Part shown: positions 1 to 64,000 of the stretch, in pieces | How the letters are laid out: the number at the start of each line of letters is the position of its first letter | Numbering within the stretch: the stretch's first letter is position 1 | Assembly: GCF_003264115.1 (NCBI RefSeq) | Contig: NZ_CP021912.1 | Coordinates: 806,001 to 870,000 of the forward strand | Direction: 5' to 3' | Length of the DNA: 64,000 bases | Source of the DNA: Erythrobacter sp. KY5 | Lineage (GTDB): Bacteria; Pseudomonadota; Alphaproteobacteria; Sphingomonadales; Sphingomonadaceae | The notes under the pieces: model-generated | What the model was told of the DNA's origin: nothing | Databases searched by the model: none | What the model saw: only the letters and a program-made list of their open reading frames with translations | Translations under genes and position numbers: made by a program

Positions 1-710
1 TCAACAAGGCGCTGCGTCTGAAGCTGGTCTTCGAGGAAATTGTCGGCCGTACCTTGATCGACGAGGATGCGGTCGTGGCGCGCGCCGCTTTCGATCAAGG
101 CAACCGCGTCATATTCGCGCCAGCTGTCGCGGTCCTCTCCCAGATAGCGGCCCAGCGCCTTCTCTCCCCATGGCACCTGCGATGGTGCGACAATCGGCGA
201 GAACGCGCTGATTGAGCGGAAACGATCGGGGTTGCGCAGACCAATTGTAAGCGCGCCATGTCCGCCCATCGAATGTCCGGTGATAGACTGGCGACCCATA
301 TCGACCGGGAAATGCTTCGAAATCAGCGCTGGAAGTTCGTCTTCGATATAGCTGCGCATCCGGTAATGCTTTGCCCACGGTTCCTGTGTCGCATCGACAT
401 AGAAGCCTGCGCCTGTCCCGAAATCGTATTCGTCCCCGGCGTCCGGCACCTCTTCGCCGCGCGGGCTGGTGTCAGGAGCGACGAAGATAATGCCGTGCCT
501 TGCGCACGCTTCGCGATATTCGCCCTTCTCCATGACGTTCGCATGAGTGCAGGTTAGGCCGGAAAGATAGGTCAGGACCGGAAGCCTTGCGCCCTCTTCG
601 TGATCGGGCACGAAGACAGCGAAAGTCATGTCGGTTGACGTCGCCTCGCTTGCGTGGCGATAGACGCCTTGCGTGCCGCCATGGCTGAGCGTCTCGGACA
701 CCGTCTCCAT
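1..710 (-). CDS. fghA: S-formylglutathione hydrolase, 3' end cut off by window
   Basis: Translating the minus strand from the ATG at 710 gives 236 codons open to the window edge, so the C-terminus is missing. The enzyme hydrolyses S-formylglutathione to formate and glutathione, the second step of glutathione-dependent formaldehyde detoxification in the cytoplasm. The esterase-D-type nucleophile elbow GHSMGGHGAL puts the catalytic Ser near residue 147, and the Asp-containing DQGTADNFL motif lies near residue 221; the catalytic His falls beyond the edge. The start overlaps the stop of the upstream class III alcohol dehydrogenase (TGATG), so the two genes are translationally coupled and act in sequence on the same substrate. 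Confidence 0.95.
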   Translation of the reverse strand, partial: METVSETLSHGGTQGVYRHASEATSTDMTFAVFVPDHEEGARLPVLTYLSGLTCTHANVMEKGEYREACARHGIIFVAPDTSPRGEEVPDAGDEYDFGTGAGFYVDATQEPWAKHYRMRSYIEDELPALISKHFPVDMGRQSITGHSMGGHGALTIGLRNPDRFRSISAFSPIVAPSQVPWGEKALGRYLGEDRDSWREYDAVALIESGARHDRILVDQGTADNFLEDQLQTQRLV

Positions 711-1816
711 CAATAGACCACCACCGAACGGATGCTTTCGCCCGAATGCATCAGGTCGAAGCCTTTGTTGATGTCTTCGAGCGTGAGCGTGTGAGTGATC
801 ATCGGGTCGATGGCGATCTTGCCGTTCATGTACCAGTCGACGATCTTTGGAACGTCGGTGCGCCCCTTTGCTCCGCCAAATGCTGTCCCGCGCCAGTTGC
901 GCCCGGTGACGAGCTGGAAGGGCCGCGTCGCGATTTCCTTGCCCGCTTCGGCAACACCGATAATGATCGAGGTGCCCCAGCCCTTGTGGCAGCATTCGAG
1001 CGCGTCGCGCATCACGTCGGTGTTGCCGGTGCAGTCGAACGAATAGTCCGCCCCGCCATCGAGAATCTCGACCAGATGCGCGACAACGTCGGAGGTATCC
1101 TTGGGGTTTACAAAGTCGGTCATGCCGAATTTCTCGCCCCATTCGCGCTTGGCCGGGTTGACATCGACGCCGACGATCCGGTCCGCGCCCGCCATCTTCG
1201 CGCCTTGAATGACGTTGAGCCCGATCCCGCCAAGCCCGAACACGACCACATTGTCGCCCGGCTCGACCTTGGCCGTGTTGACCACCGCGCCAACGCCCGT
1301 GGTCACTCCGCAGCCGACATAGCAGGAGGTTTCGAACGGGGCGTCGGTGCGGATCTTGGCGACTGCGATCTCTGGAAGCACGATGAAGTTCGAGAAGGTT
1401 GAACAGCCCATGTAGTGGTAGATCGTCTCGCCCTTGTAGCTCATCCGGCTCGTTCCATCGGGCATCAGGCCCTGACCCTGCGTCGCGCGGATCGCGCTGC
1501 ACAGGTTGGTCTTGCCCGACAGGCACATTTTGCACTGGCGGCATTCGGGCGTGTAAAGCGGGATGACGTGATCGTCGGGTGCAACGCTGGTTACGCCTGC
1601 GCCCACTTCGCGCACGATGCCTGCGCCCTCATGGCCAAGCACGCTGGGGAAGATCCCCTCGCTGTCGAGCCCGTCCAGCGTATAAGCGTCGGTGTGGCAG
1701 ATGCCGGTTGCCATGATCTCGACCAGCACTTCGCCGGCTTTGGGGCCTTCGAGGTCGAGCTCGACAATTTCGAGCGGTTTCTTCGCTTCGAAAGCAACAG
1801 CGGCGCGTGTCTTCAT
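710..1816 (-). CDS. frmA: S-(hydroxymethyl)glutathione dehydrogenase / class III alcohol dehydrogenase
   Basis: This 368-residue zinc-dependent medium-chain dehydrogenase oxidises S-hydroxymethylglutathione, formed from formaldehyde and glutathione, with NAD+. The catalytic zinc region [10 protein letters not shown] is near residue 38, the structural zinc cluster [15 protein letters not shown] is near residue 92, and the Rossmann motif GLGGIGLNV is near residue 194. The family's characteristic [10 protein letters not shown] stretch is intact and the length is typical. It is the first gene of a two-gene operon with the overlapping S-formylglutathione hydrolase gene. The same enzymes often also reduce S-nitrosoglutathione, which the sequence neither proves nor excludes. 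Confidence 0.96.
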
Positions 1817-1909
1817 CGGGCTCTCTCCATCAAGTGAGAGAGCGGCCTAGCACAGCAGCAAGGGCCCGCAAGAGCGGGTTTGACCATGCTGCATGTCTGT
1901 TTTGAAAAT

Positions 1910-1996
1910 TGGTGCGGTCGAGAAGACTCGAACTTCCACGGGCGTTAGCCCACAACGACCTCAACGTTGCGCGTCTACCAGTTCCGCCACGACCGC
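1910..1996 (-). tRNA. tRNA-Leu(GAG)
   Basis: The minus strand folds into an 87-nt tRNA with a 7-bp acceptor stem (GCGGTCG paired with CGACCGC), a G-C-rich D arm, an anticodon stem CAACG/CGTTG around the loop TTGAGGT (anticodon GAG), a long class II variable arm and a TTCGAGT T-loop. Discriminator A and the CCA tail are genome-encoded. The long variable arm and GAG anticodon identify leucine. Confidence 0.95.
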
Positions 1997-2201
1997 ACTC
2001 GGGTGATCAGGACGCGCGCAGATCGCTGTCGTCCTCGGTAGGAGCGCGCCACTAGCAACAGGTTTGAGGGTGCGCAAGGCCTTTGATGCATTGCGGCAGA
2101 TATGGCTGGGTCAGGTAACCCTTCGCCGGCCTTTGTCCCGCATCGGGACCGGCTTAATGGCTTGCTTGCGAAAATGGTAAATCGGCAGGTAACCATTGGG
2201 C

Positions 2202-2456
2202 ATGAGCTTCACCGCTGCCCTTCTTCTGATCGCCCAAAGCGCCGCGCCTTTGGTGTCCGATGCGCCGATGGCCCAATCCTCGGCGGCACCGTCAGGCGGG
2301 GTCAGCATCCAGGCGTCGGCCAGCGCACGTATCATCCGCGCAACAAGGATCGCATTTGATCGGGACAGCGGGATTGCGGTCGAGGGTGAAACGCAGGCTT
2401 CCACGCTTCAGCGCAGCCGCGACGCAGCCGGAACCTATTGGGTCGAATTCAGCTGA
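2202..2456 (+). CDS. Small exported protein of unknown function
   Basis: An 84-codon ORF starting at ATG 2202; an in-frame TTG lies two codons upstream. The first ~20 residues (MSFTAALLLIAQSAAP) form a plausible Sec signal peptide, followed by a short, polar mature region of about 60 residues ending in TYWVEFS. I recognise no family. It lies between tRNA-Leu and the convergent zinc-ribbon gene, whose stop codon is 12 bp beyond its own. There is no strong Shine-Dalgarno, so translation is likely but not certain. Confidence 0.55.
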   Translation: MSFTAALLLIAQSAAPLVSDAPMAQSSAAPSGGVSIQASASARIIRATRIAFDRDSGIAVEGETQASTLQRSRDAAGTYWVEFS

Positions 2457-2468
2457 GGACATGCGCCC

Positions 2469-3458
2469 TTAGCTGGGCGACCATCCAATCTCGGCAGCCT
2501 GAGCGGCGGGCGGGATGTCAGTCACCGCCTCGGTCACATTGAGGCTTTCCCCCGGTGCAAGCTCGCGCTTCGATGGCACGACCACCCAGGAATAAACGTT
2601 CTTTTCGCGCGCATCGCGGAAGACGACGAGGACGCTCGGCACTCTCTGGCTTTCCTGCGATACGTTGGAGATACTTCCGCTAACCCGAAATATCTCTTCC
2701 CCGCTTTCGAGCGTTTCCTTGCGCTGCCTCGCCTGCGGGAAGTCGAGGACGAGTTCTTCCTTCCCGATACCAAAGGTCGGCTTGCTGATCGGGAGCCAGT
2801 CGGGAAGCCCGTAATAATTGACTGCAACCGCTGTGCCTGACGCGAGGAGGGCGAAGACCCCTGCCGCTATCGTCCACATCTTGAGCGAGTTGCGGCGGCG
2901 CGAGAAAGGCGGGCTGTAATCGAACTGCGACCCTTCCTCATGACCGTCGTAATCATCGTCGAAGGCGGCATCGACATCAGCGTCACCAGCCTCGTCTTCA
3001 AATTCGCGCGCGAGAGGATCGGCACCAGCCCCATACTCGCTGTCGGCCTCGGGCTCAGGCTCAGGCGCGGGTTCCGGCTCCGGCTCGGTCGCAGGAGGCT
3101 CCGCATATGCCTCTTGCGGATCTGCAGATTGAGGTCGATCCGAAGTGCGCCAGTGGCTGATCGAAGGGTTCGCTGCCTCATCGACATCGGACCACGGCTC
3201 CGCGCTTTCTTCCGTTTCCACTTCCGTCTCGGGCTCGGGAGCAGGCGCAGGTGGCGGGGGAGGAGGTGCGGGCTCTGGCTCAGGCTCGGCGGCGGGAGCA
3301 GCGACAGCTTCTTCTTCGTGGTCGTCGAAGTCGAGCGGCTTTGGTTCCTGGAACCAGCTGTGCTTGCATTTTGCGCAGCGCACGGTTCTGCCCTCGGCGC
3401 CGATCGCGCTTTCCGGGACGACATAACGTGTCGAGCACTCTGGGCACGAGATGATCAT
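2469..3458 (-). CDS. MJ0042-type zinc-ribbon protein with DUF3426 domain
   Basis: Residues 1-37 form a zinc ribbon with two CxxC pairs (CPEC and CAKC), the MJ0042 finger. A long acidic, proline-rich low-complexity stretch follows (Pro-Glu repeats, roughly residues 50-180), then one transmembrane helix near residues 193-215 and a C-terminal DUF3426 domain predicted to face the periplasm. I chose the ATG at 3458 because the family normally begins a few residues before the first Cys; an ATG five codons upstream (3473) is also possible. The gene diverges from ftsE. Its function is not known, though an envelope or division link would fit the neighbourhood. Confidence 0.85.
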
Positions 3459-3649
3459 TTCAGTGAGACGCATGAATCAGGTTAACGAGCGCTGCAAGGG
3501 CGGGGCGCCTCACGACGGGCGAATTGCGGGCTTTTTCCACATGAGAGGCGCAAAATTGCGGGATCGTGCAACAATGCTGCGACATATTGTGGGAGTTGCG
3601 GCTGCCGTGGGCTTCCCTGTGTGCGGGCAGCTTGGTAAACGCGCCCTTG

Positions 3650-4396
3650 ATGAACGAGCGGCCATCAGAAATCGTCAAGTTCGACAATGTGGGTCTACGC
3701 TATGGCACCGATCCCGAAGTGCTGAGCGATCTGTCGTTCACGCTTTTCCCCGGCAGCTTCTATTTTCTCACCGGAGCGAGTGGTGCTGGCAAGACCAGCC
3801 TTCTGAAACTTCTCTATCTCGCGCAGCGTCCTTCGCGCGGCAGTATTCGCATGTTCGGCAAGGACATGATCACGCTCCCGCGTCAGAAATTGCCTGACTT
3901 TCGCAGGCGTCTTGGCGTCGTGTTTCAAAACTTCCGCCTCGTGTCGCACTTGTCAGCCTTCGATAATGTAGCGCTGCCCTTAAGGCTTGCGGGCACGGAC
4001 GAGGCTAAAGTGGTCAAGGCGGTGTCCGACATGCTTGAATGGGTCGGCCTTTCGCACCGCGCACAGGCAGTCCCTGCAACCATGTCGGGCGGCGAACAAC
4101 AGCGCGTCGCCATCGCGCGTGCCGTGATCGCGCGCCCGCAAATGCTCATCGCGGACGAGCCAACCGGCAATGTCGATCCTGAAATGGCGCTGAAACTGCT
4201 GCGCCTGTTCGAAGCGCTCAACAACCGGGTGGGTACGACAGTCATTGTCGCGACCCACGATGTGCACCTGCTCAAGAAAGTGCCGGAATCGCTCATCATG
4301 CGGCTTCACAAGGGACGGCTATCCGATCCGACCGGAGCGCTGCGTTACCCGCCGCAGCCAAAGCCGCGGCCCGCCCCGCGCAAAGGTGCGGCATGA
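3650..4396 (+). CDS. ftsE: Cell division ATP-binding protein FtsE
   Basis: This ABC ATPase, 248 residues from ATG 3650, carries Walker A GASGAGKTS, the signature MSGGEQQRVAIARA, and Walker B MLIADEPTG followed by the switch His in ATHDVH. FtsE pairs with membrane FtsX; the complex couples ATP hydrolysis at the division site to activation of periplasmic peptidoglycan hydrolases. Upstream in-frame codons exist, but the conserved N-terminus (VKFDNVGLRYG) supports this start. Its stop overlaps the ATG of ftsX (ATGA), as is usual for this operon. The C-terminal tail after residue 215 is Pro/Arg-rich. Confidence 0.95.
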   Translation: MNERPSEIVKFDNVGLRYGTDPEVLSDLSFTLFPGSFYFLTGASGAGKTSLLKLLYLAQRPSRGSIRMFGKDMITLPRQKLPDFRRRLGVVFQNFRLVSHLSAFDNVALPLRLAGTDEAKVVKAVSDMLEWVGLSHRAQAVPATMSGGEQQRVAIARAVIARPQMLIADEPTGNVDPEMALKLLRLFEALNNRVGTTVIVATHDVHLLKKVPESLIMRLHKGRLSDPTGALRYPPQPKPRPAPRKGAA

Positions 4397-5334
4397 GGAC
4401 GCCGCCCGTTCCTGACGAAGGCATCGAAAAGGTCGCGCCGATGAAAGGCTCGGTCACTGCCAAGCTGCTGCCACAAACGCGCTTTGGCGGACCGATCCCG
4501 TGGGTGATCGCCATCCTCATCGCGCTCGTCGTGATTGCTGCCGCTGGCGGGCTTTCGCTGCGTAACCTTGCCGAGAATGCGCGCGCGGACCTGTCCGATG
4601 CGGTGACCGTTCAGATCGTGGAAGCCGACGAGGATGCCCGCGCCGCTCAGACAGATGCCGCCGCCGCCGCGCTTGGCAATTCGAGGCTGGTCACTTCGGT
4701 CCGCGTGGTGCCCGAAGCCGAGCTTGAAGAACTGCTCGCACCCTGGCTTGGCGAAAGCGCGGTATCGCAAGACGTGCCGATCCCGGCCTTGATCGACGTG
4801 GAGCTTACGAGGCAGGCCAACGCGCAGGAAATTGCCCAGTTGCAGAGCGCGCTGGACGAGGCGCTGGAACCGCTTGGAGGTTCCGCCCGGATCGATGCGC
4901 AATCGGAATGGCTCCGTCCCGTCTACGATGCGCTGGCAGCGCTTCAATATCTCGCGCTCGGTCTGATCGCGCTTGTGAGTTTTGCGACCGCTGCGGCGGT
5001 CTGGCTCGCAGCGCGCAGTGCCTTTGCCAATCACCGCGATACGGTCGAGATCATTCACTTGCTTGGCGGGACCGACAGACAGGTGACGCGGGTGTTCCAG
5101 CGATCGGTCGTACGCGATGCAGCCTTCGGAGCCTTCGTGGGGCTGGTGATCGGTCTCGCAGCGGTTTGGCTGCTGGGCCAGCAATTTGCCGCACTCGACA
5201 GCGGCATGGTGAGCGGAGGCAACCTTGACGTGGCCGATTGGGCGGTTATCGGCGCGGTTCCAGTCGCGGGCGTTCTGCTTGCGCTCATTACGGGTCGGAT
5301 AACGATCGGACTTGCGCTAAAGTCGATGCTGTAA
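4393..5334 (+). CDS. ftsX: Cell division protein FtsX
   Basis: A 313-residue inner-membrane protein with a cytoplasmic N-terminus, a first transmembrane helix near residues 35-55, a periplasmic domain of about 115 residues, then three more helices near 180-205, 230-255 and 277-300. This is the FtsX permease topology. It starts inside the ftsE stop codon, which implies coupled translation. FtsX transmits FtsE ATPase activity to periplasmic amidase activators. The periplasmic domain is Asp/Glu- and Ala-rich, and overall conservation is low, as is normal for FtsX outside the membrane core. Confidence 0.93.
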   Translation: MRTPPVPDEGIEKVAPMKGSVTAKLLPQTRFGGPIPWVIAILIALVVIAAAGGLSLRNLAENARADLSDAVTVQIVEADEDARAAQTDAAAAALGNSRLVTSVRVVPEAELEELLAPWLGESAVSQDVPIPALIDVELTRQANAQEIAQLQSALDEALEPLGGSARIDAQSEWLRPVYDALAALQYLALGLIALVSFATAAAVWLAARSAFANHRDTVEIIHLLGGTDRQVTRVFQRSVVRDAAFGAFVGLVIGLAAVWLLGQQFAALDSGMVSGGNLDVADWAVIGAVPVAGVLLALITGRITIGLALKSML

Positions 5335-5339
5335 AAAAC

Positions 5340-5876
5340 ATGGTTGTCATTCGTTATCTCCTCGCCGCGAGCGTGCTCGTCTGGGCTTTGGGCTTCTTCT
5401 GGTTCGCTGCCGCGCTGCCGCAGCCAGCTGACGAGCTTTCCACCGATGCGGTGATCGTGCCGACAGGCGGACCGGGCCGGATTGCGCAAGGTTTGCAGGT
5501 TCTCGAAAAGGGTCAGGCGCGCCAGATGCTTGTCACGGGGGTCGATCCCGAGGTGACGCGTGACGAGTTTGCCGCTGAATTCGAGGTGGACGAGGCGCAG
5601 ATGGATTGCTGCATCACGCTTGGCTCCGAAGCGGTCGACACTCGCTCCAATGCGACCGAAACCGCCGAATGGGTTGAAGCGAACGGCATCACCTCGCTCC
5701 GTCTTGTCACCACAGACTGGCACATGCGCCGCGCTGCCGGAGAGCTCGACCGCGAGCTGCCGTCAACAGTCAAGGTGGTGCGCGACGCAGTACCGTCGCA
5801 GCCGAGCCTTGCGAGCCTCTTCCTTGAATATCACAAGTTGATCGCCAGCTTTGTTGCAGGCCTTTTCGGTTATTGA
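5340..5876 (+). CDS. YdcF-like DUF218 protein
   Basis: A 178-residue protein starting at ATG 5340, six bases after the ftsX stop. It has an N-terminal hydrophobic anchor (VIRYLLAASVLVWALGFFWF) and then a DUF218 domain with the characteristic AVIVPTGGPGRIAQGL, GSEAVDTRSNATE and TTDWHMRRA segments. Members such as SanA, ElyC and YdcF are linked to envelope integrity and envelope polysaccharide metabolism, but no reaction is assigned here. Its position between ftsX and plsC in one operon supports an envelope role. Confidence 0.88.
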   Translation: MVVIRYLLAASVLVWALGFFWFAAALPQPADELSTDAVIVPTGGPGRIAQGLQVLEKGQARQMLVTGVDPEVTRDEFAAEFEVDEAQMDCCITLGSEAVDTRSNATETAEWVEANGITSLRLVTTDWHMRRAAGELDRELPSTVKVVRDAVPSQPSLASLFLEYHKLIASFVAGLFGY

Positions 5877-5889
5877 GGCACCCCTTCGA

Positions 5890-6624
5890 GTGGCGTTTTT
5901 TCGCAGCCTTGTTTTCTATCCCCTGTTCTACGGGTTCAGCGCGATCCTCGTCGTGGTTTCGCTGTTCGCGCTGCTGCTGGGGCTTGAGGCGCTGAAGAAG
6001 GTCGTCGCGCTTTGGGGCGCCTGGCACAAATGGTGCGTTGAGAATGTGCTTGGCATCACGATCGTGCAAGAAGGCATGATCCCGGATGAGCCGGTCCTGA
6101 TCGCGGTGAAGCATGAAAGCTTTTTCGAAGCGATCGACATGCCACGTCTGTTCCGCTTCCCGACCGTGTTTGCAAAGCGCGAACTGTTTCTTATTCCGGG
6201 CTGGGGGTATTCTGCGAAGGTTTACGGCCTGGTCCCCGTGGCGCGTGATCGCGGTGCGCAGGCGCTGCGCCAGATGATCGCCTTTGCCAAGGAACGCGTT
6301 GGCGAAGGGCGTCCGCTGGTCATCTTTCCCGAGGGGACACGAGTGCCGCACGGGAAAGAGCCGCCGCTGCAATCGGGCTTTGCGGGTATTTACAAGCTGC
6401 TCGGACTGCCGGTGGTGCCGGTCGCGGTAAACAGCGGGCCGCTCTACCACCGCATCGTCAAGCAGCCCGGCACGATTACCTATCGTGTGGGCGAGACAAT
6501 TCCGGCAGGCCTGCCGCGCGCCGAGATGGAGCGCCGCGTGCACCGCGCGATCAATGTGCTTAATTCAGATGAGAGCATCGCGTCTTTGTCTGCGAACCCG
6601 CATCCGCGGGTTCGTCCTCGCTAG
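5890..6624 (+). CDS. 1-acyl-sn-glycerol-3-phosphate acyltransferase (PlsC family)
   Basis: The protein acylates lysophosphatidic acid at the inner membrane. Two N-terminal hydrophobic segments precede the acyltransferase motifs: KHESFFEAID (an HX4E variant of the usual HX4D block), FPEGTRVPHG (motif III) and the VPVAVNSG block. I prefer the GTG at 5890, which has GAGG about ten bases upstream; an in-frame TTG at 5851 would overlap the DUF218 gene. The last eight codons and the TAG stop lie inside a dispersed GC-rich repeat (6598-6686), so the C-terminal tail PHPRVRPR is probably not ancestral. Confidence 0.9.
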   Translation: MAFFRSLVFYPLFYGFSAILVVVSLFALLLGLEALKKVVALWGAWHKWCVENVLGITIVQEGMIPDEPVLIAVKHESFFEAIDMPRLFRFPTVFAKRELFLIPGWGYSAKVYGLVPVARDRGAQALRQMIAFAKERVGEGRPLVIFPEGTRVPHGKEPPLQSGFAGIYKLLGLPVVPVAVNSGPLYHRIVKQPGTITYRVGETIPAGLPRAEMERRVHRAINVLNSDESIASLSANPHPRVRPR

Positions 6625-6686
6625 GCGCGCGGCAAGGCCGCACCCGCTGCGGGCGGGCAGTCGCCCTTGCGGCCCCTCGGGGCCGA
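6598..6686 (+). repeat. GC-rich dispersed repeat, copy A
   Basis: It shares the blocks CCGCATCCGCG, TCCTCGCTAG, CCCGCTGCGGGCG, GTCGCCCTTGCGG and a terminal CGGGGCCGA inverted repeat with the segment at 35396-35490, and most of these with 60559-60656 and the minus strand of 55449-55529. This copy overlaps the end of plsC and contains its stop codon. The sequence is rich in short palindromes, so it may fold as RNA. Confidence 0.7.
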
Positions 6687-6707
6687 TCTCACGCCCGTCG
6701 AGCTACC

Positions 6708-7616
6708 TTAACCATGATCCTCGCGCCCGAAGTCCGGGCGGTCATCATCCTGGCCTTCCTTGATCACTTCACGGCGGATTGCGCGGGTGCGGCTGAAAAG
6801 CTCGTGCAGCGCATCGCCGTCGCCTGACCGGATTGCACGCTGGAGGGCGGTGAGGTCTTCGGTGAAGCGCCCCAGCATCTCGAGCACGGCGCTTTTGTTG
6901 TTGAGGAACACGTCGCGCCACATCACCGGGTCGGAAGCGGCAATGCGGGTGAAGTCGCGAAAGCCGCCAGCCGAATACTTGATCACTTCTGAGCGTGTCA
7001 CCTCCTCCAGATCGCTGGCCGTGCCAACGATGGTGAAGGCGATGAGGTGCGGGATATGGCTGGTCACGGCGAGGACAAGATCGTGGTGCTCTGCGTCCAT
7101 GATCTCGACAGTCGCGCCAAGCTTCGTCCAGAATTCCGACAGCGCAGCGAGCGCGTTCTCATGGGTGCCATCGACAGGTGTGAGAATGCACCAGCGGTTC
7201 GTGAAGAGCGAGGCAAAGCCTGCCTCCGGCCCGCTTTGCTCGGTCCCTGCCACAGGGTGCGCCGGAATGATCGTGCGGCCCGGAAGCGCGCGGCTCAGCG
7301 CTTCGGAAACGCTCTGCTTCGAGGAGCCGACATCGGAAATGATCGCGGTTTTGGGAATGTGATCGGCAAGCTGCGCGGCTGCTTCTTCCATCGCGCCAAC
7401 CGGAACGCAAAGCACCACCAGATCAGCCTCGCGCACAGCCTCGGCAGCACTGTCACACACAGTCCCGACCAGCCCGCGCTCGCCCGCGACCTTGCGCACG
7501 CCTTCGTCGCGGTCGTAGCCTGTGGTCACGATGCCCGGCGCGTATTCCCGCACCGCAAGCCCGATCGATCCGCCCAGCAGGCCAAGCCCGATGATGGCGA
7601 CGCGCTGGATCGTCAC
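6708..7616 (-). CDS. tyrA: Prephenate/arogenate dehydrogenase
   Basis: This NAD(P)-dependent dehydrogenase makes the tyrosine precursor from prephenate or arogenate. The N-terminal Rossmann motif is [10 protein letters not shown], followed by [20 protein letters not shown] and the central helical [17 protein letters not shown] block typical of TyrA. The GTG at 7616 overlaps the hisC stop (GTGA) and is preferred to a TTG five codons upstream. It is coupled to the upstream aminotransferase, a common alphaproteobacterial pairing in which the aminotransferase may serve both His and Tyr/Phe synthesis. The length, about 302 residues, is normal. Confidence 0.93.
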
Positions 7617-8716
7617 GCGGTTTCTCCGCAAAGCTTGCGCAAGGTGGCGATCACGCGGTCCATGTCCTGCGACTTGCCAATCGTGATACGCAGCGCGTCG
7701 GCCAGCCCTTGCGATGGCAGGTGGCGCACGGCGTAGCCTGCCTCGGCGATTGCTGTGAGGGCGGTCTCGGCTTTCAGATCGCCATCGAAGCGTGCCAGCA
7801 CGAAGTTCGCCTCACTTGGGACGGCGCTGAGACCATGATTGCCAAGCGCGGCGATCGCCTCGACGAAGCGCGCGCGTTCGGCGGCATTGTGCGTGCGGCT
7901 CGCCTCCACGAATTCAGTGTCGCCCAGCGCGGCCAGAGCAGCTTTCTGGCCGCTCACTGTCACGTTGAACGGTCCGCGAATACGGTTGAGCACTTCGATG
8001 AGGCCCGGCGCGCCCGTTGCCCAGCCGACCCGTTCAGCGGCAAGACCATGGATCTTGGAGAAGGTGCGCGTCACCAGCACGTTGTCGTGACGGGCTGCAA
8101 GGTCGAAGCCGACGCGCTGATGCGCCGGGTCGAGATATTCGGCGTAAGCCTCGTCGACCACCAGCAGCACGTCAGCAGGCAGCCCTGCGTGCAGGCGCTT
8201 GACCTCTTCAGGCGCGATCCATGTGCCGGTTGGGTTGTTGGGGTTCGCAAGGAACACGACGCGCGTGTTCGGCGTCACAGCGCCAAGCATGGCGTCAACG
8301 TCGGCAGTGTAGTCAAGGTCATCGACTTCGACCGGCTCCGCCCCGCAGCGCCTTGCGGCGATATCATAGACCGCGAAGGAGTGACGCGAGAACAGCACTT
8401 CATCGCCGACGCCCGCAAAGCCCTGTGCTGCAAGGTTGAGCAATTCGTCAGAGCCCGTGCCGCACACGATCCGCTCTGCATCGAGGCCGTGCAATTCTGC
8501 AATTGCTGTCCGAAGCGCTCTGGAATCGGGATCGGGATAGCTCGCCGCTTCCCCTCGCGCCTGCTCAAGCGCTTCGAGCGCTGCCGGACTGGTGCCCAGC
8601 GGGTTCTCGTTCGCGGAAAGCTTCACCAGCTTGCGGCCATCGCTCGCAGTCGCCTTGCCGGGGACATAGGCGTGGATGCCGAGGATGTAGGGCTTGGGTT
8701 CGGGGCGTGTTGTCAT
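7613..8716 (-). CDS. hisC: Histidinol-phosphate / aromatic aminotransferase
   Basis: A class I/II PLP aminotransferase of 367 residues from ATG 8716. The N-terminus has the HisC hallmark [13 protein letters not shown], then [16 protein letters not shown] and the PLP-lysine segment [16 protein letters not shown]. It transaminates imidazole-acetol phosphate and, in organisms that pair it with tyrA, probably also aromatic keto acids. An in-frame TTG 11 codons upstream was not chosen. It diverges from metX over an 83-bp spacer that must hold both promoters. Confidence 0.93.
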
Positions 8717-8799
8717 GGCCGCGGGGCGATAACCTCTTGGCGCGTCCAAGAACAGCCCAATTGACTTGCACGGCTCGCTACCCCACTTCGCGCTGGCTT

Positions 8800-9912
8800 A
8801 TGAACGCTGCCCCCGCCTCGAAGACCTTCGCGCTGCCCGACCCTCTGCCGCTTGATAGCGGGCAGGCGCTTGAAGGCGCGCAGATTGCGTATGAGACTTA
8901 TGGCGAGCTGGCCGAAGACCGTTCGAACGCCATCCTCATCTGCCATGCGCTGACCGGCGACCAATATGTTGCGAGCAATCACCCGATCACCGGCAAGCCG
9001 GGCTGGTGGGAGCGGATGGTCGGCCCCGGCAAGCCGATCGACACGGATCGCTTCCACGTCATCTGCGCCAATGTGATCGGCAGCTGCATGGGGTCGAGCG
9101 GCCCTGCGTCCGAAGCCTCCGACGGCAACCCTTATGCGATGCGCTTTCCCGTCATCACCATCCGCGACATGGTGCGCGGGACCGTCGCTCTGCTCGACGG
9201 CCTTGGCATTGAGCAGCTTCACACGGTGGTCGGCGGATCGATGGGCGGAATGCAGGCGCTGAGCCTTGCCGCCAATTGGCCAAGCCGCGCAGCACGGGTG
9301 CTGGTGATCGCTTCGACCGCGCGGCATTCGGCGCAGAATATCGCCTTTCACGAGGTTGGCAGGCAGGCAATCATGGCGGACCCTGCCTGGGCGGGCGGCG
9401 ACTACTACGCGACCGGCTCCTCGCCCGATAATGGCCTCGCCGTGGCGCGTATGGCTGCGCATATCACCTACCTGTCCGAGGAAGGGCTGACCGCCAAGTT
9501 CGGGCGACGTTTGCAGGACCGCGACGCCAAGAGCTTCGGCTTCGATGCCGACTTCCAGGTCGAGAGTTATCTGCGCTATCAGGGCAGCGGCTTCACCCAG
9601 CGCTTCGACGCCAATTCCTACCTCTACATCACGCGGGCGATGGACTATTTCGATATCGCCGAAGAGTTTGCTGACGACAAGGGGGGCGGCAAGCTTGCCG
9701 ATGCCTTCGCGGGGACGAGCGCCCGGTTCTGTATCGTCAGCTTCGACACCGACTGGCTCTACCCTACCGCAGAGAGCCGCCATGTCGTCCACGCATTGAA
9801 CGCCGCCGGGGCCAAGGTCAGCTTCGTCGAACTGAGCGCCCCTAACGGCCACGACAGCTTCCTGCTTGCGCATGAGGAGCTGGACCGCGTCGTGAAGGCC
9901 TTCGTCGAGTGA
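8800..9912 (+). CDS. metX: Homoserine O-acetyltransferase (MetX)
   Basis: An alpha/beta-hydrolase acyltransferase of 370 residues that acylates homoserine as the committed step to methionine. The nucleophile elbow [11 protein letters not shown] carries Ser147; the catalytic Asp is in SFDTDWLYP and the His in NGHDSFLL near the C-terminus. The oxyanion segment [10 protein letters not shown] is intact. Specificity for acetyl- or succinyl-CoA cannot be settled by reading. The gene overlaps metW by four bases, the standard metXW arrangement. The short upstream spacer contains TTGACT at 8760 but no recognisable SAM-II riboswitch. Confidence 0.95.
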
Positions 9913-10511
9913 GCGGGTCTCTAAACACACTGCGCCCGGACCTTGCCGCGATCGCTCATCATGTCGCGCCGGGCACGCGCGTGCTCGACATCGGATGCGG
10001 CGAGGGCGAGTTGATGGCTGTGCTCGAGGCTGAGAAGCAATGCGATGCGCGCGGGCTTGAGCTGGACCCGGCGTTTGTCGCGCGCTGTGTCGGGCGCGGG
10101 CTTTCGGTGGTTCAGGGCGATGCCAACACCGACCTTGCCGACTATCCCGACAAGGCGTTCGATTACACCGTGCTCAGCCAGACGCTGCAAACTGCGACCC
10201 GGCCCGACCTGATGCTCGACGAGCTGCTCCGGGTGGGCACGCGCGCTTTCGTGTCGTTCCCCAACTTTGCGCATTGGCGCACGCGCACCGCGCTGATGCT
10301 TGGCGGGCGGATGCCTGTGACGCGCGCGCTGCCGGTGACGTGGTATGAGACCCAGAACATCCACCACGTGACGGTGGACGATTTCCGCGAGCTTGCGAGG
10401 GCCAAGGGCGCCAAGATTGAGCGCACCTGGTTCTTCGCGAATGAGCGCGCCATCGGCCCCGTCGGAGCCAACTGGCGCGCTGAGTTCGCTGTGTTCCAGC
10501 TAAGCCGTTAG
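9909..10511 (+). CDS. metW: Methionine biosynthesis protein MetW
   Basis: A 200-residue class I methyltransferase-fold protein beginning at the GTG inside the metX stop (GTGA). The SAM-binding motif [11 protein letters not shown] and the MetW hallmarks [13 protein letters not shown] and [10 protein letters not shown] are present. MetW is required with MetX for efficient homoserine acylation in several bacteria, so a partner or regulatory role is more likely than a free methyltransferase reaction. It ends just before the convergent VOC-family gene. Confidence 0.95.
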
Positions 10512-10516
10512 GCCGA

Positions 10517-10909
10517 TCAAGAAGGCCGGTGGATGCCGCACATCTTGTGGCCGTCGGGATCGGTGAAGTAGCATAAGTTCATCGGGCCCATCGATCCATT
10601 GCGCGTACCCGGCGGGTCTTCGATGCTCTTGCCGCCATTTGCGACCGCCACATCGTGCAGTTCGGTCACCTGCTCGAGGCTGTCGCACTTGAAACCGATC
10701 GTCATGCCATTGGCGCATTCGGCTGGCTGGCCGTTGATCGGCTCGCTGATCGAGAAGGTTGAGCCATTGTGCATGTAGAACAGGCGCGTCTGCCCGGTGT
10801 CATTGACATGCACCATCGGTTCGCCCGCACCCAGCACGCCTAAGACGGCGTTGTAGAAGGTCTTCGACTTCTCGATATCGTTCGACCCGATCATCACGTG
10901 ATTGAGCAT
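10517..10909 (-). CDS. VOC (glyoxalase/bleomycin-resistance fold) family protein
   Basis: A 130-residue single VOC module pair starting MLNHVMIGSNDIEKSKTFY, with a C-terminal half ending FTDPDGHKMCGIHRP, the classic second beta-alpha-beta-beta-beta motif. Putative metal ligands are the N-terminal His and C-terminal residues of that motif. VOC proteins include lyases, dioxygenases and resistance proteins; nothing here defines the substrate. It stands alone, convergent to metW. Confidence 0.88.
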   Translation of the reverse strand: MLNHVMIGSNDIEKSKTFYNAVLGVLGAGEPMVHVNDTGQTRLFYMHNGSTFSISEPINGQPAECANGMTIGFKCDSLEQVTELHDVAVANGGKSIEDPPGTRNGSMGPMNLCYFTDPDGHKMCGIHRPS

Positions 10910-11053
10910 TTTGCGCTGTCCTCTCTCTTAGTGGTCATTTGCAACCGACATAGGCCGAGGTAGGGGCCGCACGCTGCCACGACAAGCGCTTTGTCCGCTG
11001 CGCTTCGATCTGCCGTAGCCAAGGGTTCATCCGCATCGCTATAGACGTGCGCC

Positions 11054-11443
11054 ATGACCCTGCCTCTCCTCGCCGCCGCATCGCTCGCCCTGTCTGTCCA
11101 GTCTGCCGCGCCCGCTCCGGTAACGACACCGCAAGCCGCACCGAGCCCCGCGCCCGCGCTTTCGCTCAACAGCCAGACCTTGCTGCGCTGTTCGGCGGCC
11201 TTTGCGATGGTTTCTCACGGTCAGTCCGTCGGCAACGAGGATGCGCTCAAATGGCCTGTACTCGACACGCGCGGGAGGGAGTTCTTCGTTCGCGCCCTGG
11301 CACAGCTGATGGACGAGACCGGGCTCGACCGCGGCGGCATCAGCGCGCTCGTGAGCAAGGAGGCGCAACGCCTGTGGGACAGCGGCGAAACGCAGGACAT
11401 CATGCCCGCCTGCCTCGTCATGCTGGATAGTTCGGGCATCTGA
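11054..11443 (+). CDS. Exported small protein of unknown function
   Basis: A 129-residue protein with a Sec signal peptide (MTLPLLAAASLALSVQSAAP), a Pro/Ala linker to about residue 36, and a compact helical domain with two cysteines (RCSAAFA near residue 45 and PACLVML near 121) that could form a disulfide in the periplasm. I recognise no named family. The gene sits directly upstream of fzlA on the same strand with an 81-bp gap, so co-transcription is possible. Confidence 0.72.
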   Translation: MTLPLLAAASLALSVQSAAPAPVTTPQAAPSPAPALSLNSQTLLRCSAAFAMVSHGQSVGNEDALKWPVLDTRGREFFVRALAQLMDETGLDRGGISALVSKEAQRLWDSGETQDIMPACLVMLDSSGI

Positions 11444-11524
11444 ACCGCCGCAGCGGGTTTCGGCGTTCGGCCATGCGTATTGTGATGGATTTCCGCGTCC
11501 ATCTGCTGCAATGCTCGCCGCACG

Positions 11525-12196
11525 ATGTGGCAGCTCTACCAATTCCCTCTTTGTCCGTTTTCGCGCAAGATCAGGCTGCTGATGGGGGAGAAGGGCATCG
11601 CCTACGATCTGGTGCGAGAGCATCCCTGGGCGCCGTCGGACACCTTTCACAACCTCAACGCCGCTGGCCGCACGCCTGTGCTCGTCAATCAGGAGAAGGG
11701 CATCACGCTTGCCGATAGCCGGGCGATTGCCGAATACCTTGAAGAGACCGTCGACACATCGCCAATGATCAACGGCACGGCGGCAGGCCGGGCGGAGATC
11801 CGCCGGCTGGTGGCGCTGTTCGACGAGAACTTCTACGCCGATGTTACCGCGCCCTTGCTGCATGAGCGCATGAAGAAGCGCATCATCACCCGCCAGCCTC
11901 CCGACAGCCGCCAGCTGCGCGATGCGATGCGCATGGCACATGGCCACCTCGATTACATGGACTGGTTGATCGACAATCGCCCGTGGCTCGCCGGGTCTAC
12001 CATGAGCATGGCGGACCTTGCCGCTGCCGCTCAGATCAGCGTTGCGGATTACCTTGGAGGGATCGACTGGAAGGGGCACGAACAGACGCGCGGCTGGTAC
12101 GCGGTTTTCAAGAGCCGCCCCAGTTTCCGCCCGCTGCTTTCCGAACGAATGGACGTGATCAAACCGCCTGCCCATTACAGCCAGGTCGATGCCTGA
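11525..12196 (+). CDS. fzlA: FtsZ-binding glutathione-S-transferase-like protein FzlA
   Basis: A 223-residue GST-fold protein. The N-terminal thioredoxin-like part begins MWQLYQFPLCPFSRKIR and contains LADSRAIAEYLEE; the helical C-terminal domain ends in ERMDVIKPPAHYSQVDA. That PPAHY tail is the distinguishing feature of alphaproteobacterial FzlA, which binds FtsZ and is required for constriction in Caulobacter, rather than a detoxifying GST. The assignment rests on the N-terminal LCPFSRK and the C-terminal tail. If it is not FzlA it is a generic GST. Confidence 0.85.
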   Translation: MWQLYQFPLCPFSRKIRLLMGEKGIAYDLVREHPWAPSDTFHNLNAAGRTPVLVNQEKGITLADSRAIAEYLEETVDTSPMINGTAAGRAEIRRLVALFDENFYADVTAPLLHERMKKRIITRQPPDSRQLRDAMRMAHGHLDYMDWLIDNRPWLAGSTMSMADLAAAAQISVADYLGGIDWKGHEQTRGWYAVFKSRPSFRPLLSERMDVIKPPAHYSQVDA

Positions 12197-12262
12197 TTGA
12201 TCGGCTCTGGACCACGCAAGTGGGTGGTTTGGAAAAACGGCTTCCTTCCGCAAGCCCCTGAT

Positions 12263-12304
12263 GTCACATCCGAAACGTGAGAATGCGCGTGTAGGATATG
12301 TGAC
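12263..12304. promoter_or_regulatory. Inverted repeat upstream of msrB
   Basis: The arms GTCACAT (12263-12269) and ATGTGAC (12298-12304) are perfect complements, extended by CC/GG with a two-base offset, around a 28-base centre. It sits about 155 bp before the msrB start. It could be an operator or a weak hairpin; there is no T-tract, so it is not a terminator. Confidence 0.3.
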
Positions 12305-12459
12305 CTTTCGCAAATCGGCATACCGGCCAGTATTCAGGGCGCAATCGCATCGCATGGCGCATGAGTTAGCTCGCAACGCGCGAGTAGGAAAACGCTCAGC
12401 GCTTGCAGTCGAGCCCGCCCGCACCGATATTGGCCTCAAGCGAGAGAGACCAAGCACCC

Positions 12460-12864
12460 ATGACCGACGATCCCAAGACCCTGACCGAAGCCGAATGGCG
12501 CGAGCGCCTGACTGCCGAGCAGTTTCATATTCTGCGCGAAGCGGGGACCGAGCGGGCCTTCACCGGCAAATACGACAAGTTCTACGAGAAGGGCGAATAT
12601 ATGTGCGCGGCATGCGGCACGCGCCTCTTCATCAGCGCGGCCAAGTACAACAGCGGCTGCGGCTGGCCCGCCTTCACCAAGCCAGCGGATGGAGATGTGA
12701 TCGACGAGCACCGCGACACCTCCTTTGGCATGATCCGCACCGAGGTCACTTGCGGCAATTGCGGCAGCCATCTGGGTCATGTCTTCCCCGATGGGCCGCC
12801 CGAGGAAGGCGGCCTTCGTTACTGCATCAATTCCGCATCGCTTGAATTCGCGCCCGAAGACTAG
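12460..12864 (+). CDS. msrB: Peptide-methionine (R)-S-oxide reductase
   Basis: A 134-residue MsrB that reduces the R-epimer of methionine sulfoxide in proteins. Structural zinc ligands are the CxxC pairs at 49/52 and 98/101, and the catalytic Cys122 lies in [11 protein letters not shown]. The conserved GCGWPAF segment is intact. The start at ATG 12460 follows a GAGAGA-type ribosome site. There is no signal peptide, so the enzyme is cytoplasmic. The partner enzyme msrA is encoded separately at 29.7-30.3 kb. Confidence 0.95.
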
Positions 12865-13036
12865 GGCCGAGCCTCGTTGCCCCCCGATTCCAGTCGGCGG
12901 ATAAAAAGACGCCCCTGCGCGTTTTCCCCTCATTGGGCGTCAATTCGGCGTGCCAGCCCGTTCACGCAGGGTTACAAGTGACCTATGCAGGGCCGGAATT
13001 TGAGGTATTGGGCGCCATTGGCTTTTATGGAAATTC

Positions 13037-15286
13037 ATGTCGAAACGCGGTGACCGTCTGCAAAACAAGGGTAAGCGCGGGTCGCGCCGTGCCGCAGCCG
13101 AACGGGCAAAGCCCTCTTCGGGCAATACCACTCGCGCCAAAAAGGCCGGAAACGGTTCCGCGTCGAGCGACGAGATGAAGCGGCCCTCGCCATTTTGGAA
13201 ATGGGTCAAGCGCTTTGCACTGGGCGGCGTTGCTGCGGGGCTCCTCGCGGTCATCTTTCTCGGCTTCGCGGTCGGTTTTGCCGCACGTTCGATCCCGACT
13301 TTCTCGCAATTGCAGGCGACGCAGGCTGGCCAGACGATCCTCGTGCGCGCGCGTGACGGGACCGAGATCGTGGAGATCGGCCCGAGCTTTGGCGAATGGC
13401 TCGCCCATGACGAGATCCCCTCCAACATGCGCAACGCGATGATCGCGGTCGAGGACCGGCGCTTCCATCAGCATTTCGGCATAGACTTCTGGCGCACCGG
13501 CGGCGCGATCATCGAAGGTGTTACCGGCACGCGCAGCCGCGTCGGGGGCACTTCGACCATATCGCAGCAGCTGGCGCGCAACCTCTTCCTGTCATCCAAC
13601 CGCACCGTCGACCGCAAGGCGCGCGAGGCGGTGCTGGCGATGGCGCTCGAATGGAAGTTCACCAAGGAAGAGATCCTCGAGCTGTACCTCAACAAGGTCT
13701 ATTTCGGCGGCGGCGCGTATGGCGTCGACAGCGCGAGCCGCAAATTCTTCAGCCATCCCGGCACAGAGCTCTCGGTCGCCGAAAGCGCGATTATCGCAGG
13801 GCTCGTCAAAGCGCCGAGCCGCTATTCCCCGACCGCCGATGTCGATGCCGCCGTTGCGCGCGCGCAGGTCGTGCTGCGCCTCATGCGAGAGCAGGGCTAC
13901 ATCACCTCGCAGCAGGCTAGCGTCGATACGAGCACGGTCGAACTGAAGGAGCAGGCGGGGCAGAACTCGGTGCGCTATTTCACCGACTGGGCGCTGCCGC
14001 AGCTCGACATCCTGCTGCCTGAAACCAACGCGCCCCTGGAGGTCTGGACGACGCTCGATGTCGGGATGCAGCGCGCCGCCACTGCTGCCATCGATGCCAA
14101 CACGCCGGACGGTTCGCAAGGCGCGCTGGTCAGCCTTGACCGCGACGGGGCAATCCTCGCGCTGGTGGGCGGGACCGATTATGTCGAGACCAACTTCAAC
14201 CGCGCGACCAACGCAATGCGCCAGCCCGGCTCTTCATGGAAGCTGTTCGTCTATCTCGCCGCGCTCGAAGCCGGGTACACGCCCGATGACCGGGTGGTCG
14301 ATACGCCGGTGACGATCGACGGGTGGAGCCCGCGCAATTCGAACGGGCGCAATGTCGGTGAGACAAACCTGCGCACCGCATTCGCCTATTCGATCAACAC
14401 CGTCGCGGCCCAGCTTGGCAACGAAGTGGGTTTTGGAACTGTCGCCTCGATGGCGCGGCGCTTTGGCGTGTCGAGCCCGATTTCGACCTTCCCTTCGATG
14501 GTGCTTGGTTCGTCCGAGGTGCGTCTTCTGGAAATGACCCGCGCGTTCGGCGGCATTTCATCAGGCGGCGTCGGGATCGAGCCGTATGGCATCCTCAAGG
14601 TCGCAACCGCCGGGGGCGAGGTGATTTACGAGCGCGAGGAGACGCGCGAACGCCAGCTGATCCCTGATTACGTCGCAGCGGGCATCACCGATCTGCTGCA
14701 GGCCGCCGTCCAGACGGGAACGGGGCGCGCGGCGCAGATCGGACGCCCGGTCGCTGGCAAGACCGGCACGACCAGTTCGAACAAGGATGGCTGGTTCGTC
14801 GGCTTCTCCAGCGGCATCACCACAGGCGTGTGGATGGGACGCGACGATGCGCGTGCGGTTCCGGGCCTTCAGGGCGGACGAGCGCCCGCGCGCGCCTTTG
14901 CCGCCTACATGCGCTATGCGGTAAAGGATCGTCCGGTGGAGCAGTTCGACACCGAACTGAACCTGCCCGACTGGCAGCTTGAACCCGATGAGGAAGCGCT
15001 ATTCGGTGATCCGGACGATTATTACTTCATCGACGAGCAAGGCAATCTGATCGAACCTGGCCGCCGCGATCCCATTGGTACGCCGTTCGATATTGATGGC
15101 GAGAGCGAAGGCGGTCTGGAACCGATTGCTGAGCCGCCGTCTGCGGTTGACGACGATTTCCTCGACCGCGCGATCCGGGGCCCGGTCGAAGCGCCGCCGC
15201 CCCCGCGCTCAAGGCCTTCGCCATCGCCCATTCCTACCCAGCCGCTTGAAGTCGCGCCGCCAAGACCGCCGCGACCCTCGGGTTAG
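13037..15286 (+). CDS. Class A penicillin-binding protein (PBP1A family)
   Basis: A 749-residue bifunctional peptidoglycan synthase. It has a basic cytoplasmic tail (~1-55), one transmembrane helix (~58-85), a GT51 glycosyltransferase domain with catalytic VEDRRFHQHFGID and GGTSTISQQLARN, and a transpeptidase domain with the active-site SSWK tetrad (in RQPGSSWKLF), the YSIN SxN-type motif and KTGTT. A Pro/Arg-rich tail ends the protein. It is orphan on the plus strand and ends at a strong bidirectional terminator. The pairing of GT51 with transpeptidase makes the function secure; the exact PBP1 subtype is not. Confidence 0.94.
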   Translation: MSKRGDRLQNKGKRGSRRAAAERAKPSSGNTTRAKKAGNGSASSDEMKRPSPFWKWVKRFALGGVAAGLLAVIFLGFAVGFAARSIPTFSQLQATQAGQTILVRARDGTEIVEIGPSFGEWLAHDEIPSNMRNAMIAVEDRRFHQHFGIDFWRTGGAIIEGVTGTRSRVGGTSTISQQLARNLFLSSNRTVDRKAREAVLAMALEWKFTKEEILELYLNKVYFGGGAYGVDSASRKFFSHPGTELSVAESAIIAGLVKAPSRYSPTADVDAAVARAQVVLRLMREQGYITSQQASVDTSTVELKEQAGQNSVRYFTDWALPQLDILLPETNAPLEVWTTLDVGMQRAATAAIDANTPDGSQGALVSLDRDGAILALVGGTDYVETNFNRATNAMRQPGSSWKLFVYLAALEAGYTPDDRVVDTPVTIDGWSPRNSNGRNVGETNLRTAFAYSINTVAAQLGNEVGFGTVASMARRFGVSSPISTFPSMVLGSSEVRLLEMTRAFGGISSGGVGIEPYGILKVATAGGEVIYEREETRERQLIPDYVAAGITDLLQAAVQTGTGRAAQIGRPVAGKTGTTSSNKDGWFVGFSSGITTGVWMGRDDARAVPGLQGGRAPARAFAAYMRYAVKDRPVEQFDTELNLPDWQLEPDEEALFGDPDDYYFIDEQGNLIEPGRRDPIGTPFDIDGESEGGLEPIAEPPSAVDDDFLDRAIRGPVEAPPPPRSRPSPSPIPTQPLEVAPPRPPRPSG

Positions 15287-15308
15287 GATCGGGTGCAATC
15301 ACCAAAGA

Positions 15309-15346
15309 GAAAGGGCCCCGGAGCGCGTTGCTCCGGGGCCCTTTTC
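15309..15346. terminator. Bidirectional Rho-independent terminator
   Basis: A perfect 13-bp stem (AGGGCCCCGGAGC, 15312-15324; GCTCCGGGGCCCT, 15330-15342) with a 5-nt loop is flanked by A-rich and T-rich runs, so it can stop transcription both from the PBP gene and from the convergent protease gene. Confidence 0.9.
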
Positions 15347-15367
15347 GTATCGGTATGGCTGCGGCGC

Positions 15368-16891
15368 TTAGCGCAGGCGCACCGGAAGGAAGCGCGCCGG
15401 CATTCCGCGGCGCTGGATCCGCAACAGAACCGCATCGCGGCCTTCGCTCTCGGCGGCGGCAATCTGCTCGCGCAGCGCTTCGGTCGAGGTAACTTCCTGA
15501 TAGTTGGCCGACAGGATGATGTCGCCCCGGCGCAGACCCTTGCGGCCCGCATCCGAGTTGGGATCGACCGCGCCGATCACGAGACCGGTCGTATCGGTCG
15601 GCACGCCAAGGCTGCGCGCGATCTGCGGGGTGAGGTCGAGAACCTGCAGGCCGAGTTTCTCCGCGATCATCTCATCGGAAGCCTCGGGATCCATCGGCTC
15701 TTCGCTTTCCGGGTCGAAGGTCTGAGTCTGCTGGGCGATTTCCTCTTCGCTCGGACGGCGGGCGAGCGTCGCGTTGACCGTGATGGTTTGGCCTTCGCGC
15801 AGCACCTCGACCGGAACGCTTTCACCCGGCTCGATATTGGCGACGATGAAGGAGACGCTTTGCTCCGACGTCACTTCGCGGCCATTGACACCCACGATCA
15901 CGTCACCGGCGCGAAGCCCGGCGCGGCTTGCAGGGCTGTCATCGGTGACGATCTGGACGATTTCGCCGCGATTGCGCTCAAGCCCGAGCGAATCGGCAAG
16001 ATCGTCGTTGATCGGCTCGAGGCTGACGCCGAGATAGCCGCGCTCGATTTCCTGTCCCTGCTTGAGCTGTTCGACGATCGGCGCTGCGATTTCGGCGGGG
16101 ATGGCAAAGCCGATGCCCACACTGCCGCCCGAAGGCGAGAAGATCGCGTTGTTGATGCCGATCACGTTGCCGCGCATGTCGAACAGCGGGCCGCCCGAAT
16201 TGCCGCGGTTGATGCTGGCGTCGGTCTGGATGTAACGGTCATAGGCGCCGCCCTGACCGGTGTTGCGATAGACAGCGGAAACGATGCCGCTGGTGACCGT
16301 GCCGCCAAGGCCGAACGGGTTGCCGATGGCGACCACCCATTCACCCACGCGCGTCTGCGAGCTGTCGCCGAAACGCACGAACGGAAAGGTTTCGCCCGAC
16401 TGGATCTTGAGCACGGCAAGGTCCGACTGTGCGTCCGCACCGACGAGTTCGGCCTGATACTCGGTCCCGTCGGGCATGGTGACGGTGATCTCTTCGAGCC
16501 GCGCGCGGTTGTCGGGCGAGACCACGTGATTGTTGGTCACGACGAAACCGTCCGCGCTGATGATGAAGCCCGAGCCGAGCGAGTTCGCCTCGCGCCGCTG
16601 GGGCTGGCCATTGTCACCACCGCGGCGGTTGAAAAGCTCTGCGAACGGAGTGCCGGCAAACGGGTTGCGGTTCACTTCGATCGATTGGCGGGTCGAGATG
16701 TTGACCACCGCCGGCTGAAGCTGCTGGGTGAGGTCGGCGAAGCTCGACGGAGCTCCTGCGACAGGAACGACGCGGTCCATGACCGCTTCGTCATTCTGGG
16801 CGACCTGAGCGCCGGCCGGGTAGCCGGTCATCAGCGATACAGCTGCGCCGCCAACCAGGAGCGCACTTGTCAGTCCATAAACATACCGCAC
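15368..16891 (-). CDS. DegP/DegQ-type periplasmic serine endoprotease
   Basis: An HtrA-family protease and chaperone with an N-terminal membrane or signal segment (YVYGLTSALLVGGAAVSLM), the catalytic triad His in TNNHVV, Asp in SDLAVLKI and Ser in RGNSGGPLF, and two PDZ domains (about residues 250-340 and 400-500). It degrades misfolded periplasmic proteins. The GTG at 16891 has AGAGGA at a proper distance; the GTG at 16900 is too close to it. The loop after the signal contains a low-complexity NGQPQRR stretch, as in many alphaproteobacterial DegP proteins. It lies downstream of hflKC on the same strand. Confidence 0.94.
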   Translation of the reverse strand: MRYVYGLTSALLVGGAAVSLMTGYPAGAQVAQNDEAVMDRVVPVAGAPSSFADLTQQLQPAVVNISTRQSIEVNRNPFAGTPFAELFNRRGGDNGQPQRREANSLGSGFIISADGFVVTNNHVVSPDNRARLEEITVTMPDGTEYQAELVGADAQSDLAVLKIQSGETFPFVRFGDSSQTRVGEWVVAIGNPFGLGGTVTSGIVSAVYRNTGQGGAYDRYIQTDASINRGNSGGPLFDMRGNVIGINNAIFSPSGGSVGIGFAIPAEIAAPIVEQLKQGQEIERGYLGVSLEPINDDLADSLGLERNRGEIVQIVTDDSPASRAGLRAGDVIVGVNGREVTSEQSVSFIVANIEPGESVPVEVLREGQTITVNATLARRPSEEEIAQQTQTFDPESEEPMDPEASDEMIAEKLGLQVLDLTPQIARSLGVPTDTTGLVIGAVDPNSDAGRKGLRRGDIILSANYQEVTSTEALREQIAAAESEGRDAVLLRIQRRGMPARFLPVRLR

Positions 16892-17081
16892 GTTGTTCAC
16901 GTCCTCTCGTTCCTTTTCTTCGATGGGGCCGCACCCGTTTTCGGTGCGCCCGCTAGTCTTCAAGTTACGCCTTCACAAAGAGGGCAGATGCGCTGAACGC
17001 TGAATGAAGACGCTTGTAGTCGGTAGCGTCAGGTCAGCGCTTCGTCGTTCCGAAACTCACGCCAGCTTTGGCACCGCCCTA

Positions 17082-17927
17082 TCAGCGGCGGCCATTGAAC
17101 TGGTTGAAGTATTCATTGTCGCTGTCGAGCACCATCGAGGAATTGGCTTCCCCGTTGATGAAGGTCTGGCGGTAGCTCTCCATCGCCCGGTAGAAATCGT
17201 AGAAATCCGGGTCCTTGCCATACGCGTCGGCATAGGTGCTGGCCGCGTCCGCATCGGCTTCGGCGCGGATGATCTGCGCGTTCTTGCGACCCTGGGCGCG
17301 GATCGTTTCGGCCTGCTCCTGCCGGTCCGAGATCATCCGGGTGAACGCAGCTTCAAGCGGAGTGCCTTCGGGAAGGTCGGCCGCCTTGATACGCACGTCG
17401 ATGATCTGCACGCCATATTCGCGCGCCTGCGCATCGAGCGTGTCGCGGATATTGGTCATTGCCGTGCCGCGCTCTGCTGTCAGCAGGCTCGCAAAGGTCC
17501 GGCGACCCAGCTCCTGTCGCAGCACAGAAGTCAGGATCGGCGAAAGCTGCGTGATCAGGCGCGCTTCGTCGCCTGCACGCTCCACCATCGTCACCGGCTG
17601 AATGATCCGGAAGCGCGCATAGGCGTTCACCTGAAGGCGCTGCTGGTCGCTGGTCAGGACCTGCTGGTTGTCCATGTCGAGGTCGAGCACGCGGCGTTCG
17701 ACCATCTGCACCCGGTCGATGAACGGGATGCGATAGTGGAAGCCTGCGCCGGTCTGACCGTACGGGTCTTCGGGCGTGTACATGTTGACGATCTCGCGCG
17801 GTTCACCCGTGCGGATAATCACGGCCTGCTTTGTCTCGGGCGTCACGAACAGGGTCGAGGCCGCGCCGATCAGGACGAGAGCCACGGCAATGATCGCGAT
17901 CTTGTACTGGTTCCAGATGTTCTGCAT
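17082..17927 (-). CDS. hflC: Protease modulator HflC
   Basis: A 281-residue SPFH/prohibitin-domain protein from ATG 17927. An N-terminal transmembrane helix (YKIAIIAVALVLIGAAST) is followed by an SPFH domain with RTGEPREIVN, RRVLDLDMDNQQVLTSD and the coiled-coil segment DRQEQAETIRAQGRKNAQIIRAEADA. With HflK it forms a large periplasm-facing cage around FtsH and modulates proteolysis of membrane proteins. It starts one base after the hflK stop, so translation is coupled. Confidence 0.95.
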   Translation of the reverse strand: MQNIWNQYKIAIIAVALVLIGAASTLFVTPETKQAVIIRTGEPREIVNMYTPEDPYGQTGAGFHYRIPFIDRVQMVERRVLDLDMDNQQVLTSDQQRLQVNAYARFRIIQPVTMVERAGDEARLITQLSPILTSVLRQELGRRTFASLLTAERGTAMTNIRDTLDAQAREYGVQIIDVRIKAADLPEGTPLEAAFTRMISDRQEQAETIRAQGRKNAQIIRAEADADAASTYADAYGKDPDFYDFYRAMESYRQTFINGEANSSMVLDSDNEYFNQFNGRR

Positions 17928-17928
17928 C

Positions 17929-19065
17929 TTACTGGCCTCCCGTTGGCGTTGCAGGCTGGGCGGCGTTTGAACGACCCCGCTCGACCTCACGCAAGGGGAT
18001 GTAAGGCGTCACGCCATCGGCATCGATCACGGTCTTGTCGGTGCGCGAAAGCACGGCTTCCATTGTCTCATAATAGAGGCGGCGACGCGTCACTTCGGGC
18101 GCAAGCGCATATTCCGAATAGATCTGGTTGAACGCTTCGGCGTCACCTTCGGCGCGGGCGAGAACCTGCTGCGCATAACGGCGCGCACGGTTCAGCTCAC
18201 GCTCGGCATCCTGCTGTGCGGCAAGGACGTCGTTGAAGGCCTCGACCACGCTTTCGGGCGGGTCGGTCTTGTCGATTTCGATACCCTGCACCGCGATGCC
18301 AGCGCCATATCCGTCGAGGATCGACTGCATGCGCATGCGGACATTTTCCTGAATGTCTGCGCGCCCTTCACCCGAAATCACCGAATCGAGCGTCTTTTCC
18401 GCCACCGATGAACGCATTGCAGTTTCCGCAGATTCGCGCACGGTTTCGATCGGATCGGCAAGCTGGAACTGGAACAGCGTCAGGTCCTTGATGTTCCAGC
18501 GAATCGAATAGCTGAGGTCGACGAGGTTCTGGTCGCCCGTCAGGATGAGCTTGGTCGGCACTTCCTCGGTACGGATTTCGATCACGTTTTCGGTTTCGAC
18601 GATGCTGATCGGATAGGGATAGGACCAGTTGGTACCCGGACCGTAGCTGCCGACATACTTGCCGCCAAAGCGGGTTACGGTTGCCGCTTCGCCCGGCTGG
18701 ATGAAGTGAACGCTCGACATGATGACCCACAGGCCAAGCGCCGCTGCGATCAGGATCGGAATCCAGCTTCCGCCACCGGGGCGTTCGGGCAGCTTGATGC
18801 CGCCACCGCCGCCTGCGCGGCGCGGACCTTCGGGGCCGCGGTTCTTGAAGATGTCCTCGATCGAGGCTGAGCGGCGGCCGCCGCTCTTGTTGCCGCCCTT
18901 GCCGCCGGGAAGCCACGGATTGCGCGGACCATCGGAGCCGCCGCCAGCTGGCGTATCGCTGCCATCCGAGCCATCATCTCCACCCGATCCACCGCCCGAG
19001 CCGCCCCAGGGATTTTTCTTGCCTGCCATGGCGAGGCCGAATTGCTTTCTAAAGCCGTCAAACAT
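17929..19065 (-). CDS. hflK: FtsH protease activity modulator HflK
   Basis: About 378 residues. The Gly/Pro-rich cytoplasmic N-terminus (residues ~15-95, with many GG and NPW elements) is characteristic of HflK; the transmembrane helix (SWIPILIAAALGLWVIMSS) is near residue 100, followed by the SPFH domain with FIQPGEAATVTRFGGK. Two ATGs compete, 19071 and 19065; AGGAG is nine bases from the second, which I chose. hflK-hflC is an operon diverging from the Mrp ATPase gene. The C-terminus ends in a coiled coil and a short disordered tail. Confidence 0.95.
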   Translation of the reverse strand: MFDGFRKQFGLAMAGKKNPWGGSGGGSGGDDGSDGSDTPAGGGSDGPRNPWLPGGKGGNKSGGRRSASIEDIFKNRGPEGPRRAGGGGGIKLPERPGGGSWIPILIAAALGLWVIMSSVHFIQPGEAATVTRFGGKYVGSYGPGTNWSYPYPISIVETENVIEIRTEEVPTKLILTGDQNLVDLSYSIRWNIKDLTLFQFQLADPIETVRESAETAMRSSVAEKTLDSVISGEGRADIQENVRMRMQSILDGYGAGIAVQGIEIDKTDPPESVVEAFNDVLAAQQDAERELNRARRYAQQVLARAEGDAEAFNQIYSEYALAPEVTRRRLYYETMEAVLSRTDKTVIDADGVTPYIPLREVERGRSNAAQPATPTGGQ

Positions 19066-19166
19066 TCGCATGCACTCCTTATAGGAACGCCTTTTGGGGA
19101 AAAACAGGGGTTGGCGCTTCGATTTTGGTGTTAGGGGCGATTTTGGTGATAGAGGCCTCATTCATT

Positions 19167-20168
19167 ATGTCTGACGATCGCAAACCCACTTCGAACCCCG
19201 CCGATGACGAAGCGCGTCTGCGCGCGGCTCTTCCGATCGAGATCCACGGAAGGCTGCGCTCGCTGCGCCTGAAGGATGGCCGCGCCATCGTGGTTGCAGA
19301 GGCAGGCGACCTCGGTGCGAAAGCGCGCGAGGAGCTTGAGGCGCTGATCGAGAAGGAAATCGGCAAACTCGCCGATGTCGAGACGGTTCACGTCGCCCTG
19401 ATCGCAGACCGCCGCCGCCGGATGATTATCGCGGTTGGTTCGGGCAAGGGCGGCGTGGGCAAATCGACGCTGACCACCAATCTTGCCGTCGCGCTTGCAC
19501 GAAAAGGGCGCAAGGTCGGGGTGATCGACGGCGATGTCTACGGCCCCTCGCAACAGCGCCTGCTTGCAACCGACCGCGCCAAGCCGGTCACCGAAGGCGA
19601 CAAGCTTGTCCCGGTCGATAGCCCGCACGGGGTCAAGGTGCTCTCGATGGGGCATCTCGTCCCGCCCGGAAAGGCGCTTGCCTGGCGCGGGCCGATGGCG
19701 GGCAAGGCGCTGGGCCAGCTGGTCGATGCAGCGTGGGGCGATACCGAGCTTCTCCTGATCGACCTGCCGCCGGGAACGGGTGATGTGCAGATTTCGATGA
19801 TGGCCGACAGCAAGCCCGATGGCGCGGTGCTGGTCTCAACCCCGCAGGACCTCGCGCTGCTCGATGCGGCGCGCGCCGGGCAATTGTTCGAGGATGGCGA
19901 GGTGCCGATTATCGGACTGGTCGAGAACATGGCGGGTTACGAATGCCCCCATTGCGGCGAGGTCTCCGATCCCTTTGGCCAGGGCGGGGTCGAAAAGTTT
20001 GCCGATGCGCTCAAGATCCCGTTTCTTGGCCGCATTCCGCTGACCATCGACACCCGGATTGCAGGCGATGCGGGCAAACCTCCCGCTGCCGGAGACGATG
20101 AGGGCGCTGCGCCCTTCCTCGCGGTTGCCGACAAGCTTGATCGCTGGTTGACCAACGGAGCGATCTGA
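19167..20168 (+). CDS. mrp: Mrp/NBP35-family iron-sulfur cluster carrier ATPase
   Basis: A 333-residue P-loop ATPase from ATG 19167. A short DUF59-like N-terminal region precedes the deviant Walker A motif GSGKGGVGKST (91-101), IDGDVYGPSQ, the DLPPGTGDVQ Walker B region and a CPHC pair near residue 249 that can bind a bridging 4Fe-4S cluster. It transfers Fe-S clusters to apoproteins in the cytoplasm. It diverges from hflK and precedes a molybdopterin oxidoreductase by a few bases; the latter enzyme class needs an Fe-S partner, so a functional link is possible but unproven. Confidence 0.93.
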   Translation: MSDDRKPTSNPADDEARLRAALPIEIHGRLRSLRLKDGRAIVVAEAGDLGAKAREELEALIEKEIGKLADVETVHVALIADRRRRMIIAVGSGKGGVGKSTLTTNLAVALARKGRKVGVIDGDVYGPSQQRLLATDRAKPVTEGDKLVPVDSPHGVKVLSMGHLVPPGKALAWRGPMAGKALGQLVDAAWGDTELLLIDLPPGTGDVQISMMADSKPDGAVLVSTPQDLALLDAARAGQLFEDGEVPIIGLVENMAGYECPHCGEVSDPFGQGGVEKFADALKIPFLGRIPLTIDTRIAGDAGKPPAAGDDEGAAPFLAVADKLDRWLTNGAI

Positions 20169-20172
20169 CGCG

Positions 20173-22458
20173 ATGCAGATGACCCGCCGCGGCCTTGTGA
20201 CCGGCGCTGCCGTTGGCGGCGGGCTGCTGGTCGCCTGGTGGTTCCTGCCGCGCAACTACGCCAATCCGCTTGAGCCGGCGGGTGGAGAGCACCTGTTCGG
20301 CGCGTGGATCAAGATCGCCGAGGATGGCGTCGTCTCGGTCGCGGTGCCGCAGCTTGAGATGGGGCAGGGGATCACAACGCTGGTCCCGCAGATCGTCGCG
20401 CAGGAACTGGGCGCGGACTGGCGGCAGGTCGCGGTGGAGCCTGCGCCGGTTGCCTCGGCCTATCCCAATATCCCGCTGGCAGAGCGCTGGGCGCATATGT
20501 GGGACCCGGTGTCCGTTGGCCTGACGGACACGACCGACGCCATGCTTGCGCGCCGCTTTGCGCGGGCCGAACGTTTTACCGCGACCGCCGATGGCACCGC
20601 GCTCGCCGCTTACGAAGCGCCCGCGCGCGAAGCGGCAGCGGCAGCGCGCGCGATGCTGGCCCTCGAAGCGGCGGACCGCTGGAGCGTTGCGTGGGAAGAA
20701 TGTCAGGTCGTCAATGGCATCGTGTCGCATGGTGACAAGGCCGCGACCTTTGGCGAACTGGCCGCAGGAGCCGCCGACCAGTCCGCGCCTGACCCCCCGC
20801 CGCTGCGCCCCGAAGCGCCCAGCGACAATCCACCGCCCGCCAGCCTGCCCGATGATGTCACCGCGATCCCGCAATTTGCGCGCATCGACCTGCCATCCAA
20901 GATCGACGGCTCGTTCCGCTTTGCCGGGGATGTGCGCCTGCCCGGCATGGTTTACGCCGCGATCCGCCACGGGCCCAACACCGGCAGCGAGCTCACCGGT
21001 TTCAACGAAGCGGCTGCCCAAGGCATCAGCGGCATTGTGGGCGCGGTGCGGCACAAGCGCTGGCTCGCCGTGGCCGCGACAACATGGTGGAGCGCGAACG
21101 AGGCGCTCGATGCGATGGCTCCGCAGTTCACCGTCAGCTTCCCCGTCGACAGCGCCGACATAGAAGCGCGGATCGACACGCTGCTGCGATCGGGCGACAG
21201 CTATCTCGTCGCGCAAACCGGCTTTGGCGAAGAAGGCATGAGCCGTGTCGACACCGCGCGCCGCTATGATATCGAGCCTGCGCATGCCGCCCCGGTCGAA
21301 ACCGCAAGCGCGGCGGCGCGCTGGTCGGGTGGGCGGCTGGAGCTCTGGATCGCGAGCCAGGCACCCGAGCAGGCGCTCAAGGCTGCGGCGAAAGCGGTCG
21401 GCATTTCGTCAGAGGATGTGGCGCTTTACCCCATGCCTGCAGGCGGTAGCTTCGATGCCCGGCTCGAACACGAACACGCCATAGAAATCGCGCATATCGC
21501 CAAGGAGCTTGGCCGACCGGTGCAACTGACATGGCCACGCCGCGACGAACTGATCCGTTCGCGCCCGCGCGCGCCGGCAGGCGTCCTGATCGGGGCGCAG
21601 CTTGCCGAGGGAGGGCAGGGTTCAATCGACGCAATGCAGGTCCGGGTGGCATGCCAGCCCGCCAGCCACGAATTTGGCCGCCGCCTGTTCGGCAATCTCA
21701 TCCCTTCCGCCGCCATCCGCGAAACGACGGGTATGAAGGATGAACTCGCGCTTGAAGGGGCAGTGCCACCTTACGATGTGCCGAGCGTGAGCGTCCATCA
21801 CGTGCCCGTTGAGACAGGCTATCCCGCAGGACGCGTTCGCGGCAATTCGCACCAGGTGAGCGCTTTTGCGATCGAGAGCTTCATCGACGAGATCGCGGCG
21901 CAGAACAATCGCGAGCCGCTGTCTTATCGCATGGCGATGCTTGGCGGCGATATCCGGCTTGCCGCCTGCCTGCAGCGCGCCGCCTCGATGGCCGAATGGG
22001 ATGGCGGTGTGGACCAGAGCGGTCAGGGCCTCGCCTGCTACCGTATCGGCAACGCCGAGACAGGCGGACGCATCGCCTGTGTCGCGACCGCCCGGCGCCA
22101 AGAAGGCGGGGTGCGGGTCACGCGGCTGTCGGCTGCGGTCGACATCGGGCGGATCGTCAATCTCGACATTGCCCGCCAGCAGATCGAGGGAGGCCTCATG
22201 TTCGGGCTCGGCATTGCGCTTGGCAATGCGCTGCGCATGCGCGGCGGTCTGCCAGCCAGCTTCGACTATGCCGATCTGGGCCTGCCCCGCCTTGCCGATA
22301 CGCCCGAGATCGAGGTCGATTTCCTTCCCAGCGAGGCGGCGCCTGCCGATCCGGGCGAACTGGGCACGGTGGTGGCCCCGCCGGCGATTGCCAATGCACT
22401 GTTTTCCGCTACAGGGTTGCGCCTGAGGCGACTGCCCCTACTTTCAAGCGGACTGTAA
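20173..22458 (+). CDS. Xanthine dehydrogenase-family molybdopterin-binding large subunit (isoquinoline 1-oxidoreductase beta type)
   Basis: A 761-residue protein beginning with a twin-arginine signal (MTRRGLVTGAAVGGG) and therefore probably periplasmic. It has the paired aldehyde-oxidoreductase Moco domains: PQLEMGQGITTLVPQIVAQELG near residue 60, GYPAGRVRGNSHQVSAFAIE near 547, and a C-terminal half with VDIGRIVNLDIARQQIEGG and LGTVVAPPAIANAL. The normal partner, a 2Fe-2S small subunit, is not encoded next to it. The substrate is unknown; the family oxidises N-heterocycles and aldehydes. It follows mrp by four bases on the same strand, which suggests an operon. Confidence 0.88.
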   Translation: MQMTRRGLVTGAAVGGGLLVAWWFLPRNYANPLEPAGGEHLFGAWIKIAEDGVVSVAVPQLEMGQGITTLVPQIVAQELGADWRQVAVEPAPVASAYPNIPLAERWAHMWDPVSVGLTDTTDAMLARRFARAERFTATADGTALAAYEAPAREAAAAARAMLALEAADRWSVAWEECQVVNGIVSHGDKAATFGELAAGAADQSAPDPPPLRPEAPSDNPPPASLPDDVTAIPQFARIDLPSKIDGSFRFAGDVRLPGMVYAAIRHGPNTGSELTGFNEAAAQGISGIVGAVRHKRWLAVAATTWWSANEALDAMAPQFTVSFPVDSADIEARIDTLLRSGDSYLVAQTGFGEEGMSRVDTARRYDIEPAHAAPVETASAAARWSGGRLELWIASQAPEQALKAAAKAVGISSEDVALYPMPAGGSFDARLEHEHAIEIAHIAKELGRPVQLTWPRRDELIRSRPRAPAGVLIGAQLAEGGQGSIDAMQVRVACQPASHEFGRRLFGNLIPSAAIRETTGMKDELALEGAVPPYDVPSVSVHHVPVETGYPAGRVRGNSHQVSAFAIESFIDEIAAQNNREPLSYRMAMLGGDIRLAACLQRAASMAEWDGGVDQSGQGLACYRIGNAETGGRIACVATARRQEGGVRVTRLSAAVDIGRIVNLDIARQQIEGGLMFGLGIALGNALRMRGGLPASFDYADLGLPRLADTPEIEVDFLPSEAAPADPGELGTVVAPPAIANALFSATGLRLRRLPLLSSGL

Positions 22459-22558
22459 AATACTGACACCATGGCGTGCGGGATCGCGTCTGCCTTTCAC
22501 AGGCTGGACGAGAACGTATATGGGCTCGGCACGAGAATTAAGGCGATACCCGCAACAC

Positions 22559-23593
22559 ATGACCTGGCAAAAACAGCACCTTCCCAACGACCACCCGCCT
22601 GTTTCGAGCGGCTCGATCGGCGTGCTGCTGGTCAATCTGGGCACGCCAGACGGGCCTGATCCGGGATCGGTTAAGCGCTATCTGAAGCAATTCCTGTCCG
22701 ACCGCCGCGTGATCGAAATCCCCGCAATCGCGTGGCAACCGATCCTGCGCGGCATCATTCTGAATACGCGGCCCCAGAAAAGCTCCGAGGCCTATTCCAA
22801 GATCTGGACCGATCGCGGCTCGCCATTGGCCGATATCACCGCCCGTCAGGCGGAAGCGATTGCCGATGATCTGGGCGAAAAGGTAATCGTCGATTACGCG
22901 ATGCGTTACGGCCAGCCTTCCATTGAAAAGCGCATCGGGGAGCTGACGCAGAAGGGCTGCGACCGCATCCTGATCGCGCCGATGTACCCCCAATATTGCG
23001 CGGCCACGACCGCGACCGTGTTCGACGAAGTGGCCCGCGTGCTGCGCGAAATGCGCTGGCAGCCCGCCTTGCGCTTCCTGCCGCCTTATCACGACGATGA
23101 CCTTTACCTCACCGCGCTGGCCGACGATCTGACGCGGCAGGTGGGTGCCTTGTCGTTCAAGCCGCAAACCATGCTCTTGAGCTTCCACGGCATGCCTCAG
23201 CGCACCCTTGAACGCGGCGATCCCTATCACTGCCACTGCCACAAGAGCGCACGCCTGCTGCGCGAACGCCTGGAAATTCGCCCCGAATTTGAAGGGGTGG
23301 AGTTCAAGACCACGTTTCAGTCGCGCTTCGGCCCTGCACAATGGCTTGAGCCTGCAACCGACGACACGCTGATCGAAGAGGGCGAGAGGGGCACCAAGCG
23401 CCTTGTCGTTGCCGCACCGGGCTTCGCTGCCGATTGTGTCGAAACGTTGGAAGAACTCGCTCTTGAAGGGCGCGACGAATTTCTGGAGGCAGGCGGCGAG
23501 GAATATGCCGTGCTCGATTGCCTGAATGTCTCGCAATCTGGCGTTGCGATGCTCGATGCGATGATAAGGCGCGAATTGTCGGGCTGGATCTAG
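22559..23593 (+). CDS. hemH: Ferrochelatase
   Basis: A 344-residue enzyme that inserts Fe2+ into protoporphyrin IX, the last step of heme synthesis. Hallmarks are VLLVNLGTPDGPD at the start, the YPQYCAATTATVF segment, and LLSFHGMPQRTLERGDPYHCHC with the metal-binding His. The ATG at 22559 is favoured over one 13 codons upstream because the family N-terminus aligns from there. The downstream cytochrome P450 is a heme consumer, but the 129-bp gap makes shared transcription uncertain. Confidence 0.95.
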   Translation: MTWQKQHLPNDHPPVSSGSIGVLLVNLGTPDGPDPGSVKRYLKQFLSDRRVIEIPAIAWQPILRGIILNTRPQKSSEAYSKIWTDRGSPLADITARQAEAIADDLGEKVIVDYAMRYGQPSIEKRIGELTQKGCDRILIAPMYPQYCAATTATVFDEVARVLREMRWQPALRFLPPYHDDDLYLTALADDLTRQVGALSFKPQTMLLSFHGMPQRTLERGDPYHCHCHKSARLLRERLEIRPEFEGVEFKTTFQSRFGPAQWLEPATDDTLIEEGERGTKRLVVAAPGFAADCVETLEELALEGRDEFLEAGGEEYAVLDCLNVSQSGVAMLDAMIRRELSGWI

Positions 23594-23654
23594 CAAGCGG
23601 CCCCAATTCAGTCGAATGGGCGGATTGGTCCTATCTGGTTAAGTGTGTGGCTAT

Positions 23655-23668
23655 TTACACTGTGGTAA
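23655..23668. promoter_or_regulatory. Candidate operator palindrome upstream of cytochrome P450
   Basis: TTAC-ACTGTG-GTAA is a 14-bp interrupted palindrome, overlapping a second AGTGT/ACACT inverted repeat (23642-23661), in the 129-bp gap before the P450 start at 23723. Symmetric half-sites of this size suit a dimeric repressor. No regulator gene is adjacent. Confidence 0.35.
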
Positions 23669-23722
23669 GTAGCACATAGCATACCGACCAACCCAGCCAG
23701 CCCAATTCCGGAGCCGCCACTC

Positions 23723-25150
23723 ATGGCATCGCTTGCAAAGACACCTGACGACAACACCAATACCGACGCCCCGAGCGGCGAAACAATGCCGGCACACTGG
23801 TCCGAAGGTGTGCCCGAAGATTCTGCCCTCGACCACATTCCGGGCGAAAAAGGCTGGCCGCTGGTCGGCAACACTTTCCGCACGCTTGCCGATCCGCACG
23901 CTTTCACCAGCTACATGATCGAAAACTACGGCAAGGTGTACAAGACCCACGCCTTTGGCGGCTGGAACGTCGCGCTGATCGGGGCCGAGGCGAACGAACT
24001 TGTCCTGTTCAACAAGGACAAGATCTTTTCATCGGAACAAGGTTGGGGCCCGGTCCTTGACCAGCTGTTTCCGCGCGGGCTGATGCTGCTCGATTTCGAT
24101 CACCACAGGATCGACCGGCGCGCGCTTTCCATCGCGTTCAAGCCGGGTCCGATGCGCCATTATGCGGGCTCTTTGAATTCGGGCATTTCGCGCGAAGTCG
24201 CCAAGTGGGAAGGGGAGATGAAGTTCTACCCCGCAATCAAGTCGCTCACCCTCGACCTTGCAGCCGACAGCTTCCTCGGCATTCCGTGGGGGCCAGAGGC
24301 TGACGCGATCAACACTGCCTTTGTCGACATGGTGCAGGCAAGCGTCGCGCCTGTGCGCAGCCCACTGCCCTTCACCAAGATGAAAAAGGGCGTCGATGGC
24401 CGCAAATTCATGGTCGAATTCCTCACTGCCGAAACGATCAGGCGGCGCAAGGAAGGCGGCGGGCAGGACATGTTCAGCCAGTTCGCAACCGCGACCCGCG
24501 AAGATGGCGAGTTGCTGCCCGTGGACGAAGTGGTCGATCACATGAGCTTCCTGCTGATGGCCGCACATGACACGATCACGTCGTCGGCGACCTCGCTGAT
24601 CTATTATCTCGCGATCAATCCCGAATGGCAGGAAAAGCTGCGTGAAGAGATTATCGCGGTAACCAGCGGCCCCGACGGCGAAGGCAATCCGCGTCCGCTC
24701 GACTACGACGATCTGGGCAAGCTTGAGCTTACCGACATGGCCTTCAAGGAAGCCTTGCGTATGATGCCGCCCGTTCCCTCGATGCCGCGCCGTGCGCTCA
24801 AGAGCTTCGAGTTCGGCGGCTATCGCATCCCGGCGGGCGCGCATGTCGGGATCAACATTTACTGGACGCATTATTCGGACGAATACTGGGACGATCCGCA
24901 GACCTTCGACCCCATGCGCTTCACGCCTGACAAGGTGAAGGCGCGGCACAAATATGCGTGGGTGCCCTTTGGCGGCGGCGCGCATATGTGTCTTGGCCTG
25001 CACTTTGCCTATATGCAGGTGAAAGTGCTGATGGCGCAGCTGCTGCAACGCTACCGCATCGAAGCGCCCGAAGGTTACGCGCCCGACTGGCAGGCCTGGC
25101 CAATCCCGCAGCCCAAGGACGGGCTGAAGGTGACGTTCAAGCCGCTGTGA
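23723..25150 (+). CDS. Cytochrome P450
   Basis: A soluble 475-residue P450. The heme-binding loop is FGGGAHMCLG with the axial Cys423, the I-helix proton-relay motif is AHDT at 281-284, and the K-helix ExxR is E343-R346. The N-terminus lacks a membrane anchor but has a 20-residue Thr/Asp/Pro-rich leader. No ferredoxin or reductase is encoded nearby, so electrons must come from elsewhere. I could not assign a CYP family or substrate. An operator-like palindrome lies upstream. Confidence 0.93.
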   Translation: MASLAKTPDDNTNTDAPSGETMPAHWSEGVPEDSALDHIPGEKGWPLVGNTFRTLADPHAFTSYMIENYGKVYKTHAFGGWNVALIGAEANELVLFNKDKIFSSEQGWGPVLDQLFPRGLMLLDFDHHRIDRRALSIAFKPGPMRHYAGSLNSGISREVAKWEGEMKFYPAIKSLTLDLAADSFLGIPWGPEADAINTAFVDMVQASVAPVRSPLPFTKMKKGVDGRKFMVEFLTAETIRRRKEGGGQDMFSQFATATREDGELLPVDEVVDHMSFLLMAAHDTITSSATSLIYYLAINPEWQEKLREEIIAVTSGPDGEGNPRPLDYDDLGKLELTDMAFKEALRMMPPVPSMPRRALKSFEFGGYRIPAGAHVGINIYWTHYSDEYWDDPQTFDPMRFTPDKVKARHKYAWVPFGGGAHMCLGLHFAYMQVKVLMAQLLQRYRIEAPEGYAPDWQAWPIPQPKDGLKVTFKPL

Positions 25151-25193
25151 CGGTTCAGCTTTCGTGCAGCGAATGCGGCGCAAATCTGCTCGC

Positions 25194-25661
25194 ATGACAG
25201 CGCGAAACCGATTCTTCGCCATGGGCGCCGCCTGTGTCGCAGCCGCGGCTGCGGCGGCAACATCCGTCAGCGCGCAGAATCTGCCTGAGATCGGCGAAGG
25301 GCAATGCTTTTACGCCGACCGCTACGCCCCGCTCCTTGCTGAAGGCGTGTTCTTCGTAGATTGCGATTCCGTTCGCATTGAGCGCGCGGGCGATAATGTC
25401 GTATTTCGCTTCATCGACACCGGCCGCAGGTTTGCTGTGGAGTTTCGAACACAACCGGAAGGTGAGAGGTGGAAAATCCTCGAAACCCGTCAGCAGGATC
25501 GCCGTTGGCGTCCAGCGATCGGGATGTGCGAGTTGTTTCGCCGCGACGGCGAAATCAGCGTGGTAACCTGTGTAACTATGAGAGGCGTCGTTCGATACGC
25601 AGCGAATTTCGAGGTGGGAAGAGGTGTCAGCTCCCGCTCTCAGCCGGAACTTCGACCGTAA
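25194..25661 (+). CDS. Exported protein of unknown function
   Basis: About 155 residues from ATG 25194. A basic N-region and alanine-rich hydrophobic core (ARNRFFAMGAACVAAAAAAA) form a Sec signal peptide with a likely cut after SVSAQ. The mature part has two cysteine pairs (EGQCFYAD/VDCDS and GMCELF/VVTCVTM) and a beta-rich, Arg-rich pattern. I recognise no family. It follows the P450 gene closely on the same strand. A longer form starting at 25164 would put extra basic residues before the signal. Confidence 0.68.
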   Translation: MTARNRFFAMGAACVAAAAAAATSVSAQNLPEIGEGQCFYADRYAPLLAEGVFFVDCDSVRIERAGDNVVFRFIDTGRRFAVEFRTQPEGERWKILETRQQDRRWRPAIGMCELFRRDGEISVVTCVTMRGVVRYAANFEVGRGVSSRSQPELRP

Positions 25662-25679
25662 GTCGCGCAGATCGATAAA

Positions 25680-25850
25680 TCAGAAGTCCCAGGCGATGCC
25701 GTTTTTCTCCCAATCGCCATAGCGGGTCGGAGAAATCTCGCGCGGTTCGTCCTTCATCGGGTCGACCGCCTTGGGCTCTGGCACAGGATCGTTGGTCCAG
25801 TGCGCGGGCTTCTGGAAGTCTTTTGCGGGTTGGGATTTCTCTTTGGTCAT
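25680..25850 (-). CDS. DUF1674 protein, succinate dehydrogenase assembly factor 4 type
   Basis: A 56-residue protein from ATG 25850 ending in the family signature PTRYGDWEKNGIAWDF. DUF1674 proteins are bacterial relatives of mitochondrial SdhAF4, which binds the flavinylated succinate dehydrogenase subunit before complex II assembly. The N-terminal half is basic and Pro-rich and probably disordered. The gene diverges from the rRNA methyltransferase gene with 58 bp between starts. Confidence 0.88.
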   Translation of the reverse strand: MTKEKSQPAKDFQKPAHWTNDPVPEPKAVDPMKDEPREISPTRYGDWEKNGIAWDF

Positions 25851-25908
25851 ACGCCTATAGATACGCACAAGCTGGCGCATGGTTTCAAGTCCCGTTAGGG
25901 CGGCGTCC

Positions 25909-27168
25909 ATGGCAACACCCACCGGAATTCACGCGCGCCGCGCTGCGCTCAAGATGCTCGACGCTGTTCTGCGCCGGGGAGAGACGCTGGAACAGGCCGC
26001 GCCCGGCGCGCTTCGCGATGTGCGCGACGCCAACGATCAGGCGCTTGCCCGTGCGATTGCGGGGGAGGCGTTGCGATGGCTGACCGATCTTGACGCGCTG
26101 ATCGACAGCGCGACGCGGCAGAGGCTCCCGGACGATGCCAAACCGCGCAGCGTGCTGCGCCTGATGCTCGCTCAGGCGCTGAGGCTCGAGACGCCGCCAC
26201 ATGCGGTGATCGCGACCGGCCTGCCGCTTTTGTCGGGCGGTCCGAGGAGGCTCGCGCATGGGGTGTTCTCGACCCTGATGAAGCGCGAGGCGGCGCTGCC
26301 TGACGTGCCCACGCTGCCAGCCGATGTGCGCGAACGGTGGGGCGACATGGCAGACGAGATCGCGCGTGGTCTGGCCCACCCGCCCGAGGTGGACCTGCAC
26401 ATAAAGGACGCCTCGCAAACGGCGCAGTGGCAGGCGAAGCTGGGCGGCGAGAGCCTTGCACCCGGCCATGTCCGCATCCCGCGCGGCAGCCGGATCGAGA
26501 GCCTCGAAGGGTTCAAGGACGGTGCGTGGTGGGTGCAGGATCTGGCCGCAATGATCCCTTCGATGGTGATCGGTAAGGGGAAGGGCCACGCGCTCGACCT
26601 GTGCGCTGCGCCCGGCGGCAAGACCATGGCGCTCGCAAGCGCGGGCTGGGACGTAACCGCGCTCGACATATCGAAGCGGCGGCTGGGCACTCTCAAGGAA
26701 AACCTCAAGCGCACCGGCCTTGCAGCCTCGCCCGTGCGGGCCGATGCGCTTCAATGGGAGCCGAAGCACCATTTCGATGCGATCCTGCTCGATGCGCCCT
26801 GCACCGCTACGGGTACCTGTCGCCGCCACCCCGATGTGCTCCACCGCATCGGCAAGCGCCAGATTGCCGAGATGGTCGAGATCCAGCACAACCTTTTGAG
26901 CCGCGCGGCTCAGTGGCTCAAACCGGGCGGCACGCTTGTCTATGCGGTCTGCTCGCTCGAACCCGAAGAGGGCGAGGAGCAGGCGGCATGGATCAATGCG
27001 CAGCTGGGCCTTGAGCCTGTGCCGGTCACTGAAGGCGAACTTCCAGCAGGCCTCATGCCCACGCCGCAAGGCCATGTTCGAACGCATCCCGGAATGCTCG
27101 GTGAGAAAGGCGGGCTGGACGGGTTTTTCGTGGCGCGCTGGCGCAGGCCGATATCAGAGCACGCATAA
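25909..27168 (+). CDS. rsmB: RsmB/Sun-family rRNA (cytosine-C5) methyltransferase
   Basis: A 419-residue protein with an N-terminal NusB-like RNA-binding domain (~1-130) and a C-terminal NSUN-type SAM methyltransferase domain. Motifs are LDLCAAPGGKTMAL (motif I), DAPCTATGTCRRHPDV (motif IV, with a catalytic-dyad Cys) and YAVCSLEPEEGE (motif VI, the second Cys). This architecture is that of 16S rRNA m5C967 methyltransferases. The ATG at 25909 was chosen over an ATG ten codons earlier because the NusB-like domain begins right after it. Downstream genes follow on the same strand. Confidence 0.92.
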   Translation: MATPTGIHARRAALKMLDAVLRRGETLEQAAPGALRDVRDANDQALARAIAGEALRWLTDLDALIDSATRQRLPDDAKPRSVLRLMLAQALRLETPPHAVIATGLPLLSGGPRRLAHGVFSTLMKREAALPDVPTLPADVRERWGDMADEIARGLAHPPEVDLHIKDASQTAQWQAKLGGESLAPGHVRIPRGSRIESLEGFKDGAWWVQDLAAMIPSMVIGKGKGHALDLCAAPGGKTMALASAGWDVTALDISKRRLGTLKENLKRTGLAASPVRADALQWEPKHHFDAILLDAPCTATGTCRRHPDVLHRIGKRQIAEMVEIQHNLLSRAAQWLKPGGTLVYAVCSLEPEEGEEQAAWINAQLGLEPVPVTEGELPAGLMPTPQGHVRTHPGMLGEKGGLDGFFVARWRRPISEHA

Positions 27169-27181
27169 CGAAAGGAACACC

Positions 27182-27562
27182 GTGTCCCAGCGAAATGTCC
27201 TTATTTACAAAGACCCATTCACGCCGCCCGTCAGAAGCGTCACCTTGTCGCTGGATGAGAACGATCGCTTGCGCCTCTACACGCTCGACGTAGGAGCATC
27301 GGTCGAGGCGGCCTGGGGCAGCAGCGATTACGAATTCTGGCTCGATATCGAAGCCCCGCAATTGCCGGCCCTTCACGCCGCGCTCCTTGCCGATAGCGGC
27401 GGGGAGGCGAAGTCCCATGACGAGGGGACGGACGACACCATCGCAGAGCGCTGTTTCGATATCCTCGTCAAACGCTACACCGGCGAAGCGCGCGCAACAG
27501 ATGGGCTCCACGAATTCTGCAAGGCCAACGCGATCAAGTGTCGCTGGTCGCGCTGGGTCTGA
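27182..27562 (+). CDS. Conserved-looking protein of unknown function
   Basis: A 126-residue cytoplasmic protein starting at GTG 27182 with AAAGGA eight bases before it. The sequence is acidic and well mixed, beginning MSQRNVLIYKDPF and ending in CRWSRWV, with no signal peptide or membrane segment. I recognise no family. The gene lies 13 bp after the rsmB-type gene and 69 bp before the Nramp-like gene on the same strand, so it may share their transcript. Confidence 0.72.
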   Translation: MSQRNVLIYKDPFTPPVRSVTLSLDENDRLRLYTLDVGASVEAAWGSSDYEFWLDIEAPQLPALHAALLADSGGEAKSHDEGTDDTIAERCFDILVKRYTGEARATDGLHEFCKANAIKCRWSRWV

Positions 27563-27631
27563 CTGGCGCGAAAGAGCTTTCATCGCGCCGCGCGCTGTGC
27601 GAACCCATCGGTTGAGGGGGAGGCCGTCTTC

Positions 27632-28855
27632 ATGTGGCGCATCATCGGTCCCGCGCTGCTCTTTTCCGGGGCCGCCATCGGGACATCGCACCTGATTCAA
27701 TCGACGCGTGCGGGCGCGGTTTACGGGCTGGGCCTGATGGGCGTGATCGCGCTCGCCTGTATCCTCAAATATCCCGCCTTCCGCTTCGGGGTTGATTACG
27801 GCCACGCGGCGCGCCGGTCGCTTGTCCACGGCTATCGCGAACTCGGCCTGTGGGCGCCGATTGTCTTTGCGTGTTTCGCGATCCTCGTGGTGCCGGTGAT
27901 CTATGCAGCGCTCGCGTCGGCAACGGCAGGCATCGCAATTGCCGTTTTCGGCTTCGACATCGCCGTGCCGCTGCTCGCGCTTATCGTGCTTTCAGCAGCG
28001 GGGGCGGTGTTGCTGATCGGCGGGTATGACTGGCTAGACCTCATCAACCGCGTGCTTGTCGCGTTTCTGGTGGTCTCGACGCTGCTCGTTACCGCTTTCG
28101 TGCTGCCACGGGTGGATTGGAGCACGATCGGCGCGCTGGGCTGGGTCAGCGATCCGGGCGCTATCCTGTTCGTGGTCGCGCTTGCCGGGTTCATGCCCAA
28201 TCCGCTCGACGTGTCGGTGACGACCTCGATGTGGATCGCCGAGGCTGAAAGCCGCGAGGACAAGGACCACCAGTCAGGCCTGGCCGATGCGCGGCGCGCT
28301 TTCGCGTCGGGTTACATCATGACGGCATTTCTGGCGCTGTGCTTTTGCGTGATCGGAGCGGGCGTGATGCATGCAGATGGCATCGCGCCCGAAACCAGCG
28401 CACCCGGCTTCGCGCAGCAGATCATCGCGCTTTATTCAAGCACGCTCGGCGAAAGCGCCGCTCTGCTTGCTTCGGTTGCTGCATTGTCGGTGATGACGAC
28501 GACGGTTCTGGCCGCGCTCGACATTGGAGGGCGTCACGTGGCGTCGGTGTGGCAGCAGACCGTGGGCACGCAGACCGAGGCGCAGTTCACGCATGTTTAC
28601 CGGATCGCGATCCCGCTGCTGATCGCCTTTACGGCGGCGGTTCTTTACGCTTTCACCAGCAGCTTTACCGCCATGCTCGACCTTGCGACCAGCGCGGCTT
28701 TCGTCGGCGCGCCGGTGATCGCGAGCCTGAACCACCTCGTTGTCACGCGCTGTTCGATGCCGGAGGAGGCGCGCCCTTCGAACGCGTTTCGCGCGCTCAA
28801 CCTGTTCGCGATTGCCGTGATGACCAGCCTTGCGATCGCCTACTTCGTGCTGTGA
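27632..28855 (+). CDS. Nramp-related membrane transporter lacking canonical metal motifs
   Basis: A 407-residue membrane protein with about 11 helices and the inverted-repeat layout of the Nramp/SLC11 group, beginning GPALLFSGAAIGTSHLIQ. In ordinary Nramp Mn/Fe transporters helix 1 carries DPGN and helix 6 carries MPH; here the equivalent positions read AIGTSH and MPNP, so the main metal ligands are absent. A different substrate is therefore likely, and I do not assign one. Helices near residues 110-135 and 300-350 are strongly hydrophobic. Confidence 0.8.
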   Translation: MWRIIGPALLFSGAAIGTSHLIQSTRAGAVYGLGLMGVIALACILKYPAFRFGVDYGHAARRSLVHGYRELGLWAPIVFACFAILVVPVIYAALASATAGIAIAVFGFDIAVPLLALIVLSAAGAVLLIGGYDWLDLINRVLVAFLVVSTLLVTAFVLPRVDWSTIGALGWVSDPGAILFVVALAGFMPNPLDVSVTTSMWIAEAESREDKDHQSGLADARRAFASGYIMTAFLALCFCVIGAGVMHADGIAPETSAPGFAQQIIALYSSTLGESAALLASVAALSVMTTTVLAALDIGGRHVASVWQQTVGTQTEAQFTHVYRIAIPLLIAFTAAVLYAFTSSFTAMLDLATSAAFVGAPVIASLNHLVVTRCSMPEEARPSNAFRALNLFAIAVMTSLAIAYFVL

Positions 28856-28861
28856 GCGCTG

Positions 28862-29677
28862 TTACCAGCGCAAGGTGATCTCGGCGCAGGTCCGGTCCAT
28901 CTGCTCAAGCTCAAACGTGATCGCGCGTTCTGCATCTTCGTGAATGTTGAGCCTTAGCGGCGTTCCCAGCTCGACATAGCGCCGGAGCGTCATCTCGCCG
29001 CTCGTGTCGATATCTGTGCGACCCTTGATCAGGAAAAGCGCCTGGCGTGCGATCTCGTGGAAATGGGTTGAATTCACATGGTCGCCCGAGCCGCCGATCA
29101 CCGGATTGCCGGGAGGAAAACCGTTCTGCGGCGTGACCAGCGCCTCGACATAGTCTGAACCCGTCGCGAAAGGTGCGACGAGCACGCGTTCGTGCCGTGT
29201 TAGGCCCAACGCCTGACGCTCCGCATAGACGAAATCATTCTGTGGCGCGGCCTTGCGCGCCTCTTCCTTGGAGCCTTCTCGCCATTTCTCGAAATTGCGG
29301 TTGCGAAACACGACACCGCGCCCGCGAATGGTAACGATGACCGCACCGGCTGCGTTGAACAGCACGACGTCGTAAGAGGGATTGTCCGAGCTTTCATCGC
29401 GGGTGTAGACGCCGCGCACCGCGTGTCCGCCCGATTGATCGCCCAGATCCCAATCGATCCAGGTCAGCGCGCTCCACTGCGTCGCCTCAAGCCCTGAAAG
29501 CGCGACCGAAGCGCCCACGGCCGTCCAGAATGCCTGTGTCTGTATCACCACGGGGTGATGCGGAGGCAGGGTCAGCCAGGGCAGCCTTTGCGTGTCCAGC
29601 GAACAGTCGAAAGCGACCGAGCCGTCATCCGTGATGACTTGCCCGGTCGCATACGGATTGTTTGTGTAGTCGGGCAT
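28862..29677 (-). CDS. Protein of unknown function, possibly hotdog fold
   Basis: A 271-residue soluble protein with no signal peptide. The mid region (RGRGVVFRNRNFEKWREG) and the C-terminal beta-rich half (FHEIARQALFLIKGR, then IHEDAERAITFELEQ) resemble MaoC/hotdog thioesterase-dehydratase architecture, but this is pattern resemblance only and no catalytic residue can be named. Convergent with the transporter gene (6 bp between stops) and upstream of msrA on the same strand. Low confidence in function, high in the ORF. Confidence 0.78.
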   Translation of the reverse strand: MPDYTNNPYATGQVITDDGSVAFDCSLDTQRLPWLTLPPHHPVVIQTQAFWTAVGASVALSGLEATQWSALTWIDWDLGDQSGGHAVRGVYTRDESSDNPSYDVVLFNAAGAVIVTIRGRGVVFRNRNFEKWREGSKEEARKAAPQNDFVYAERQALGLTRHERVLVAPFATGSDYVEALVTPQNGFPPGNPVIGGSGDHVNSTHFHEIARQALFLIKGRTDIDTSGEMTLRRYVELGTPLRLNIHEDAERAITFELEQMDRTCAEITLRW

Positions 29678-29717
29678 CGCGCTCCCCTCTTTCCGGGCGA
29701 TCCCGATGGCTGGCTGT

Positions 29718-30263
29718 TTACGCCTTGACCTTGTTCTGGAAACTCTTGCGCAGTTTCATCAGCTTGGAAGGGATCACGGCAAGACAGTAAGGATTGCGCT
29801 GGCCTTCGCCTTCCCAATATTCCTGGTGGTAATCCTCTGCCGGATACCAGGTCGCGGTCTGGGTATCGCCCTCAAGCCCCTCGATCGTGGTCACGGCCAT
29901 CTTGCCGTTCGAAGCATTCCAGCGCCCGATTGCTGCCTTGGCTTCTTCGCCCTGCTTTGCCGAAAGCGGGAAGATCGCGCTGCGGTATTGCGTGCCGACA
30001 TCGCCGCCCTGCCGGTTAAGCTGGGTCGGGTCATGCGTGCCGAGAAACATGTCGTAAATCTCGGGCAGACTGGTCACGGTCGGATCGAACGTCACCCGGA
30101 TGCCTTCGGCGTGGCCGGTATTGCCGGTGCAGACCTGCTTGTAGGTAGGGTTCTCGACGCTGCCGCCGATATAGCCGCTTTCGACCTCGCTTACCCCTAC
30201 GACATCGCGGAACACCGCTTCGGTGCACCAGAAACATCCGCCTGCAATGATCGCTTGTTCCAT
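29718..30263 (-). CDS. msrA: Peptide-methionine (S)-S-oxide reductase
   Basis: A 181-residue MsrA that reduces the S-epimer of methionine sulfoxide. The N-terminal active site GGCFWCTE carries catalytic Cys10 and a second Cys at 13; GYIGGSVENPTYKQVCTGNTGHAE and the C-terminal WYPAEDYHQEYW are also typical. No signal peptide. It complements msrB at 12.5 kb, so both epimers are covered, but the two genes are not linked. Confidence 0.95.
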   Translation of the reverse strand: MEQAIIAGGCFWCTEAVFRDVVGVSEVESGYIGGSVENPTYKQVCTGNTGHAEGIRVTFDPTVTSLPEIYDMFLGTHDPTQLNRQGGDVGTQYRSAIFPLSAKQGEEAKAAIGRWNASNGKMAVTTIEGLEGDTQTATWYPAEDYHQEYWEGEGQRNPYCLAVIPSKLMKLRKSFQNKVKA

Positions 30264-30411
30264 GTCTATTCAGTCTCCTTTTCGACAAACGACATAGGAA
30301 GGCCGACCGGTATTGCCAGTGGCGAGCGCTCATTCAACCAGATGTCTTGTCATCGCGGGCTTCCCGCGTCAGGAGTCGTGCCACGACACTGGAGAAAGAG
30401 GACTCGCCGCC

Positions 30412-31272
30412 ATGAATATCAAATTGCTTGCTCCGCTCGCAGCTCTCGCTGCTGGAACTGCCCTTGTCAGCTTTACCGCGCCGGTTGCTGCTGAAGCCCA
30501 TATGGATGCCGCCGCACCCTCGCTTGAAGAGGTGCTGGCGCATGAACGCCGCGACGATGATCGCGCGCGCGATCAATATCGTAACCCGGCCGAAACGCTC
30601 GCCTTTTTCGGCGTGGAGCCGACCATGACGGTCGCGGAATATGGTCCGGGCGGCGGCTGGTACACCCGTGTGCTCGCGCCCTACTTGATGCCCGCTGGCC
30701 AATATATCGCTTTCAATCAGGACAGCGATGGCCGCACCTACCAAACCCGCGCACAGGAAGCCCGCTCCAAGGGCTGGACCGAGGACTTCAAGTCGAACCT
30801 TGCCGAAAGCATGGGCGTTGAAGCGAGCGAAGTGATGGCTTTCGAAACCGACGAAATGCCTGAAGAAGCTGCCGGCACCGTTGACCGCGTGCTGATCTTC
30901 CGTTCGATGCACGGGCTCAATATCGGCAATTCGGCTGACGATGTGCTTAAGGCTGCGCGCATGATGCTCAAGGACGATGGCATGGTCGGCGTGGTTCAGC
31001 ACCGCGCGCCCGAAGGCGCAAGCTATGACGATTACGGCGCACGCCAGCGCGGCTACATGCGCAAGCAGGACGTCGTCGCGATTTTCGAAGCCAACGGGTT
31101 CGAACTTGCCGGCGAAAGCGAAATCAACGCCAATCCCAACGATCCCGCCAACTGGGAAGGCGGCGTTTGGACGCTTCCTCCGATCCTTCGTTACGGCGAT
31201 CAGGACCGCGAACGTTACATGGCGATCGGCGAAAGCGACCGCATGACGCTGTTGTTCCGCAAGGCGGACTGA
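30412..31272 (+). CDS. Exported methyltransferase-fold protein, copy 1
   Basis: A 286-residue protein from ATG 30412 with AGAAAGAGGA upstream. A Sec signal peptide (MNIKLLAPLAALAAG...VAAEAH) precedes a class I SAM-methyltransferase-like domain with the glycine motif EYGPGGGWYT near residue 79. The C-terminus ends RMTLLFRKAD. SAM is not expected in the periplasm, so the fold is probably reused for another role. The following gene (31323-32207) is a close paralogue with a lipobox, showing a tandem duplication. Confidence 0.88.
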   Translation: MNIKLLAPLAALAAGTALVSFTAPVAAEAHMDAAAPSLEEVLAHERRDDDRARDQYRNPAETLAFFGVEPTMTVAEYGPGGGWYTRVLAPYLMPAGQYIAFNQDSDGRTYQTRAQEARSKGWTEDFKSNLAESMGVEASEVMAFETDEMPEEAAGTVDRVLIFRSMHGLNIGNSADDVLKAARMMLKDDGMVGVVQHRAPEGASYDDYGARQRGYMRKQDVVAIFEANGFELAGESEINANPNDPANWEGGVWTLPPILRYGDQDRERYMAIGESDRMTLLFRKAD

Positions 31273-31322
31273 GCAATCCGCTCGGGGGCGAGCGGACACA
31301 TCACAGAACAGGGAGAGGAAAG

Positions 31323-32207
31323 ATGATGACCTCGACGAAGGGCGCTGTGCGCCATTGGACCATCGCGGCTGCCAGCGTGCTTGCACTGGCGGCTTGCGCG
31401 CCCGGTGAACAGGCGCCGAGCGATGACGAACCGGCAGCCAACGTGATCGATGATGAGGTGTTGGCTGAAGTCCTCGCGCATGAACGCCGCGCCGATGACG
31501 CAAAGCGCGATGAATTTCGCAATCCGGGCGAAACGCTCGCCTTCTTCGGGCTGGCACCGGATCAGACCGTGATCGAATACGCGCCGGGCGGCGGCTGGTA
31601 CACGCGCATCCTTGCGCCGTACCTTGCCGAGGAAGGCCAATATATCGCGGTTGGCTTTGCACCCGAAGGTATCGATTCTCTGGGAGCCGACTTTCAAGCG
31701 CGGGTTCGCGAAGGGGGCGAGAACTTCTCCGCCGAACAGTCCGAGGCGCTCGGCATCGAGGCTGAGAAGCTGCCGTTCCATTTCGGGGATTCGATCCCTG
31801 ACGAACTTGATGGCACGGTCGATACGGTCCTTATCATCCGCATGATGCACAACCTGCTGCGCTGGGGGATCGCGGAAAGCGAGATCGCTGCGCTTCGCGA
31901 TACGCTGAAGCCCGGCGGCGTGATCGGCGTCGTGCAACACCGCGCCAAGCCCGATGCGGCAGACGAATTCGCGGACGGCAATGCTGGCTACCTGAAAGAA
32001 GCAGACCTGGTCGATTTCTTCTCCGAAAACGGTTTTGAACTGGTCGACAGCTCGGAAATCAACGCGAACCCCGCCGACACCGCCGATCACGAGGCAGGCG
32101 TGTGGACGCTGCCGCCGACCTATGCGCTCGGCGATCAGGACCGCGACAAGTACACCGCCATCGGCGAAAGCGACAGGATGACGCTGCTTTTCAGGAAAGC
32201 TGAATAG
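31323..32207 (+). CDS. Exported methyltransferase-fold lipoprotein, copy 2
   Basis: A 294-residue paralogue of the preceding gene. The signal peptide ends in the lipobox LAAC followed by APGE, so the mature protein is lipid-anchored, and an acidic linker follows. The domain core EYAPGGGWYTRILAPYLA and the C-terminal ESDRMTLLFRKAE match copy 1 closely, as does the whole N-terminal block EVLAHERR...FRNP.ETLAFFG. Starts at 31323 or 31326 differ by one Met. GGGAGAGGA provides the ribosome site. The pair suggests a soluble form and a membrane-tethered form of one activity. Confidence 0.88.
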   Translation: MMTSTKGAVRHWTIAAASVLALAACAPGEQAPSDDEPAANVIDDEVLAEVLAHERRADDAKRDEFRNPGETLAFFGLAPDQTVIEYAPGGGWYTRILAPYLAEEGQYIAVGFAPEGIDSLGADFQARVREGGENFSAEQSEALGIEAEKLPFHFGDSIPDELDGTVDTVLIIRMMHNLLRWGIAESEIAALRDTLKPGGVIGVVQHRAKPDAADEFADGNAGYLKEADLVDFFSENGFELVDSSEINANPADTADHEAGVWTLPPTYALGDQDRDKYTAIGESDRMTLLFRKAE

Positions 32208-32221
32208 GCAGTCGCAGAAGG

Positions 32222-32956
32222 ATGCAAGAGTTGGCAAGCTCGGGCGATCGCACATATGCGAATTTCTACCGGATCGCGGCAATCGCATCCGCGCTGTCAG
32301 CCGTCACCACTCTCATCCTGATCTTTGCGCCGCGCTTTTATCCGCCGATGGACGGTCTGGCGGATGTGATGGCGCTCGTTGAGAACCCGGCTTACAGATT
32401 GCGCGCCTGGGTCTACCTGCTGCACCCGTTTCTCGTGATGACGGCAGCAGTCGGACTGGTCGCGGCAATCTGGACTTCGCAGCGCGTGCTTGCTTGTCTG
32501 GGGCTGGCCGGTTTTGGCCTCTGGGCAGCAACCGAGGCGGCTCAGCAGTGTCTCACACTTTTCGCCTATGACCGCTGGAGGCTGGCATGGCTGGCGGGCG
32601 ATGAGGCGATCCGGGCGACGATGGAGGTGCGCAAGGCGATCTATGACGGCCTTTGGGATGCCGCCTACGTGCTTTTGATCATCGGGTTTTTCATCGGCAA
32701 TCTTGCGCTTGCCGCGGCGTATGCAAAAGGCAAGCGAGCGGAGAAAGTCGTCGCGCTTTTTCTGCTGCTCGCCAGTCTCCTGACCTTGACCATAATCATC
32801 ACCGAATTCGGCGGTCCCGCTCTTCTCCCTCCATCGCTGGCCCCGTGGATCTATCCTGCCGTTCAGCCGCTCGGACGCCTGATCATCGGGGTTTGGCTGT
32901 GGCATTTTGCATCACGGGCGGTTTCCGGCCGCGCTTTTTCGAACGCGAGGATTTGA
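32222..32956 (+). CDS. Polytopic membrane protein (DUF4386-like)
   Basis: A 244-residue protein with about six hydrophobic helices (near residues 18-38, 62-83, 88-105, 143-165, 175-198 and 212-232) separated by short loops, a layout like DUF4386-type membrane proteins. No catalytic motif is visible. It begins 15 bp after the lipoprotein gene on the same strand, so it probably belongs to that operon; what it does there is unknown. Confidence 0.75.
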   Translation: MQELASSGDRTYANFYRIAAIASALSAVTTLILIFAPRFYPPMDGLADVMALVENPAYRLRAWVYLLHPFLVMTAAVGLVAAIWTSQRVLACLGLAGFGLWAATEAAQQCLTLFAYDRWRLAWLAGDEAIRATMEVRKAIYDGLWDAAYVLLIIGFFIGNLALAAAYAKGKRAEKVVALFLLLASLLTLTIIITEFGGPALLPPSLAPWIYPAVQPLGRLIIGVWLWHFASRAVSGRAFSNARI

Positions 32957-33023
32957 AGACAGGGGCGGCGGCTGATGCCTCCTGATCGCGCGTTCAATCC
33001 CGGTTCACGTTGAAAAACCACCA

Positions 33024-33062
33024 TATCCTTCCATCGGCGAGTGTCTCGCCAATGGAAGGATA
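33024..33062 (+). promoter_or_regulatory. Shine-Dalgarno-burying hairpin before the SIMPL gene
   Basis: Left arm 33024-33041 (TATCCTTCCATCGGCGAG) pairs with right arm 33045-33062 (CTCGCCAATGGAAGGATA) over 18 positions with a single mismatch (C33035 against A33051) and a 3-nt loop TGT. The right arm contains GGAAGGA, the ribosome binding site placed 7 nt before the ATG at 33068. If transcribed, the fold would block initiation. No T-run follows, so it is not a terminator. Confidence 0.75.
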
Positions 33063-33067
33063 CAATC

Positions 33068-33853
33068 ATGAATTCGATCAAGCTTGCCGGCGCATCGGCG
33101 CTCGCCTTTGCGCTTGCTGCCTGCGGTTCATCTACGGGCGACCCGCGCGGGGTGGACCGCGCTGAAACGCTTCTATCGGTGAGCGCCACGGGCGAAGCCG
33201 ACATGCGCCCCGACGAAGCGCGCTTTCAGGCGGGCGTCCAGAACTGGGCGAGCAACGCCGAGCGAGCGAGCGAGGAAACGCAGGATGACATCGACCAGAT
33301 CGTCGCCGCGCTGCTCGAACTCGGGATCGAGGAAAAGGACATCCAGACCAGCGCGGTCAATGTCGAGCGGATCAATTATGGCGACCGGCGCGGGCAGTTC
33401 CAAGCTTACAACACGCTGAGCGTGCGGGTGCGCGACGTTGACCTTGCAGGGCAGGCGGTCACCGCTGTCACGGGCGTTGGCGCGAATATCGTCTCCGGCC
33501 CCGAACTGCGTATCTCCGATGTCGAGGCGGCGGCGAACACGGCCTACGCCAATGCCTATGCCAACGCCCGCAAACGCGCCGAAGCCTATGCCGAGGCTGC
33601 CGACATGGAAATCTCGCGCGTGCTCTACATCCGCGATGCGGGAGGATCGCAGGGCGGGCGTTATCTTGGCGGCGCAATGGCGACCGCGATGGACGCTGCC
33701 GCTTATGCGCCGCCTCCGCCGGTCGCTCCGCCTCCGCCCATGTCGATCCGCCCCGAATCTGCCGTGCAGACGAGCAATCGCTCCACGATCATGCCGGGCC
33801 AGACGACCAGCAGCGTGAGCGTGCAAGTGGACTTCGCCTTGCGGGAGAAGTAA
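33068..33853 (+). CDS. SIMPL-domain (DUF541) lipoprotein
   Basis: A 261-residue protein from ATG 33068. A signal peptide ends in the lipobox LAAC, so it should be a lipoprotein. The DUF541/SIMPL domain follows, with LSVSATGEADMRPDEARF at its start and NVERINYGDRRGQF and VSVQVDFALREK later; a Pro-rich loop (PPPPVAPPPP) precedes the last strand. SIMPL proteins form periplasmic oligomers associated with oxidative and envelope stress, but the molecular role is unclear. The ribosome site is hidden in a strong hairpin, which suggests translational control. Confidence 0.92.
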   Translation: MNSIKLAGASALAFALAACGSSTGDPRGVDRAETLLSVSATGEADMRPDEARFQAGVQNWASNAERASEETQDDIDQIVAALLELGIEEKDIQTSAVNVERINYGDRRGQFQAYNTLSVRVRDVDLAGQAVTAVTGVGANIVSGPELRISDVEAAANTAYANAYANARKRAEAYAEAADMEISRVLYIRDAGGSQGGRYLGGAMATAMDAAAYAPPPPVAPPPPMSIRPESAVQTSNRSTIMPGQTTSSVSVQVDFALREK

Positions 33854-33865
33854 GCGCTACGCCCC

Positions 33866-34741
33866 ATGAACACACTCACCGTCGCAGCCCTCCAGCTCGA
33901 GCTTCAACGCGAGGAAGAGAGCGAAAACATCGCCGCCGTCGCCGCGCTGGTCGAAGAGGCCGCGCAGCGCGGTGCAAAGCTGGTCCTGCCGCCCGAACTG
34001 TTTTCCGGCCCCTATTTCTGCCGCGAGGAAGACGAGGCGCTGTTCGCGCTGGCAAAACCCACTGCCGAGCACCCGAGCGTCATCGCGATGCGCGAGCTTG
34101 CGGCGCGTTTGAAGGTGGCAATCCCGACCAGTTTCTTTGAGCGTGACGGGCATCACCATTATAACACGCTCGCCATGATCGGCCCCGACGGCGAGGTGAT
34201 GGGGACTTATCGCAAGAGCCACATTCCCGACGGTCCCGGTTACGAGGAAAAGTACTATTTCCGTCCCGGCAATGACGGCTTCAAGGTCTGGAACGTGCCG
34301 GGCGATCAGGGGCAGACTGTGAGCATCGGCGTCGGCATCTGCTGGGATCAATGGTATCCTGAATGCGCGCGGGTCATGGCGCTCAAAGGAGCAGAAATGC
34401 TGCTCTATCCCACCGCCATCGGATCAGAGCCATACGACGCCGACCTCGACACAAGCCGCATGTGGCGTCGCGCGATGATCGGGCACGCGGTTTCGAACTG
34501 CATGCCGGTCATCGCCTCGAACCGTATCGGCGCAGAAGGGCCTACGGGAGAGCAGAGATTCTACGGCCATTCCTTCATCAGCGACGAGTGGGGCGATCTG
34601 GTCGAGGAGTTCGGTGCGGCTGAAAGTGGGGTTCTGGTCGCAACGCTCGACCTGGCACGCTCGGCCACGCACCGGGCCGGCATGGGCTTTTTCCGCGACC
34701 GCCGCCCGCAACTGTACGGCCGCATCGCGGAAGACATTTGA
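33866..34741 (+). CDS. aguB: N-carbamoylputrescine amidase / nitrilase-family amidohydrolase
   Basis: A 291-residue carbon-nitrogen hydrolase with the Glu44-Lys117-Cys159 triad in PPELF, YRKSHIPDG and GICWDQWYPE. The DQWYPE segment and the overall length match N-carbamoylputrescine amidases, which convert N-carbamoylputrescine to putrescine, CO2 and ammonia; the plant and bacterial agmatine route to putrescine uses this step. No agmatine deiminase is encoded nearby. It starts 12 bp after the SIMPL stop and precedes folK by 13 bp. Confidence 0.9.
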   Translation: MNTLTVAALQLELQREEESENIAAVAALVEEAAQRGAKLVLPPELFSGPYFCREEDEALFALAKPTAEHPSVIAMRELAARLKVAIPTSFFERDGHHHYNTLAMIGPDGEVMGTYRKSHIPDGPGYEEKYYFRPGNDGFKVWNVPGDQGQTVSIGVGICWDQWYPECARVMALKGAEMLLYPTAIGSEPYDADLDTSRMWRRAMIGHAVSNCMPVIASNRIGAEGPTGEQRFYGHSFISDEWGDLVEEFGAAESGVLVATLDLARSATHRAGMGFFRDRRPQLYGRIAEDI

Positions 34742-34754
34742 GCCGAACACTCAC

Positions 34755-35243
34755 GTGAGCAGCACCTTTCTCGTCGCGCTGGGATCCAATCGGCGGCACC
34801 ATCTCTACGGACTGCCTCGCGACGTCGTGCATGCGGCGATGGAGGAGCTTTCGGCTCTGGGCACAGTGACGGCGCGCTCGCCGGTCATCTCGTCCGCTCC
34901 CATGGGTGCTGCTCGTCGGCGTTTCGCAAACGCAGCAGCGCTTATTGAGAGCGAGTACGATCCCGAATCGATGCTGGCAGGGCTAAAATGGCTCGAAAGC
35001 GAGTTTGGGCGGCGCGGATCGCGGCGTTGGGGCGACCGCGTGCTGGACCTCGATATCGTGCTTTGGAGCGGCGGCGTGTGGCGCAGCCGCGCTCTCACTA
35101 TCCCGCATCAAAGCTTTCGCGAGCGCGGCTTTGTCCTGACCCCTGCAAGCGCGATCGCACCCGATTGGCGCGATCCGGTTTCGGGCCAAAATGTGCGACA
35201 GTTGAAAGCCCGCTTGACCCGCAAGGCTACCCTGCCTAGGTGA
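34755..35243 (+). CDS. folK: 2-amino-4-hydroxy-6-hydroxymethyldihydropteridine pyrophosphokinase
   Basis: A 162-residue HPPK starting at GTG 34755, with VALGSN at the N-terminus and the nucleotide-binding signature RWGDRVLDLDIVLW and IPHQSFRERGFVLTPASAIAP. It transfers pyrophosphate to the pterin in folate synthesis. The annotated start follows the aguB stop by 13 bases; a longer in-frame ORF reaching back into aguB is not a plausible gene. The protein is Arg-rich. Its stop is 56 bp before tRNA-Lys. Confidence 0.9.
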   Translation: MSSTFLVALGSNRRHHLYGLPRDVVHAAMEELSALGTVTARSPVISSAPMGAARRRFANAAALIESEYDPESMLAGLKWLESEFGRRGSRRWGDRVLDLDIVLWSGGVWRSRALTIPHQSFRERGFVLTPASAIAPDWRDPVSGQNVRQLKARLTRKATLPR

Positions 35244-35299
35244 GCGCTCCGACGCGCGCCGAGCGATCCAATAGGCACAGCCCGCGCGCGACCCCGTGG

Positions 35300-35375
35300 G
35301 GGCCCTTAGCTCAGTCGGTAGAGCAACTGACTTTTAATCAGTAGGTCGCTGGTTCGAACCCAGCAGGGCTCACCA
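35300..35375 (+). tRNA. tRNA-Lys(TTT)
   Basis: A 76-nt tRNA with acceptor GGGCCCT/AGGGCTC (one G-U pair), anticodon loop CTTTTAA giving TTT, T-loop GGTTCGAACC, and encoded discriminator A and CCA. A GC-rich dispersed repeat copy begins 21 bp downstream. Confidence 0.96.
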
Positions 35376-35395
35376 TATTATCCTATTTTGCGCAG

Positions 35396-35490
35396 CCGCA
35401 TCCGCGACTGCATCCTCGCTAGATGTCCTTCGCTTCGCTGCGGACCCGCTGCGGGCGCCCGGTCGGGCTTGCGGTCGCCGTGCGACCGAT
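35396..35490 (+). repeat. GC-rich dispersed repeat, copy B
   Basis: Best-matching partner of copy A at 6598-6686: both read CCGCATCCGCG, then a 5-8-base variable stretch, TCCTCGCTAG, then CCCGCTGCGGGCG, a CTTGCGG block and a closing inverted repeat around GTCGC...GCGACC. This copy adds TTCGCTTCGCTGC in the middle, which copies C and D share in part. It lies between tRNA-Lys and the YhhQ-type gene. Confidence 0.7.
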
Positions 35491-35502
35491 TTGCGCGACG
35501 AA

Positions 35503-36219
35503 TTAGGCAGTCGCCGCCTGCCTCGCATCCAGCCACTTGGCGAGCTTCACGCCGAAGGTGATCAGGAACGGCACCAGCACGATGCTCAGCGTGACTTTCG
35601 CGAGGACCTGACCGATCAGCAGATCGGTAATGTCGAACTCGCCATAAAAGGCCAGTGTGATGAAGATCACCGAATCGATCGCCTGGCTGAGCGCCGATGC
35701 GATGGCTCCGCGAATCATCAGCCCGATCGTCGTCGCCTCACCATCGCCGCGCAGTTTCGAGAAGATCCAGACATTGAGCAGCAGCGAGGTGATGTAAGCC
35801 GCCGGTCCAGCCATCAGGATGCGCGGCGTCTGGCCAAGAACCCGCTCGAACGCGGCAAGGTCGTCGGCGCGAAACTCCAGCATCTCGACCGAGGCGGGCA
35901 GCGACAGCACGAGGAAGATCAGCGCAGCCGACAAGGCGAGCGGCAAAAAGCCGACCCAGACCAGCCTGTTGGCGAGCTTCTTTCCGTAAAGCTGGGCAAT
36001 CGTGCTGGTAATCACGACCAGCAGAAGGAAAGGAAAAATCCCCGCTTCGACAGCAAGCGGCGTGGGCCACAATTGCACCTGCTTGTACGCGACCACGCCA
36101 GCAAGAACGGTCATTCCTCCATAGAGGATGATGTAGACGAACAGGCCCATCGGGAACTTGCCGATCAGATCGGTCGGGTCAGTTTCGGGCGTTGCAGGCG
36201 CGGGTCTGGTCTCGGTCAT
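35503..36219 (-). CDS. Queuosine precursor transporter (YhhQ/VUT family)
   Basis: A 238-residue membrane protein with about six helices, beginning with a 25-residue Pro/Thr-rich cytoplasmic tail. The motifs AGPAAYITSLLLNVWIFSKLR and the SQAIDSVIFITLAFYG helix are the YhhQ/VUT signatures, where a conserved Asp and Gln line the transport path. The family imports 7-cyano-7-deazaguanine or related bases for tRNA queuosine. No queuosine synthesis genes are near. Confidence 0.9.
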   Translation of the reverse strand: MTETRPAPATPETDPTDLIGKFPMGLFVYIILYGGMTVLAGVVAYKQVQLWPTPLAVEAGIFPFLLLVVITSTIAQLYGKKLANRLVWVGFLPLALSAALIFLVLSLPASVEMLEFRADDLAAFERVLGQTPRILMAGPAAYITSLLLNVWIFSKLRGDGEATTIGLMIRGAIASALSQAIDSVIFITLAFYGEFDITDLLIGQVLAKVTLSIVLVPFLITFGVKLAKWLDARQAATA

Positions 36220-36462
36220 CGTACCACGGCGTTAAGCCAGCGCTTGCCAAAAGAAAAGCGTGAGCGCCGACGCTGTCAACCGCGCAGGTGCCAGAGTCCT
36301 CTTGCGCGCCCGCGCACAAGCTGCCACGCCTTTGCGCCGTGCAACGGTCGCCCTTGATGGGAGGGTCCGTGCGACGGGTTGCTAACTCGACAGAACAAGA
36401 ACGAGGGTCGGCGTCGCTTCGGGTGAGCACCGTGAGGGGCGCAAGGGTATGAGTGCGGGTAC

Positions 36463-37956
36463 ATGAGTGAAAGCGTAACTTCGATAGTTTTCAGCGTGAT
36501 CGGGATCGCTGCGATCCTGGGCATCGCCTATGCGCTGTCTTCTGGCAGGAAGCATATCAATCTGCGGGTGGTGGGTGCCGCTTTCGCGCTTCAGGCCTTC
36601 ATGGCGCTATTGGTACTGCGCACGGACTTTGGCGTCGCTCTTATCCAGTTCCTGTCGAACGGCGTGATCGCGCTCCTTGATTTCTCGAAAGTCGGGATCG
36701 CTTCGGTTTTCGGACCTTTCGAGAACAACCCGTTTGCGAACACATTCGTCATCGCCGCACTGCCGGTGATCGTGTTCTTCGCGGCCATCGTTTCGATCCT
36801 TTATCACCTTGGCATCATGCAGAAGCTGGTGCGCTGGGTCGGCGGGGCGATCGGCTGGATCACCGGGATCAGCAAGGTTGAGGCGCTGGGCAGCGCTGCC
36901 AATATCTTCGTGGGACAGTCGGAAAGCCCGCTGGTCGTGCGCCCGTATCTCGCCGCGCTTCCGCCCGCGCGCCTGTTCACGCTGATGAGCGTTGGCATGG
37001 CGGGCGTCGCGGGGACGATCCTTGCTGCCTATGCAAGCTTTATCGGGGCGGAGGCCGTGCCGTTTCTGCTGGCCGCCGCCTTCATGTCGGCGCCGGGCGG
37101 TATCCTGATGGCAAAGATCATCATGCCCGATATGCCTGAAGAGCCGATGAAGCCGGGCGCAACCGTGGGGCAGCAGGCAAGCAGCAGCCTCAGGGCGAAA
37201 AGCGGCGCGCCCACCGATCAGGTCAGCCGTGTGACGATGGTGGGCAAGAACGGCGAAGAGGTCGAACTGCCGCAGTCGCGCATCAGCGCAACCGGACCTG
37301 CCGCTATCGGCGAAACCGGCAGGCCGGAAGAAGTCGAGATGGCCGAAACCTTCGAGGAGGGTCATACCCCCGCCAACATCATCGAAGCTGCCGCGCAAGG
37401 GACGCAGACCGGCGTGAAGCTCGCGGTTGCGGTTGGGGCGATGGTCATGGTGTTCGTCGCCCTGGTCGCACTTGCAAACGGATTGCTTGCGGGCGCGGGC
37501 GCCTGGATCGTTTCCGGAGCTGCCGGGATTGGGATGCCGTTAGGTGCAGAAACGGCAGAGTGGCTTTCGACGCTGAGTTTCCAGAAGTTGCTCGGCTATG
37601 TGTTTGCGCCGGTCATGTTCCTGATCGGGATCGCCGATTGGGAGCAGGCGCGCATTGCTGGCGGGCTGTTCGGGACCAAGATCGTGCTCAACGAATTCGT
37701 CGCCTTCATCGACCTTGGCGCGATGGCGGCTGCCGATGCGGGCGGTGTCCTGACCGATCGCAGCCGCGCAATCATCACCTTTGCGCTCTGCGGCTTTGCC
37801 AATTTCTCCTCCATCGCGATCCAGATGGCGGTAACGGGCGGGCTTGCCCCGAACCAGCGTGCGGTGATTGCTAAGCTTGGCCTCAAAGCGCTTGCTGCGG
37901 GCAGCCTTGCCAACCTGATGAGCGCCGCGCTCGCGAGTATCTTCCTGCCGCTTTAG
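36463..37956 (+). CDS. Concentrative nucleoside transporter (CNT/NupC family)
   Basis: A 497-residue Na+- or H+-coupled nucleoside importer. Helices near residues 5-25, 35-55, 95-115 and 175-215 precede the substrate-binding segment GQSESPLVVRPYL (151-163), and the second half carries ALCGFANFSSIAIQ. An unusual polar stretch of about 80 residues (roughly 225-303, rich in Glu, Gly and Ser) sits between the two transporter halves and is not expected in bacterial NupC. The start at 36463 has no clear Shine-Dalgarno. Confidence 0.9.
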   Translation: MSESVTSIVFSVIGIAAILGIAYALSSGRKHINLRVVGAAFALQAFMALLVLRTDFGVALIQFLSNGVIALLDFSKVGIASVFGPFENNPFANTFVIAALPVIVFFAAIVSILYHLGIMQKLVRWVGGAIGWITGISKVEALGSAANIFVGQSESPLVVRPYLAALPPARLFTLMSVGMAGVAGTILAAYASFIGAEAVPFLLAAAFMSAPGGILMAKIIMPDMPEEPMKPGATVGQQASSSLRAKSGAPTDQVSRVTMVGKNGEEVELPQSRISATGPAAIGETGRPEEVEMAETFEEGHTPANIIEAAAQGTQTGVKLAVAVGAMVMVFVALVALANGLLAGAGAWIVSGAAGIGMPLGAETAEWLSTLSFQKLLGYVFAPVMFLIGIADWEQARIAGGLFGTKIVLNEFVAFIDLGAMAAADAGGVLTDRSRAIITFALCGFANFSSIAIQMAVTGGLAPNQRAVIAKLGLKALAAGSLANLMSAALASIFLPL

Positions 37957-37968
37957 GAGAGGCCGTCC

Positions 37969-38850
37969 ATGTCTGCCCTGTCGCTTGCTCTCACCGCCGT
38001 GCTGGCATCGGGGTCACCGGGGGCAGCTTGCGATCCGCTGCCGGGCTGGGAGGCGGTCGCAAGCGAGGCGCGGGGCAAGTATCTTGTGCTGGGCGAAAGC
38101 CATGGGACCCTCGAAGCGCCCGCAGCGACAGCGGAGTATGTCTGCGCGGTGGCAGAGGATGGGCCAGTCCTCCTCGCCATCGAGTTTTCCTCGCCGGACA
38201 ATGACGGTTTCCAGCGCGCTTGGGCAAAGCCGCATGATGAGTTCCGCACAGCGTTGTTTGCCGAAGTGCCCGACTGGGGCGCGCGGCAGGATGGCGTTGC
38301 GAGCCTCGCGATGCTGGAAATGCTCGAGCGGTTGCACGCCCTGAAGGAAGCGGGGCGCGATATCGATATCGTCGCGTTCAACGGCGCGAACGGCGATGCG
38401 CAGCGCGCTGCCTTTGCCGGATTGCCCGGACAGGAGCCGCACGAGGCAGCGCAGGCCGCCAATATCCGCGAGGCTGCTCAGTCGCGAGATTATGCGCATG
38501 TCGTGGTGCTCGTTGGCGGGTTCCACGCCGAGAAGCTTCCGGCGGTCCTCGGCCAGACACCGACCCGCCCCATGGCCAACCTGCTCGCTCCGGCAAATCG
38601 CGTCGTGTCGCTCGTGATGCACAGCGATGGCGGTGAGAGTTGGAGCTGCCAACTTGCCATAGGCGCTGACTTCGACCCGACCGAGCCGGTTACCTCCGAC
38701 ATGGTTTCATGCAAAGCGCACCCAGCCGGCCCGAGCCGCCCGCCGATGGAGCGTGGCTTTCACCTGAGCAAGGTCACAGAGCCACAGAGTTACGACGGGG
38801 TCTTTGCTCTGGGAAAGATTTCCGCTTCCCCTCCGCCGACAAACGACTAA
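37969..38850 (+). CDS. Exported GExH-motif protein of the EreA/ChaN-like superfamily
   Basis: A 293-residue protein starting with a probable signal (MSALSLALTAVLASGSPGAACDP). The motif LGESHGT near residue 42 and VGGFHAEKLP near residue 185 match the paired GExH and GxxHxxK motifs of the erythromycin esterase/ChaN/TIKI fold, with a mid-region BioE-like Glu in LAIEFSSPDNDG. Real function is unknown; despite the fold it should not be called an esterase. It begins 12 bp after the nucleoside transporter and is likely co-transcribed. Confidence 0.72.
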   Translation: MSALSLALTAVLASGSPGAACDPLPGWEAVASEARGKYLVLGESHGTLEAPAATAEYVCAVAEDGPVLLAIEFSSPDNDGFQRAWAKPHDEFRTALFAEVPDWGARQDGVASLAMLEMLERLHALKEAGRDIDIVAFNGANGDAQRAAFAGLPGQEPHEAAQAANIREAAQSRDYAHVVVLVGGFHAEKLPAVLGQTPTRPMANLLAPANRVVSLVMHSDGGESWSCQLAIGADFDPTEPVTSDMVSCKAHPAGPSRPPMERGFHLSKVTEPQSYDGVFALGKISASPPPTND

Positions 38851-38989
38851 AGCGCCGGACACTCGATCAGCGCCCAATGTCGCGACCCATGCGACAGCTT
38901 GATCTGGCGCAAATACTCCTCCGAAATCCCGGCCTTATGGAGCGGCTCAGGCAATCAAGGCCTTGGCACACCGAAGGGCGACCATATAA

Positions 38990-39943
38990 ATGAACCTCAT
39001 GACTGACATTCAACCCGCCAATGACATCGCTTCTGTCTCACTTGCAAAGCCGCTCGAGGAAATCGCTGACGAGCTTGGCCGCAGCTTTGGCGAGTTCGGC
39101 TTTGCCGTCGTGCGCGATCATGGCATCCCGCAGGACCTGATCGACCGCGCCGAGGCGACTTCGAAGGCGTTCTTCGCCCTGCCGGAAGATGTGAAGCGCG
39201 CCTACAAGATCGAAGGCGGCGGCGGCGCGCGTGGATACACGCCGTTCGGCACGGAGAAAGCGAAAGACGCGGAGATCTTCGACCTCAAGGAATTCTGGCA
39301 TGTCGGGCGCTCGCTTCCCGAAGGGCACGAGCTTGCCGAATATATGGCGCCCAATGTCTGGCCCGATGAGGTCGAGGAGTTCGAGGACACATTCACCGAA
39401 CTTTACGCCGCGTTCGACACAACCGGCCTTCGCGTGCTTGAGGCGATTGCGCTTCACCTTGGGCTCGATCGAAACTTCTTCGCGTCCACGGTCGAGGACG
39501 GCAATTCGGTGATGCGCCTGCTTCATTATCCGCCGCTTCCCGACGATGCACCAGAAGGCGCGATCCGCGCTGCTGCGCATGGCGATATCAACACGATCAC
39601 GCTGCTGCTGGGCGCCGAGGAGGCGGGCCTCCAGCTGCTTACCAAGTCGGGCGAATGGCATCCAGTCTATGCCGAGGAAGGTTCGCTCGTCATCAATGTC
39701 GGCGATATGCTTGAACGCCTGACTGCCGGCGTGCTGCGTTCGACGACCCACAGGGTCGTCAATCCGAGCGGCGAGGGAGCGCGGCGTTCGCGCTATTCGA
39801 TGCCGTTCTTCCTGCATTTCCGGCCCGACTACATGATCACGCCGCTCGAAAGCTGCGTGAGCGAAAAGGGTGCCCAGCCGCAGGAGCCGATCAGCTCGCA
39901 CGACTTCCTGATGCAGCGTCTTCGCGAAATCAATCTCGCCTGA
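38990..39943 (+). CDS. Isopenicillin N synthase-like 2-oxoglutarate/Fe(II) oxygenase
   Basis: A 317-residue double-stranded beta-helix oxygenase with ferrous-iron ligands His197 and Asp199 (AAHGDINT) and His254 (STTHRVVNP), and the 2-oxoglutarate motif R268-Y-S270. The N-terminal DHGIP block is the usual non-haem oxygenase leader. The substrate is not predictable; the family includes gibberellin, flavonoid and antibiotic enzymes and many orphan bacterial members. A second ATG three codons downstream is possible. Confidence 0.9.
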   Translation: MNLMTDIQPANDIASVSLAKPLEEIADELGRSFGEFGFAVVRDHGIPQDLIDRAEATSKAFFALPEDVKRAYKIEGGGGARGYTPFGTEKAKDAEIFDLKEFWHVGRSLPEGHELAEYMAPNVWPDEVEEFEDTFTELYAAFDTTGLRVLEAIALHLGLDRNFFASTVEDGNSVMRLLHYPPLPDDAPEGAIRAAAHGDINTITLLLGAEEAGLQLLTKSGEWHPVYAEEGSLVINVGDMLERLTAGVLRSTTHRVVNPSGEGARRSRYSMPFFLHFRPDYMITPLESCVSEKGAQPQEPISSHDFLMQRLREINLA

Positions 39944-40228
39944 TTCTCAAGGCCATCGCGCGCCACAAACACATCATCGAACCGGCCCGAAGCAATTGGC
40001 AAAAAAGCCTGTTTCGTTGCTCTGATGCAACACGGGCCGGTTTAATGGCTGATTTCCGGGGGTTCGGACCGCATCTGGACCGCGGATGCGCGCATGGCGG
40101 CCTGCTGGGCCTGCCCCTGTAACACGTTTGTCACAAAACCGTCGCTTTTGTGCAGCGCAGCGCGACTAGGGACGCGTCCGTCCGCAACATTTCGATTGCA
40201 CTTTAACCGTGACCAGGGGCTTCCTCTC

Positions 40229-43200
40229 ATGAAACTCAAGTATCTTCTTGCAGCGAGTGTCGTTTCACTCTCTGCTGCAGCTACCATCGCCACCCCTGCT
40301 GCCGCGCAGCAGATTACTTCGGGTGTCGAAGGTTCGGTATCCGACGCCAATGGCGGCCCGCTCGCCGGTGCCATGGTGACCATCACCGACGAACGTACCT
40401 CGCAGACCCGTACTTCGACCACCGGTTCTGATGGCAACTTCCGCGTGCAGTCGCTCCCCCCGGGCGGCCCGTACACCGTGACCGTGACCGCTGACGGCTT
40501 CGAAGGGCAGTCGGTTGAGAACGTCTTCGTCAACATCTCGGGTAACACCAGCTTCGGCTTCACACTCGACCAGAGCGCGACCGGCAACACCATCGTCGTG
40601 ACCGGCGCCCGCGCCCAGGTCACTCAGGTCGCCGTTGGTCCGGGTACCGCATTCGACACGCAGACGCTCGAAGCGTTCCCGTCGATCACCCGCGACATTC
40701 GCGACATCATCCGTATCGACCCGCGCGTCAGCCTCGACCGCGCTAACGAAGTCGACCGCGTATCGTGCCTTGGCGGTAACGACCGTTCGAACACCTTCAC
40801 CGTTGACGGTATCGTTCAGGCTGACGTCTTCGGCCTCAACGGAACGCCGTTCGCAGCGCGTAACGCCCTGCCGCTTCCGTTCGACGTGATCGAGCAGACC
40901 TCGGTCGAGTTCGCACCGTTCGACGTCGAGTACTCGGAATTCACCGGCTGTCTCGTCAACGTCGTGACCAAGGCCGGTTCGAACCGTTTCCACGGCTCGG
41001 CCTTCATCACCTATTTCGACGATGGCCTGTTCGCAAACTCGATCGACGGGCGTCCGCTCAACGCGGGTTCGGAAAAGCGCTGGGGTGCTACCCTCAACGG
41101 TCCGATCATCCCTGATCGTCTGTTCTTCTCGTTCGGTTATGAAGAAACCGACCTTGGCGACGGCAACAACTTCGGTCCCGCCGGCGGCGGCTTCACCAAC
41201 GAAGCCGACTTTGTCAGCCAAGCCCAATTCGACCGTTTCGCTCAGATCGCTCGCGACGTGTACGGCCAGGACATCGGCGGCTACCCGACTTCGCTTGCTG
41301 AATCATCGGTCCGCTACTTCGGCCGTCTCGACGCTGTCCTCAGCGACCAGCACCGTCTCGAAGCGACCTATCAGCGCCTCGAAGAAACCAACATCGAAAG
41401 CGATTTCGGTGGCCAGAACATCACCGGCTTCAACAGCTTCGAAGACGAAGGCACCGAGAGCGACTACTACTCGGTCCGTCTGTATTCGGACTGGAACGAC
41501 ACGATCTCGACCGAGCTTCGTGTGAGCCGCGCCGAAGTTGGCGACATTCAGGGTCCGGTCGGTTTCGGCGAAGCTCAGTCGGACAACCCGACCGTGCGTC
41601 TCGCAGTCGGCGTCGCACCTGATGGTACCTCGACCGAAAACGGCCTCCTGTCGACCGGTCCGGGCATCTTCCGTTCGGCCAACCAGCTCGACACTCGCAT
41701 CGACCAGGCTCGCTTCCAGATGAATGTGGACGCTGGCAGCGGCCACTTCCTGAAGTTCGGCGTCGAAGTGAACGACCTTGAAGTCTTCAACCTGTTCGCC
41801 ATCAACGCGACCGGTACGCTGTTCTTCGACGGTCTCGACAACTTCGAAGCCGGTATCGTTGCACCGGGCTCATTCTCGAGCGTCTTCTCCGATGCTGACG
41901 ATCTCGTTGGCGGCGGCCCGCTCGGTGGCGGTACCATCGCATCGAGCCTCGACGGCGACATCAATAACGCAGCTGCCCGTTTCGGCCGCACCATCTGGTC
42001 GTTCTACGCCCAGGACGAATGGCAGGCGACCGACCAGCTCTCGATCACCGCTGGTGTCCGTGCACAGCTGTATGACGGCGACGCACCGCGTGCGAACCCG
42101 AACTTCCTGAACCGTTATGGCTTCACCAACGCGCAGTCGTTCGGTGGTCTCTCGCCGGTCATCCTGCCGCGCATCTCGGCCACTTACGAGCTGTATAACG
42201 AAGGGTTCTTCTCGAACAGCAGCATCACCGGTGGTGTGGGCATCTTCTCGGGCGGTGACCCGGTTGTGTACTACTCGAACGCCTTCTCGAACGATGGCTT
42301 CGCAAGTGCCAACGGCGACACCTTCAGCGCAAACTGCGCTGGCGTGGTCAATGCTGACGGTTCGTTCAACGTTCTGAACAACGGCACCTTCACCGGCTTC
42401 CCGCAGTGCGCCATCGACGATGCCGCTGCTTCGGCTGGTGCTGGCCTTGCTGACGTCCAGTCGACCGATCCGGACTTCGACGTCCCGACCGTCATTCGTG
42501 CAAACCTTGGCTTCCAGACCACGTTCGGTCCGGAAACCGGGTTCTTCTCGAACTGGAACATGAACCTCGACTACATCTACTCGCGGTTCCAGGACACGCT
42601 GAACTTCGTCGACCTGTCGCAGGCTCCGGACATTCGCACCAACGGTGGCTTCACCGTCGACGGTCGTCCGATCTACCAGGCTGTCGATGTCACTGCTGCT
42701 GGCTGTAACGCTTCGCTGGTCGGCACGGGTGGAACCCCGCCGGTCTACACCGGTCTCACGCCCGAGTGCTTCAACACTCGCCGTGATGACAACATCCAGC
42801 TGACCAACGGCCCAGGTTACGAGAGCCACGTTGCTTCGTTCATCCTGAACAAGACCTTCAGCGAAGGCCTGTTCACCGAAGGCGGCGCGGTTACCCTGAA
42901 CTTCGGTTACGCTTTCACCGACTCGGAGAACTTCCGTAACGTCGGTTCGTCGACCGCTACCTCGTCCTTCGACGTGAGCGCGGCCTTCGACCGTCAGGCA
43001 CCGGCGATCTCGACCTCGAACTTCGAAACCCGTCACAACTTCACCGCTTCGGCGTTCTTGCGTGAAGAGTTCTTCGAAGGCTACGACACGGGTCTCGCGA
43101 TCCTGTTCCGTGCGCAGGCTGGCACTCCGTTCAGCCTCACCTTCGACGGTGGCGGCGTGTTCGCGGACAGCGCTTCGGGTAACGACAACGCACTGCTTTA

Positions 43201-43648
43201 CATCCCGACGGGTGTGGGCGACGCGAACGTCTCGCCGCTTTCGGATCCGGCTGCGATCACTTCGCTGCTCGACTACCTCGCAAACAGCGACGTGGGCGAA
43301 GCGTGTGACTTCGAACTGGGTCAATCGATTGCGCGCAACACCTGCCGCAACGACTGGCACTACGACCTCGACCTGCGCTTCAGCCAGGAACTGCCCTTCA
43401 TCGGCAGCCTGACCGGCATCGTCGAAGACCGTGTCGAACTGTTCGTCGACTTTGAGAACTTCCTCAACCTGCTCGACAGCAGCGCGAACATTCGCCGCAC
43501 CCGCACCGAGTTCCTCGACCTCGTCGATGGCGGTGTGGACGACCAGGGCCGTTACATCATCTCGGGCTTCCGTCCGGACGATGACAACGACATCGGCATC
43601 TCGGCGTCGGCATGGCGTATCCAGATCGGCGCTCGCTACGAATTCTAA
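40229..43648 (+). CDS. Oar-like TonB-dependent outer-membrane receptor
   Basis: A 1139-residue outer-membrane protein. A signal peptide (MKLKYLLAASVVSLSAAATIATPAAAQQ) is followed by a carboxypeptidase-regulatory-like beta-sandwich domain (~30-110, with VEGSVSDANGGPLAGAMV), a plug domain (~125-240) and a long 22-strand barrel ending in the terminal aromatic RIQIGARYEF. This is the Oar layout. The substrate is unknown. Codon use is strongly biased toward CGT, GGT, AAC and TTC compared with its neighbours, a mark of high expression. A UUCG-loop terminator follows the stop. Confidence 0.93.
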   Translation: MKLKYLLAASVVSLSAAATIATPAAAQQITSGVEGSVSDANGGPLAGAMVTITDERTSQTRTSTTGSDGNFRVQSLPPGGPYTVTVTADGFEGQSVENVFVNISGNTSFGFTLDQSATGNTIVVTGARAQVTQVAVGPGTAFDTQTLEAFPSITRDIRDIIRIDPRVSLDRANEVDRVSCLGGNDRSNTFTVDGIVQADVFGLNGTPFAARNALPLPFDVIEQTSVEFAPFDVEYSEFTGCLVNVVTKAGSNRFHGSAFITYFDDGLFANSIDGRPLNAGSEKRWGATLNGPIIPDRLFFSFGYEETDLGDGNNFGPAGGGFTNEADFVSQAQFDRFAQIARDVYGQDIGGYPTSLAESSVRYFGRLDAVLSDQHRLEATYQRLEETNIESDFGGQNITGFNSFEDEGTESDYYSVRLYSDWNDTISTELRVSRAEVGDIQGPVGFGEAQSDNPTVRLAVGVAPDGTSTENGLLSTGPGIFRSANQLDTRIDQARFQMNVDAGSGHFLKFGVEVNDLEVFNLFAINATGTLFFDGLDNFEAGIVAPGSFSSVFSDADDLVGGGPLGGGTIASSLDGDINNAAARFGRTIWSFYAQDEWQATDQLSITAGVRAQLYDGDAPRANPNFLNRYGFTNAQSFGGLSPVILPRISATYELYNEGFFSNSSITGGVGIFSGGDPVVYYSNAFSNDGFASANGDTFSANCAGVVNADGSFNVLNNGTFTGFPQCAIDDAAASAGAGLADVQSTDPDFDVPTVIRANLGFQTTFGPETGFFSNWNMNLDYIYSRFQDTLNFVDLSQAPDIRTNGGFTVDGRPIYQAVDVTAAGCNASLVGTGGTPPVYTGLTPECFNTRRDDNIQLTNGPGYESHVASFILNKTFSEGLFTEGGAVTLNFGYAFTDSENFRNVGSSTATSSFDVSAAFDRQAPAISTSNFETRHNFTASAFLREEFFEGYDTGLAILFRAQAGTPFSLTFDGGGVFADSASGNDNALLYIPTGVGDANVSPLSDPAAITSLLDYLANSDVGEACDFELGQSIARNTCRNDWHYDLDLRFSQELPFIGSLTGIVEDRVELFVDFENFLNLLDSSANIRRTRTEFLDLVDGGVDDQGRYIISGFRPDDDNDIGISASAWRIQIGARYEF

Positions 43649-43677
43649 TTCGTCGGCAACCGACTTGAAAACACGAG

Positions 43678-43710
43678 CGGCGGGGCCTTCGGGTCCCGCC
43701 GTTTGCGTTT
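43678..43710 (+). terminator. Rho-independent terminator after the TonB receptor
   Basis: A 10-bp stem, CGGCGGGGCC (43678-43687) and GGTCCCGCCG (43692-43701) with one G-T pair, around a TTCG tetraloop, followed by TTTGCGTTT. It separates the receptor from the convergent kinase gene, whose stop is at 43733. Confidence 0.88.
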
Positions 43711-43732
43711 GGGGGTTGAATGTTGCGATGCG

Positions 43733-46732
43733 TCAGGTTGCAGGGGCGGTTGGCGCGTCCGCCGGATCGTCCGCCACGCTCAGCAATTCGAAAGCCAGCG
43801 ACGCCTGCGTTTCGGCATCGAGACCCATCCTGAGCGCACGTTCAAGCGCGGCGGCCTGATCGCCCAGCTGCGCCTCGCCGAACATGGCCGCTGTCCCTGC
43901 AAGCTTGTGAACCAGCCGTGCAAGCTCGTCGCGGATCTCCTCAGCTATGTTCTCACCGCCCAGCGACCCTTGTTCCAGCGCGCCGCGAACCGCTTCGATT
44001 GCCTCGCTGCGCCGCTCGGTCCAGCGCTGAATAAGGGTTGGCGAATGGCCCTGTGCGGCCTGTGATTGTGGGGGCGGTGCCGGTTGGGCCTGATCACTCG
44101 GAGCGCTTTTGCTCGGCGCAGGCGACGGGCGGGTTTCGCCCTGATCCTCAACGATGCGCGTGGGAAGCCAGCGTTGCAGTGTGCGGGCGAGATCAGCGAA
44201 GACGAGCGGCTTTGCGAGGTGCCCCTGCATCCCGGCATCGCGGGCAGCGGAAATGTCCTCCGGGAAGGCGTTTGCCGTGAGCGCGATGATCGGCAGGTCG
44301 CCCGCGCCGATACCCTCGGCCCGGATGGCGCGGGTCGCGGCATAGCCGTCGCATCCCGGCATCTGAATATCCATCAGGACGAGATCGTAATGCGCGCCTC
44401 GCATGACCGAATCGATCACCATCGCGATCGCTTCGTTTCCGTCATGTGCCAACGCCACGTTCTGCCCGCAGCGCTCAAGCATCTCCGTCACCAGCATCCG
44501 GTTCACGTCGTGATCCTCGACCAGCAGGATGCGCGAGGCTTGAGGAAGCTCAGCAGTCCTTGCCTGCGCTGGCTCGCTCAGAACCGGGATTTCCGGTTCG
44601 ACATAGTGTGCGGGAAGGATCAGGCTGAACGTCGATCCGATGCCCGTCTCGCTACAGACTTCGATTCTGCCGCCCAGCAATTCGGCAAGCTGGCGGCTTA
44701 TCGTGAGGCCAAGCCCCGTGCCGCCAAAGCGCCTTGCCGTGTCGCTCTCACCCTGTGTGAAGGGCGCAAAGATGGTCTGGACCCGCTTGGCCCCGATGCC
44801 GATGCCCGTGTCCTTCACATCGACCCGAAATTCATCCCCCTCCATGCACAGCTGCACATCGACGCTGCCCTTTTCGGTGAACTTTACCGCATTGCCGATA
44901 AGGTTGAGGACAATCTGCCGCAGGCGAAGCGCGTCGATCGCGACCCATGGGGACTGGTCAGCGTCTGTGTGATCGTCGTGAGAATTATCCAGGGCCGTGA
45001 AGTGCAATCGCAGGCCCTTGCCCTCGGCATTGGGTCGATGGAGCTGGGCACATTCGGCCAGAGTGGCGACAAGGTCGACAGGCTGGTTGTCGATCGCGAT
45101 CTGGCCGGCCTCGATCTTCGACAGGTCGAGAATGTCGTTGAGAAGCAGCATCATCGACCTGCCCGATTGTACGATCATCTCGACATGGCGGCGATTGTCA
45201 GGCTCCAGATCGCCCTGGAGCATCAGCTCCGCAAAACCGAGCACCCCGTTCATCGGGGTCCGTATCTCGTGGCTCATATTGGCGAGAAACTCGCTCTTGG
45301 CGCGCGCGGCATTTTCAGCGTGGCGGCGCGAACGGGTGAGCAGGAGCTCAAGCTCCACCCGCTCGGTCACATCGCGGGCTGAAACCACAACGCCGTCGCG
45401 CTCTCCAGTGACCGGGTCGAGCACAATCGCGCAGTCGGCCTCGATAAAGACCGGAGTGCCTTCTGCGTCGTCGAGCAACCGCCGGTAAGTGATGCGCTCC
45501 TTGTCCGATCGACCGCTCAGCAAATTGTCGAGCGCGTTCTCGATACGGTCATGCGCGTCCTCAGGTCCGCGCGCTGCAATGGGATGCCCGACCAGATCTT
45601 CAGCCGGACGGCCCATTACCTCTTCAACCGAAGGAGAGGCGTAAATGCACACGCGGTCCCGATCGAGCCGCAGAACCGCATCGGTGATGGTTTCCGCCAG
45701 CAGGCCGAGCTCGCCTCGCCCGCGTTCCAGTTCTTCCACCATCCGCTCACGGCCAGCGAGGATCGCCGCGATGGGCAGGCCGGTGAGGAAATTGGCTGCC
45801 ACGAAAGATTGCAGCACGAAAACCGCATCAAGGGCCGAGTTCGAATTGTTCACGATCGGGCCGTAGCCGACGACGGTCATCCAGCTCGCCACGACAGCGA
45901 TCATCGGGACGAACAATGCCGTGCCAATGCCGCCGCCCCTGAAAGCGACAAACAAAGTGATCGGCGGCACCATGAACAGCAGCGGATAGACGTCTTGCCG
46001 AAACACCAACCATACGGCGACCAGCGCGGCAGCGGTCAGGACAGCGCGCTTTAGCAGTGTGGCGATATTGGGGGCCGTTGCAGAGCGAACGGCATCCGCG
46101 ACGAGCAGCGCCGCCGGAACGACCAGGATCATCCCGAGAGAATCAGCGAGAAACCATGTGAGCGGCCCTACCCATATCGGCTGGCCTGCCGCAGGGATGG
46201 CAAACGCCGCAATCGCGCTCGCAGTCAACGGGCCCACGGCCCCGCCATATTGCAGAAACCGGCCGAGATGGGCGAGATTAGTCATGTCAGGCCGGGCGCC
46301 GCATTTCGCGCGTGTCAGCCCGGTCACCAGCATGATCCCGATAAGGTTGGCAACGGTGAAGACGAGCGCGCTTGAAAGCGTGAAGCCCGCGACGAAATTC
46401 GCTGTCGCGCTGGCTGCGGCGATCCCGGCATATAGCGGAAGTTCGTTGCGCGCGCGGACCAGCAGCAGCATGGCCACCGCGCAGGCATTGGGAAGCCAGA
46501 CACTCGCCAGAGCGGCATCGAAGCGTGACAGGCTTAGACAGGCAAGGCCGAGCAGCAAGAACCCGATACCCGCCAACAGGCCCGCCATGATGCTCTTGAG
46601 GTCGACGGTGCCCACCGCCAGCAGGCTGCCAAAGGTGGTTGCCGCCGCCATATCGCCGTCGACCGGCCTCTTCGCCGCGGGGAACGAGGGGGCGCCGACA
46701 GCCATTGTCCGGGGAGCGGTGCGATCATTCAT
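43733..46732 (-). CDS. Membrane hybrid sensor histidine kinase (MASE1-PAS-HisKA-HATPase-REC-HPt)
   Basis: About 999 residues from ATG 46732. Order: cytoplasmic tail, a MASE1-type sensory membrane domain of roughly eight helices (~45-330), a PAS domain (~345-470), HisKA with phospho-His488 in NMSHEIRTPMNG, HATPase with VLNLIGNAVKF, DTGIGIG and GGTGLGL, a receiver with Asp788 in VLMDIQMPG, a Pro/Gln linker, and an HPt with His942 in LVHKLAGTA. All phosphorelay residues are present, so it can pass phosphate to an external response regulator, which is not encoded beside it. It diverges from tonB. Confidence 0.92.
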   Translation of the reverse strand: MNDRTAPRTMAVGAPSFPAAKRPVDGDMAAATTFGSLLAVGTVDLKSIMAGLLAGIGFLLLGLACLSLSRFDAALASVWLPNACAVAMLLLVRARNELPLYAGIAAASATANFVAGFTLSSALVFTVANLIGIMLVTGLTRAKCGARPDMTNLAHLGRFLQYGGAVGPLTASAIAAFAIPAAGQPIWVGPLTWFLADSLGMILVVPAALLVADAVRSATAPNIATLLKRAVLTAAALVAVWLVFRQDVYPLLFMVPPITLFVAFRGGGIGTALFVPMIAVVASWMTVVGYGPIVNNSNSALDAVFVLQSFVAANFLTGLPIAAILAGRERMVEELERGRGELGLLAETITDAVLRLDRDRVCIYASPSVEEVMGRPAEDLVGHPIAARGPEDAHDRIENALDNLLSGRSDKERITYRRLLDDAEGTPVFIEADCAIVLDPVTGERDGVVVSARDVTERVELELLLTRSRRHAENAARAKSEFLANMSHEIRTPMNGVLGFAELMLQGDLEPDNRRHVEMIVQSGRSMMLLLNDILDLSKIEAGQIAIDNQPVDLVATLAECAQLHRPNAEGKGLRLHFTALDNSHDDHTDADQSPWVAIDALRLRQIVLNLIGNAVKFTEKGSVDVQLCMEGDEFRVDVKDTGIGIGAKRVQTIFAPFTQGESDTARRFGGTGLGLTISRQLAELLGGRIEVCSETGIGSTFSLILPAHYVEPEIPVLSEPAQARTAELPQASRILLVEDHDVNRMLVTEMLERCGQNVALAHDGNEAIAMVIDSVMRGAHYDLVLMDIQMPGCDGYAATRAIRAEGIGAGDLPIIALTANAFPEDISAARDAGMQGHLAKPLVFADLARTLQRWLPTRIVEDQGETRPSPAPSKSAPSDQAQPAPPPQSQAAQGHSPTLIQRWTERRSEAIEAVRGALEQGSLGGENIAEEIRDELARLVHKLAGTAAMFGEAQLGDQAAALERALRMGLDAETQASLAFELLSVADDPADAPTAPAT

Positions 46733-47079
46733 GGGAAGACTGCCCGCGCGCAATGGATTGCCCTTGCCGGGTTTATCGCGGCCTTTCGCGTTCGCCTGAC
46801 CGCCAGGTGATCTCGCAAGCGAAGTTGGCGAGCCCGTTCACAGGAACATGGAACCATGCGCATTTGGTATGCGTTGGCTGATGAGCTACAGGGGCGCTGT
46901 AAGCACCTGCTTTGGTTGAAAGTGTTTTGCGTATGCATCTTCACGTTTGCGTAGCCCTGAATTACTCAACTCAAGTCGTTCCAACCTCCCCAAGACGTCC
47001 GAACCCGAAGCGTTTCGTAACCCCGAAGTGTTCTTCAACCGCTTGGTCCCGGCTCACTTTGCAACCTGTCACAGGATAG
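46733..47079 (+). other. 347-bp divergent intergenic region (kinase and tonB)
   Basis: Besides the EcfG-type promoter listed separately, I see only short, poorly coding frames here: a possible 12-codon ATG frame at 46883 and a 46-codon frame at 46932, neither with a ribosome site. The ~200 bp after the promoter would be a long 5' leader for tonB, or could give a small RNA. Confidence 0.5.
46850..46875 (+). promoter_or_regulatory. EcfG-type (general stress sigma factor) promoter
   Basis: GGAACC (46850-46855), 16 bases, then CGTT (46872-46875) is an exact match to the alphaproteobacterial EcfG promoter consensus. It points toward tonB, whose start is about 200 bp downstream. Confidence 0.55.
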
Positions 47080-47802
47080 ATGACAAAAAGACCCGCTCGC
47101 TATCAGGGAAAACCGAAGGGCCCGCGCTGGCCGCTGCTGGTGGGCATTGTGCTGTTCCACATCGCAGCGCTCTATGCCCTTTCGCGCTTCCTAGCCCCTG
47201 AGTTCACCGCTTCGGTCGAACGCGAGGTGGTCAATGCCTTCACCGTGGTCGTCACCGTTCCCCAGGACGAGCCCGAGCTTGAACCGGAACCCGATGAAGG
47301 GGCTGCGGGCGCTCCGGGAGAGGATGCAGTTCCAGAACCGGTGACCGCCCCCACCACGCCGATCCGCCGCAATCCTGAGGATCGGCCCGAGGCCTCTTCA
47401 ACCGGCGATGCGAGCCGTTCGGGCGCGCGTGAGGCCGGTGACGGGACCGGGGCTGAGGGCGATGGGCTTGGAACCGGCAGCGGCAATGATGGCAGCGGGC
47501 AAGGGAACGCAGCGCAAGGGCCGAGCGTCGCGTCAGGCAGGCTCGATCCGAGGCGCGATTTTCCCGTGCCCGAAGGTGGACGAGCAGCGCGCTTCGGCAC
47601 TTCGGTGACAGTTGTCTTTACCGTCACCACCGATGGCCGCGCGCGCAATTGTTCGGTCGCACGCACCAGCGCCGATGCCGAAACCACGGCGCTTGTCTGC
47701 GGCCTCGTGATCGAGAAGATCCGCTTCAATCCGGCCCACGACCGCGCGGGCAATCCGGTCGAGGCACGTTATGGCTACCGCGTCGATTTCCGGGAACGGT
47801 AA
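47080..47802 (+). CDS. TonB-family energy transducer
   Basis: A 240-residue protein with one N-terminal transmembrane helix (WPLLVGIVLFHIAALYALS), a long linker rich in Pro, Glu and Gly (~65-150), and a C-terminal TonB-type beta-alpha-beta domain (~165-240) containing TVVFTVTTDGRARNCSVARTS and the closing RYGYRVDFRER. It spans the periplasm and powers TonB-dependent receptors using the proton motive force; the Oar-like receptor at 40.2 kb is a candidate client. No exbB/exbD lie next to it. The linker is Glu-rich rather than the Lys/Pro-rich type of E. coli TonB. Confidence 0.85.
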   Translation: MTKRPARYQGKPKGPRWPLLVGIVLFHIAALYALSRFLAPEFTASVEREVVNAFTVVVTVPQDEPELEPEPDEGAAGAPGEDAVPEPVTAPTTPIRRNPEDRPEASSTGDASRSGAREAGDGTGAEGDGLGTGSGNDGSGQGNAAQGPSVASGRLDPRRDFPVPEGGRAARFGTSVTVVFTVTTDGRARNCSVARTSADAETTALVCGLVIEKIRFNPAHDRAGNPVEARYGYRVDFRER

Positions 47803-47829
47803 AGCGCCACGCCCCGACTTTGCTGACTA

Positions 47830-50415
47830 TCAATCAATAAGGGTGGTCAGCGCCAGCTCAATTTCCTCAAGGCCATAAGGTTTCTGGATCACACCTTGCG
47901 CGCCCAGATTGCCGATCTTGTCGTCGATCTCGGAATAGCCGGTGGCGATCACGAACGGGATGTTTCGCGCCCGCAATTCTTCCGAGATGGCGAGGCTCGA
48001 TTCGGTTCCGAGATTGAAATCGAGAATGGCAAACTGGGGCGGCTCGCTGCGGATCGACTCCAGCGTGCCTGCTACAGTGCTTTGTACATCGATATCCTCA
48101 ACCCCCAGGAGCCGCAGGTTGTCCTCGGTGCCCAGCGCGATGATCATGTTGTCTTCGACCAACAGCACGCGATCGGGCAGCGATCTCTTCGGTGGGTCGC
48201 CTGCATTCGAGTTCGAAGCGCCACCTGCACCGGCGGCTTGCCTGACCGATTTGCCGGCCTTCGCTGCGTCTTGAGGCAGCGGTAGTACTTCGCCGATGAA
48301 GCGAGCGGGAATGACGAAATCTGCCTCAACCCCGCCAAGGGTAAAGCGTAGATCGGCCTCGCCGCTCAACTCAAACGGGATCGAGCGTTCGATGATGATG
48401 GACCCGAAGCTTCGCCGTTTAGGCGGCTTGACCGGTGGACCACCGTCCTCGCGCCAGCCCAGTTTGAGAGCGCCCGAACTCGACAGGGTAATCGACACGT
48501 CGATACGGCCCGTCTCATTCGACAAGGCGCCATATTTGACCGAGTTCGTCACCAGTTCGTGCAGGACAAGCGCGAGCACGGTGTAGGCTTCGGGCGTTAC
48601 GAGAACGTCGGCCCCGATCAGGCGATAGCGATTTTCGCTGCCCGCTGCGTAAGCGGCAAACTCGCTTTCGACCAGTGTGGAGAGCGGAGCGGGAGCCCAG
48701 TTCTCGCGCGTTATGTTGTCGTGCGCGCTTGCGAGCGCAGCGATGCGACCGCCGATAATGCCAGCGAAATCGGTCACATCGCGCGCCGCGCCTTTCGATT
48801 GCTGGACGAGGCTGGAGATGAGGTTCAGGATGTTGCGGACGCGGTGGTTGAGCTCCGCGATCAGCAGCTCCTGCTGCTCCTGCGATTTCTTGCGTTCGCG
48901 CGCGATCTCGTCGGTCATGCGCAGCACGACTTCGAGCAATGTTACCCTCAGGCCTTCTGCAATCTGCAGCTCATCCTCTGACCATTCCTCGCTCTGCCCC
49001 TCGACCGTCTGTTCCCACGCATCGAAGCTGCCGCGCGGTTGCAGGCGTTCGCCAGGGGAAGCCACGGCTTTCTCTGGGTCGCCAGCCCATGTGACCTGTT
49101 GGATCAAGGGTCGGCGCCAAAGCACCAGATAATCGCGCGGGCTGCGCGAAATGGGCAGGGCGAGCGCCCCTGCCGCGACATCCTTGAAAGCGATGGCTTG
49201 CGGAATTTGCGCCTGGATCGCCGAAGTCGAGAAGGTTTCGCTGATCGGCATGCTGCCCAGTATCGGCGAGATCGCGAGGAAATGCTCTTTTGTCGGCGCA
49301 ACTCCGCTGGTGGTATAGTTTTCGTCCATCAGGATCGAAATTCCGTCGTGCCTGATCAGATCCTTGAGCAGTTTCTCCAGCATCGGAAGGTGTTCGGACA
49401 GTTTCGCTCCGCCAGCCAGTCGCACCATCAGCTGATCGTGCAGGGCGCGGCCACGACTGCGCAATTCTTCCGAGCGGTCGATCAGCAACCGGTCGAGCAT
49501 CAGCGAGAACATCTGGCTGAACATCTCGGCCACTGTGCGCAGCGAGTAGGCGGGCAGGCGCGGCTCGTAATGGTGGCACGAAATCAGGCCCCAAAGCTCA
49601 CCGTGACGCACGATCGCGATGGTCAGCGATGCCTTTACGCCCATGTTGCGCATATACTGGACGTGCACTTCGGCCGGTGCGCGAAGCACGCTCATCGACA
49701 TGTCGAGCGCTTCGCCTTTCACCGAGAGGTGCGGCTCGATAAGGACCGGCGGCACGTCCATATCCTCGATCACGCGGAACCGGTTGCGGCGGAACAGGGC
49801 GCGCGCCTGCTGCGGAATGTCGGCGCGCGGGTAACGCATGCCGAGATAGGGCTGAAGGTCCTCGCGCCGCTCTTCGGCCACGACTTCGCCGCTTTCGTCA
49901 GGGTGGAACTTGTAGATCATCACCCGGTCATAACCGAGCATCTGCCTCACAATCTGAGCGGTTTTACGGCACAATGTGTCGAGGTCGCGGATCGGCTCCA
50001 GCTGGGCGAGCGCCGGGCCTGTCAGCATCAGGTGATCGGCATATCCGCTTGCATCGTGCGGCTCGAATTCGAGCACATATTTACCGTCGCTGCAGTGCAG
50101 GGCGCAATCGAACAGGTCCGCGCCCTCAGTGAGCTTTAAGCCGAACAAACGTTCAACCGCATCGGCTCCTTCGAGGCGCGATGCGGCCTCGCGCAGGGCC
50201 TTGAGCGCGGCGGGTTTGATCAGGTCGTCAAGCTTCGTTCCCGGTTCAGGCAGGGCATCGATCGCCAACAGCTTCGCGCAATTGACCGAACGCTGCGAGA
50301 TAACCCATTCCGAATTGGTCACCAGCATCGCGCCGAACGACTGGACCGCGGCGATATGATGAATCGGTTCGCGGTCGCATTCGGTCAGCGTCTTGGGGTC
50401 GTATGATATGTTCAT
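47830..50415 (-). CDS. bphP: Bacteriophytochrome with HWE kinase and receiver domain
   Basis: An 861-residue red/far-red light sensor. The biliverdin-binding Cys13 (LTECDREPIHHI) precedes the PAS-GAF-PHY core: GAF motif PRADIP (196-201, Asp199), HVQYMRNMG with His251 and CHH at 280-282, and the PHY tongue PRGSF (460-464). The C-terminal half is an HWE-type kinase: phospho-His524 in ELNHRVRN, Asn624 in HELVTNS and the W-x-E of LGWRED (654-656). A receiver domain with Asp799 in ILDFNLG ends the protein. The usual SDIP Ser is Ala here. It overlaps bphO by four bases. Confidence 0.95.
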   Translation of the reverse strand: MNISYDPKTLTECDREPIHHIAAVQSFGAMLVTNSEWVISQRSVNCAKLLAIDALPEPGTKLDDLIKPAALKALREAASRLEGADAVERLFGLKLTEGADLFDCALHCSDGKYVLEFEPHDASGYADHLMLTGPALAQLEPIRDLDTLCRKTAQIVRQMLGYDRVMIYKFHPDESGEVVAEERREDLQPYLGMRYPRADIPQQARALFRRNRFRVIEDMDVPPVLIEPHLSVKGEALDMSMSVLRAPAEVHVQYMRNMGVKASLTIAIVRHGELWGLISCHHYEPRLPAYSLRTVAEMFSQMFSLMLDRLLIDRSEELRSRGRALHDQLMVRLAGGAKLSEHLPMLEKLLKDLIRHDGISILMDENYTTSGVAPTKEHFLAISPILGSMPISETFSTSAIQAQIPQAIAFKDVAAGALALPISRSPRDYLVLWRRPLIQQVTWAGDPEKAVASPGERLQPRGSFDAWEQTVEGQSEEWSEDELQIAEGLRVTLLEVVLRMTDEIARERKKSQEQQELLIAELNHRVRNILNLISSLVQQSKGAARDVTDFAGIIGGRIAALASAHDNITRENWAPAPLSTLVESEFAAYAAGSENRYRLIGADVLVTPEAYTVLALVLHELVTNSVKYGALSNETGRIDVSITLSSSGALKLGWREDGGPPVKPPKRRSFGSIIIERSIPFELSGEADLRFTLGGVEADFVIPARFIGEVLPLPQDAAKAGKSVRQAAGAGGASNSNAGDPPKRSLPDRVLLVEDNMIIALGTEDNLRLLGVEDIDVQSTVAGTLESIRSEPPQFAILDFNLGTESSLAISEELRARNIPFVIATGYSEIDDKIGNLGAQGVIQKPYGLEEIELALTTLID

Positions 50416-51098
50416 GAAGCTTTCGCCGCCAGCACTTGCGCTGGCTTTGTGTGGTCCCGATGCGGGGTCACCACACAGAGGAAATGGTCGAAGACCGACT
50501 GCGCGGCGGCGCTAGCTGCCTGCACTTCGGCAGGGTCGGCGGGACGTTCGATCCGGCGACGCAGCGACTTCCAGAAAGTCAGCATCGCATCATCGCCAAG
50601 AAAGGCATGCGGCCAGGTCGCCGCGTCGCCTGAACCTTTGCGCATTTCAGCAAGGATCGCGCGGTTGCCGAGCGAGGAGCCTGCCAGAACCCAAGCCGCG
50701 CCTAGCGCTGCCGATGCGAGCGAGTCATCGTCCGCCGCGCTAGCCATGGTGAAGCTGGTCGCGGGCGAGGGCAGGTCATGCCCAAGCGCTGCGAGGTCTT
50801 GCGCGATGCGCGGCGTTTGTGCCGGTGGCAGAGAATCTGTCGGTGCGTTCTGGTCCAGCCATGCTTCGACCGGGCGACGCGCCGCATATTGCAGGCTGAG
50901 AAACCGGGCGTAATCTTCGCGCGAAGTCCAGCCTGCGACTTCGTGCATGGTCATGTCGAGCTGATCGTGCAATCGCGCGGTTTCGCTGCGCAGTGCGGCT
51001 CGCAAATCTGGTGCAGCTACTAACAAAATATCAGGACCCCGCGAAATTCGGGCCACAAGCACAGCGAACCCTGCGCCATGCTTGCGCCAAGAGTGCAC
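50412..51098 (-). CDS. bphO: Heme oxygenase for biliverdin synthesis (BphO)
   Basis: A heme oxygenase that opens heme to biliverdin, the chromophore of the adjacent phytochrome. The proximal His44 lies in ARLHDQLD and the distal-helix Gly-rich segment GAAWVLAGSSLGNRAIL is intact. ORF limits give 228 residues from a GTG at 51098; a shorter form starting near the TTG codons before AAPDLRAALRS is equally possible, so the N-terminus is uncertain. ATGA overlap with bphP shows a two-gene operon, bphO first, which ensures chromophore supply during sensor synthesis. Confidence 0.9.
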   Translation of the reverse strand: MHSWRKHGAGFAVLVARISRGPDILLVAAPDLRAALRSETARLHDQLDMTMHEVAGWTSREDYARFLSLQYAARRPVEAWLDQNAPTDSLPPAQTPRIAQDLAALGHDLPSPATSFTMASAADDDSLASAALGAAWVLAGSSLGNRAILAEMRKGSGDAATWPHAFLGDDAMLTFWKSLRRRIERPADPAEVQAASAAAQSVFDHFLCVVTPHRDHTKPAQVLAAKAS

Positions 51099-51220
51099 GA
51101 TCCCACCTGTGCGACCCAGCGGCTTATGACATTTGCCCTGTCGGTTGACAAGGGCACTGAAAAAGCTGCCATTTTACCGGTATAGCGGCAACCGGAAATG
51201 CCTCGGATTTGGCTTAAGTT

Positions 51221-51523
51221 TCAGCTCTTTTCGAGCAAGCGGCCACCATGCTTGCGAACCGCCCTTTCCAGAGTGCCGCGCAAGAAACCCAGGATCGCAG
51301 GCAGATCGAGGTCGATCGTCACCGAGTCTTCGGCGATGTCGATGCCGCCTTCGATCTGCTGTCCTGCGGCCACGATGAACAGGTCCATCCGGTCCTCATG
51401 CGGCCAGCTTATATCGACCGTTGCCATTCCGGGAGGAAAGTAGCTGCCGATTTCGTGGCCGTGCTTGTGCATCCGCCGACGCACCTCTTCCTTGCCGAGC
51501 GAATGGGGAAGCGAGACGCGCAT
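51221..51523 (-). CDS. Polyhydroxyalkanoic acid granule-region protein (PHA_gran_rgn family)
   Basis: A 100-residue protein starting MRVSLPHSLGKEEVRRRM, the family's conserved N-terminus, with a charged helical C-terminus. The function is undefined; members are found with PHA synthesis and membrane-stress loci. Its ATG overlaps the stop of the xpaC-like gene (TAATG), so it is the last gene of the telA-xpaC operon. I see no PHA synthase or phasin in the window, so the granule link should be treated as family annotation only. Confidence 0.85.
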   Translation of the reverse strand: MRVSLPHSLGKEEVRRRMHKHGHEIGSYFPPGMATVDISWPHEDRMDLFIVAAGQQIEGGIDIAEDSVTIDLDLPAILGFLRGTLERAVRKHGGRLLEKS

Positions 51524-52347
51524 TACCGGGGCTCCTTCGCCTTTTCGGGGGCAGCGGCGAAATCGGGAAGCGGAACGCCTGATCCTTGCTCGCTTTGCTG
51601 GCCCGTCATATCGGCCAGCAATTCATCGCCGCCATAACGATATTCGAGATAACGCGACTTCACCGCAAGATCGTCAAGCGCCCCCTCGGCCAGCTTGCGC
51701 GTTACCCGGTCGACTTCGCCAGACAATTTGGTGAGACTGGTGACAAGGCGTGCATCAGCGGTCCCGCCCGCATGTTCCTCATTGCGCAAATGCGCCGGGA
51801 TCTTGCGGTAATTGTCGATAGTCTCCGGGATATATTCGCCGACCAGTTCGCGAACCTCGTTCATGGCAGGGTGCCCGGTATCGAGCGTTTCGAGCTGCAC
51901 GCCAAGCGCATCGAGCTGCACGCCCAACTGGTCGACGATTGCGACGGCGGGCGCTGGCAGCGATGCGCGCTGCGCTTCCAGCCAAAGCTCGGTCCGGGCG
52001 ACCATCTGCTTGGGATTGCCTTTGCCAAGTTCGGGCCGCTTGGGCACTTTCACCTTGGGGAAATTGCCGAAGACAAAAGCGGCTGCCATCACCGCGAGCG
52101 CGACCATCATCACGCCCGTAAAACCGATCCCGTTCAGGACCACACCAGCGATCGAAGCGCTGATAAAGATCGTGAGGATCGCGCCAGCGAAATACTTCGC
52201 CCGCTTGATCCAGTTCTTGCGCCGCGCCGCGCCCGAACCCGCCCAGTTGGGTGGGCCGGGACGATGTGTGCCGCCCTGCTGCTGGGTGACCAGCGAACGC
52301 TTGGCGGCGCTCATGATCTGTTCGGAATCGCGGGTGGTGTCGTTCAC
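51523..52347 (-). CDS. XpaC-like 5-bromo-4-chloroindolyl phosphate hydrolysis protein
   Basis: A 274-residue protein with a basic N-terminus (KRAKY near residue 48), two hydrophobic helices (ILTIFISASIAGVVLNG and MVALAVMAAAFVFG, ~55-95), then a long helical C-terminal region. Despite the historical name it is not a proven phosphatase; XpaC and TelA proteins are normally neighbours in loci linked to toxic-anion and membrane stress. It sits between telA and the PHA-region gene on the same strand, with one-base overlap downstream. Confidence 0.82.
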   Translation of the reverse strand: MNDTTRDSEQIMSAAKRSLVTQQQGGTHRPGPPNWAGSGAARRKNWIKRAKYFAGAILTIFISASIAGVVLNGIGFTGVMMVALAVMAAAFVFGNFPKVKVPKRPELGKGNPKQMVARTELWLEAQRASLPAPAVAIVDQLGVQLDALGVQLETLDTGHPAMNEVRELVGEYIPETIDNYRKIPAHLRNEEHAGGTADARLVTSLTKLSGEVDRVTRKLAEGALDDLAVKSRYLEYRYGGDELLADMTGQQSEQGSGVPLPDFAAAPEKAKEPR

Positions 52348-52361
52348 TTGGGTTCCCGTCC

Positions 52362-53594
52362 TCAGCTATCCAGCCCGAGCAGCGACGGCTCTGAGGCGAC
52401 CTTGGCCTGCGCCTGAGACTGTCCTTCGGCGCGGGCGATATAGCCTTTCGACTTCTCGACCTCATCGCTGAGCACGTTGACGGTCTGCTTCATGCTGGCG
52501 AGCGCGCGGACCTTGAAGCTGTCGACCTCGTCCATCGTGTCGTAGATGTTCTGGAACGCGCGTTGCAGCGTTTCGAGCGGGATGGTACTCGACGCGGCCT
52601 GCTCGTGGATCTGCGCAGTCTGTTCGCGCAGCAGCGTGCTGGTGGAATCGATGATGTCGCTGGTCGTCTGGTTCAGCGAGGTGATCTGCTGCAACACCAG
52701 CTTCTGGTTCGTCATCGCCTGCGCCACCGTTACCGCCGTGCGCAGCGCGCCAACGGTGGTGGTGCTCGCGCGGTCGACGCCCTTTACCAGCTCGACATTG
52801 TTCTTCTTGACGAGGTCGAGCGCGAGGTATCCCTGCACCGAAACCGCCATCTGCGTGAGCAGGTCCTGTGTGCGCTGGCGCACATAGAACAGCGCGCTTT
52901 CCCGCAGCGCCTTGGCTTTTTCGGGATCGGAGCTGTCGAGCTCAATCGCCTTTGCCTCAAGCCGCGCGTCGAGCGTCTTGGCGATGTGGATCATCTGCTC
53001 AAGCTCGCCCATCGCTTCCCAGAGCTTAGCGCGCTCTGTGTCGATGGCGGCGTTGTCGAGGTGCAGCTCCTTCTTGCCGCCTTCGAGCCGTTCGAGGATT
53101 GCCTGAATGTGGCCCTGCGCGCTCGTATAGCTGTCGAAATAGTTCTTCAGCTTGTTGCCGAACGGAATAATCCCGAACAGCTTGCGCGGAGAAAGCAGCT
53201 TGCCCTTGCGGCCTGGATCGAGATCTTCGACCGTGCGGCGTAGCTCGGCAAGGTCGCTGCCGACGCTGCTGTCGGCGTCCATCGCGCGCACCGGGCGGTC
53301 GAGGAAGCGGTTCGAATGAGCCGCAGCGGCGCGGATCTGTTCCTGGCCCATGCGGGTGATCTGGTCGACCTTCTCGCCAAACGCAGGCGAGTTCGCATCG
53401 GTCGAGACGAGATCGGTCACGAAGGCATCGACCTTGGTGTCGAGCTTCGATTTCTGCTCGTCGGAGACGGGCACGAGGCCAGCTGCCTTTTCAGGCGCAA
53501 CCTCAGGCACCGGATCAGGCGGCGTCAGTTCGAAATCTGTCGCGGTCTTGGTCGGTGCGGAAATGTTCAGGTCTGGCGTAGTCTCGGTGCTCAT
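52362..53594 (-). CDS. telA: Toxic anion resistance protein TelA family
   Basis: A 410-residue soluble, strongly helical protein from ATG 53594. Typical TelA features are the segment KLFGIIPFGNKLKNYFDSYTSAQGH (in the middle), a coiled-coil core, and the C-terminal SFKVRALASMKQTVNVLSDEVEK block. The N-terminus is Pro/Thr-rich. Family members are linked to tellurite and colicin tolerance and to division-associated functions, but the mechanism is unknown. It heads the telA-xpaC-PHA-region operon and diverges from the DUF389 gene over 251 bp. Confidence 0.88.
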   Translation of the reverse strand: MSTETTPDLNISAPTKTATDFELTPPDPVPEVAPEKAAGLVPVSDEQKSKLDTKVDAFVTDLVSTDANSPAFGEKVDQITRMGQEQIRAAAAHSNRFLDRPVRAMDADSSVGSDLAELRRTVEDLDPGRKGKLLSPRKLFGIIPFGNKLKNYFDSYTSAQGHIQAILERLEGGKKELHLDNAAIDTERAKLWEAMGELEQMIHIAKTLDARLEAKAIELDSSDPEKAKALRESALFYVRQRTQDLLTQMAVSVQGYLALDLVKKNNVELVKGVDRASTTTVGALRTAVTVAQAMTNQKLVLQQITSLNQTTSDIIDSTSTLLREQTAQIHEQAASSTIPLETLQRAFQNIYDTMDEVDSFKVRALASMKQTVNVLSDEVEKSKGYIARAEGQSQAQAKVASEPSLLGLDS

Positions 53595-53845
53595 GCGTCT
53601 GGTTTTGCTCCCTAAGCTGCTCAGGCGAAAGCGTCTCACTGCCGCCCCGCAGCCCTCCTACTGTATTAGTGATCTAAAACACGCGTTTCAAGCCACTCAC
53701 GATATGAAGGCGAGGGTAGCGCGTTTCGCCTCAGCGCGCCAAGCGGCATTTTGCGCCAAGTGTGCGCGGCGCACGCGCTATTTGCTTTCACGGCGCATTT
53801 GATGCGAGTAAAGGCGCTCACCGGCCATTTGGACAATTTCCTGTT

Positions 53846-55423
53846 GTGAGCGACGAAAACACGACCACTCCCACGCCTCAGGCGCCTTCGAGCCTTGGCC
53901 ACACGCCTATTCCTGAAAAAACCGGGAGCGTCGCCGACCGCAGCGAGGGCATGTCGATTGCAAGGGTGCTGTTCTCCTTCCGCCGCTGGTGGCGCGAGGA
54001 CGTGGTGGGGACTGTCGACCAGGGGCGCGTCATCGAAAAACGCCGCGCAGAATGCGACCTGTCGGAACGCTATCTTTTCATGACCGCGATGAGCGCCGGC
54101 ATCGCCGTGCTTGGCCTGCTGTTATCCTCGCCTGCCGTCGTTATCGGCGCGATGCTTCTGTCGCCCCTGATGGACCCGATCATGGGCCTGGGCTTTGCGC
54201 TCGCGATTGGCGATTATCAGTGGCTCAAGAAATCGGCGCGCAGCCTTGCCTATGGGACGTTGATGGCGATCGGTCTGACCGCAGCGCTGGTTTACTTGTC
54301 GCCGATCCAGACGATCACGCCCGAGATTGCAGCGCGCACGCAGCCCAACCTGTTCGACCTGTTCGTGGCGCTGTTCTCCGCGCTTGCAGGTGCCTATGCG
54401 ATGATCCGCGGGCGCGAGGGTACGATTGTCGGGGTGGCGATTGCGACCGCCTTGATGCCGCCGCTTGCGACGGTGGGCTTTGGCCTTGCGACATGGAACT
54501 GGACGGTCTTTTCAGGCTCGCTCCTGCTTTACGTGACCAACCTCATCACCATCGCGCTGACCGCGTTGGCGATGGCGCGCCTTTATGGCTTTAAGACCGC
54601 GCTGAGTTCGCGCAACACGATATTCCAGAACCTTGCCGTCGCCGCCGTGTTCGTCGCGCTTGCCGTTCCGTTGGCGCTCTCGCTCCAGCAGATCGCGTTC
54701 CAGACCAACGCGCAGCGCGTGATCCGGGCCGAGATCGAGGAGCCTTTCGTGGCCGGATCGGAAATCTCGCGCTTCGATGTCGATTTTCGGGCTGAGCCGA
54801 TCGTGGTGGTCGCCTCGGTCTATACGCCCGAACCGGATAGCGATGCAGAGGCCGAGATCGAGCGCGCTTTGGCACGGCGGCTTGGTCGCCCGATTGAACT
54901 GAGCCTGACGCAGCTTCAGGTCGGCACCGCCGCAAGCGCCGCGCAGGCAGCGCAGCTATCCGCCGCACGGGCGAGCGAGGAGGCCGATGCTCGGCAACGC
55001 GCAGAAGACCTTGCGACCCGGCTCGCGCTCGTTGCAGGCGTTTCCGAGGGGGACGTAACGGTCGATCGCACCCGCCGCCGCGCAACCGTGCGCGCCGAAA
55101 CGCTCGACGGAGCGACGCTGGCCGCCTACCGCGCGCTCGAAATGCGGATCGCGGACACTGAGCCGGACTGGTTCATCGAACTGCTCCCGCCGATCGGTCA
55201 ATTGCCTGAAAACATCGCGTTCGGCGAAGACGGCCCGACACCCGAAGGCGCACAGGCGCTGGCCGTCATCGAATGGTCGGCAGAGCGTATCAACCTGCCC
55301 ATCGTGCTGATCGGCCCGCCCGCGCAGGCATCGCAGGCCGCAGAGCTTCTGGCCCAGCGCGGCGTGAGCGTCACCGTGCGGCCCGGTGCAGGACCCCTAC
55401 GCGCGGATTGGGGCGGTCAGTAG
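53846..55423 (+). CDS. DUF389 membrane protein with C-terminal soluble domain
   Basis: A 525-residue protein from GTG 53846. The N-terminal tail is polar; helices from about residue 75 to 290 include the DUF389 signature SSPAVVIGAMLLSPLMDPIMG and RGREGTIVGVAIATALMPPLATVGFG. From about residue 310 there is a soluble Ala/Glu-rich domain, predicted periplasmic, ending in a region with EWSAERINLPIVLIGPP. The function of the family is unknown. It diverges from telA, and no other gene is on its strand nearby. Confidence 0.88.
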   Translation: MSDENTTTPTPQAPSSLGHTPIPEKTGSVADRSEGMSIARVLFSFRRWWREDVVGTVDQGRVIEKRRAECDLSERYLFMTAMSAGIAVLGLLLSSPAVVIGAMLLSPLMDPIMGLGFALAIGDYQWLKKSARSLAYGTLMAIGLTAALVYLSPIQTITPEIAARTQPNLFDLFVALFSALAGAYAMIRGREGTIVGVAIATALMPPLATVGFGLATWNWTVFSGSLLLYVTNLITIALTALAMARLYGFKTALSSRNTIFQNLAVAAVFVALAVPLALSLQQIAFQTNAQRVIRAEIEEPFVAGSEISRFDVDFRAEPIVVVASVYTPEPDSDAEAEIERALARRLGRPIELSLTQLQVGTAASAAQAAQLSAARASEEADARQRAEDLATRLALVAGVSEGDVTVDRTRRRATVRAETLDGATLAAYRALEMRIADTEPDWFIELLPPIGQLPENIAFGEDGPTPEGAQALAVIEWSAERINLPIVLIGPPAQASQAAELLAQRGVSVTVRPGAGPLRADWGGQ

Positions 55424-55448
55424 TCATAACCGTATGGTTCTGAGCCTC

Positions 55449-55529
55449 GGTCGCCCTAGGCGACCGCAAGCGTGACCACGCGCCCGCAGGCGCCCTGTAG
55501 CAAAACGAAGGGATCAGCGCCGAGGATGC
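55449..55529 (-). repeat. GC-rich dispersed repeat, copy D (minus orientation)
   Basis: Read on the minus strand it gives GCATCCTCGGCGCTGATCC, then TTCGTTTTGC, CCTGCGGGCGCG, CACGCTTGCGGTCGCC and a GGTCGCC/GGCGACC-type closing inverted repeat, the same order of blocks as copies A-C. It fills the gap between the DUF389 and FAAL genes, the stops of which face each other. Confidence 0.6.
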
Positions 55530-55555
55530 TCGCCCGGATGGGCGAGCACAACAAG

Positions 55556-57310
55556 CTACGCCGCCAGTTCTAGCGGCACGATCTCGCCCGACAGGTACAG
55601 CTTCTTGGCCTTGGCGCGGCTCAATTTGCCCGAGCTCGTGCGCGGCAGAGTGCGCGGCGGGACCAGTTCAACGACGCAGCTCATGCCCGTGACCGAGCGG
55701 ACCTTGTCGCTAATCTGCTCGCGCAGTTTCAGGCGCTCAACCGGATCGGAAACGCGGCAATGGACCAGCACGGCGGGCGCTTCCTCGCCATTGTCGGTTT
55801 CGAGCGCGAAGGCGGCGATATCGCCGTGGTTGAAGCCGGGAAGCTGCTCCACCGCCCATTCGATATCCTGCGGCCAGTGGTTCTTGCCGTTGATGATGAT
55901 CATGTCCTTGGCGCGGCCCACGATGAACAGGTAGCCATCGGCCATGTAGCCCATGTCGCCGGTGTCGAGCCAATAGCCCTTTTCCGGGTCATCGCTTTCG
56001 ATCAGGCAATCCTCTGTCGCTTCCGGGTTGCGGAAATAGGAGTGCATGACGCTTGGGCCACGGCACCAGACCTTGCCGATCTGGTGGTCGGCGCGGCTGT
56101 GGCCGTCCTCGCCCCGGATCTCGACTTCCATGTCAGGCAGCGGCTTTCCGCAATTGACGATGGCGCGGTAGCGGGCCGGGCGCGAGATATCGCGCGGCGT
56201 GCCCGACAGGCGCTCTTCCTCGACCAGCTCGACGCGGATGCCTTCGCCCGGCGGCATGACCGTGACGGCCAGCACCGCTTCGGCAAGTCCGTATGAAGGG
56301 GTGAAGGCCGATGCCCTGAAACCGGCATCGCTGAAGGCGTTGACGAAGCTCTGCATGACGTCGGGACGGATCATGTCCGCTCCGTTGCCCGCAAGCCGCC
56401 AGCGCGACAGGTCGAAGCGTTCGGCCACGTTGCTCTGGCTGGAGATGCGGCGCGCGCAGATATCGTAACCGAAGGTCGGCGAATAGGAGACCGTGTTGCC
56501 CTTGTTGCGGGTAATCATGTCGAGCCATGCCAGTGGACGGCGGGCAAAAGCGTCGGGCTTGAGGAAATCGACCGAGAACTGGTTCGCGACCAGCGAAAGG
56601 AAGCACCCGACCAGCCCCATGTCATGATACCACGGCAGCCAGCTGACGCAGCGGTCGCCGGTGCCAAGGTTCATGCTTTCGGCATGGCCATACAGGTTGT
56701 GAAGCAGCGCCTTGTGCGTGACCGCGACCCCGGTGGGGAAGCGGGTCGAGCCTGACGAATATTGCAGGTAGCAGATGTCTTCCGGATTTGCCTCGGGCAA
56801 AGCGACCTGGGGTGCGGGGCGGGTCGCAAAATCCTCGTAGCTTTCGCCTGCACATCCCTGACGATCCGCTGCCGCTGCGGCCATCTCGCCGATCTCGGCC
56901 GGGTAAAGCAGGATTGCCGGGTCGGAGCTTTTGAGCTGCACGGCAAGCTGATCGATATAGCTTTCCTTGCCGCCAAAGGTTGTCGGCAGCGGGAGCGGCA
57001 CCGGCCAGGCCCCTGCATAGATGCAGGCGCAGAACGCGGCGGCGAAATCGGCGCCGGTTTCCGCGATCAGGGCGACGCGGTCCTGCGGCTTGATACCCCA
57101 TTCGATCAGGCGATAGGCCATCTCGATCCCGTCTTCGCGCATTTCGGAATAGGGGTAGACGCGCTCAAGCTGGCCGCGCATGTCGTGAAAATTCATGCCC
57201 TTCTTTGAACGGGCGGCGTAATCGATCGCATCGTTGAAGGTTGCGAATTGCGCGCGAATGCGCGGCAACTCGCAATCGTTCGGCGTCGGCGTAAGTGCGG
57301 CGTCGGTCAT
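55556..57310 (-). CDS. Fatty acyl-AMP ligase / fatty-acyl adenylating enzyme
   Basis: A 584-residue ANL-superfamily adenylate-forming enzyme from ATG 57310. The AMP-binding motif is YSSGSTRFPTGV (near residue 183), the second core motif LDTGDMGYMADGYLFIVGRAKDMIII (near 460) and a hinge-Lys region TSSGKLSRAKAKKLY near the end. The absence of a clear CoA-ligation signature and the FAAL-like SPTFGYDICARR block favour an acyl-AMP ligase that passes fatty acids to a carrier protein or to CoA-independent acylation. No acyl carrier protein, PKS or serine palmitoyltransferase is in the window. Confidence 0.88.
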   Translation of the reverse strand: MTDAALTPTPNDCELPRIRAQFATFNDAIDYAARSKKGMNFHDMRGQLERVYPYSEMREDGIEMAYRLIEWGIKPQDRVALIAETGADFAAAFCACIYAGAWPVPLPLPTTFGGKESYIDQLAVQLKSSDPAILLYPAEIGEMAAAAADRQGCAGESYEDFATRPAPQVALPEANPEDICYLQYSSGSTRFPTGVAVTHKALLHNLYGHAESMNLGTGDRCVSWLPWYHDMGLVGCFLSLVANQFSVDFLKPDAFARRPLAWLDMITRNKGNTVSYSPTFGYDICARRISSQSNVAERFDLSRWRLAGNGADMIRPDVMQSFVNAFSDAGFRASAFTPSYGLAEAVLAVTVMPPGEGIRVELVEEERLSGTPRDISRPARYRAIVNCGKPLPDMEVEIRGEDGHSRADHQIGKVWCRGPSVMHSYFRNPEATEDCLIESDDPEKGYWLDTGDMGYMADGYLFIVGRAKDMIIINGKNHWPQDIEWAVEQLPGFNHGDIAAFALETDNGEEAPAVLVHCRVSDPVERLKLREQISDKVRSVTGMSCVVELVPPRTLPRTSSGKLSRAKAKKLYLSGEIVPLELAA

Positions 57311-57439
57311 TTTCGTGGCGATACCCGTCAATTGCTGTGCGCGAGCAAGCGCGCTAAATCATCCCTTGCCGGTACGGATACCTCCAGTCCGGCTTAATTT
57401 TTTCCCATTTGATAAGGACTGTGGCACGAATAAGGCGAA

Positions 57440-58162
57440 ATGGTTTCACATGGAAGCAAAACGTCATCACCCGGTAGCGATCCGGGACGCCCTGAGGGAG
57501 ATGATGACGCTTGCGAAAAATCGAACAAATCTCGCAAATCCAGAGGGTTTCGCGAAAGAAAAGCACGCAAGTCGCGCCCGCTGGACGAGGTGAGCCTGAA
57601 AGATCTCGCGCTGAGCTATGCTGCGCGTTTTTCCACGACGGGCGCGAAACTTGAAGGCTACCTCGCGCGCAAGATCCGGGAGCGCGGGGTTGCAGAGGAT
57701 GAGGATGGTCGCCTCGTGGAGCTCGACGTCACAGGGCTTGTCACGCGCCTGATCGAGCTCGGTTATGTCGACGATGAAGCCTATGCGCGTGCCAAATCGC
57801 GCGGCCTCACTGCGCGCGGCTATGGCGCAAGGCGGGTCGAACAGGCGCTGTGGGCAGCGGGCGTCGAGGAAAGCGTGCGCGAGGACAACGCGCCCAATGT
57901 TGCCGAAAGCCGCCGCGCTGCCATCTTGCTTGCGCGCAAACGCGGCTTTGGCCCATTCGGCCGGCGCGTCGATGAAGACGAGCCGCCGGAGGCTCGCCAT
58001 AAAAGGCGCGAAAAACAGGTTGCCGCGATGCTGCGCGCAGGGCACTCGTTCGAAACGGCCGCGTTCATCGTGGATGCACCGGGCGGCGACGAAATAGACG
58101 AATGGCTGCTTGAGGCCGAAGACGAAGAAGCGCAGGAAAAGGGCGGATCATGGTACGATTGA
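57440..58162 (+). CDS. recX: Regulatory protein RecX
   Basis: A 240-residue protein whose central and C-terminal three-helix repeats match RecX (LALSYAARFSTTGAKLEGYL, ARGYGARRVEQALWAAGV, KRREKQVAAMLRAGHSFETAAFIV). It binds and destabilises RecA filaments. The first 45 residues are a basic, serine- and glycine-rich extension that is longer than in most RecX proteins. A late internal start would shorten it. The gene overlaps the DUF192 gene by 13 bp. recA is not in the window. Confidence 0.88.
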   Translation: MVSHGSKTSSPGSDPGRPEGDDDACEKSNKSRKSRGFRERKARKSRPLDEVSLKDLALSYAARFSTTGAKLEGYLARKIRERGVAEDEDGRLVELDVTGLVTRLIELGYVDDEAYARAKSRGLTARGYGARRVEQALWAAGVEESVREDNAPNVAESRRAAILLARKRGFGPFGRRVDEDEPPEARHKRREKQVAAMLRAGHSFETAAFIVDAPGGDEIDEWLLEAEDEEAQEKGGSWYD

Positions 58163-58650
58163 TTGCAGGTCTGGGGGCCTTGGCGCTGGCAGCGTGTTCG
58201 CCCAATGGCACCGCAGCTCAGGAAACAGCGCCTGCCCCTGCTGCCGAGACGGCCCCGACGCTTTCGGAAGCAGGTCTGCAACTCACCGATGTGACCGTCA
58301 TCAGCGGCGATCAGAGCCATACCTTCACGACCGAACTGGCGTTGACCAACGCCGAACAGGCGCGAGGCATGATGTTCCGCACCGAAATGGGCGATGATGA
58401 AGGGATGCTGTTCCCCTCGTACCAGCCGCAGGCGCGCAGCTTCTGGATGAAGAACACTCCGCTGCCGCTCGACATCATCTTCATCGGCCCCGGCAACCGC
58501 ATCACCAATATCGAGGAAGGCGTGCCCTATTCGACCGACAGCGTCTTTTCTGACGGCCCGGCGGTCGCGGTGTTCGAGATTCGTGGGGGGCTGTCCGAAG
58601 AGCTCGGGATCAAGCCGGGCGATATGGTGGAATGGGAGCTGCCCGAGTGA
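58150..58650 (+). CDS. DUF192 lipoprotein
   Basis: A 166-residue protein with a lipobox LAAC in its signal peptide. After a Pro/Ala-rich linker, the DUF192 domain contains ELALTNAEQARGMMFRTEM and FWMKNTPLPLDIIFI, with the conserved Met-Phe-Arg motif and the FWMKNT block. The family's role is unknown and is probably periplasmic. Overlap with the recX end and 45 bp before the NDUFA12 gene place it in a compact co-directional cluster. Confidence 0.92.
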   Translation: MVRLIAGLGALALAACSPNGTAAQETAPAPAAETAPTLSEAGLQLTDVTVISGDQSHTFTTELALTNAEQARGMMFRTEMGDDEGMLFPSYQPQARSFWMKNTPLPLDIIFIGPGNRITNIEEGVPYSTDSVFSDGPAVAVFEIRGGLSEELGIKPGDMVEWELPE

Positions 58651-58695
58651 TCTTGCATCTTGGCGCTGCCTGTCAGTTCGGCTAAGGGCGCGCCC

Positions 58696-59115
58696 ATGGG
58701 AATCTTCGGAAAAATCTTCACCTGGTGGGACGGTGCCACCATCGGCACGCATTGGTGGTCGAAGCGCGTTGGCGGCGAACATGTCGGCACCGATGCGGAA
58801 GGCAACAAATACTACCGCTCCAAGGGCAAGGATGGGCCCAATACCGGCTCCTACACCCAGAAAGAACGACGCTGGGTGATCTATAACGGCATCAACGATG
58901 CCAGCCGCGTGCCGAGCGAATGGCATGGCTGGCTGCATGGTGCGTTCGACGATGTACCGGAAAGCCACCTTCCCCCGGCGAAGATCTGGGAAGTCGACTA
59001 CACGCCCAATGCCACCGGCAGCGCGGACGCTTATCTGCCCAAGGGCGCGATTGAGCGCGGCGGAAAGCGCGCAGCGACCGACGGCGATTACGAAGCCTGG
59101 GCACCGGAGGGCTGA
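58696..59115 (+). CDS. NADH:ubiquinone oxidoreductase subunit NDUFA12 (B17.2-like)
   Basis: A 139-residue homologue of the mitochondrial complex I accessory subunit NDUFA12, present in alphaproteobacterial complex I. It begins MGIFGKIFTWWDGATIGTHWW and contains VGTDAEGNKYYRSK and RRWVIYNGINDASRVPSEWHGWLHG, all highly conserved. No transmembrane helix; it caps the matrix/cytoplasmic arm. Start at ATG 58696 chosen over one 12 codons upstream. Confidence 0.94.
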   Translation: MGIFGKIFTWWDGATIGTHWWSKRVGGEHVGTDAEGNKYYRSKGKDGPNTGSYTQKERRWVIYNGINDASRVPSEWHGWLHGAFDDVPESHLPPAKIWEVDYTPNATGSADAYLPKGAIERGGKRAATDGDYEAWAPEG

Positions 59116-59129
59116 GCGCCCCTCACGCA

Positions 59130-59633
59130 ATGCAGGTTCGCTACGCCCTTCTCGCTGTTCTTCCCGCATTCGCCCTGACGGCGTGCGAAGAGGAAGCGGG
59201 CGAGCCCGAGGTCGAAGTCGTCGATTTGGAAGGCTCGCCGGACGATCCCGCGCCGCTTCCCCCCGATTCGCCGCTTCAGCCTGAACCCGAGGCCGAAGGC
59301 GTCACCCCGATGGCAGAGCGCGTCGCGACGATCGGAGTTCTGAACAAGCGCAACAATGTAAGCCAGGATCTGGAACTGAGCCCCGGCGACAATGCCGAAG
59401 TGGGGCCGGTCATCGTGCGTCTGGAAGCGTGCGAGCGCACCGCGCCTTATGAATTCCCGCAGGAAACCGGCGCATTCGTTCAGGTCGACGTGCTTGAGCG
59501 CGGAGCGAGCGAACATGCCCGCATCTTTTCCGGCTGGCTGTTCCGCGAAAACCCGAGCCTCAACGTGGTCGAGCACCCGATCTACGATGTGTGGGTCAAG
59601 GATTGCGCGATGAGTTTTCCGGGCGACGAATAG
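59130..59633 (+). CDS. DUF2155 lipoprotein
   Basis: A 167-residue protein with a lipoprotein signal (LPAFALTAC), an acidic Pro/Glu-rich linker (~25-60) and the DUF2155 domain with VATIGVLNKRNNVSQDLELSPGD and IFSGWLFRENPSLNVVEHPIYDVWVKDC. The family is found almost only in Alphaproteobacteria and its function is unknown. Its 3' end overlaps the convergent aat gene by 52 bp. Confidence 0.9.
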   Translation: MQVRYALLAVLPAFALTACEEEAGEPEVEVVDLEGSPDDPAPLPPDSPLQPEPEAEGVTPMAERVATIGVLNKRNNVSQDLELSPGDNAEVGPVIVRLEACERTAPYEFPQETGAFVQVDVLERGASEHARIFSGWLFRENPSLNVVEHPIYDVWVKDCAMSFPGDE

Positions 59634-60301
59634 TCGGGACTGTACGGGTCGCCGTGGGCGAACCGCTGATACGTCGCCTCAAGCGCCAGATCGGGAACAC
59701 CGCGCGCTTTCTCGACAAGGGTGAGATACTGCTTCTGAGGCATCTCGACCGCCCCCATCGAGGCGAGATGGTCGGTCATGAACTGACAGTCGAGCAACTG
59801 ATATCCCGCCTCGCGCAGCATCGCGACGAGCCAGCACAGCGCGACCTTGCTGGCGTTGCTGACAAGGCTGAACATGCTCTCGCCGCAGAAGACGCGGTCG
59901 AAAGAGACGCCATAAAGGCCGCCCACCAGCCGCTTCTCCCCATCCTCGCCGGTTTCCCAGCATTCGAGCGAATGGGCGTGTCCGGCGCGGTGAAGCCCGG
60001 TGTAGCTTGCGACGATGCGTTCGCTAATCCAGCTTTCGGGATGGCCCGGACGCGGCGCGGCGCAGGCGCGCATCACGTCGGTGAACGCCTCGTTGTGAGT
60101 CACCTCGAAACGGTCTGAGCGAAGCACCTTGCGCAAGCTCTTCGAGACGTGGAGGCCGCCCAGCGGTATGATCGCCCGGTCGCGCGGCTCGACCCAGAAG
60201 ATGTCCTGGTCCTCGCGCTTGTCGGCCATCGGAAAGATGCCGCTGCGATAGGCAAGCAGCAGCGTCTCAACCGGGATTGGGGCGCGAAGTGGCGAGTGCA
60301 T
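59582..60301 (-). CDS. aat: Leucyl/phenylalanyl-tRNA-protein transferase
   Basis: A 239-residue Aat that adds Leu or Phe to N-terminal Lys/Arg residues, marking proteins for ClpS-ClpAP in the N-end rule pathway. Motifs: AYRSGIFPMADKREDQDIFWVEPRDRAIIPL, the SECWETGEDGEKRLVGGLYGVSFDRVFCGESMFS block and the LDCQFMTDHLASMGAVEM segment. It starts at the ATG at 60301 and overlaps DUF2155 by 52 bp at its end. Confidence 0.94.
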   Translation of the reverse strand: MHSPLRAPIPVETLLLAYRSGIFPMADKREDQDIFWVEPRDRAIIPLGGLHVSKSLRKVLRSDRFEVTHNEAFTDVMRACAAPRPGHPESWISERIVASYTGLHRAGHAHSLECWETGEDGEKRLVGGLYGVSFDRVFCGESMFSLVSNASKVALCWLVAMLREAGYQLLDCQFMTDHLASMGAVEMPQKQYLTLVEKARGVPDLALEATYQRFAHGDPYSPDYSSPGKLIAQSLTHTS

Positions 60302-60447
60302 AATGTCGCGGACTGTATCAGAGCGATGCCGGCAGGCTAGTTAATTTGCGACGGATTGAGGCGGCATCATCGCTTGGATGCGCGCCTCCTGACAAAGAGG
60401 TGTTGCCTATCGCCTGCATCGCGGATAAAGCGCGCCCTTCCCAATGC

Positions 60448-60523
60448 AGGGGTGTAGCTCAGCTGGTAGAGCATCGGTCTCCAAAACCGAGGGCCACGGG
60501 TTCGAATCCTGTCACCCCTGCCA
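60448..60523 (+). tRNA. tRNA-Trp(CCA)
   Basis: A 76-nt tRNA: acceptor AGGGGTG/CACCCCT, D arm GTAGCTCAGCTGGTAGAGCA, anticodon loop CTCCAAA with CCA anticodon, T arm GGTTCGAATCC, discriminator G and encoded CCA tail. In many bacteria it directly precedes secE; here secE lies 2.6 kb downstream. Confidence 0.96.
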
Positions 60524-60558
60524 TTTTTTGATTGGGTCATGAGCCGTCACCGGGCGGC

Positions 60559-60656
60559 TCGTCCTCCCGGCTGATCCTCCATTCCGCTTCGCTGCATTCC
60601 GGGCCGGTCCGGGCGCGCAGTCGCGCTTGCGGGCCCTATCGGCCCCCATATTGCGC
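60559..60656 (+). repeat. GC-rich dispersed repeat, copy C
   Basis: Contains TCCTCCCGGCTGATCC, TTCCGCTTCGCTGCATT, the GCGCGCAGTCGCGCTTGCGGGCC block and a closing GGCCC...GGGCC-type inverted repeat. The order of blocks matches copies A (6598-6686), B (35396-35490) and D (55449-55529). It follows tRNA-Trp by about 35 bp, as copy B follows tRNA-Lys. Confidence 0.65.
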
Positions 60657-60673
60657 GCGCATCCCCCCATTCC

Positions 60674-60691
60674 TTAACCTCCGCTAACCAT
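60674..60691 (+). promoter_or_regulatory. CtrA-like binding site
   Basis: TTAACC and TAACCAT lie 5 bp apart (TTAACCTCCGCTAACCAT), close to the CtrA forms TTAA-N7-TTAA and TTAACCAT but with mismatches. It is about 90 bp before the first 49-aa gene. Weak, unproven. Confidence 0.25.
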
Positions 60692-60781
60692 TCCGCTCAG
60701 GTTTGCGCCAGACGAACCGTGCTTTTTGGGCGCTGAGTTGAGGGGCGTGATCCGACCCCCTCGCGTTCAGGGAGGACGACC

Positions 60782-60931
60782 ATGAGCCAGTACAGCTTCC
60801 GCTCTTCGAAACCCGATCACTGGGTAAGCCCGCGCCCGCATTCCGATCCCAGCCTGCGCTCGCTAGCCTATGGCCCGGTGCAATCGATGCACGAGCCAAG
60901 CTGGCTTGAAAAGATCCTCGGCTGGTACTGA
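60782..60931 (+). CDS. 49-residue protein, first of a tandem paralogous pair
   Basis: A 49-residue basic protein from ATG 60782 with a strong ribosome site (AGGGAGG six bases upstream). The sequence has the core RSS-PD-W-SPRP, then D and R spaced through the centre, YG-V and M-EP, and a C-terminal W, L and G-rich hydrophobic end (WLEKILGWY). It is too small for most gene callers. Its paralogue follows at 61076. No signal peptide; the C-terminal hydrophobic stretch is short for a membrane segment. Family not recognised. Confidence 0.8.
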   Translation: MSQYSFRSSKPDHWVSPRPHSDPSLRSLAYGPVQSMHEPSWLEKILGWY

Positions 60932-61075
60932 GGCTCGGCACTGCCAATGGCTGCGATCCATGCGCTTCGGTAAGTCCGTTGTCGCAGCGGCTGTGTCACG
61001 AAACTGGAACAAATCGCTTCCTCGCGCTTTTCCCTATGCAATCGTGCAAACAAACTTTTCAAGGAGATCAATGCC

Positions 61076-61225
61076 ATGACCTCTGCGCCGATCCGGTCGA
61101 GCAATCCCGACAATTGGTCCAGCCCACGCCCCTACACCGACGCGGCAACCCGCCGTATCAAGTATGGCGCGGTGCGCCCGATGGAAGAGCCCGGGCTCTT
61201 CGCGCGGTGGTTTGGACGTCGTTGA
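61076..61225 (+). CDS. 49-residue protein, second of a tandem paralogous pair
   Basis: Same length as the first, from ATG 61076 with AAGGAGA eight bases upstream. About 20 of 49 residues are identical to the paralogue at 60782, including RSS, PD, W, SPRP, D, R, YG, V, M, EP and a late G, with an end RWFGRR instead of GWY. The two proteins have the same order of conserved blocks and no insertions, which argues for constraint at protein level. A bidirectional terminator follows. Confidence 0.8.
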   Translation: MTSAPIRSSNPDNWSSPRPYTDAATRRIKYGAVRPMEEPGLFARWFGRR

Positions 61226-61250
61226 ACGTCTGACACCATATACGCGGACA

Positions 61251-61290
61251 AACAAAAACGCGCCCGGTGATAAACCGGGCGCGTTTTGTT
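61251..61290. terminator. Bidirectional terminator (49-aa pair and symporter)
   Basis: CGCGCCCGG (61259-61267) pairs with CCGGGCGCG (61275-61283) around TGATAAA, with AAAA before and TTTT after extending the stem. It serves both the plus-strand small genes and the minus-strand AGCS gene whose stop is at 61316. Confidence 0.88.
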
Positions 61291-61315
61291 TTGAGCGATT
61301 GAGCCTGCGAGCCGG

Positions 61316-62833
61316 TCAGTATTCGTTCGGCTCTTCCGGCGTGTCTTCGGTGTGCGTGGGCCCTGCATCCTTTACGCCCTGCGCCAGCTTGAACACCACA
61401 CCCGACAGCAGCAGCAGCGCCACGAGGTTCGGCAAGGCCATTGCCGCGTTCGAGATGTCTCCCAGGCGCCAGACCAGTTCGGAAGGCTGTGCGGCTGCGA
61501 GGAAGATCACCACGCACCACAGAACACGCCACACCATGTGCAGCACCTTCTCGCCGCCCCGGGTCGAACCGGGCGTGCGGTCATAGATGAAGGTGATCGC
61601 GCGCTCGCCGTAATAGCTCCAGGTGAGCAGCGTGGTGAACACGAACAGGATCAGCGCGACGCTGGCAATCAGCGTGCCGATGGCGATGCCTGCGATCTCG
61701 GTCGGGAATGCCGCCGCGAACGCGCCGCTCGTCATCTCGAAACCGACCCGGTCCGATTGCCATGCATAGCTCACGGCTTCGGTGCCTGCGGTGAAGTCGC
61801 CGCGAACGGTGAGGATCACCAGCGCCGTCATCGTGCAGATCACGATCGTGTCGATGAAGGTGCCGAGCATCGCCATGCGACCTTGCTGTTCGGGATCGTT
61901 GGTCTGCGCAACTGCGTGCGCGATGGCGGTCGAACCCTGTCCTGCCTCGTTCGAGAACAGGCCACGCGCGACACCGGCACGCAGGGCCATGATCATCGCG
62001 GCACCAGCAAATCCGCCAGCCGCCGCTGCCGGATTGAACGCGCTGTAAACGATCAGGTAAAGCGTACCGGGCAGCTCTGAGAAATTGAGGATCAGAGCGA
62101 TGATCGCCATGATGATATAGGCAGCCATCATGAACGGAATGACCTTTTCGGCAACGCCGCCGATCGACTTGATCCCGCCGATGATGACGACGAAGACGAG
62201 GATAGCGACGATCAGCCCGCCGAGCCATTCCTCGATCCCGAACAGTTCCTGAAGGCCGTCGGCCACCGCGTTCGCCTGGATCGAATTGCCCGTCACCAGC
62301 GCCGAGAAAAGCGTGCCGATACAAAAAACGATGGCGAGCCATGTCCACTTCTTCCCAAGGCCCATCATGATATAGGTCATCGGACCGCCGCGCAGGACAC
62401 CATCACTGGTGCGCTCACGATAACGAATGGCGAGTGAGCCTTCGGCAAAGGCCAGCGCCATGCCGAACAGGGCGGTGATCCACATCCAGAAGATCGCACC
62501 GGGACCGCCCAGCGCAATCGCGGTGGCGACGCCGGCAAGGTTACCCGTGCCGACCTGGCCCGAAAGCGCGGTGGAAAGCGCGGCAAAGGGTGAGATTTCC
62601 CCGTCGCCTTCGCCCTTGCGGCCCGCGAAGAGCCCCTTGAACGCGGCCCCAAGATTGCGAAGCGGGTAGAATTTGAGCCCGATCATGATCCACAGGCCAA
62701 TGCCCAGGAGCAGGATCGTCATCGGCGGGAAGGGCAGCAGCTCTTCCCCGTTCCATGTGCCTCCCCAGATGAAATCCGAAACATTGGTAATCGGCGCGAT
62801 CCAGGCTTCTGCGCCCGATACGTCTGCAGCCAT
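61316..62833 (-). CDS. Alanine/glycine:cation symporter (AGCS family)
   Basis: A 505-residue sodium/alanine symporter with about ten helices. Signature segments are SGQVGTGNLAGVATAIALGGPGAIFWMWITALFGM and the highly conserved NEAGQGSTAIAHA, in which the Gln and Gly face the substrate site. The C-terminal tail is short and acidic. It imports alanine or glycine at the inner membrane. It stands alone on the minus strand between the 49-aa genes and secE. Confidence 0.94.
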   Translation of the reverse strand: MAADVSGAEAWIAPITNVSDFIWGGTWNGEELLPFPPMTILLLGIGLWIMIGLKFYPLRNLGAAFKGLFAGRKGEGDGEISPFAALSTALSGQVGTGNLAGVATAIALGGPGAIFWMWITALFGMALAFAEGSLAIRYRERTSDGVLRGGPMTYIMMGLGKKWTWLAIVFCIGTLFSALVTGNSIQANAVADGLQELFGIEEWLGGLIVAILVFVVIIGGIKSIGGVAEKVIPFMMAAYIIMAIIALILNFSELPGTLYLIVYSAFNPAAAAGGFAGAAMIMALRAGVARGLFSNEAGQGSTAIAHAVAQTNDPEQQGRMAMLGTFIDTIVICTMTALVILTVRGDFTAGTEAVSYAWQSDRVGFEMTSGAFAAAFPTEIAGIAIGTLIASVALILFVFTTLLTWSYYGERAITFIYDRTPGSTRGGEKVLHMVWRVLWCVVIFLAAAQPSELVWRLGDISNAAMALPNLVALLLLSGVVFKLAQGVKDAGPTHTEDTPEEPNEY

Positions 62834-62957
62834 TGGTGGCTATCCCCTTGATTGTTTCCCCGAAGGCGGGCCGGCTCTCTTTGCGGCCCTCATCGATAAG
62901 CGCGGTACGCTAGGGGCGAGCGATGGGCTTGACCAGCCTTATTCGCCGCTATCCCCC

Positions 62958-62986
62958 TTGCTTTGTGCGGCCATGCACCATATTAG
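62958..62986 (+). promoter_or_regulatory. Candidate housekeeping promoter for secE-nusG
   Basis: TTGCTT (62958-62963) and TATTAG (62981-62986) with a 17-bp spacer lie about 125 bp before the secE start, the only promoter-like pair I found in the 277-bp gap after the symporter start. Confidence 0.45.
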
Positions 62987-63110
62987 CAACTTCAATTCCG
63001 ACATTGGTAGCTGCACAAAAGCCCTTCCGTGATCTTGTCCCGGACGGCGACGAGCCCTACCTGAAAGCCGGACCAGATCGACGACGCGATACGCGAAAGG
63101 CGCATGACCG

Positions 63111-63335
63111 ATGGCTGACGAACAAAAGGCCGTAGCAAAGAAGACCAAGACCTCGATTCCCGAATTCGTGAATCAGGTCCGCACAGAAACCAGCAAGGTC
63201 GTATGGCCGACGCGTGAAGAGACGATCCGCACCGCGATCTTCGTCTTCATCTTCATGGTGATCCTTTCGCTGTTCTTCTTCGGCATCGATTCGCTGTTCA
63301 ATGCGCTCGTCAACTTCCTGTTGACTCTCGCTTAA
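63111..63335 (+). CDS. secE: Protein translocase subunit SecE
   Basis: A 74-residue SecE with one transmembrane helix. The conserved cytoplasmic block PEFVNQVRTETSKVVWPTREET precedes the hydrophobic stretch IFVFIFMVILSLFFFGIDSL. It belongs to the SecYEG channel. The last six codons and stop are part of the first of four tandem 29-bp units (63309-63424), so its 3' end is repeated in the spacer before nusG. Confidence 0.95.
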   Translation: MADEQKAVAKKTKTSIPEFVNQVRTETSKVVWPTREETIRTAIFVFIFMVILSLFFFGIDSLFNALVNFLLTLA

Positions 63336-63424
63336 ACGTCAACTTCCTGTTGACCCTCGCTTAAACGTCAACTTCCTGTTGACCCTCGCTTAAACGCCAA
63401 CTTCCCGTTGACCCACGCCTAAGC
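63309..63424 (+). repeat. Four tandem 29-bp units spanning the secE 3' end
   Basis: Units at 63309-63337, 63338-63366, 63367-63395 and 63396-63424. Units 2 and 3 are identical; unit 1 differs by one base and unit 4 by five or six. Each carries a GTCAAC-TTCCT-GTTGAC hairpin, then a CTCGCTTAAAC tail that contains the secE stop codon in unit 1. There is no spacer between units, so this is not a CRISPR. Confidence 0.92.
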
Positions 63425-63449
63425 GCCAGATTTTCCAAGGATCACACGC

Positions 63450-63986
63450 ATGTCACGCTGGTACATCATCCACGCCTATTCGGGTTTCGAAAACAAGGTG
63501 AAGGAAGCCATCATTGCCGAGGCTGACCGTCTGGGCCTGTCCGAAGGCGTCGAGGAAATCGAAGTCCCGACCGAAACCGTGACCGAAGTAAAGCGCGGCA
63601 AAAAGGTCCAGGTCGAGCGCAAGTTCATGCCCGGCTACGTTCTCGCCAAGCTGCGCATGAACGACGACATCTATCACCTCGTGAAGAACACGCCGAAGGT
63701 CACCGGCTTCCTTGGCAACAACAACAAGCCGCAGCCGATTTCCGAGCGAGAGGCCGCACGCTATTTCGGCGGTGTCGAGGAAGCGAAAGCCGCGCCCAAG
63801 ACCCAGGTCAGCGTCGACTATGAAATCGGCGACCAGGTCAAGGTGCTCGACGGTCCGTTCGCCAGCTTCAACGGTGTGGTCGAGGAACTCGACTTCGACA
63901 AGGCGAAGGTCAAGGTTTCGGTCTCGATCTTTGGCCGCGCGACCCCGGTCGAGCTCGACTTCGAACAGGTTGAACTGGTCAAGTAA
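63450..63986 (+). CDS. nusG: Transcription termination/antitermination protein NusG
   Basis: A 178-residue NusG with an N-terminal NGN domain starting MSRWYIIHAYSGFENKVKEAI and containing KFMPGYVLAKL, a linker, and a C-terminal KOW domain with IGDQVKVLDGPFASFNGVVEELD. It binds RNA polymerase and modulates elongation. AAGGA precedes the ATG. It follows secE in the canonical order; the ribosomal protein genes that normally follow would lie past the window edge. Confidence 0.95.
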   Translation: MSRWYIIHAYSGFENKVKEAIIAEADRLGLSEGVEEIEVPTETVTEVKRGKKVQVERKFMPGYVLAKLRMNDDIYHLVKNTPKVTGFLGNNNKPQPISEREAARYFGGVEEAKAAPKTQVSVDYEIGDQVKVLDGPFASFNGVVEELDFDKAKVKVSVSIFGRATPVELDFEQVELVK

Positions 63987-64000
63987 GGCTGTCGCCGGGC

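Follow-up and report, generated by a model that had tools for sequence, protein, structure and literature searches.

Results

Two 49-residue genes lie between tRNA-Trp and agcS

The window, by which we mean the whole 64,000-nucleotide stretch of DNA that was analyzed, covers positions 806001-870000 of a 3.31-Mb single-contig genome. Near its end lie two short genes on the plus strand, gene A (60782..60931) and gene B (61076..61225), each of which starts with ATG and encodes 49 residues. Gene A is preceded by the Shine-Dalgarno sequence GGAGG (60771..60775, plus strand), 6 nt before the ATG, and gene B by AAGGAG (61061..61066, plus strand), 9 nt before its own. Upstream of the pair are aat, encoding leucyl/phenylalanyl-tRNA-protein transferase (59582..60301, minus strand), and tRNA-Trp(CCA) (60448..60523, plus strand), which is the usual upstream neighbor of a family gene. 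Downstream are agcS, encoding a sodium:alanine symporter (61316..62833, minus strand), and, past it, nusG (63450..63986, plus strand); aat, agcS, and nusG are conserved flanks. The tandem pair after tRNA-Trp, with a strong ribosome site before each gene, is thus present as the preliminary description had it, and its estimate of about 20 identical residues in 49 without gaps agrees with our count (20/49). Because B, used as the query against the own genome, matched A (E 9.4e-9), the likeness of the two proteins is not due to chance. The same description gave the two genes a shared bidirectional terminator. A terminator-like hairpin of 14 pairs does lie at 61255..61287, called on the minus strand, a T-rich tail also being present on the plus strand, and from its sequence it could terminate in either direction; its position between B and the convergent agcS, however, makes it common to B and agcS, not specifically to A and B.

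Changes within the family are concentrated at third codon positions

In 79 close pairs, changes at codon positions 1, 2, and 3 numbered 322, 242, and 1084, and the median dN/dS was 0.11. The protein-level constraint that had been proposed is therefore borne out, with a ratio far below the value near one that had been named as contrary evidence. Compared with the nearest sibling genome, A gave a dN of 0.017 and a dS of 0.70 (dN/dS 0.025), and B a dN of 0.084 and a dS of 1.31 (dN/dS 0.064). Between A and B themselves dS is about 2.8 and synonymous sites are saturated, which renders their mutual dN/dS uninformative. Although the ORFs are short and GC-rich DNA is full of overlapping ORFs, the prevalence of third- over second-position changes, a dN/dS of about 0.1, the near-constant length, the Shine-Dalgarno sites, and an Rfam search in which nothing except tRNA scored above gathering refute the reading of A and B as chance ORFs or as a conserved RNA, to which we assign a negligible probability. 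We conclude that A and B are real genes.

A and B belong to a lineage-specific small-protein family

A profile built from 33 homologues found four family members in the own genome by full-length HMM match: A (1.2e-24), B (1.2e-25), paralogue C (1.2e-25; genome positions 1805574-1805717, minus strand), and the divergent paralogue D (7.6e-16; 2772872-2773030, minus strand). Profile searches placed members in 83 of 100 genomes of the same genus and in 142/398 genomes and 38/96 genera of the same GTDB family. The homologues therefore extend far outside the strain, a check that had been named beforehand. Hosts in the Erythrobacteraceae include Erythrobacter, Qipengyuania, Tsuneonella, Croceibacterium, Aurantiacibacter, Citromicrobium, and others, and further hosts are a few Novosphingobium, Blastomonas, and Croceicoccus. 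In 385 genomes sampled across the class, no convincing member was found outside the GTDB family among the best 18 candidates scored per genome, a depth at which remote members could escape. Eight weak matches elsewhere in the class were inspected by eye and judged to be chance.

Almost all members are 47-54 residues long and carry a Shine-Dalgarno site. The near-invariant residues are M1, S8, S9, P11, D12, W14, P17, D22, R26, G31, P35, M36, P39, and R44; B has all of them, and A differs at P35 (S) and R44 (K). Searches of Pfam, NCBIfam, PHROG, and PDB returned no family match to the 49-residue proteins, and we found no description of the family in the published open-access literature. Together with the 146 distinct proteins collected, these results uphold the proposal of an undescribed small-protein family. 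We conclude that A and B belong to a previously unnamed, lineage-specific family of about 49 residues. The family itself is new, but its kind, that of the lineage-specific stress gene, is an ordinary one. The family is compact and clearly defined, has a conserved promoter, occurs in most Erythrobacter genomes searched, and lends itself readily to deletion in cultured strains; its alignments would suffice for a Pfam or NCBIfam entry. A mobile-element origin was also considered and was rejected for want of phage or plasmid copies, the phage and plasmid collections giving no tblastn match to the family.

Two old subfamilies meet at one locus

The 198 family-HMM matches in the fetched loci reduced to 146 distinct proteins, from which we built a tree of 49 columns in which many forks are unresolved. 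A falls in a nine-row clade (support 100/98) and B in a six-row clade (support 95/86). Given these separate supported clades, A and B represent two old subfamilies meeting at one locus, and a recent tandem duplication is rejected. Among the loci examined, the pair occurs only in the window genome and its sibling, and reflects either an old tandem duplication with loss or a later arrival.

The usual gene order is NDUFA12, DUF2155, aat (minus), tRNA-Trp, the family gene, agcS (minus), nusG, rplK, and rplA, the last two recognized by eye from sequence. At 85 member loci, some of them counted twice, tRNA-Trp lies on the same strand at most 1.5 kb upstream. Many genomes have DNA inserted between the tRNA and the family gene, and in these the promoter element keeps its place next to the gene. 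In several genomes 1-4 kb of other DNA separates the two (L076, L081, L092, L101, L072, L078, and L244), so that the 3′ side of tRNA-Trp looks like an insertion site. A second subfamily lies after tRNA-Asn, between nadK and secA. Family genes thus recur directly 3′ of a same-strand tRNA, mostly tRNA-Trp, with tRNA-Asn in the second subfamily and tRNA-Thr in one genome (tRNA-adjoining members at L237, L238, L240, L243, L124, L126, L104, L183, L187, and L197). A fourth, divergent subfamily (ERPTIISSGPDxxGRTVCFGDExSRRARYGRIRPM; L234 4873-5031, and L245-L249, L253, and L254) is of the D type, which always follows an lldD-like FMN dehydrogenase gene and is without GGAAC.

Most members carry an EcfG-type promoter

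EcfG is the alphaproteobacterial general-stress sigma factor. The own genome has a phyR-nepR-ecfG locus at 3.24 Mb, with NepR above the cut-off at two places. Of 97 distinct regions upstream of the family genes, 79 have GGAAC at a distance of 55-110 nt from the ATG; shuffled sequences gave 6.7 on average and never more than 14. These counts are not independent, because the homologues are related. In most members GGAAC-N17-[C/G][A/G]TT lies 55-75 nt ahead of the start codon. When the regions are aligned on GGAAC, T occupies two fixed downstream positions in 77/79 and 71/79, and the spacer to [CG][AG]TT is N17 in 57 and N16 in 16, other lengths being rare. The reverse strand had GGAAC-N17-NNTT in 0/152, and upstream regions of neighbor genes at the same loci had the N16/17 pattern in 2/241. 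Across the own genome, GGAAC-N16/17-CGTT was not enriched (41 matches versus 112 for a reversed-pattern control); the sequence by itself is therefore not diagnostic, and it is position and conservation that carry the argument. The promoter and the two further paralogues, C and D, go beyond the preliminary description.

Published promoters allow some latitude around this form. The general EcfG consensus is GGAAC-N16-17-C/GGTT (PMC12148442); S. granuli has GGAAC-N16-CGTT with CATT, GGTT, and TGTT variants (PMC7083833), and S. melonis has GGAAC-N17-20-GTT, with several N17 examples and one CTTT (PMC6599016). Before EcfG-dependent genes, therefore, N17 spacers and CATT, GGTT, TGTT, and CTTT variants of the –10 element do occur (PMC6599016, PMC7083833, PMC12148442). 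Judged from sequence, the family promoter form is the one used by EcfG. In related genomes, 28 of 30 nepR genes have GGAAC-N16-CGTT or TGTT, mostly CGTT, and the family thus differs in its spacer, mostly 17 where the nepR promoters of the same clade have 16. This difference would be expected if another ECF sigma factor read the GGAAC promoter, in which case the genes would answer a specific stress and not the general stress response. Against this, the –10 variants and N16-17 spacers of the family fit the published Sphingomonadales EcfG promoters (PMC6599016, PMC7083833, PMC12148442), the B orthologues of E. ani and E. rubeus have N16, and an ecfG-like gene adjoins paralogue C; we consider another ECF factor unlikely. 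Calibration of the spacer with unrelated genes of the fetched loci gave few sites only. Transcription of the family is very probably driven by EcfG, and since most members carry this type of switch, they are probably stress proteins.

The two genes of the window differ in this respect. Gene B has a candidate EcfG-type promoter, GGAAC-N17-TTTT (61006..61031, plus strand), with a consensus –35 and an off-consensus –10 element. The sibling has GGAAC-N17-CTTT at its B gene, and the orthologues in E. ani and E. rubeus (L116 and L121) have GGAAC-N16-GGTT. With some reservation, we expect B to be transcribed by EcfG. At the place where other members have their GGAAC promoter, gene A has a conserved block (GCTCAGGTTTGCGCCAGACGAACCGTGC; 60695..60722, plus strand), identified by alignment with the sibling and the A clade, and the –35 box is lost. 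The A clade is mostly without GGAAC and keeps the block GCTCAGsTTyGCGCCAGACGAACCGTGC at the same place (including L179, L176, L190, and L198). Control of A by EcfG is accordingly doubtful on promoter sequence, and the conserved block suggests a different regulator for A. Among the upstream regions examined, those of C, D, and the tRNA-Asn type also have no GGAAC at the usual place; EcfG control is thus not universal in the family.

In the own genome and in its sibling, an ecfG-like sigma gene lies convergent to paralogue C (L233 4612-5373 and 5569-5718; L236). This sigma gene is 50% identical to the main ecfG, which lies beside nepR, and has its own upstream GGAAC-N16-CGTT.

The proteins are short and mostly basic

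The family has a median pI of 10.9 and a charge of +3.3; the gene A product is nearly neutral (charge +0.3, pI 8.2). The layout of the family proteins comprises an N-terminal RSSxPDxWxxPRP, a conserved Y/HGxIxPMxEP turn, and a C-terminal FLARLF. The AlphaFold (AF2) model is weak (mean pLDDT 76, pTM 0.34) and shows short helices at 23-30 and 41-46 with an extended N-terminal half; a Foldseek search with this model gave no fold match. The C-terminal helical moment is barely higher than in shuffles (0.41 versus 0.37), a small excess that lends poor support to membrane docking. Some tandem copies include degenerate members whose N-terminal half has drifted but whose C-terminal half (R...YGxIRPMHEPxxxERLL) is retained, a hint that the protein works through its C-terminal part.

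Discussion

Taking promoter, conservation, and protein properties together, we favor, with moderate confidence, the explanation that A and B are members of a small, lineage-specific, mostly basic family of general-stress proteins with EcfG-type promoter control. Under stress, PhyR would free EcfG from NepR, EcfG would read the GGAAC-N16/17-NNTT promoter just upstream in most members, and the family mRNA would be translated from its strong Shine-Dalgarno site. The product would have an extended N-terminal half, followed by a short helix at about 23-30, a turn, and then a second short helix in the C-terminal part (FLARLF). As a small stress adaptor it might attach by this last helix to the inner membrane or to another protein. 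Docking of this kind is a tentative proposal.

Two other roles deserve consideration. E. coli Sra/RpsV is a small basic protein of the 30S subunit in stationary phase, and the family proteins, likewise small, mostly basic (median pI and charge as above), and probably stress-induced, could be ribosome-associated in the same manner. Many genomes place the gene beside tRNA-Trp and the nusG-rplK-rplA cluster, as this role might lead one to expect. However, the resemblance to Sra is one of kind only, without established sequence similarity; no known ribosomal factor matches in sequence, the neighborhoods of the paralogues differ, and the gene A product is almost neutral. We give a ribosomal role only an outside chance.

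Alternatively, the proteins could act as NepR does, as feedback regulators binding EcfG, NepR, or PhyR. NepR (PF18557) is likewise small, alphaproteobacterial, and tied to the general stress response, and a proline-containing loop connects its helices; the family has a similar layout of helix, proline loop, and helix; in two genomes, moreover, paralogue C is convergent with the ecfG-like gene. Yet that adjacency is confined to the species of the window and its nearest sibling, NepR is acidic whereas the family is mostly basic, and the family lacks the WADGL...EPLPDSF motif. Homology to NepR, prompted by the LR...F spacing, was rejected, as the profile comparison did no better than shuffled controls (hhalign probability 0.3%) and there was no Pfam match. 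We regard such a regulator as improbable. More speculative still, the family may consist of stress adaptors that feed back on the stress pathway, as the place of paralogue C next to a second ecfG might suggest, B having kept its EcfG promoter and A having swapped it for another conserved element.

Under the general-stress reading that we prefer, the closest parallels are the EcfG regulon genes without known function of S. melonis Fr1 and Sphingopyxis granuli TFA. These likewise have a GGAAC –35 element, a spacer of 16-17 nt, and an NNTT –10 element, and their promoters usually lie no more than about 100 nt from the start codon, as in the family. In contrast to the EcfG regulon genes of Sphingomonadales, the family gave convincing homologues only in its own GTDB family among the candidates scored across the class, and its regulon membership is read from sequence.

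A weak match to the C terminus of FlgH, the flagellar L-ring protein, was seen for the C-terminal half of 5/38 members (best E 0.012 in NCBIfam, 0.49 in PDB); it is short and insignificant, and FlgH itself is far larger than the family proteins. In B, the FlgH-like stretch comprises residues 31-47 (window 61166-61216).
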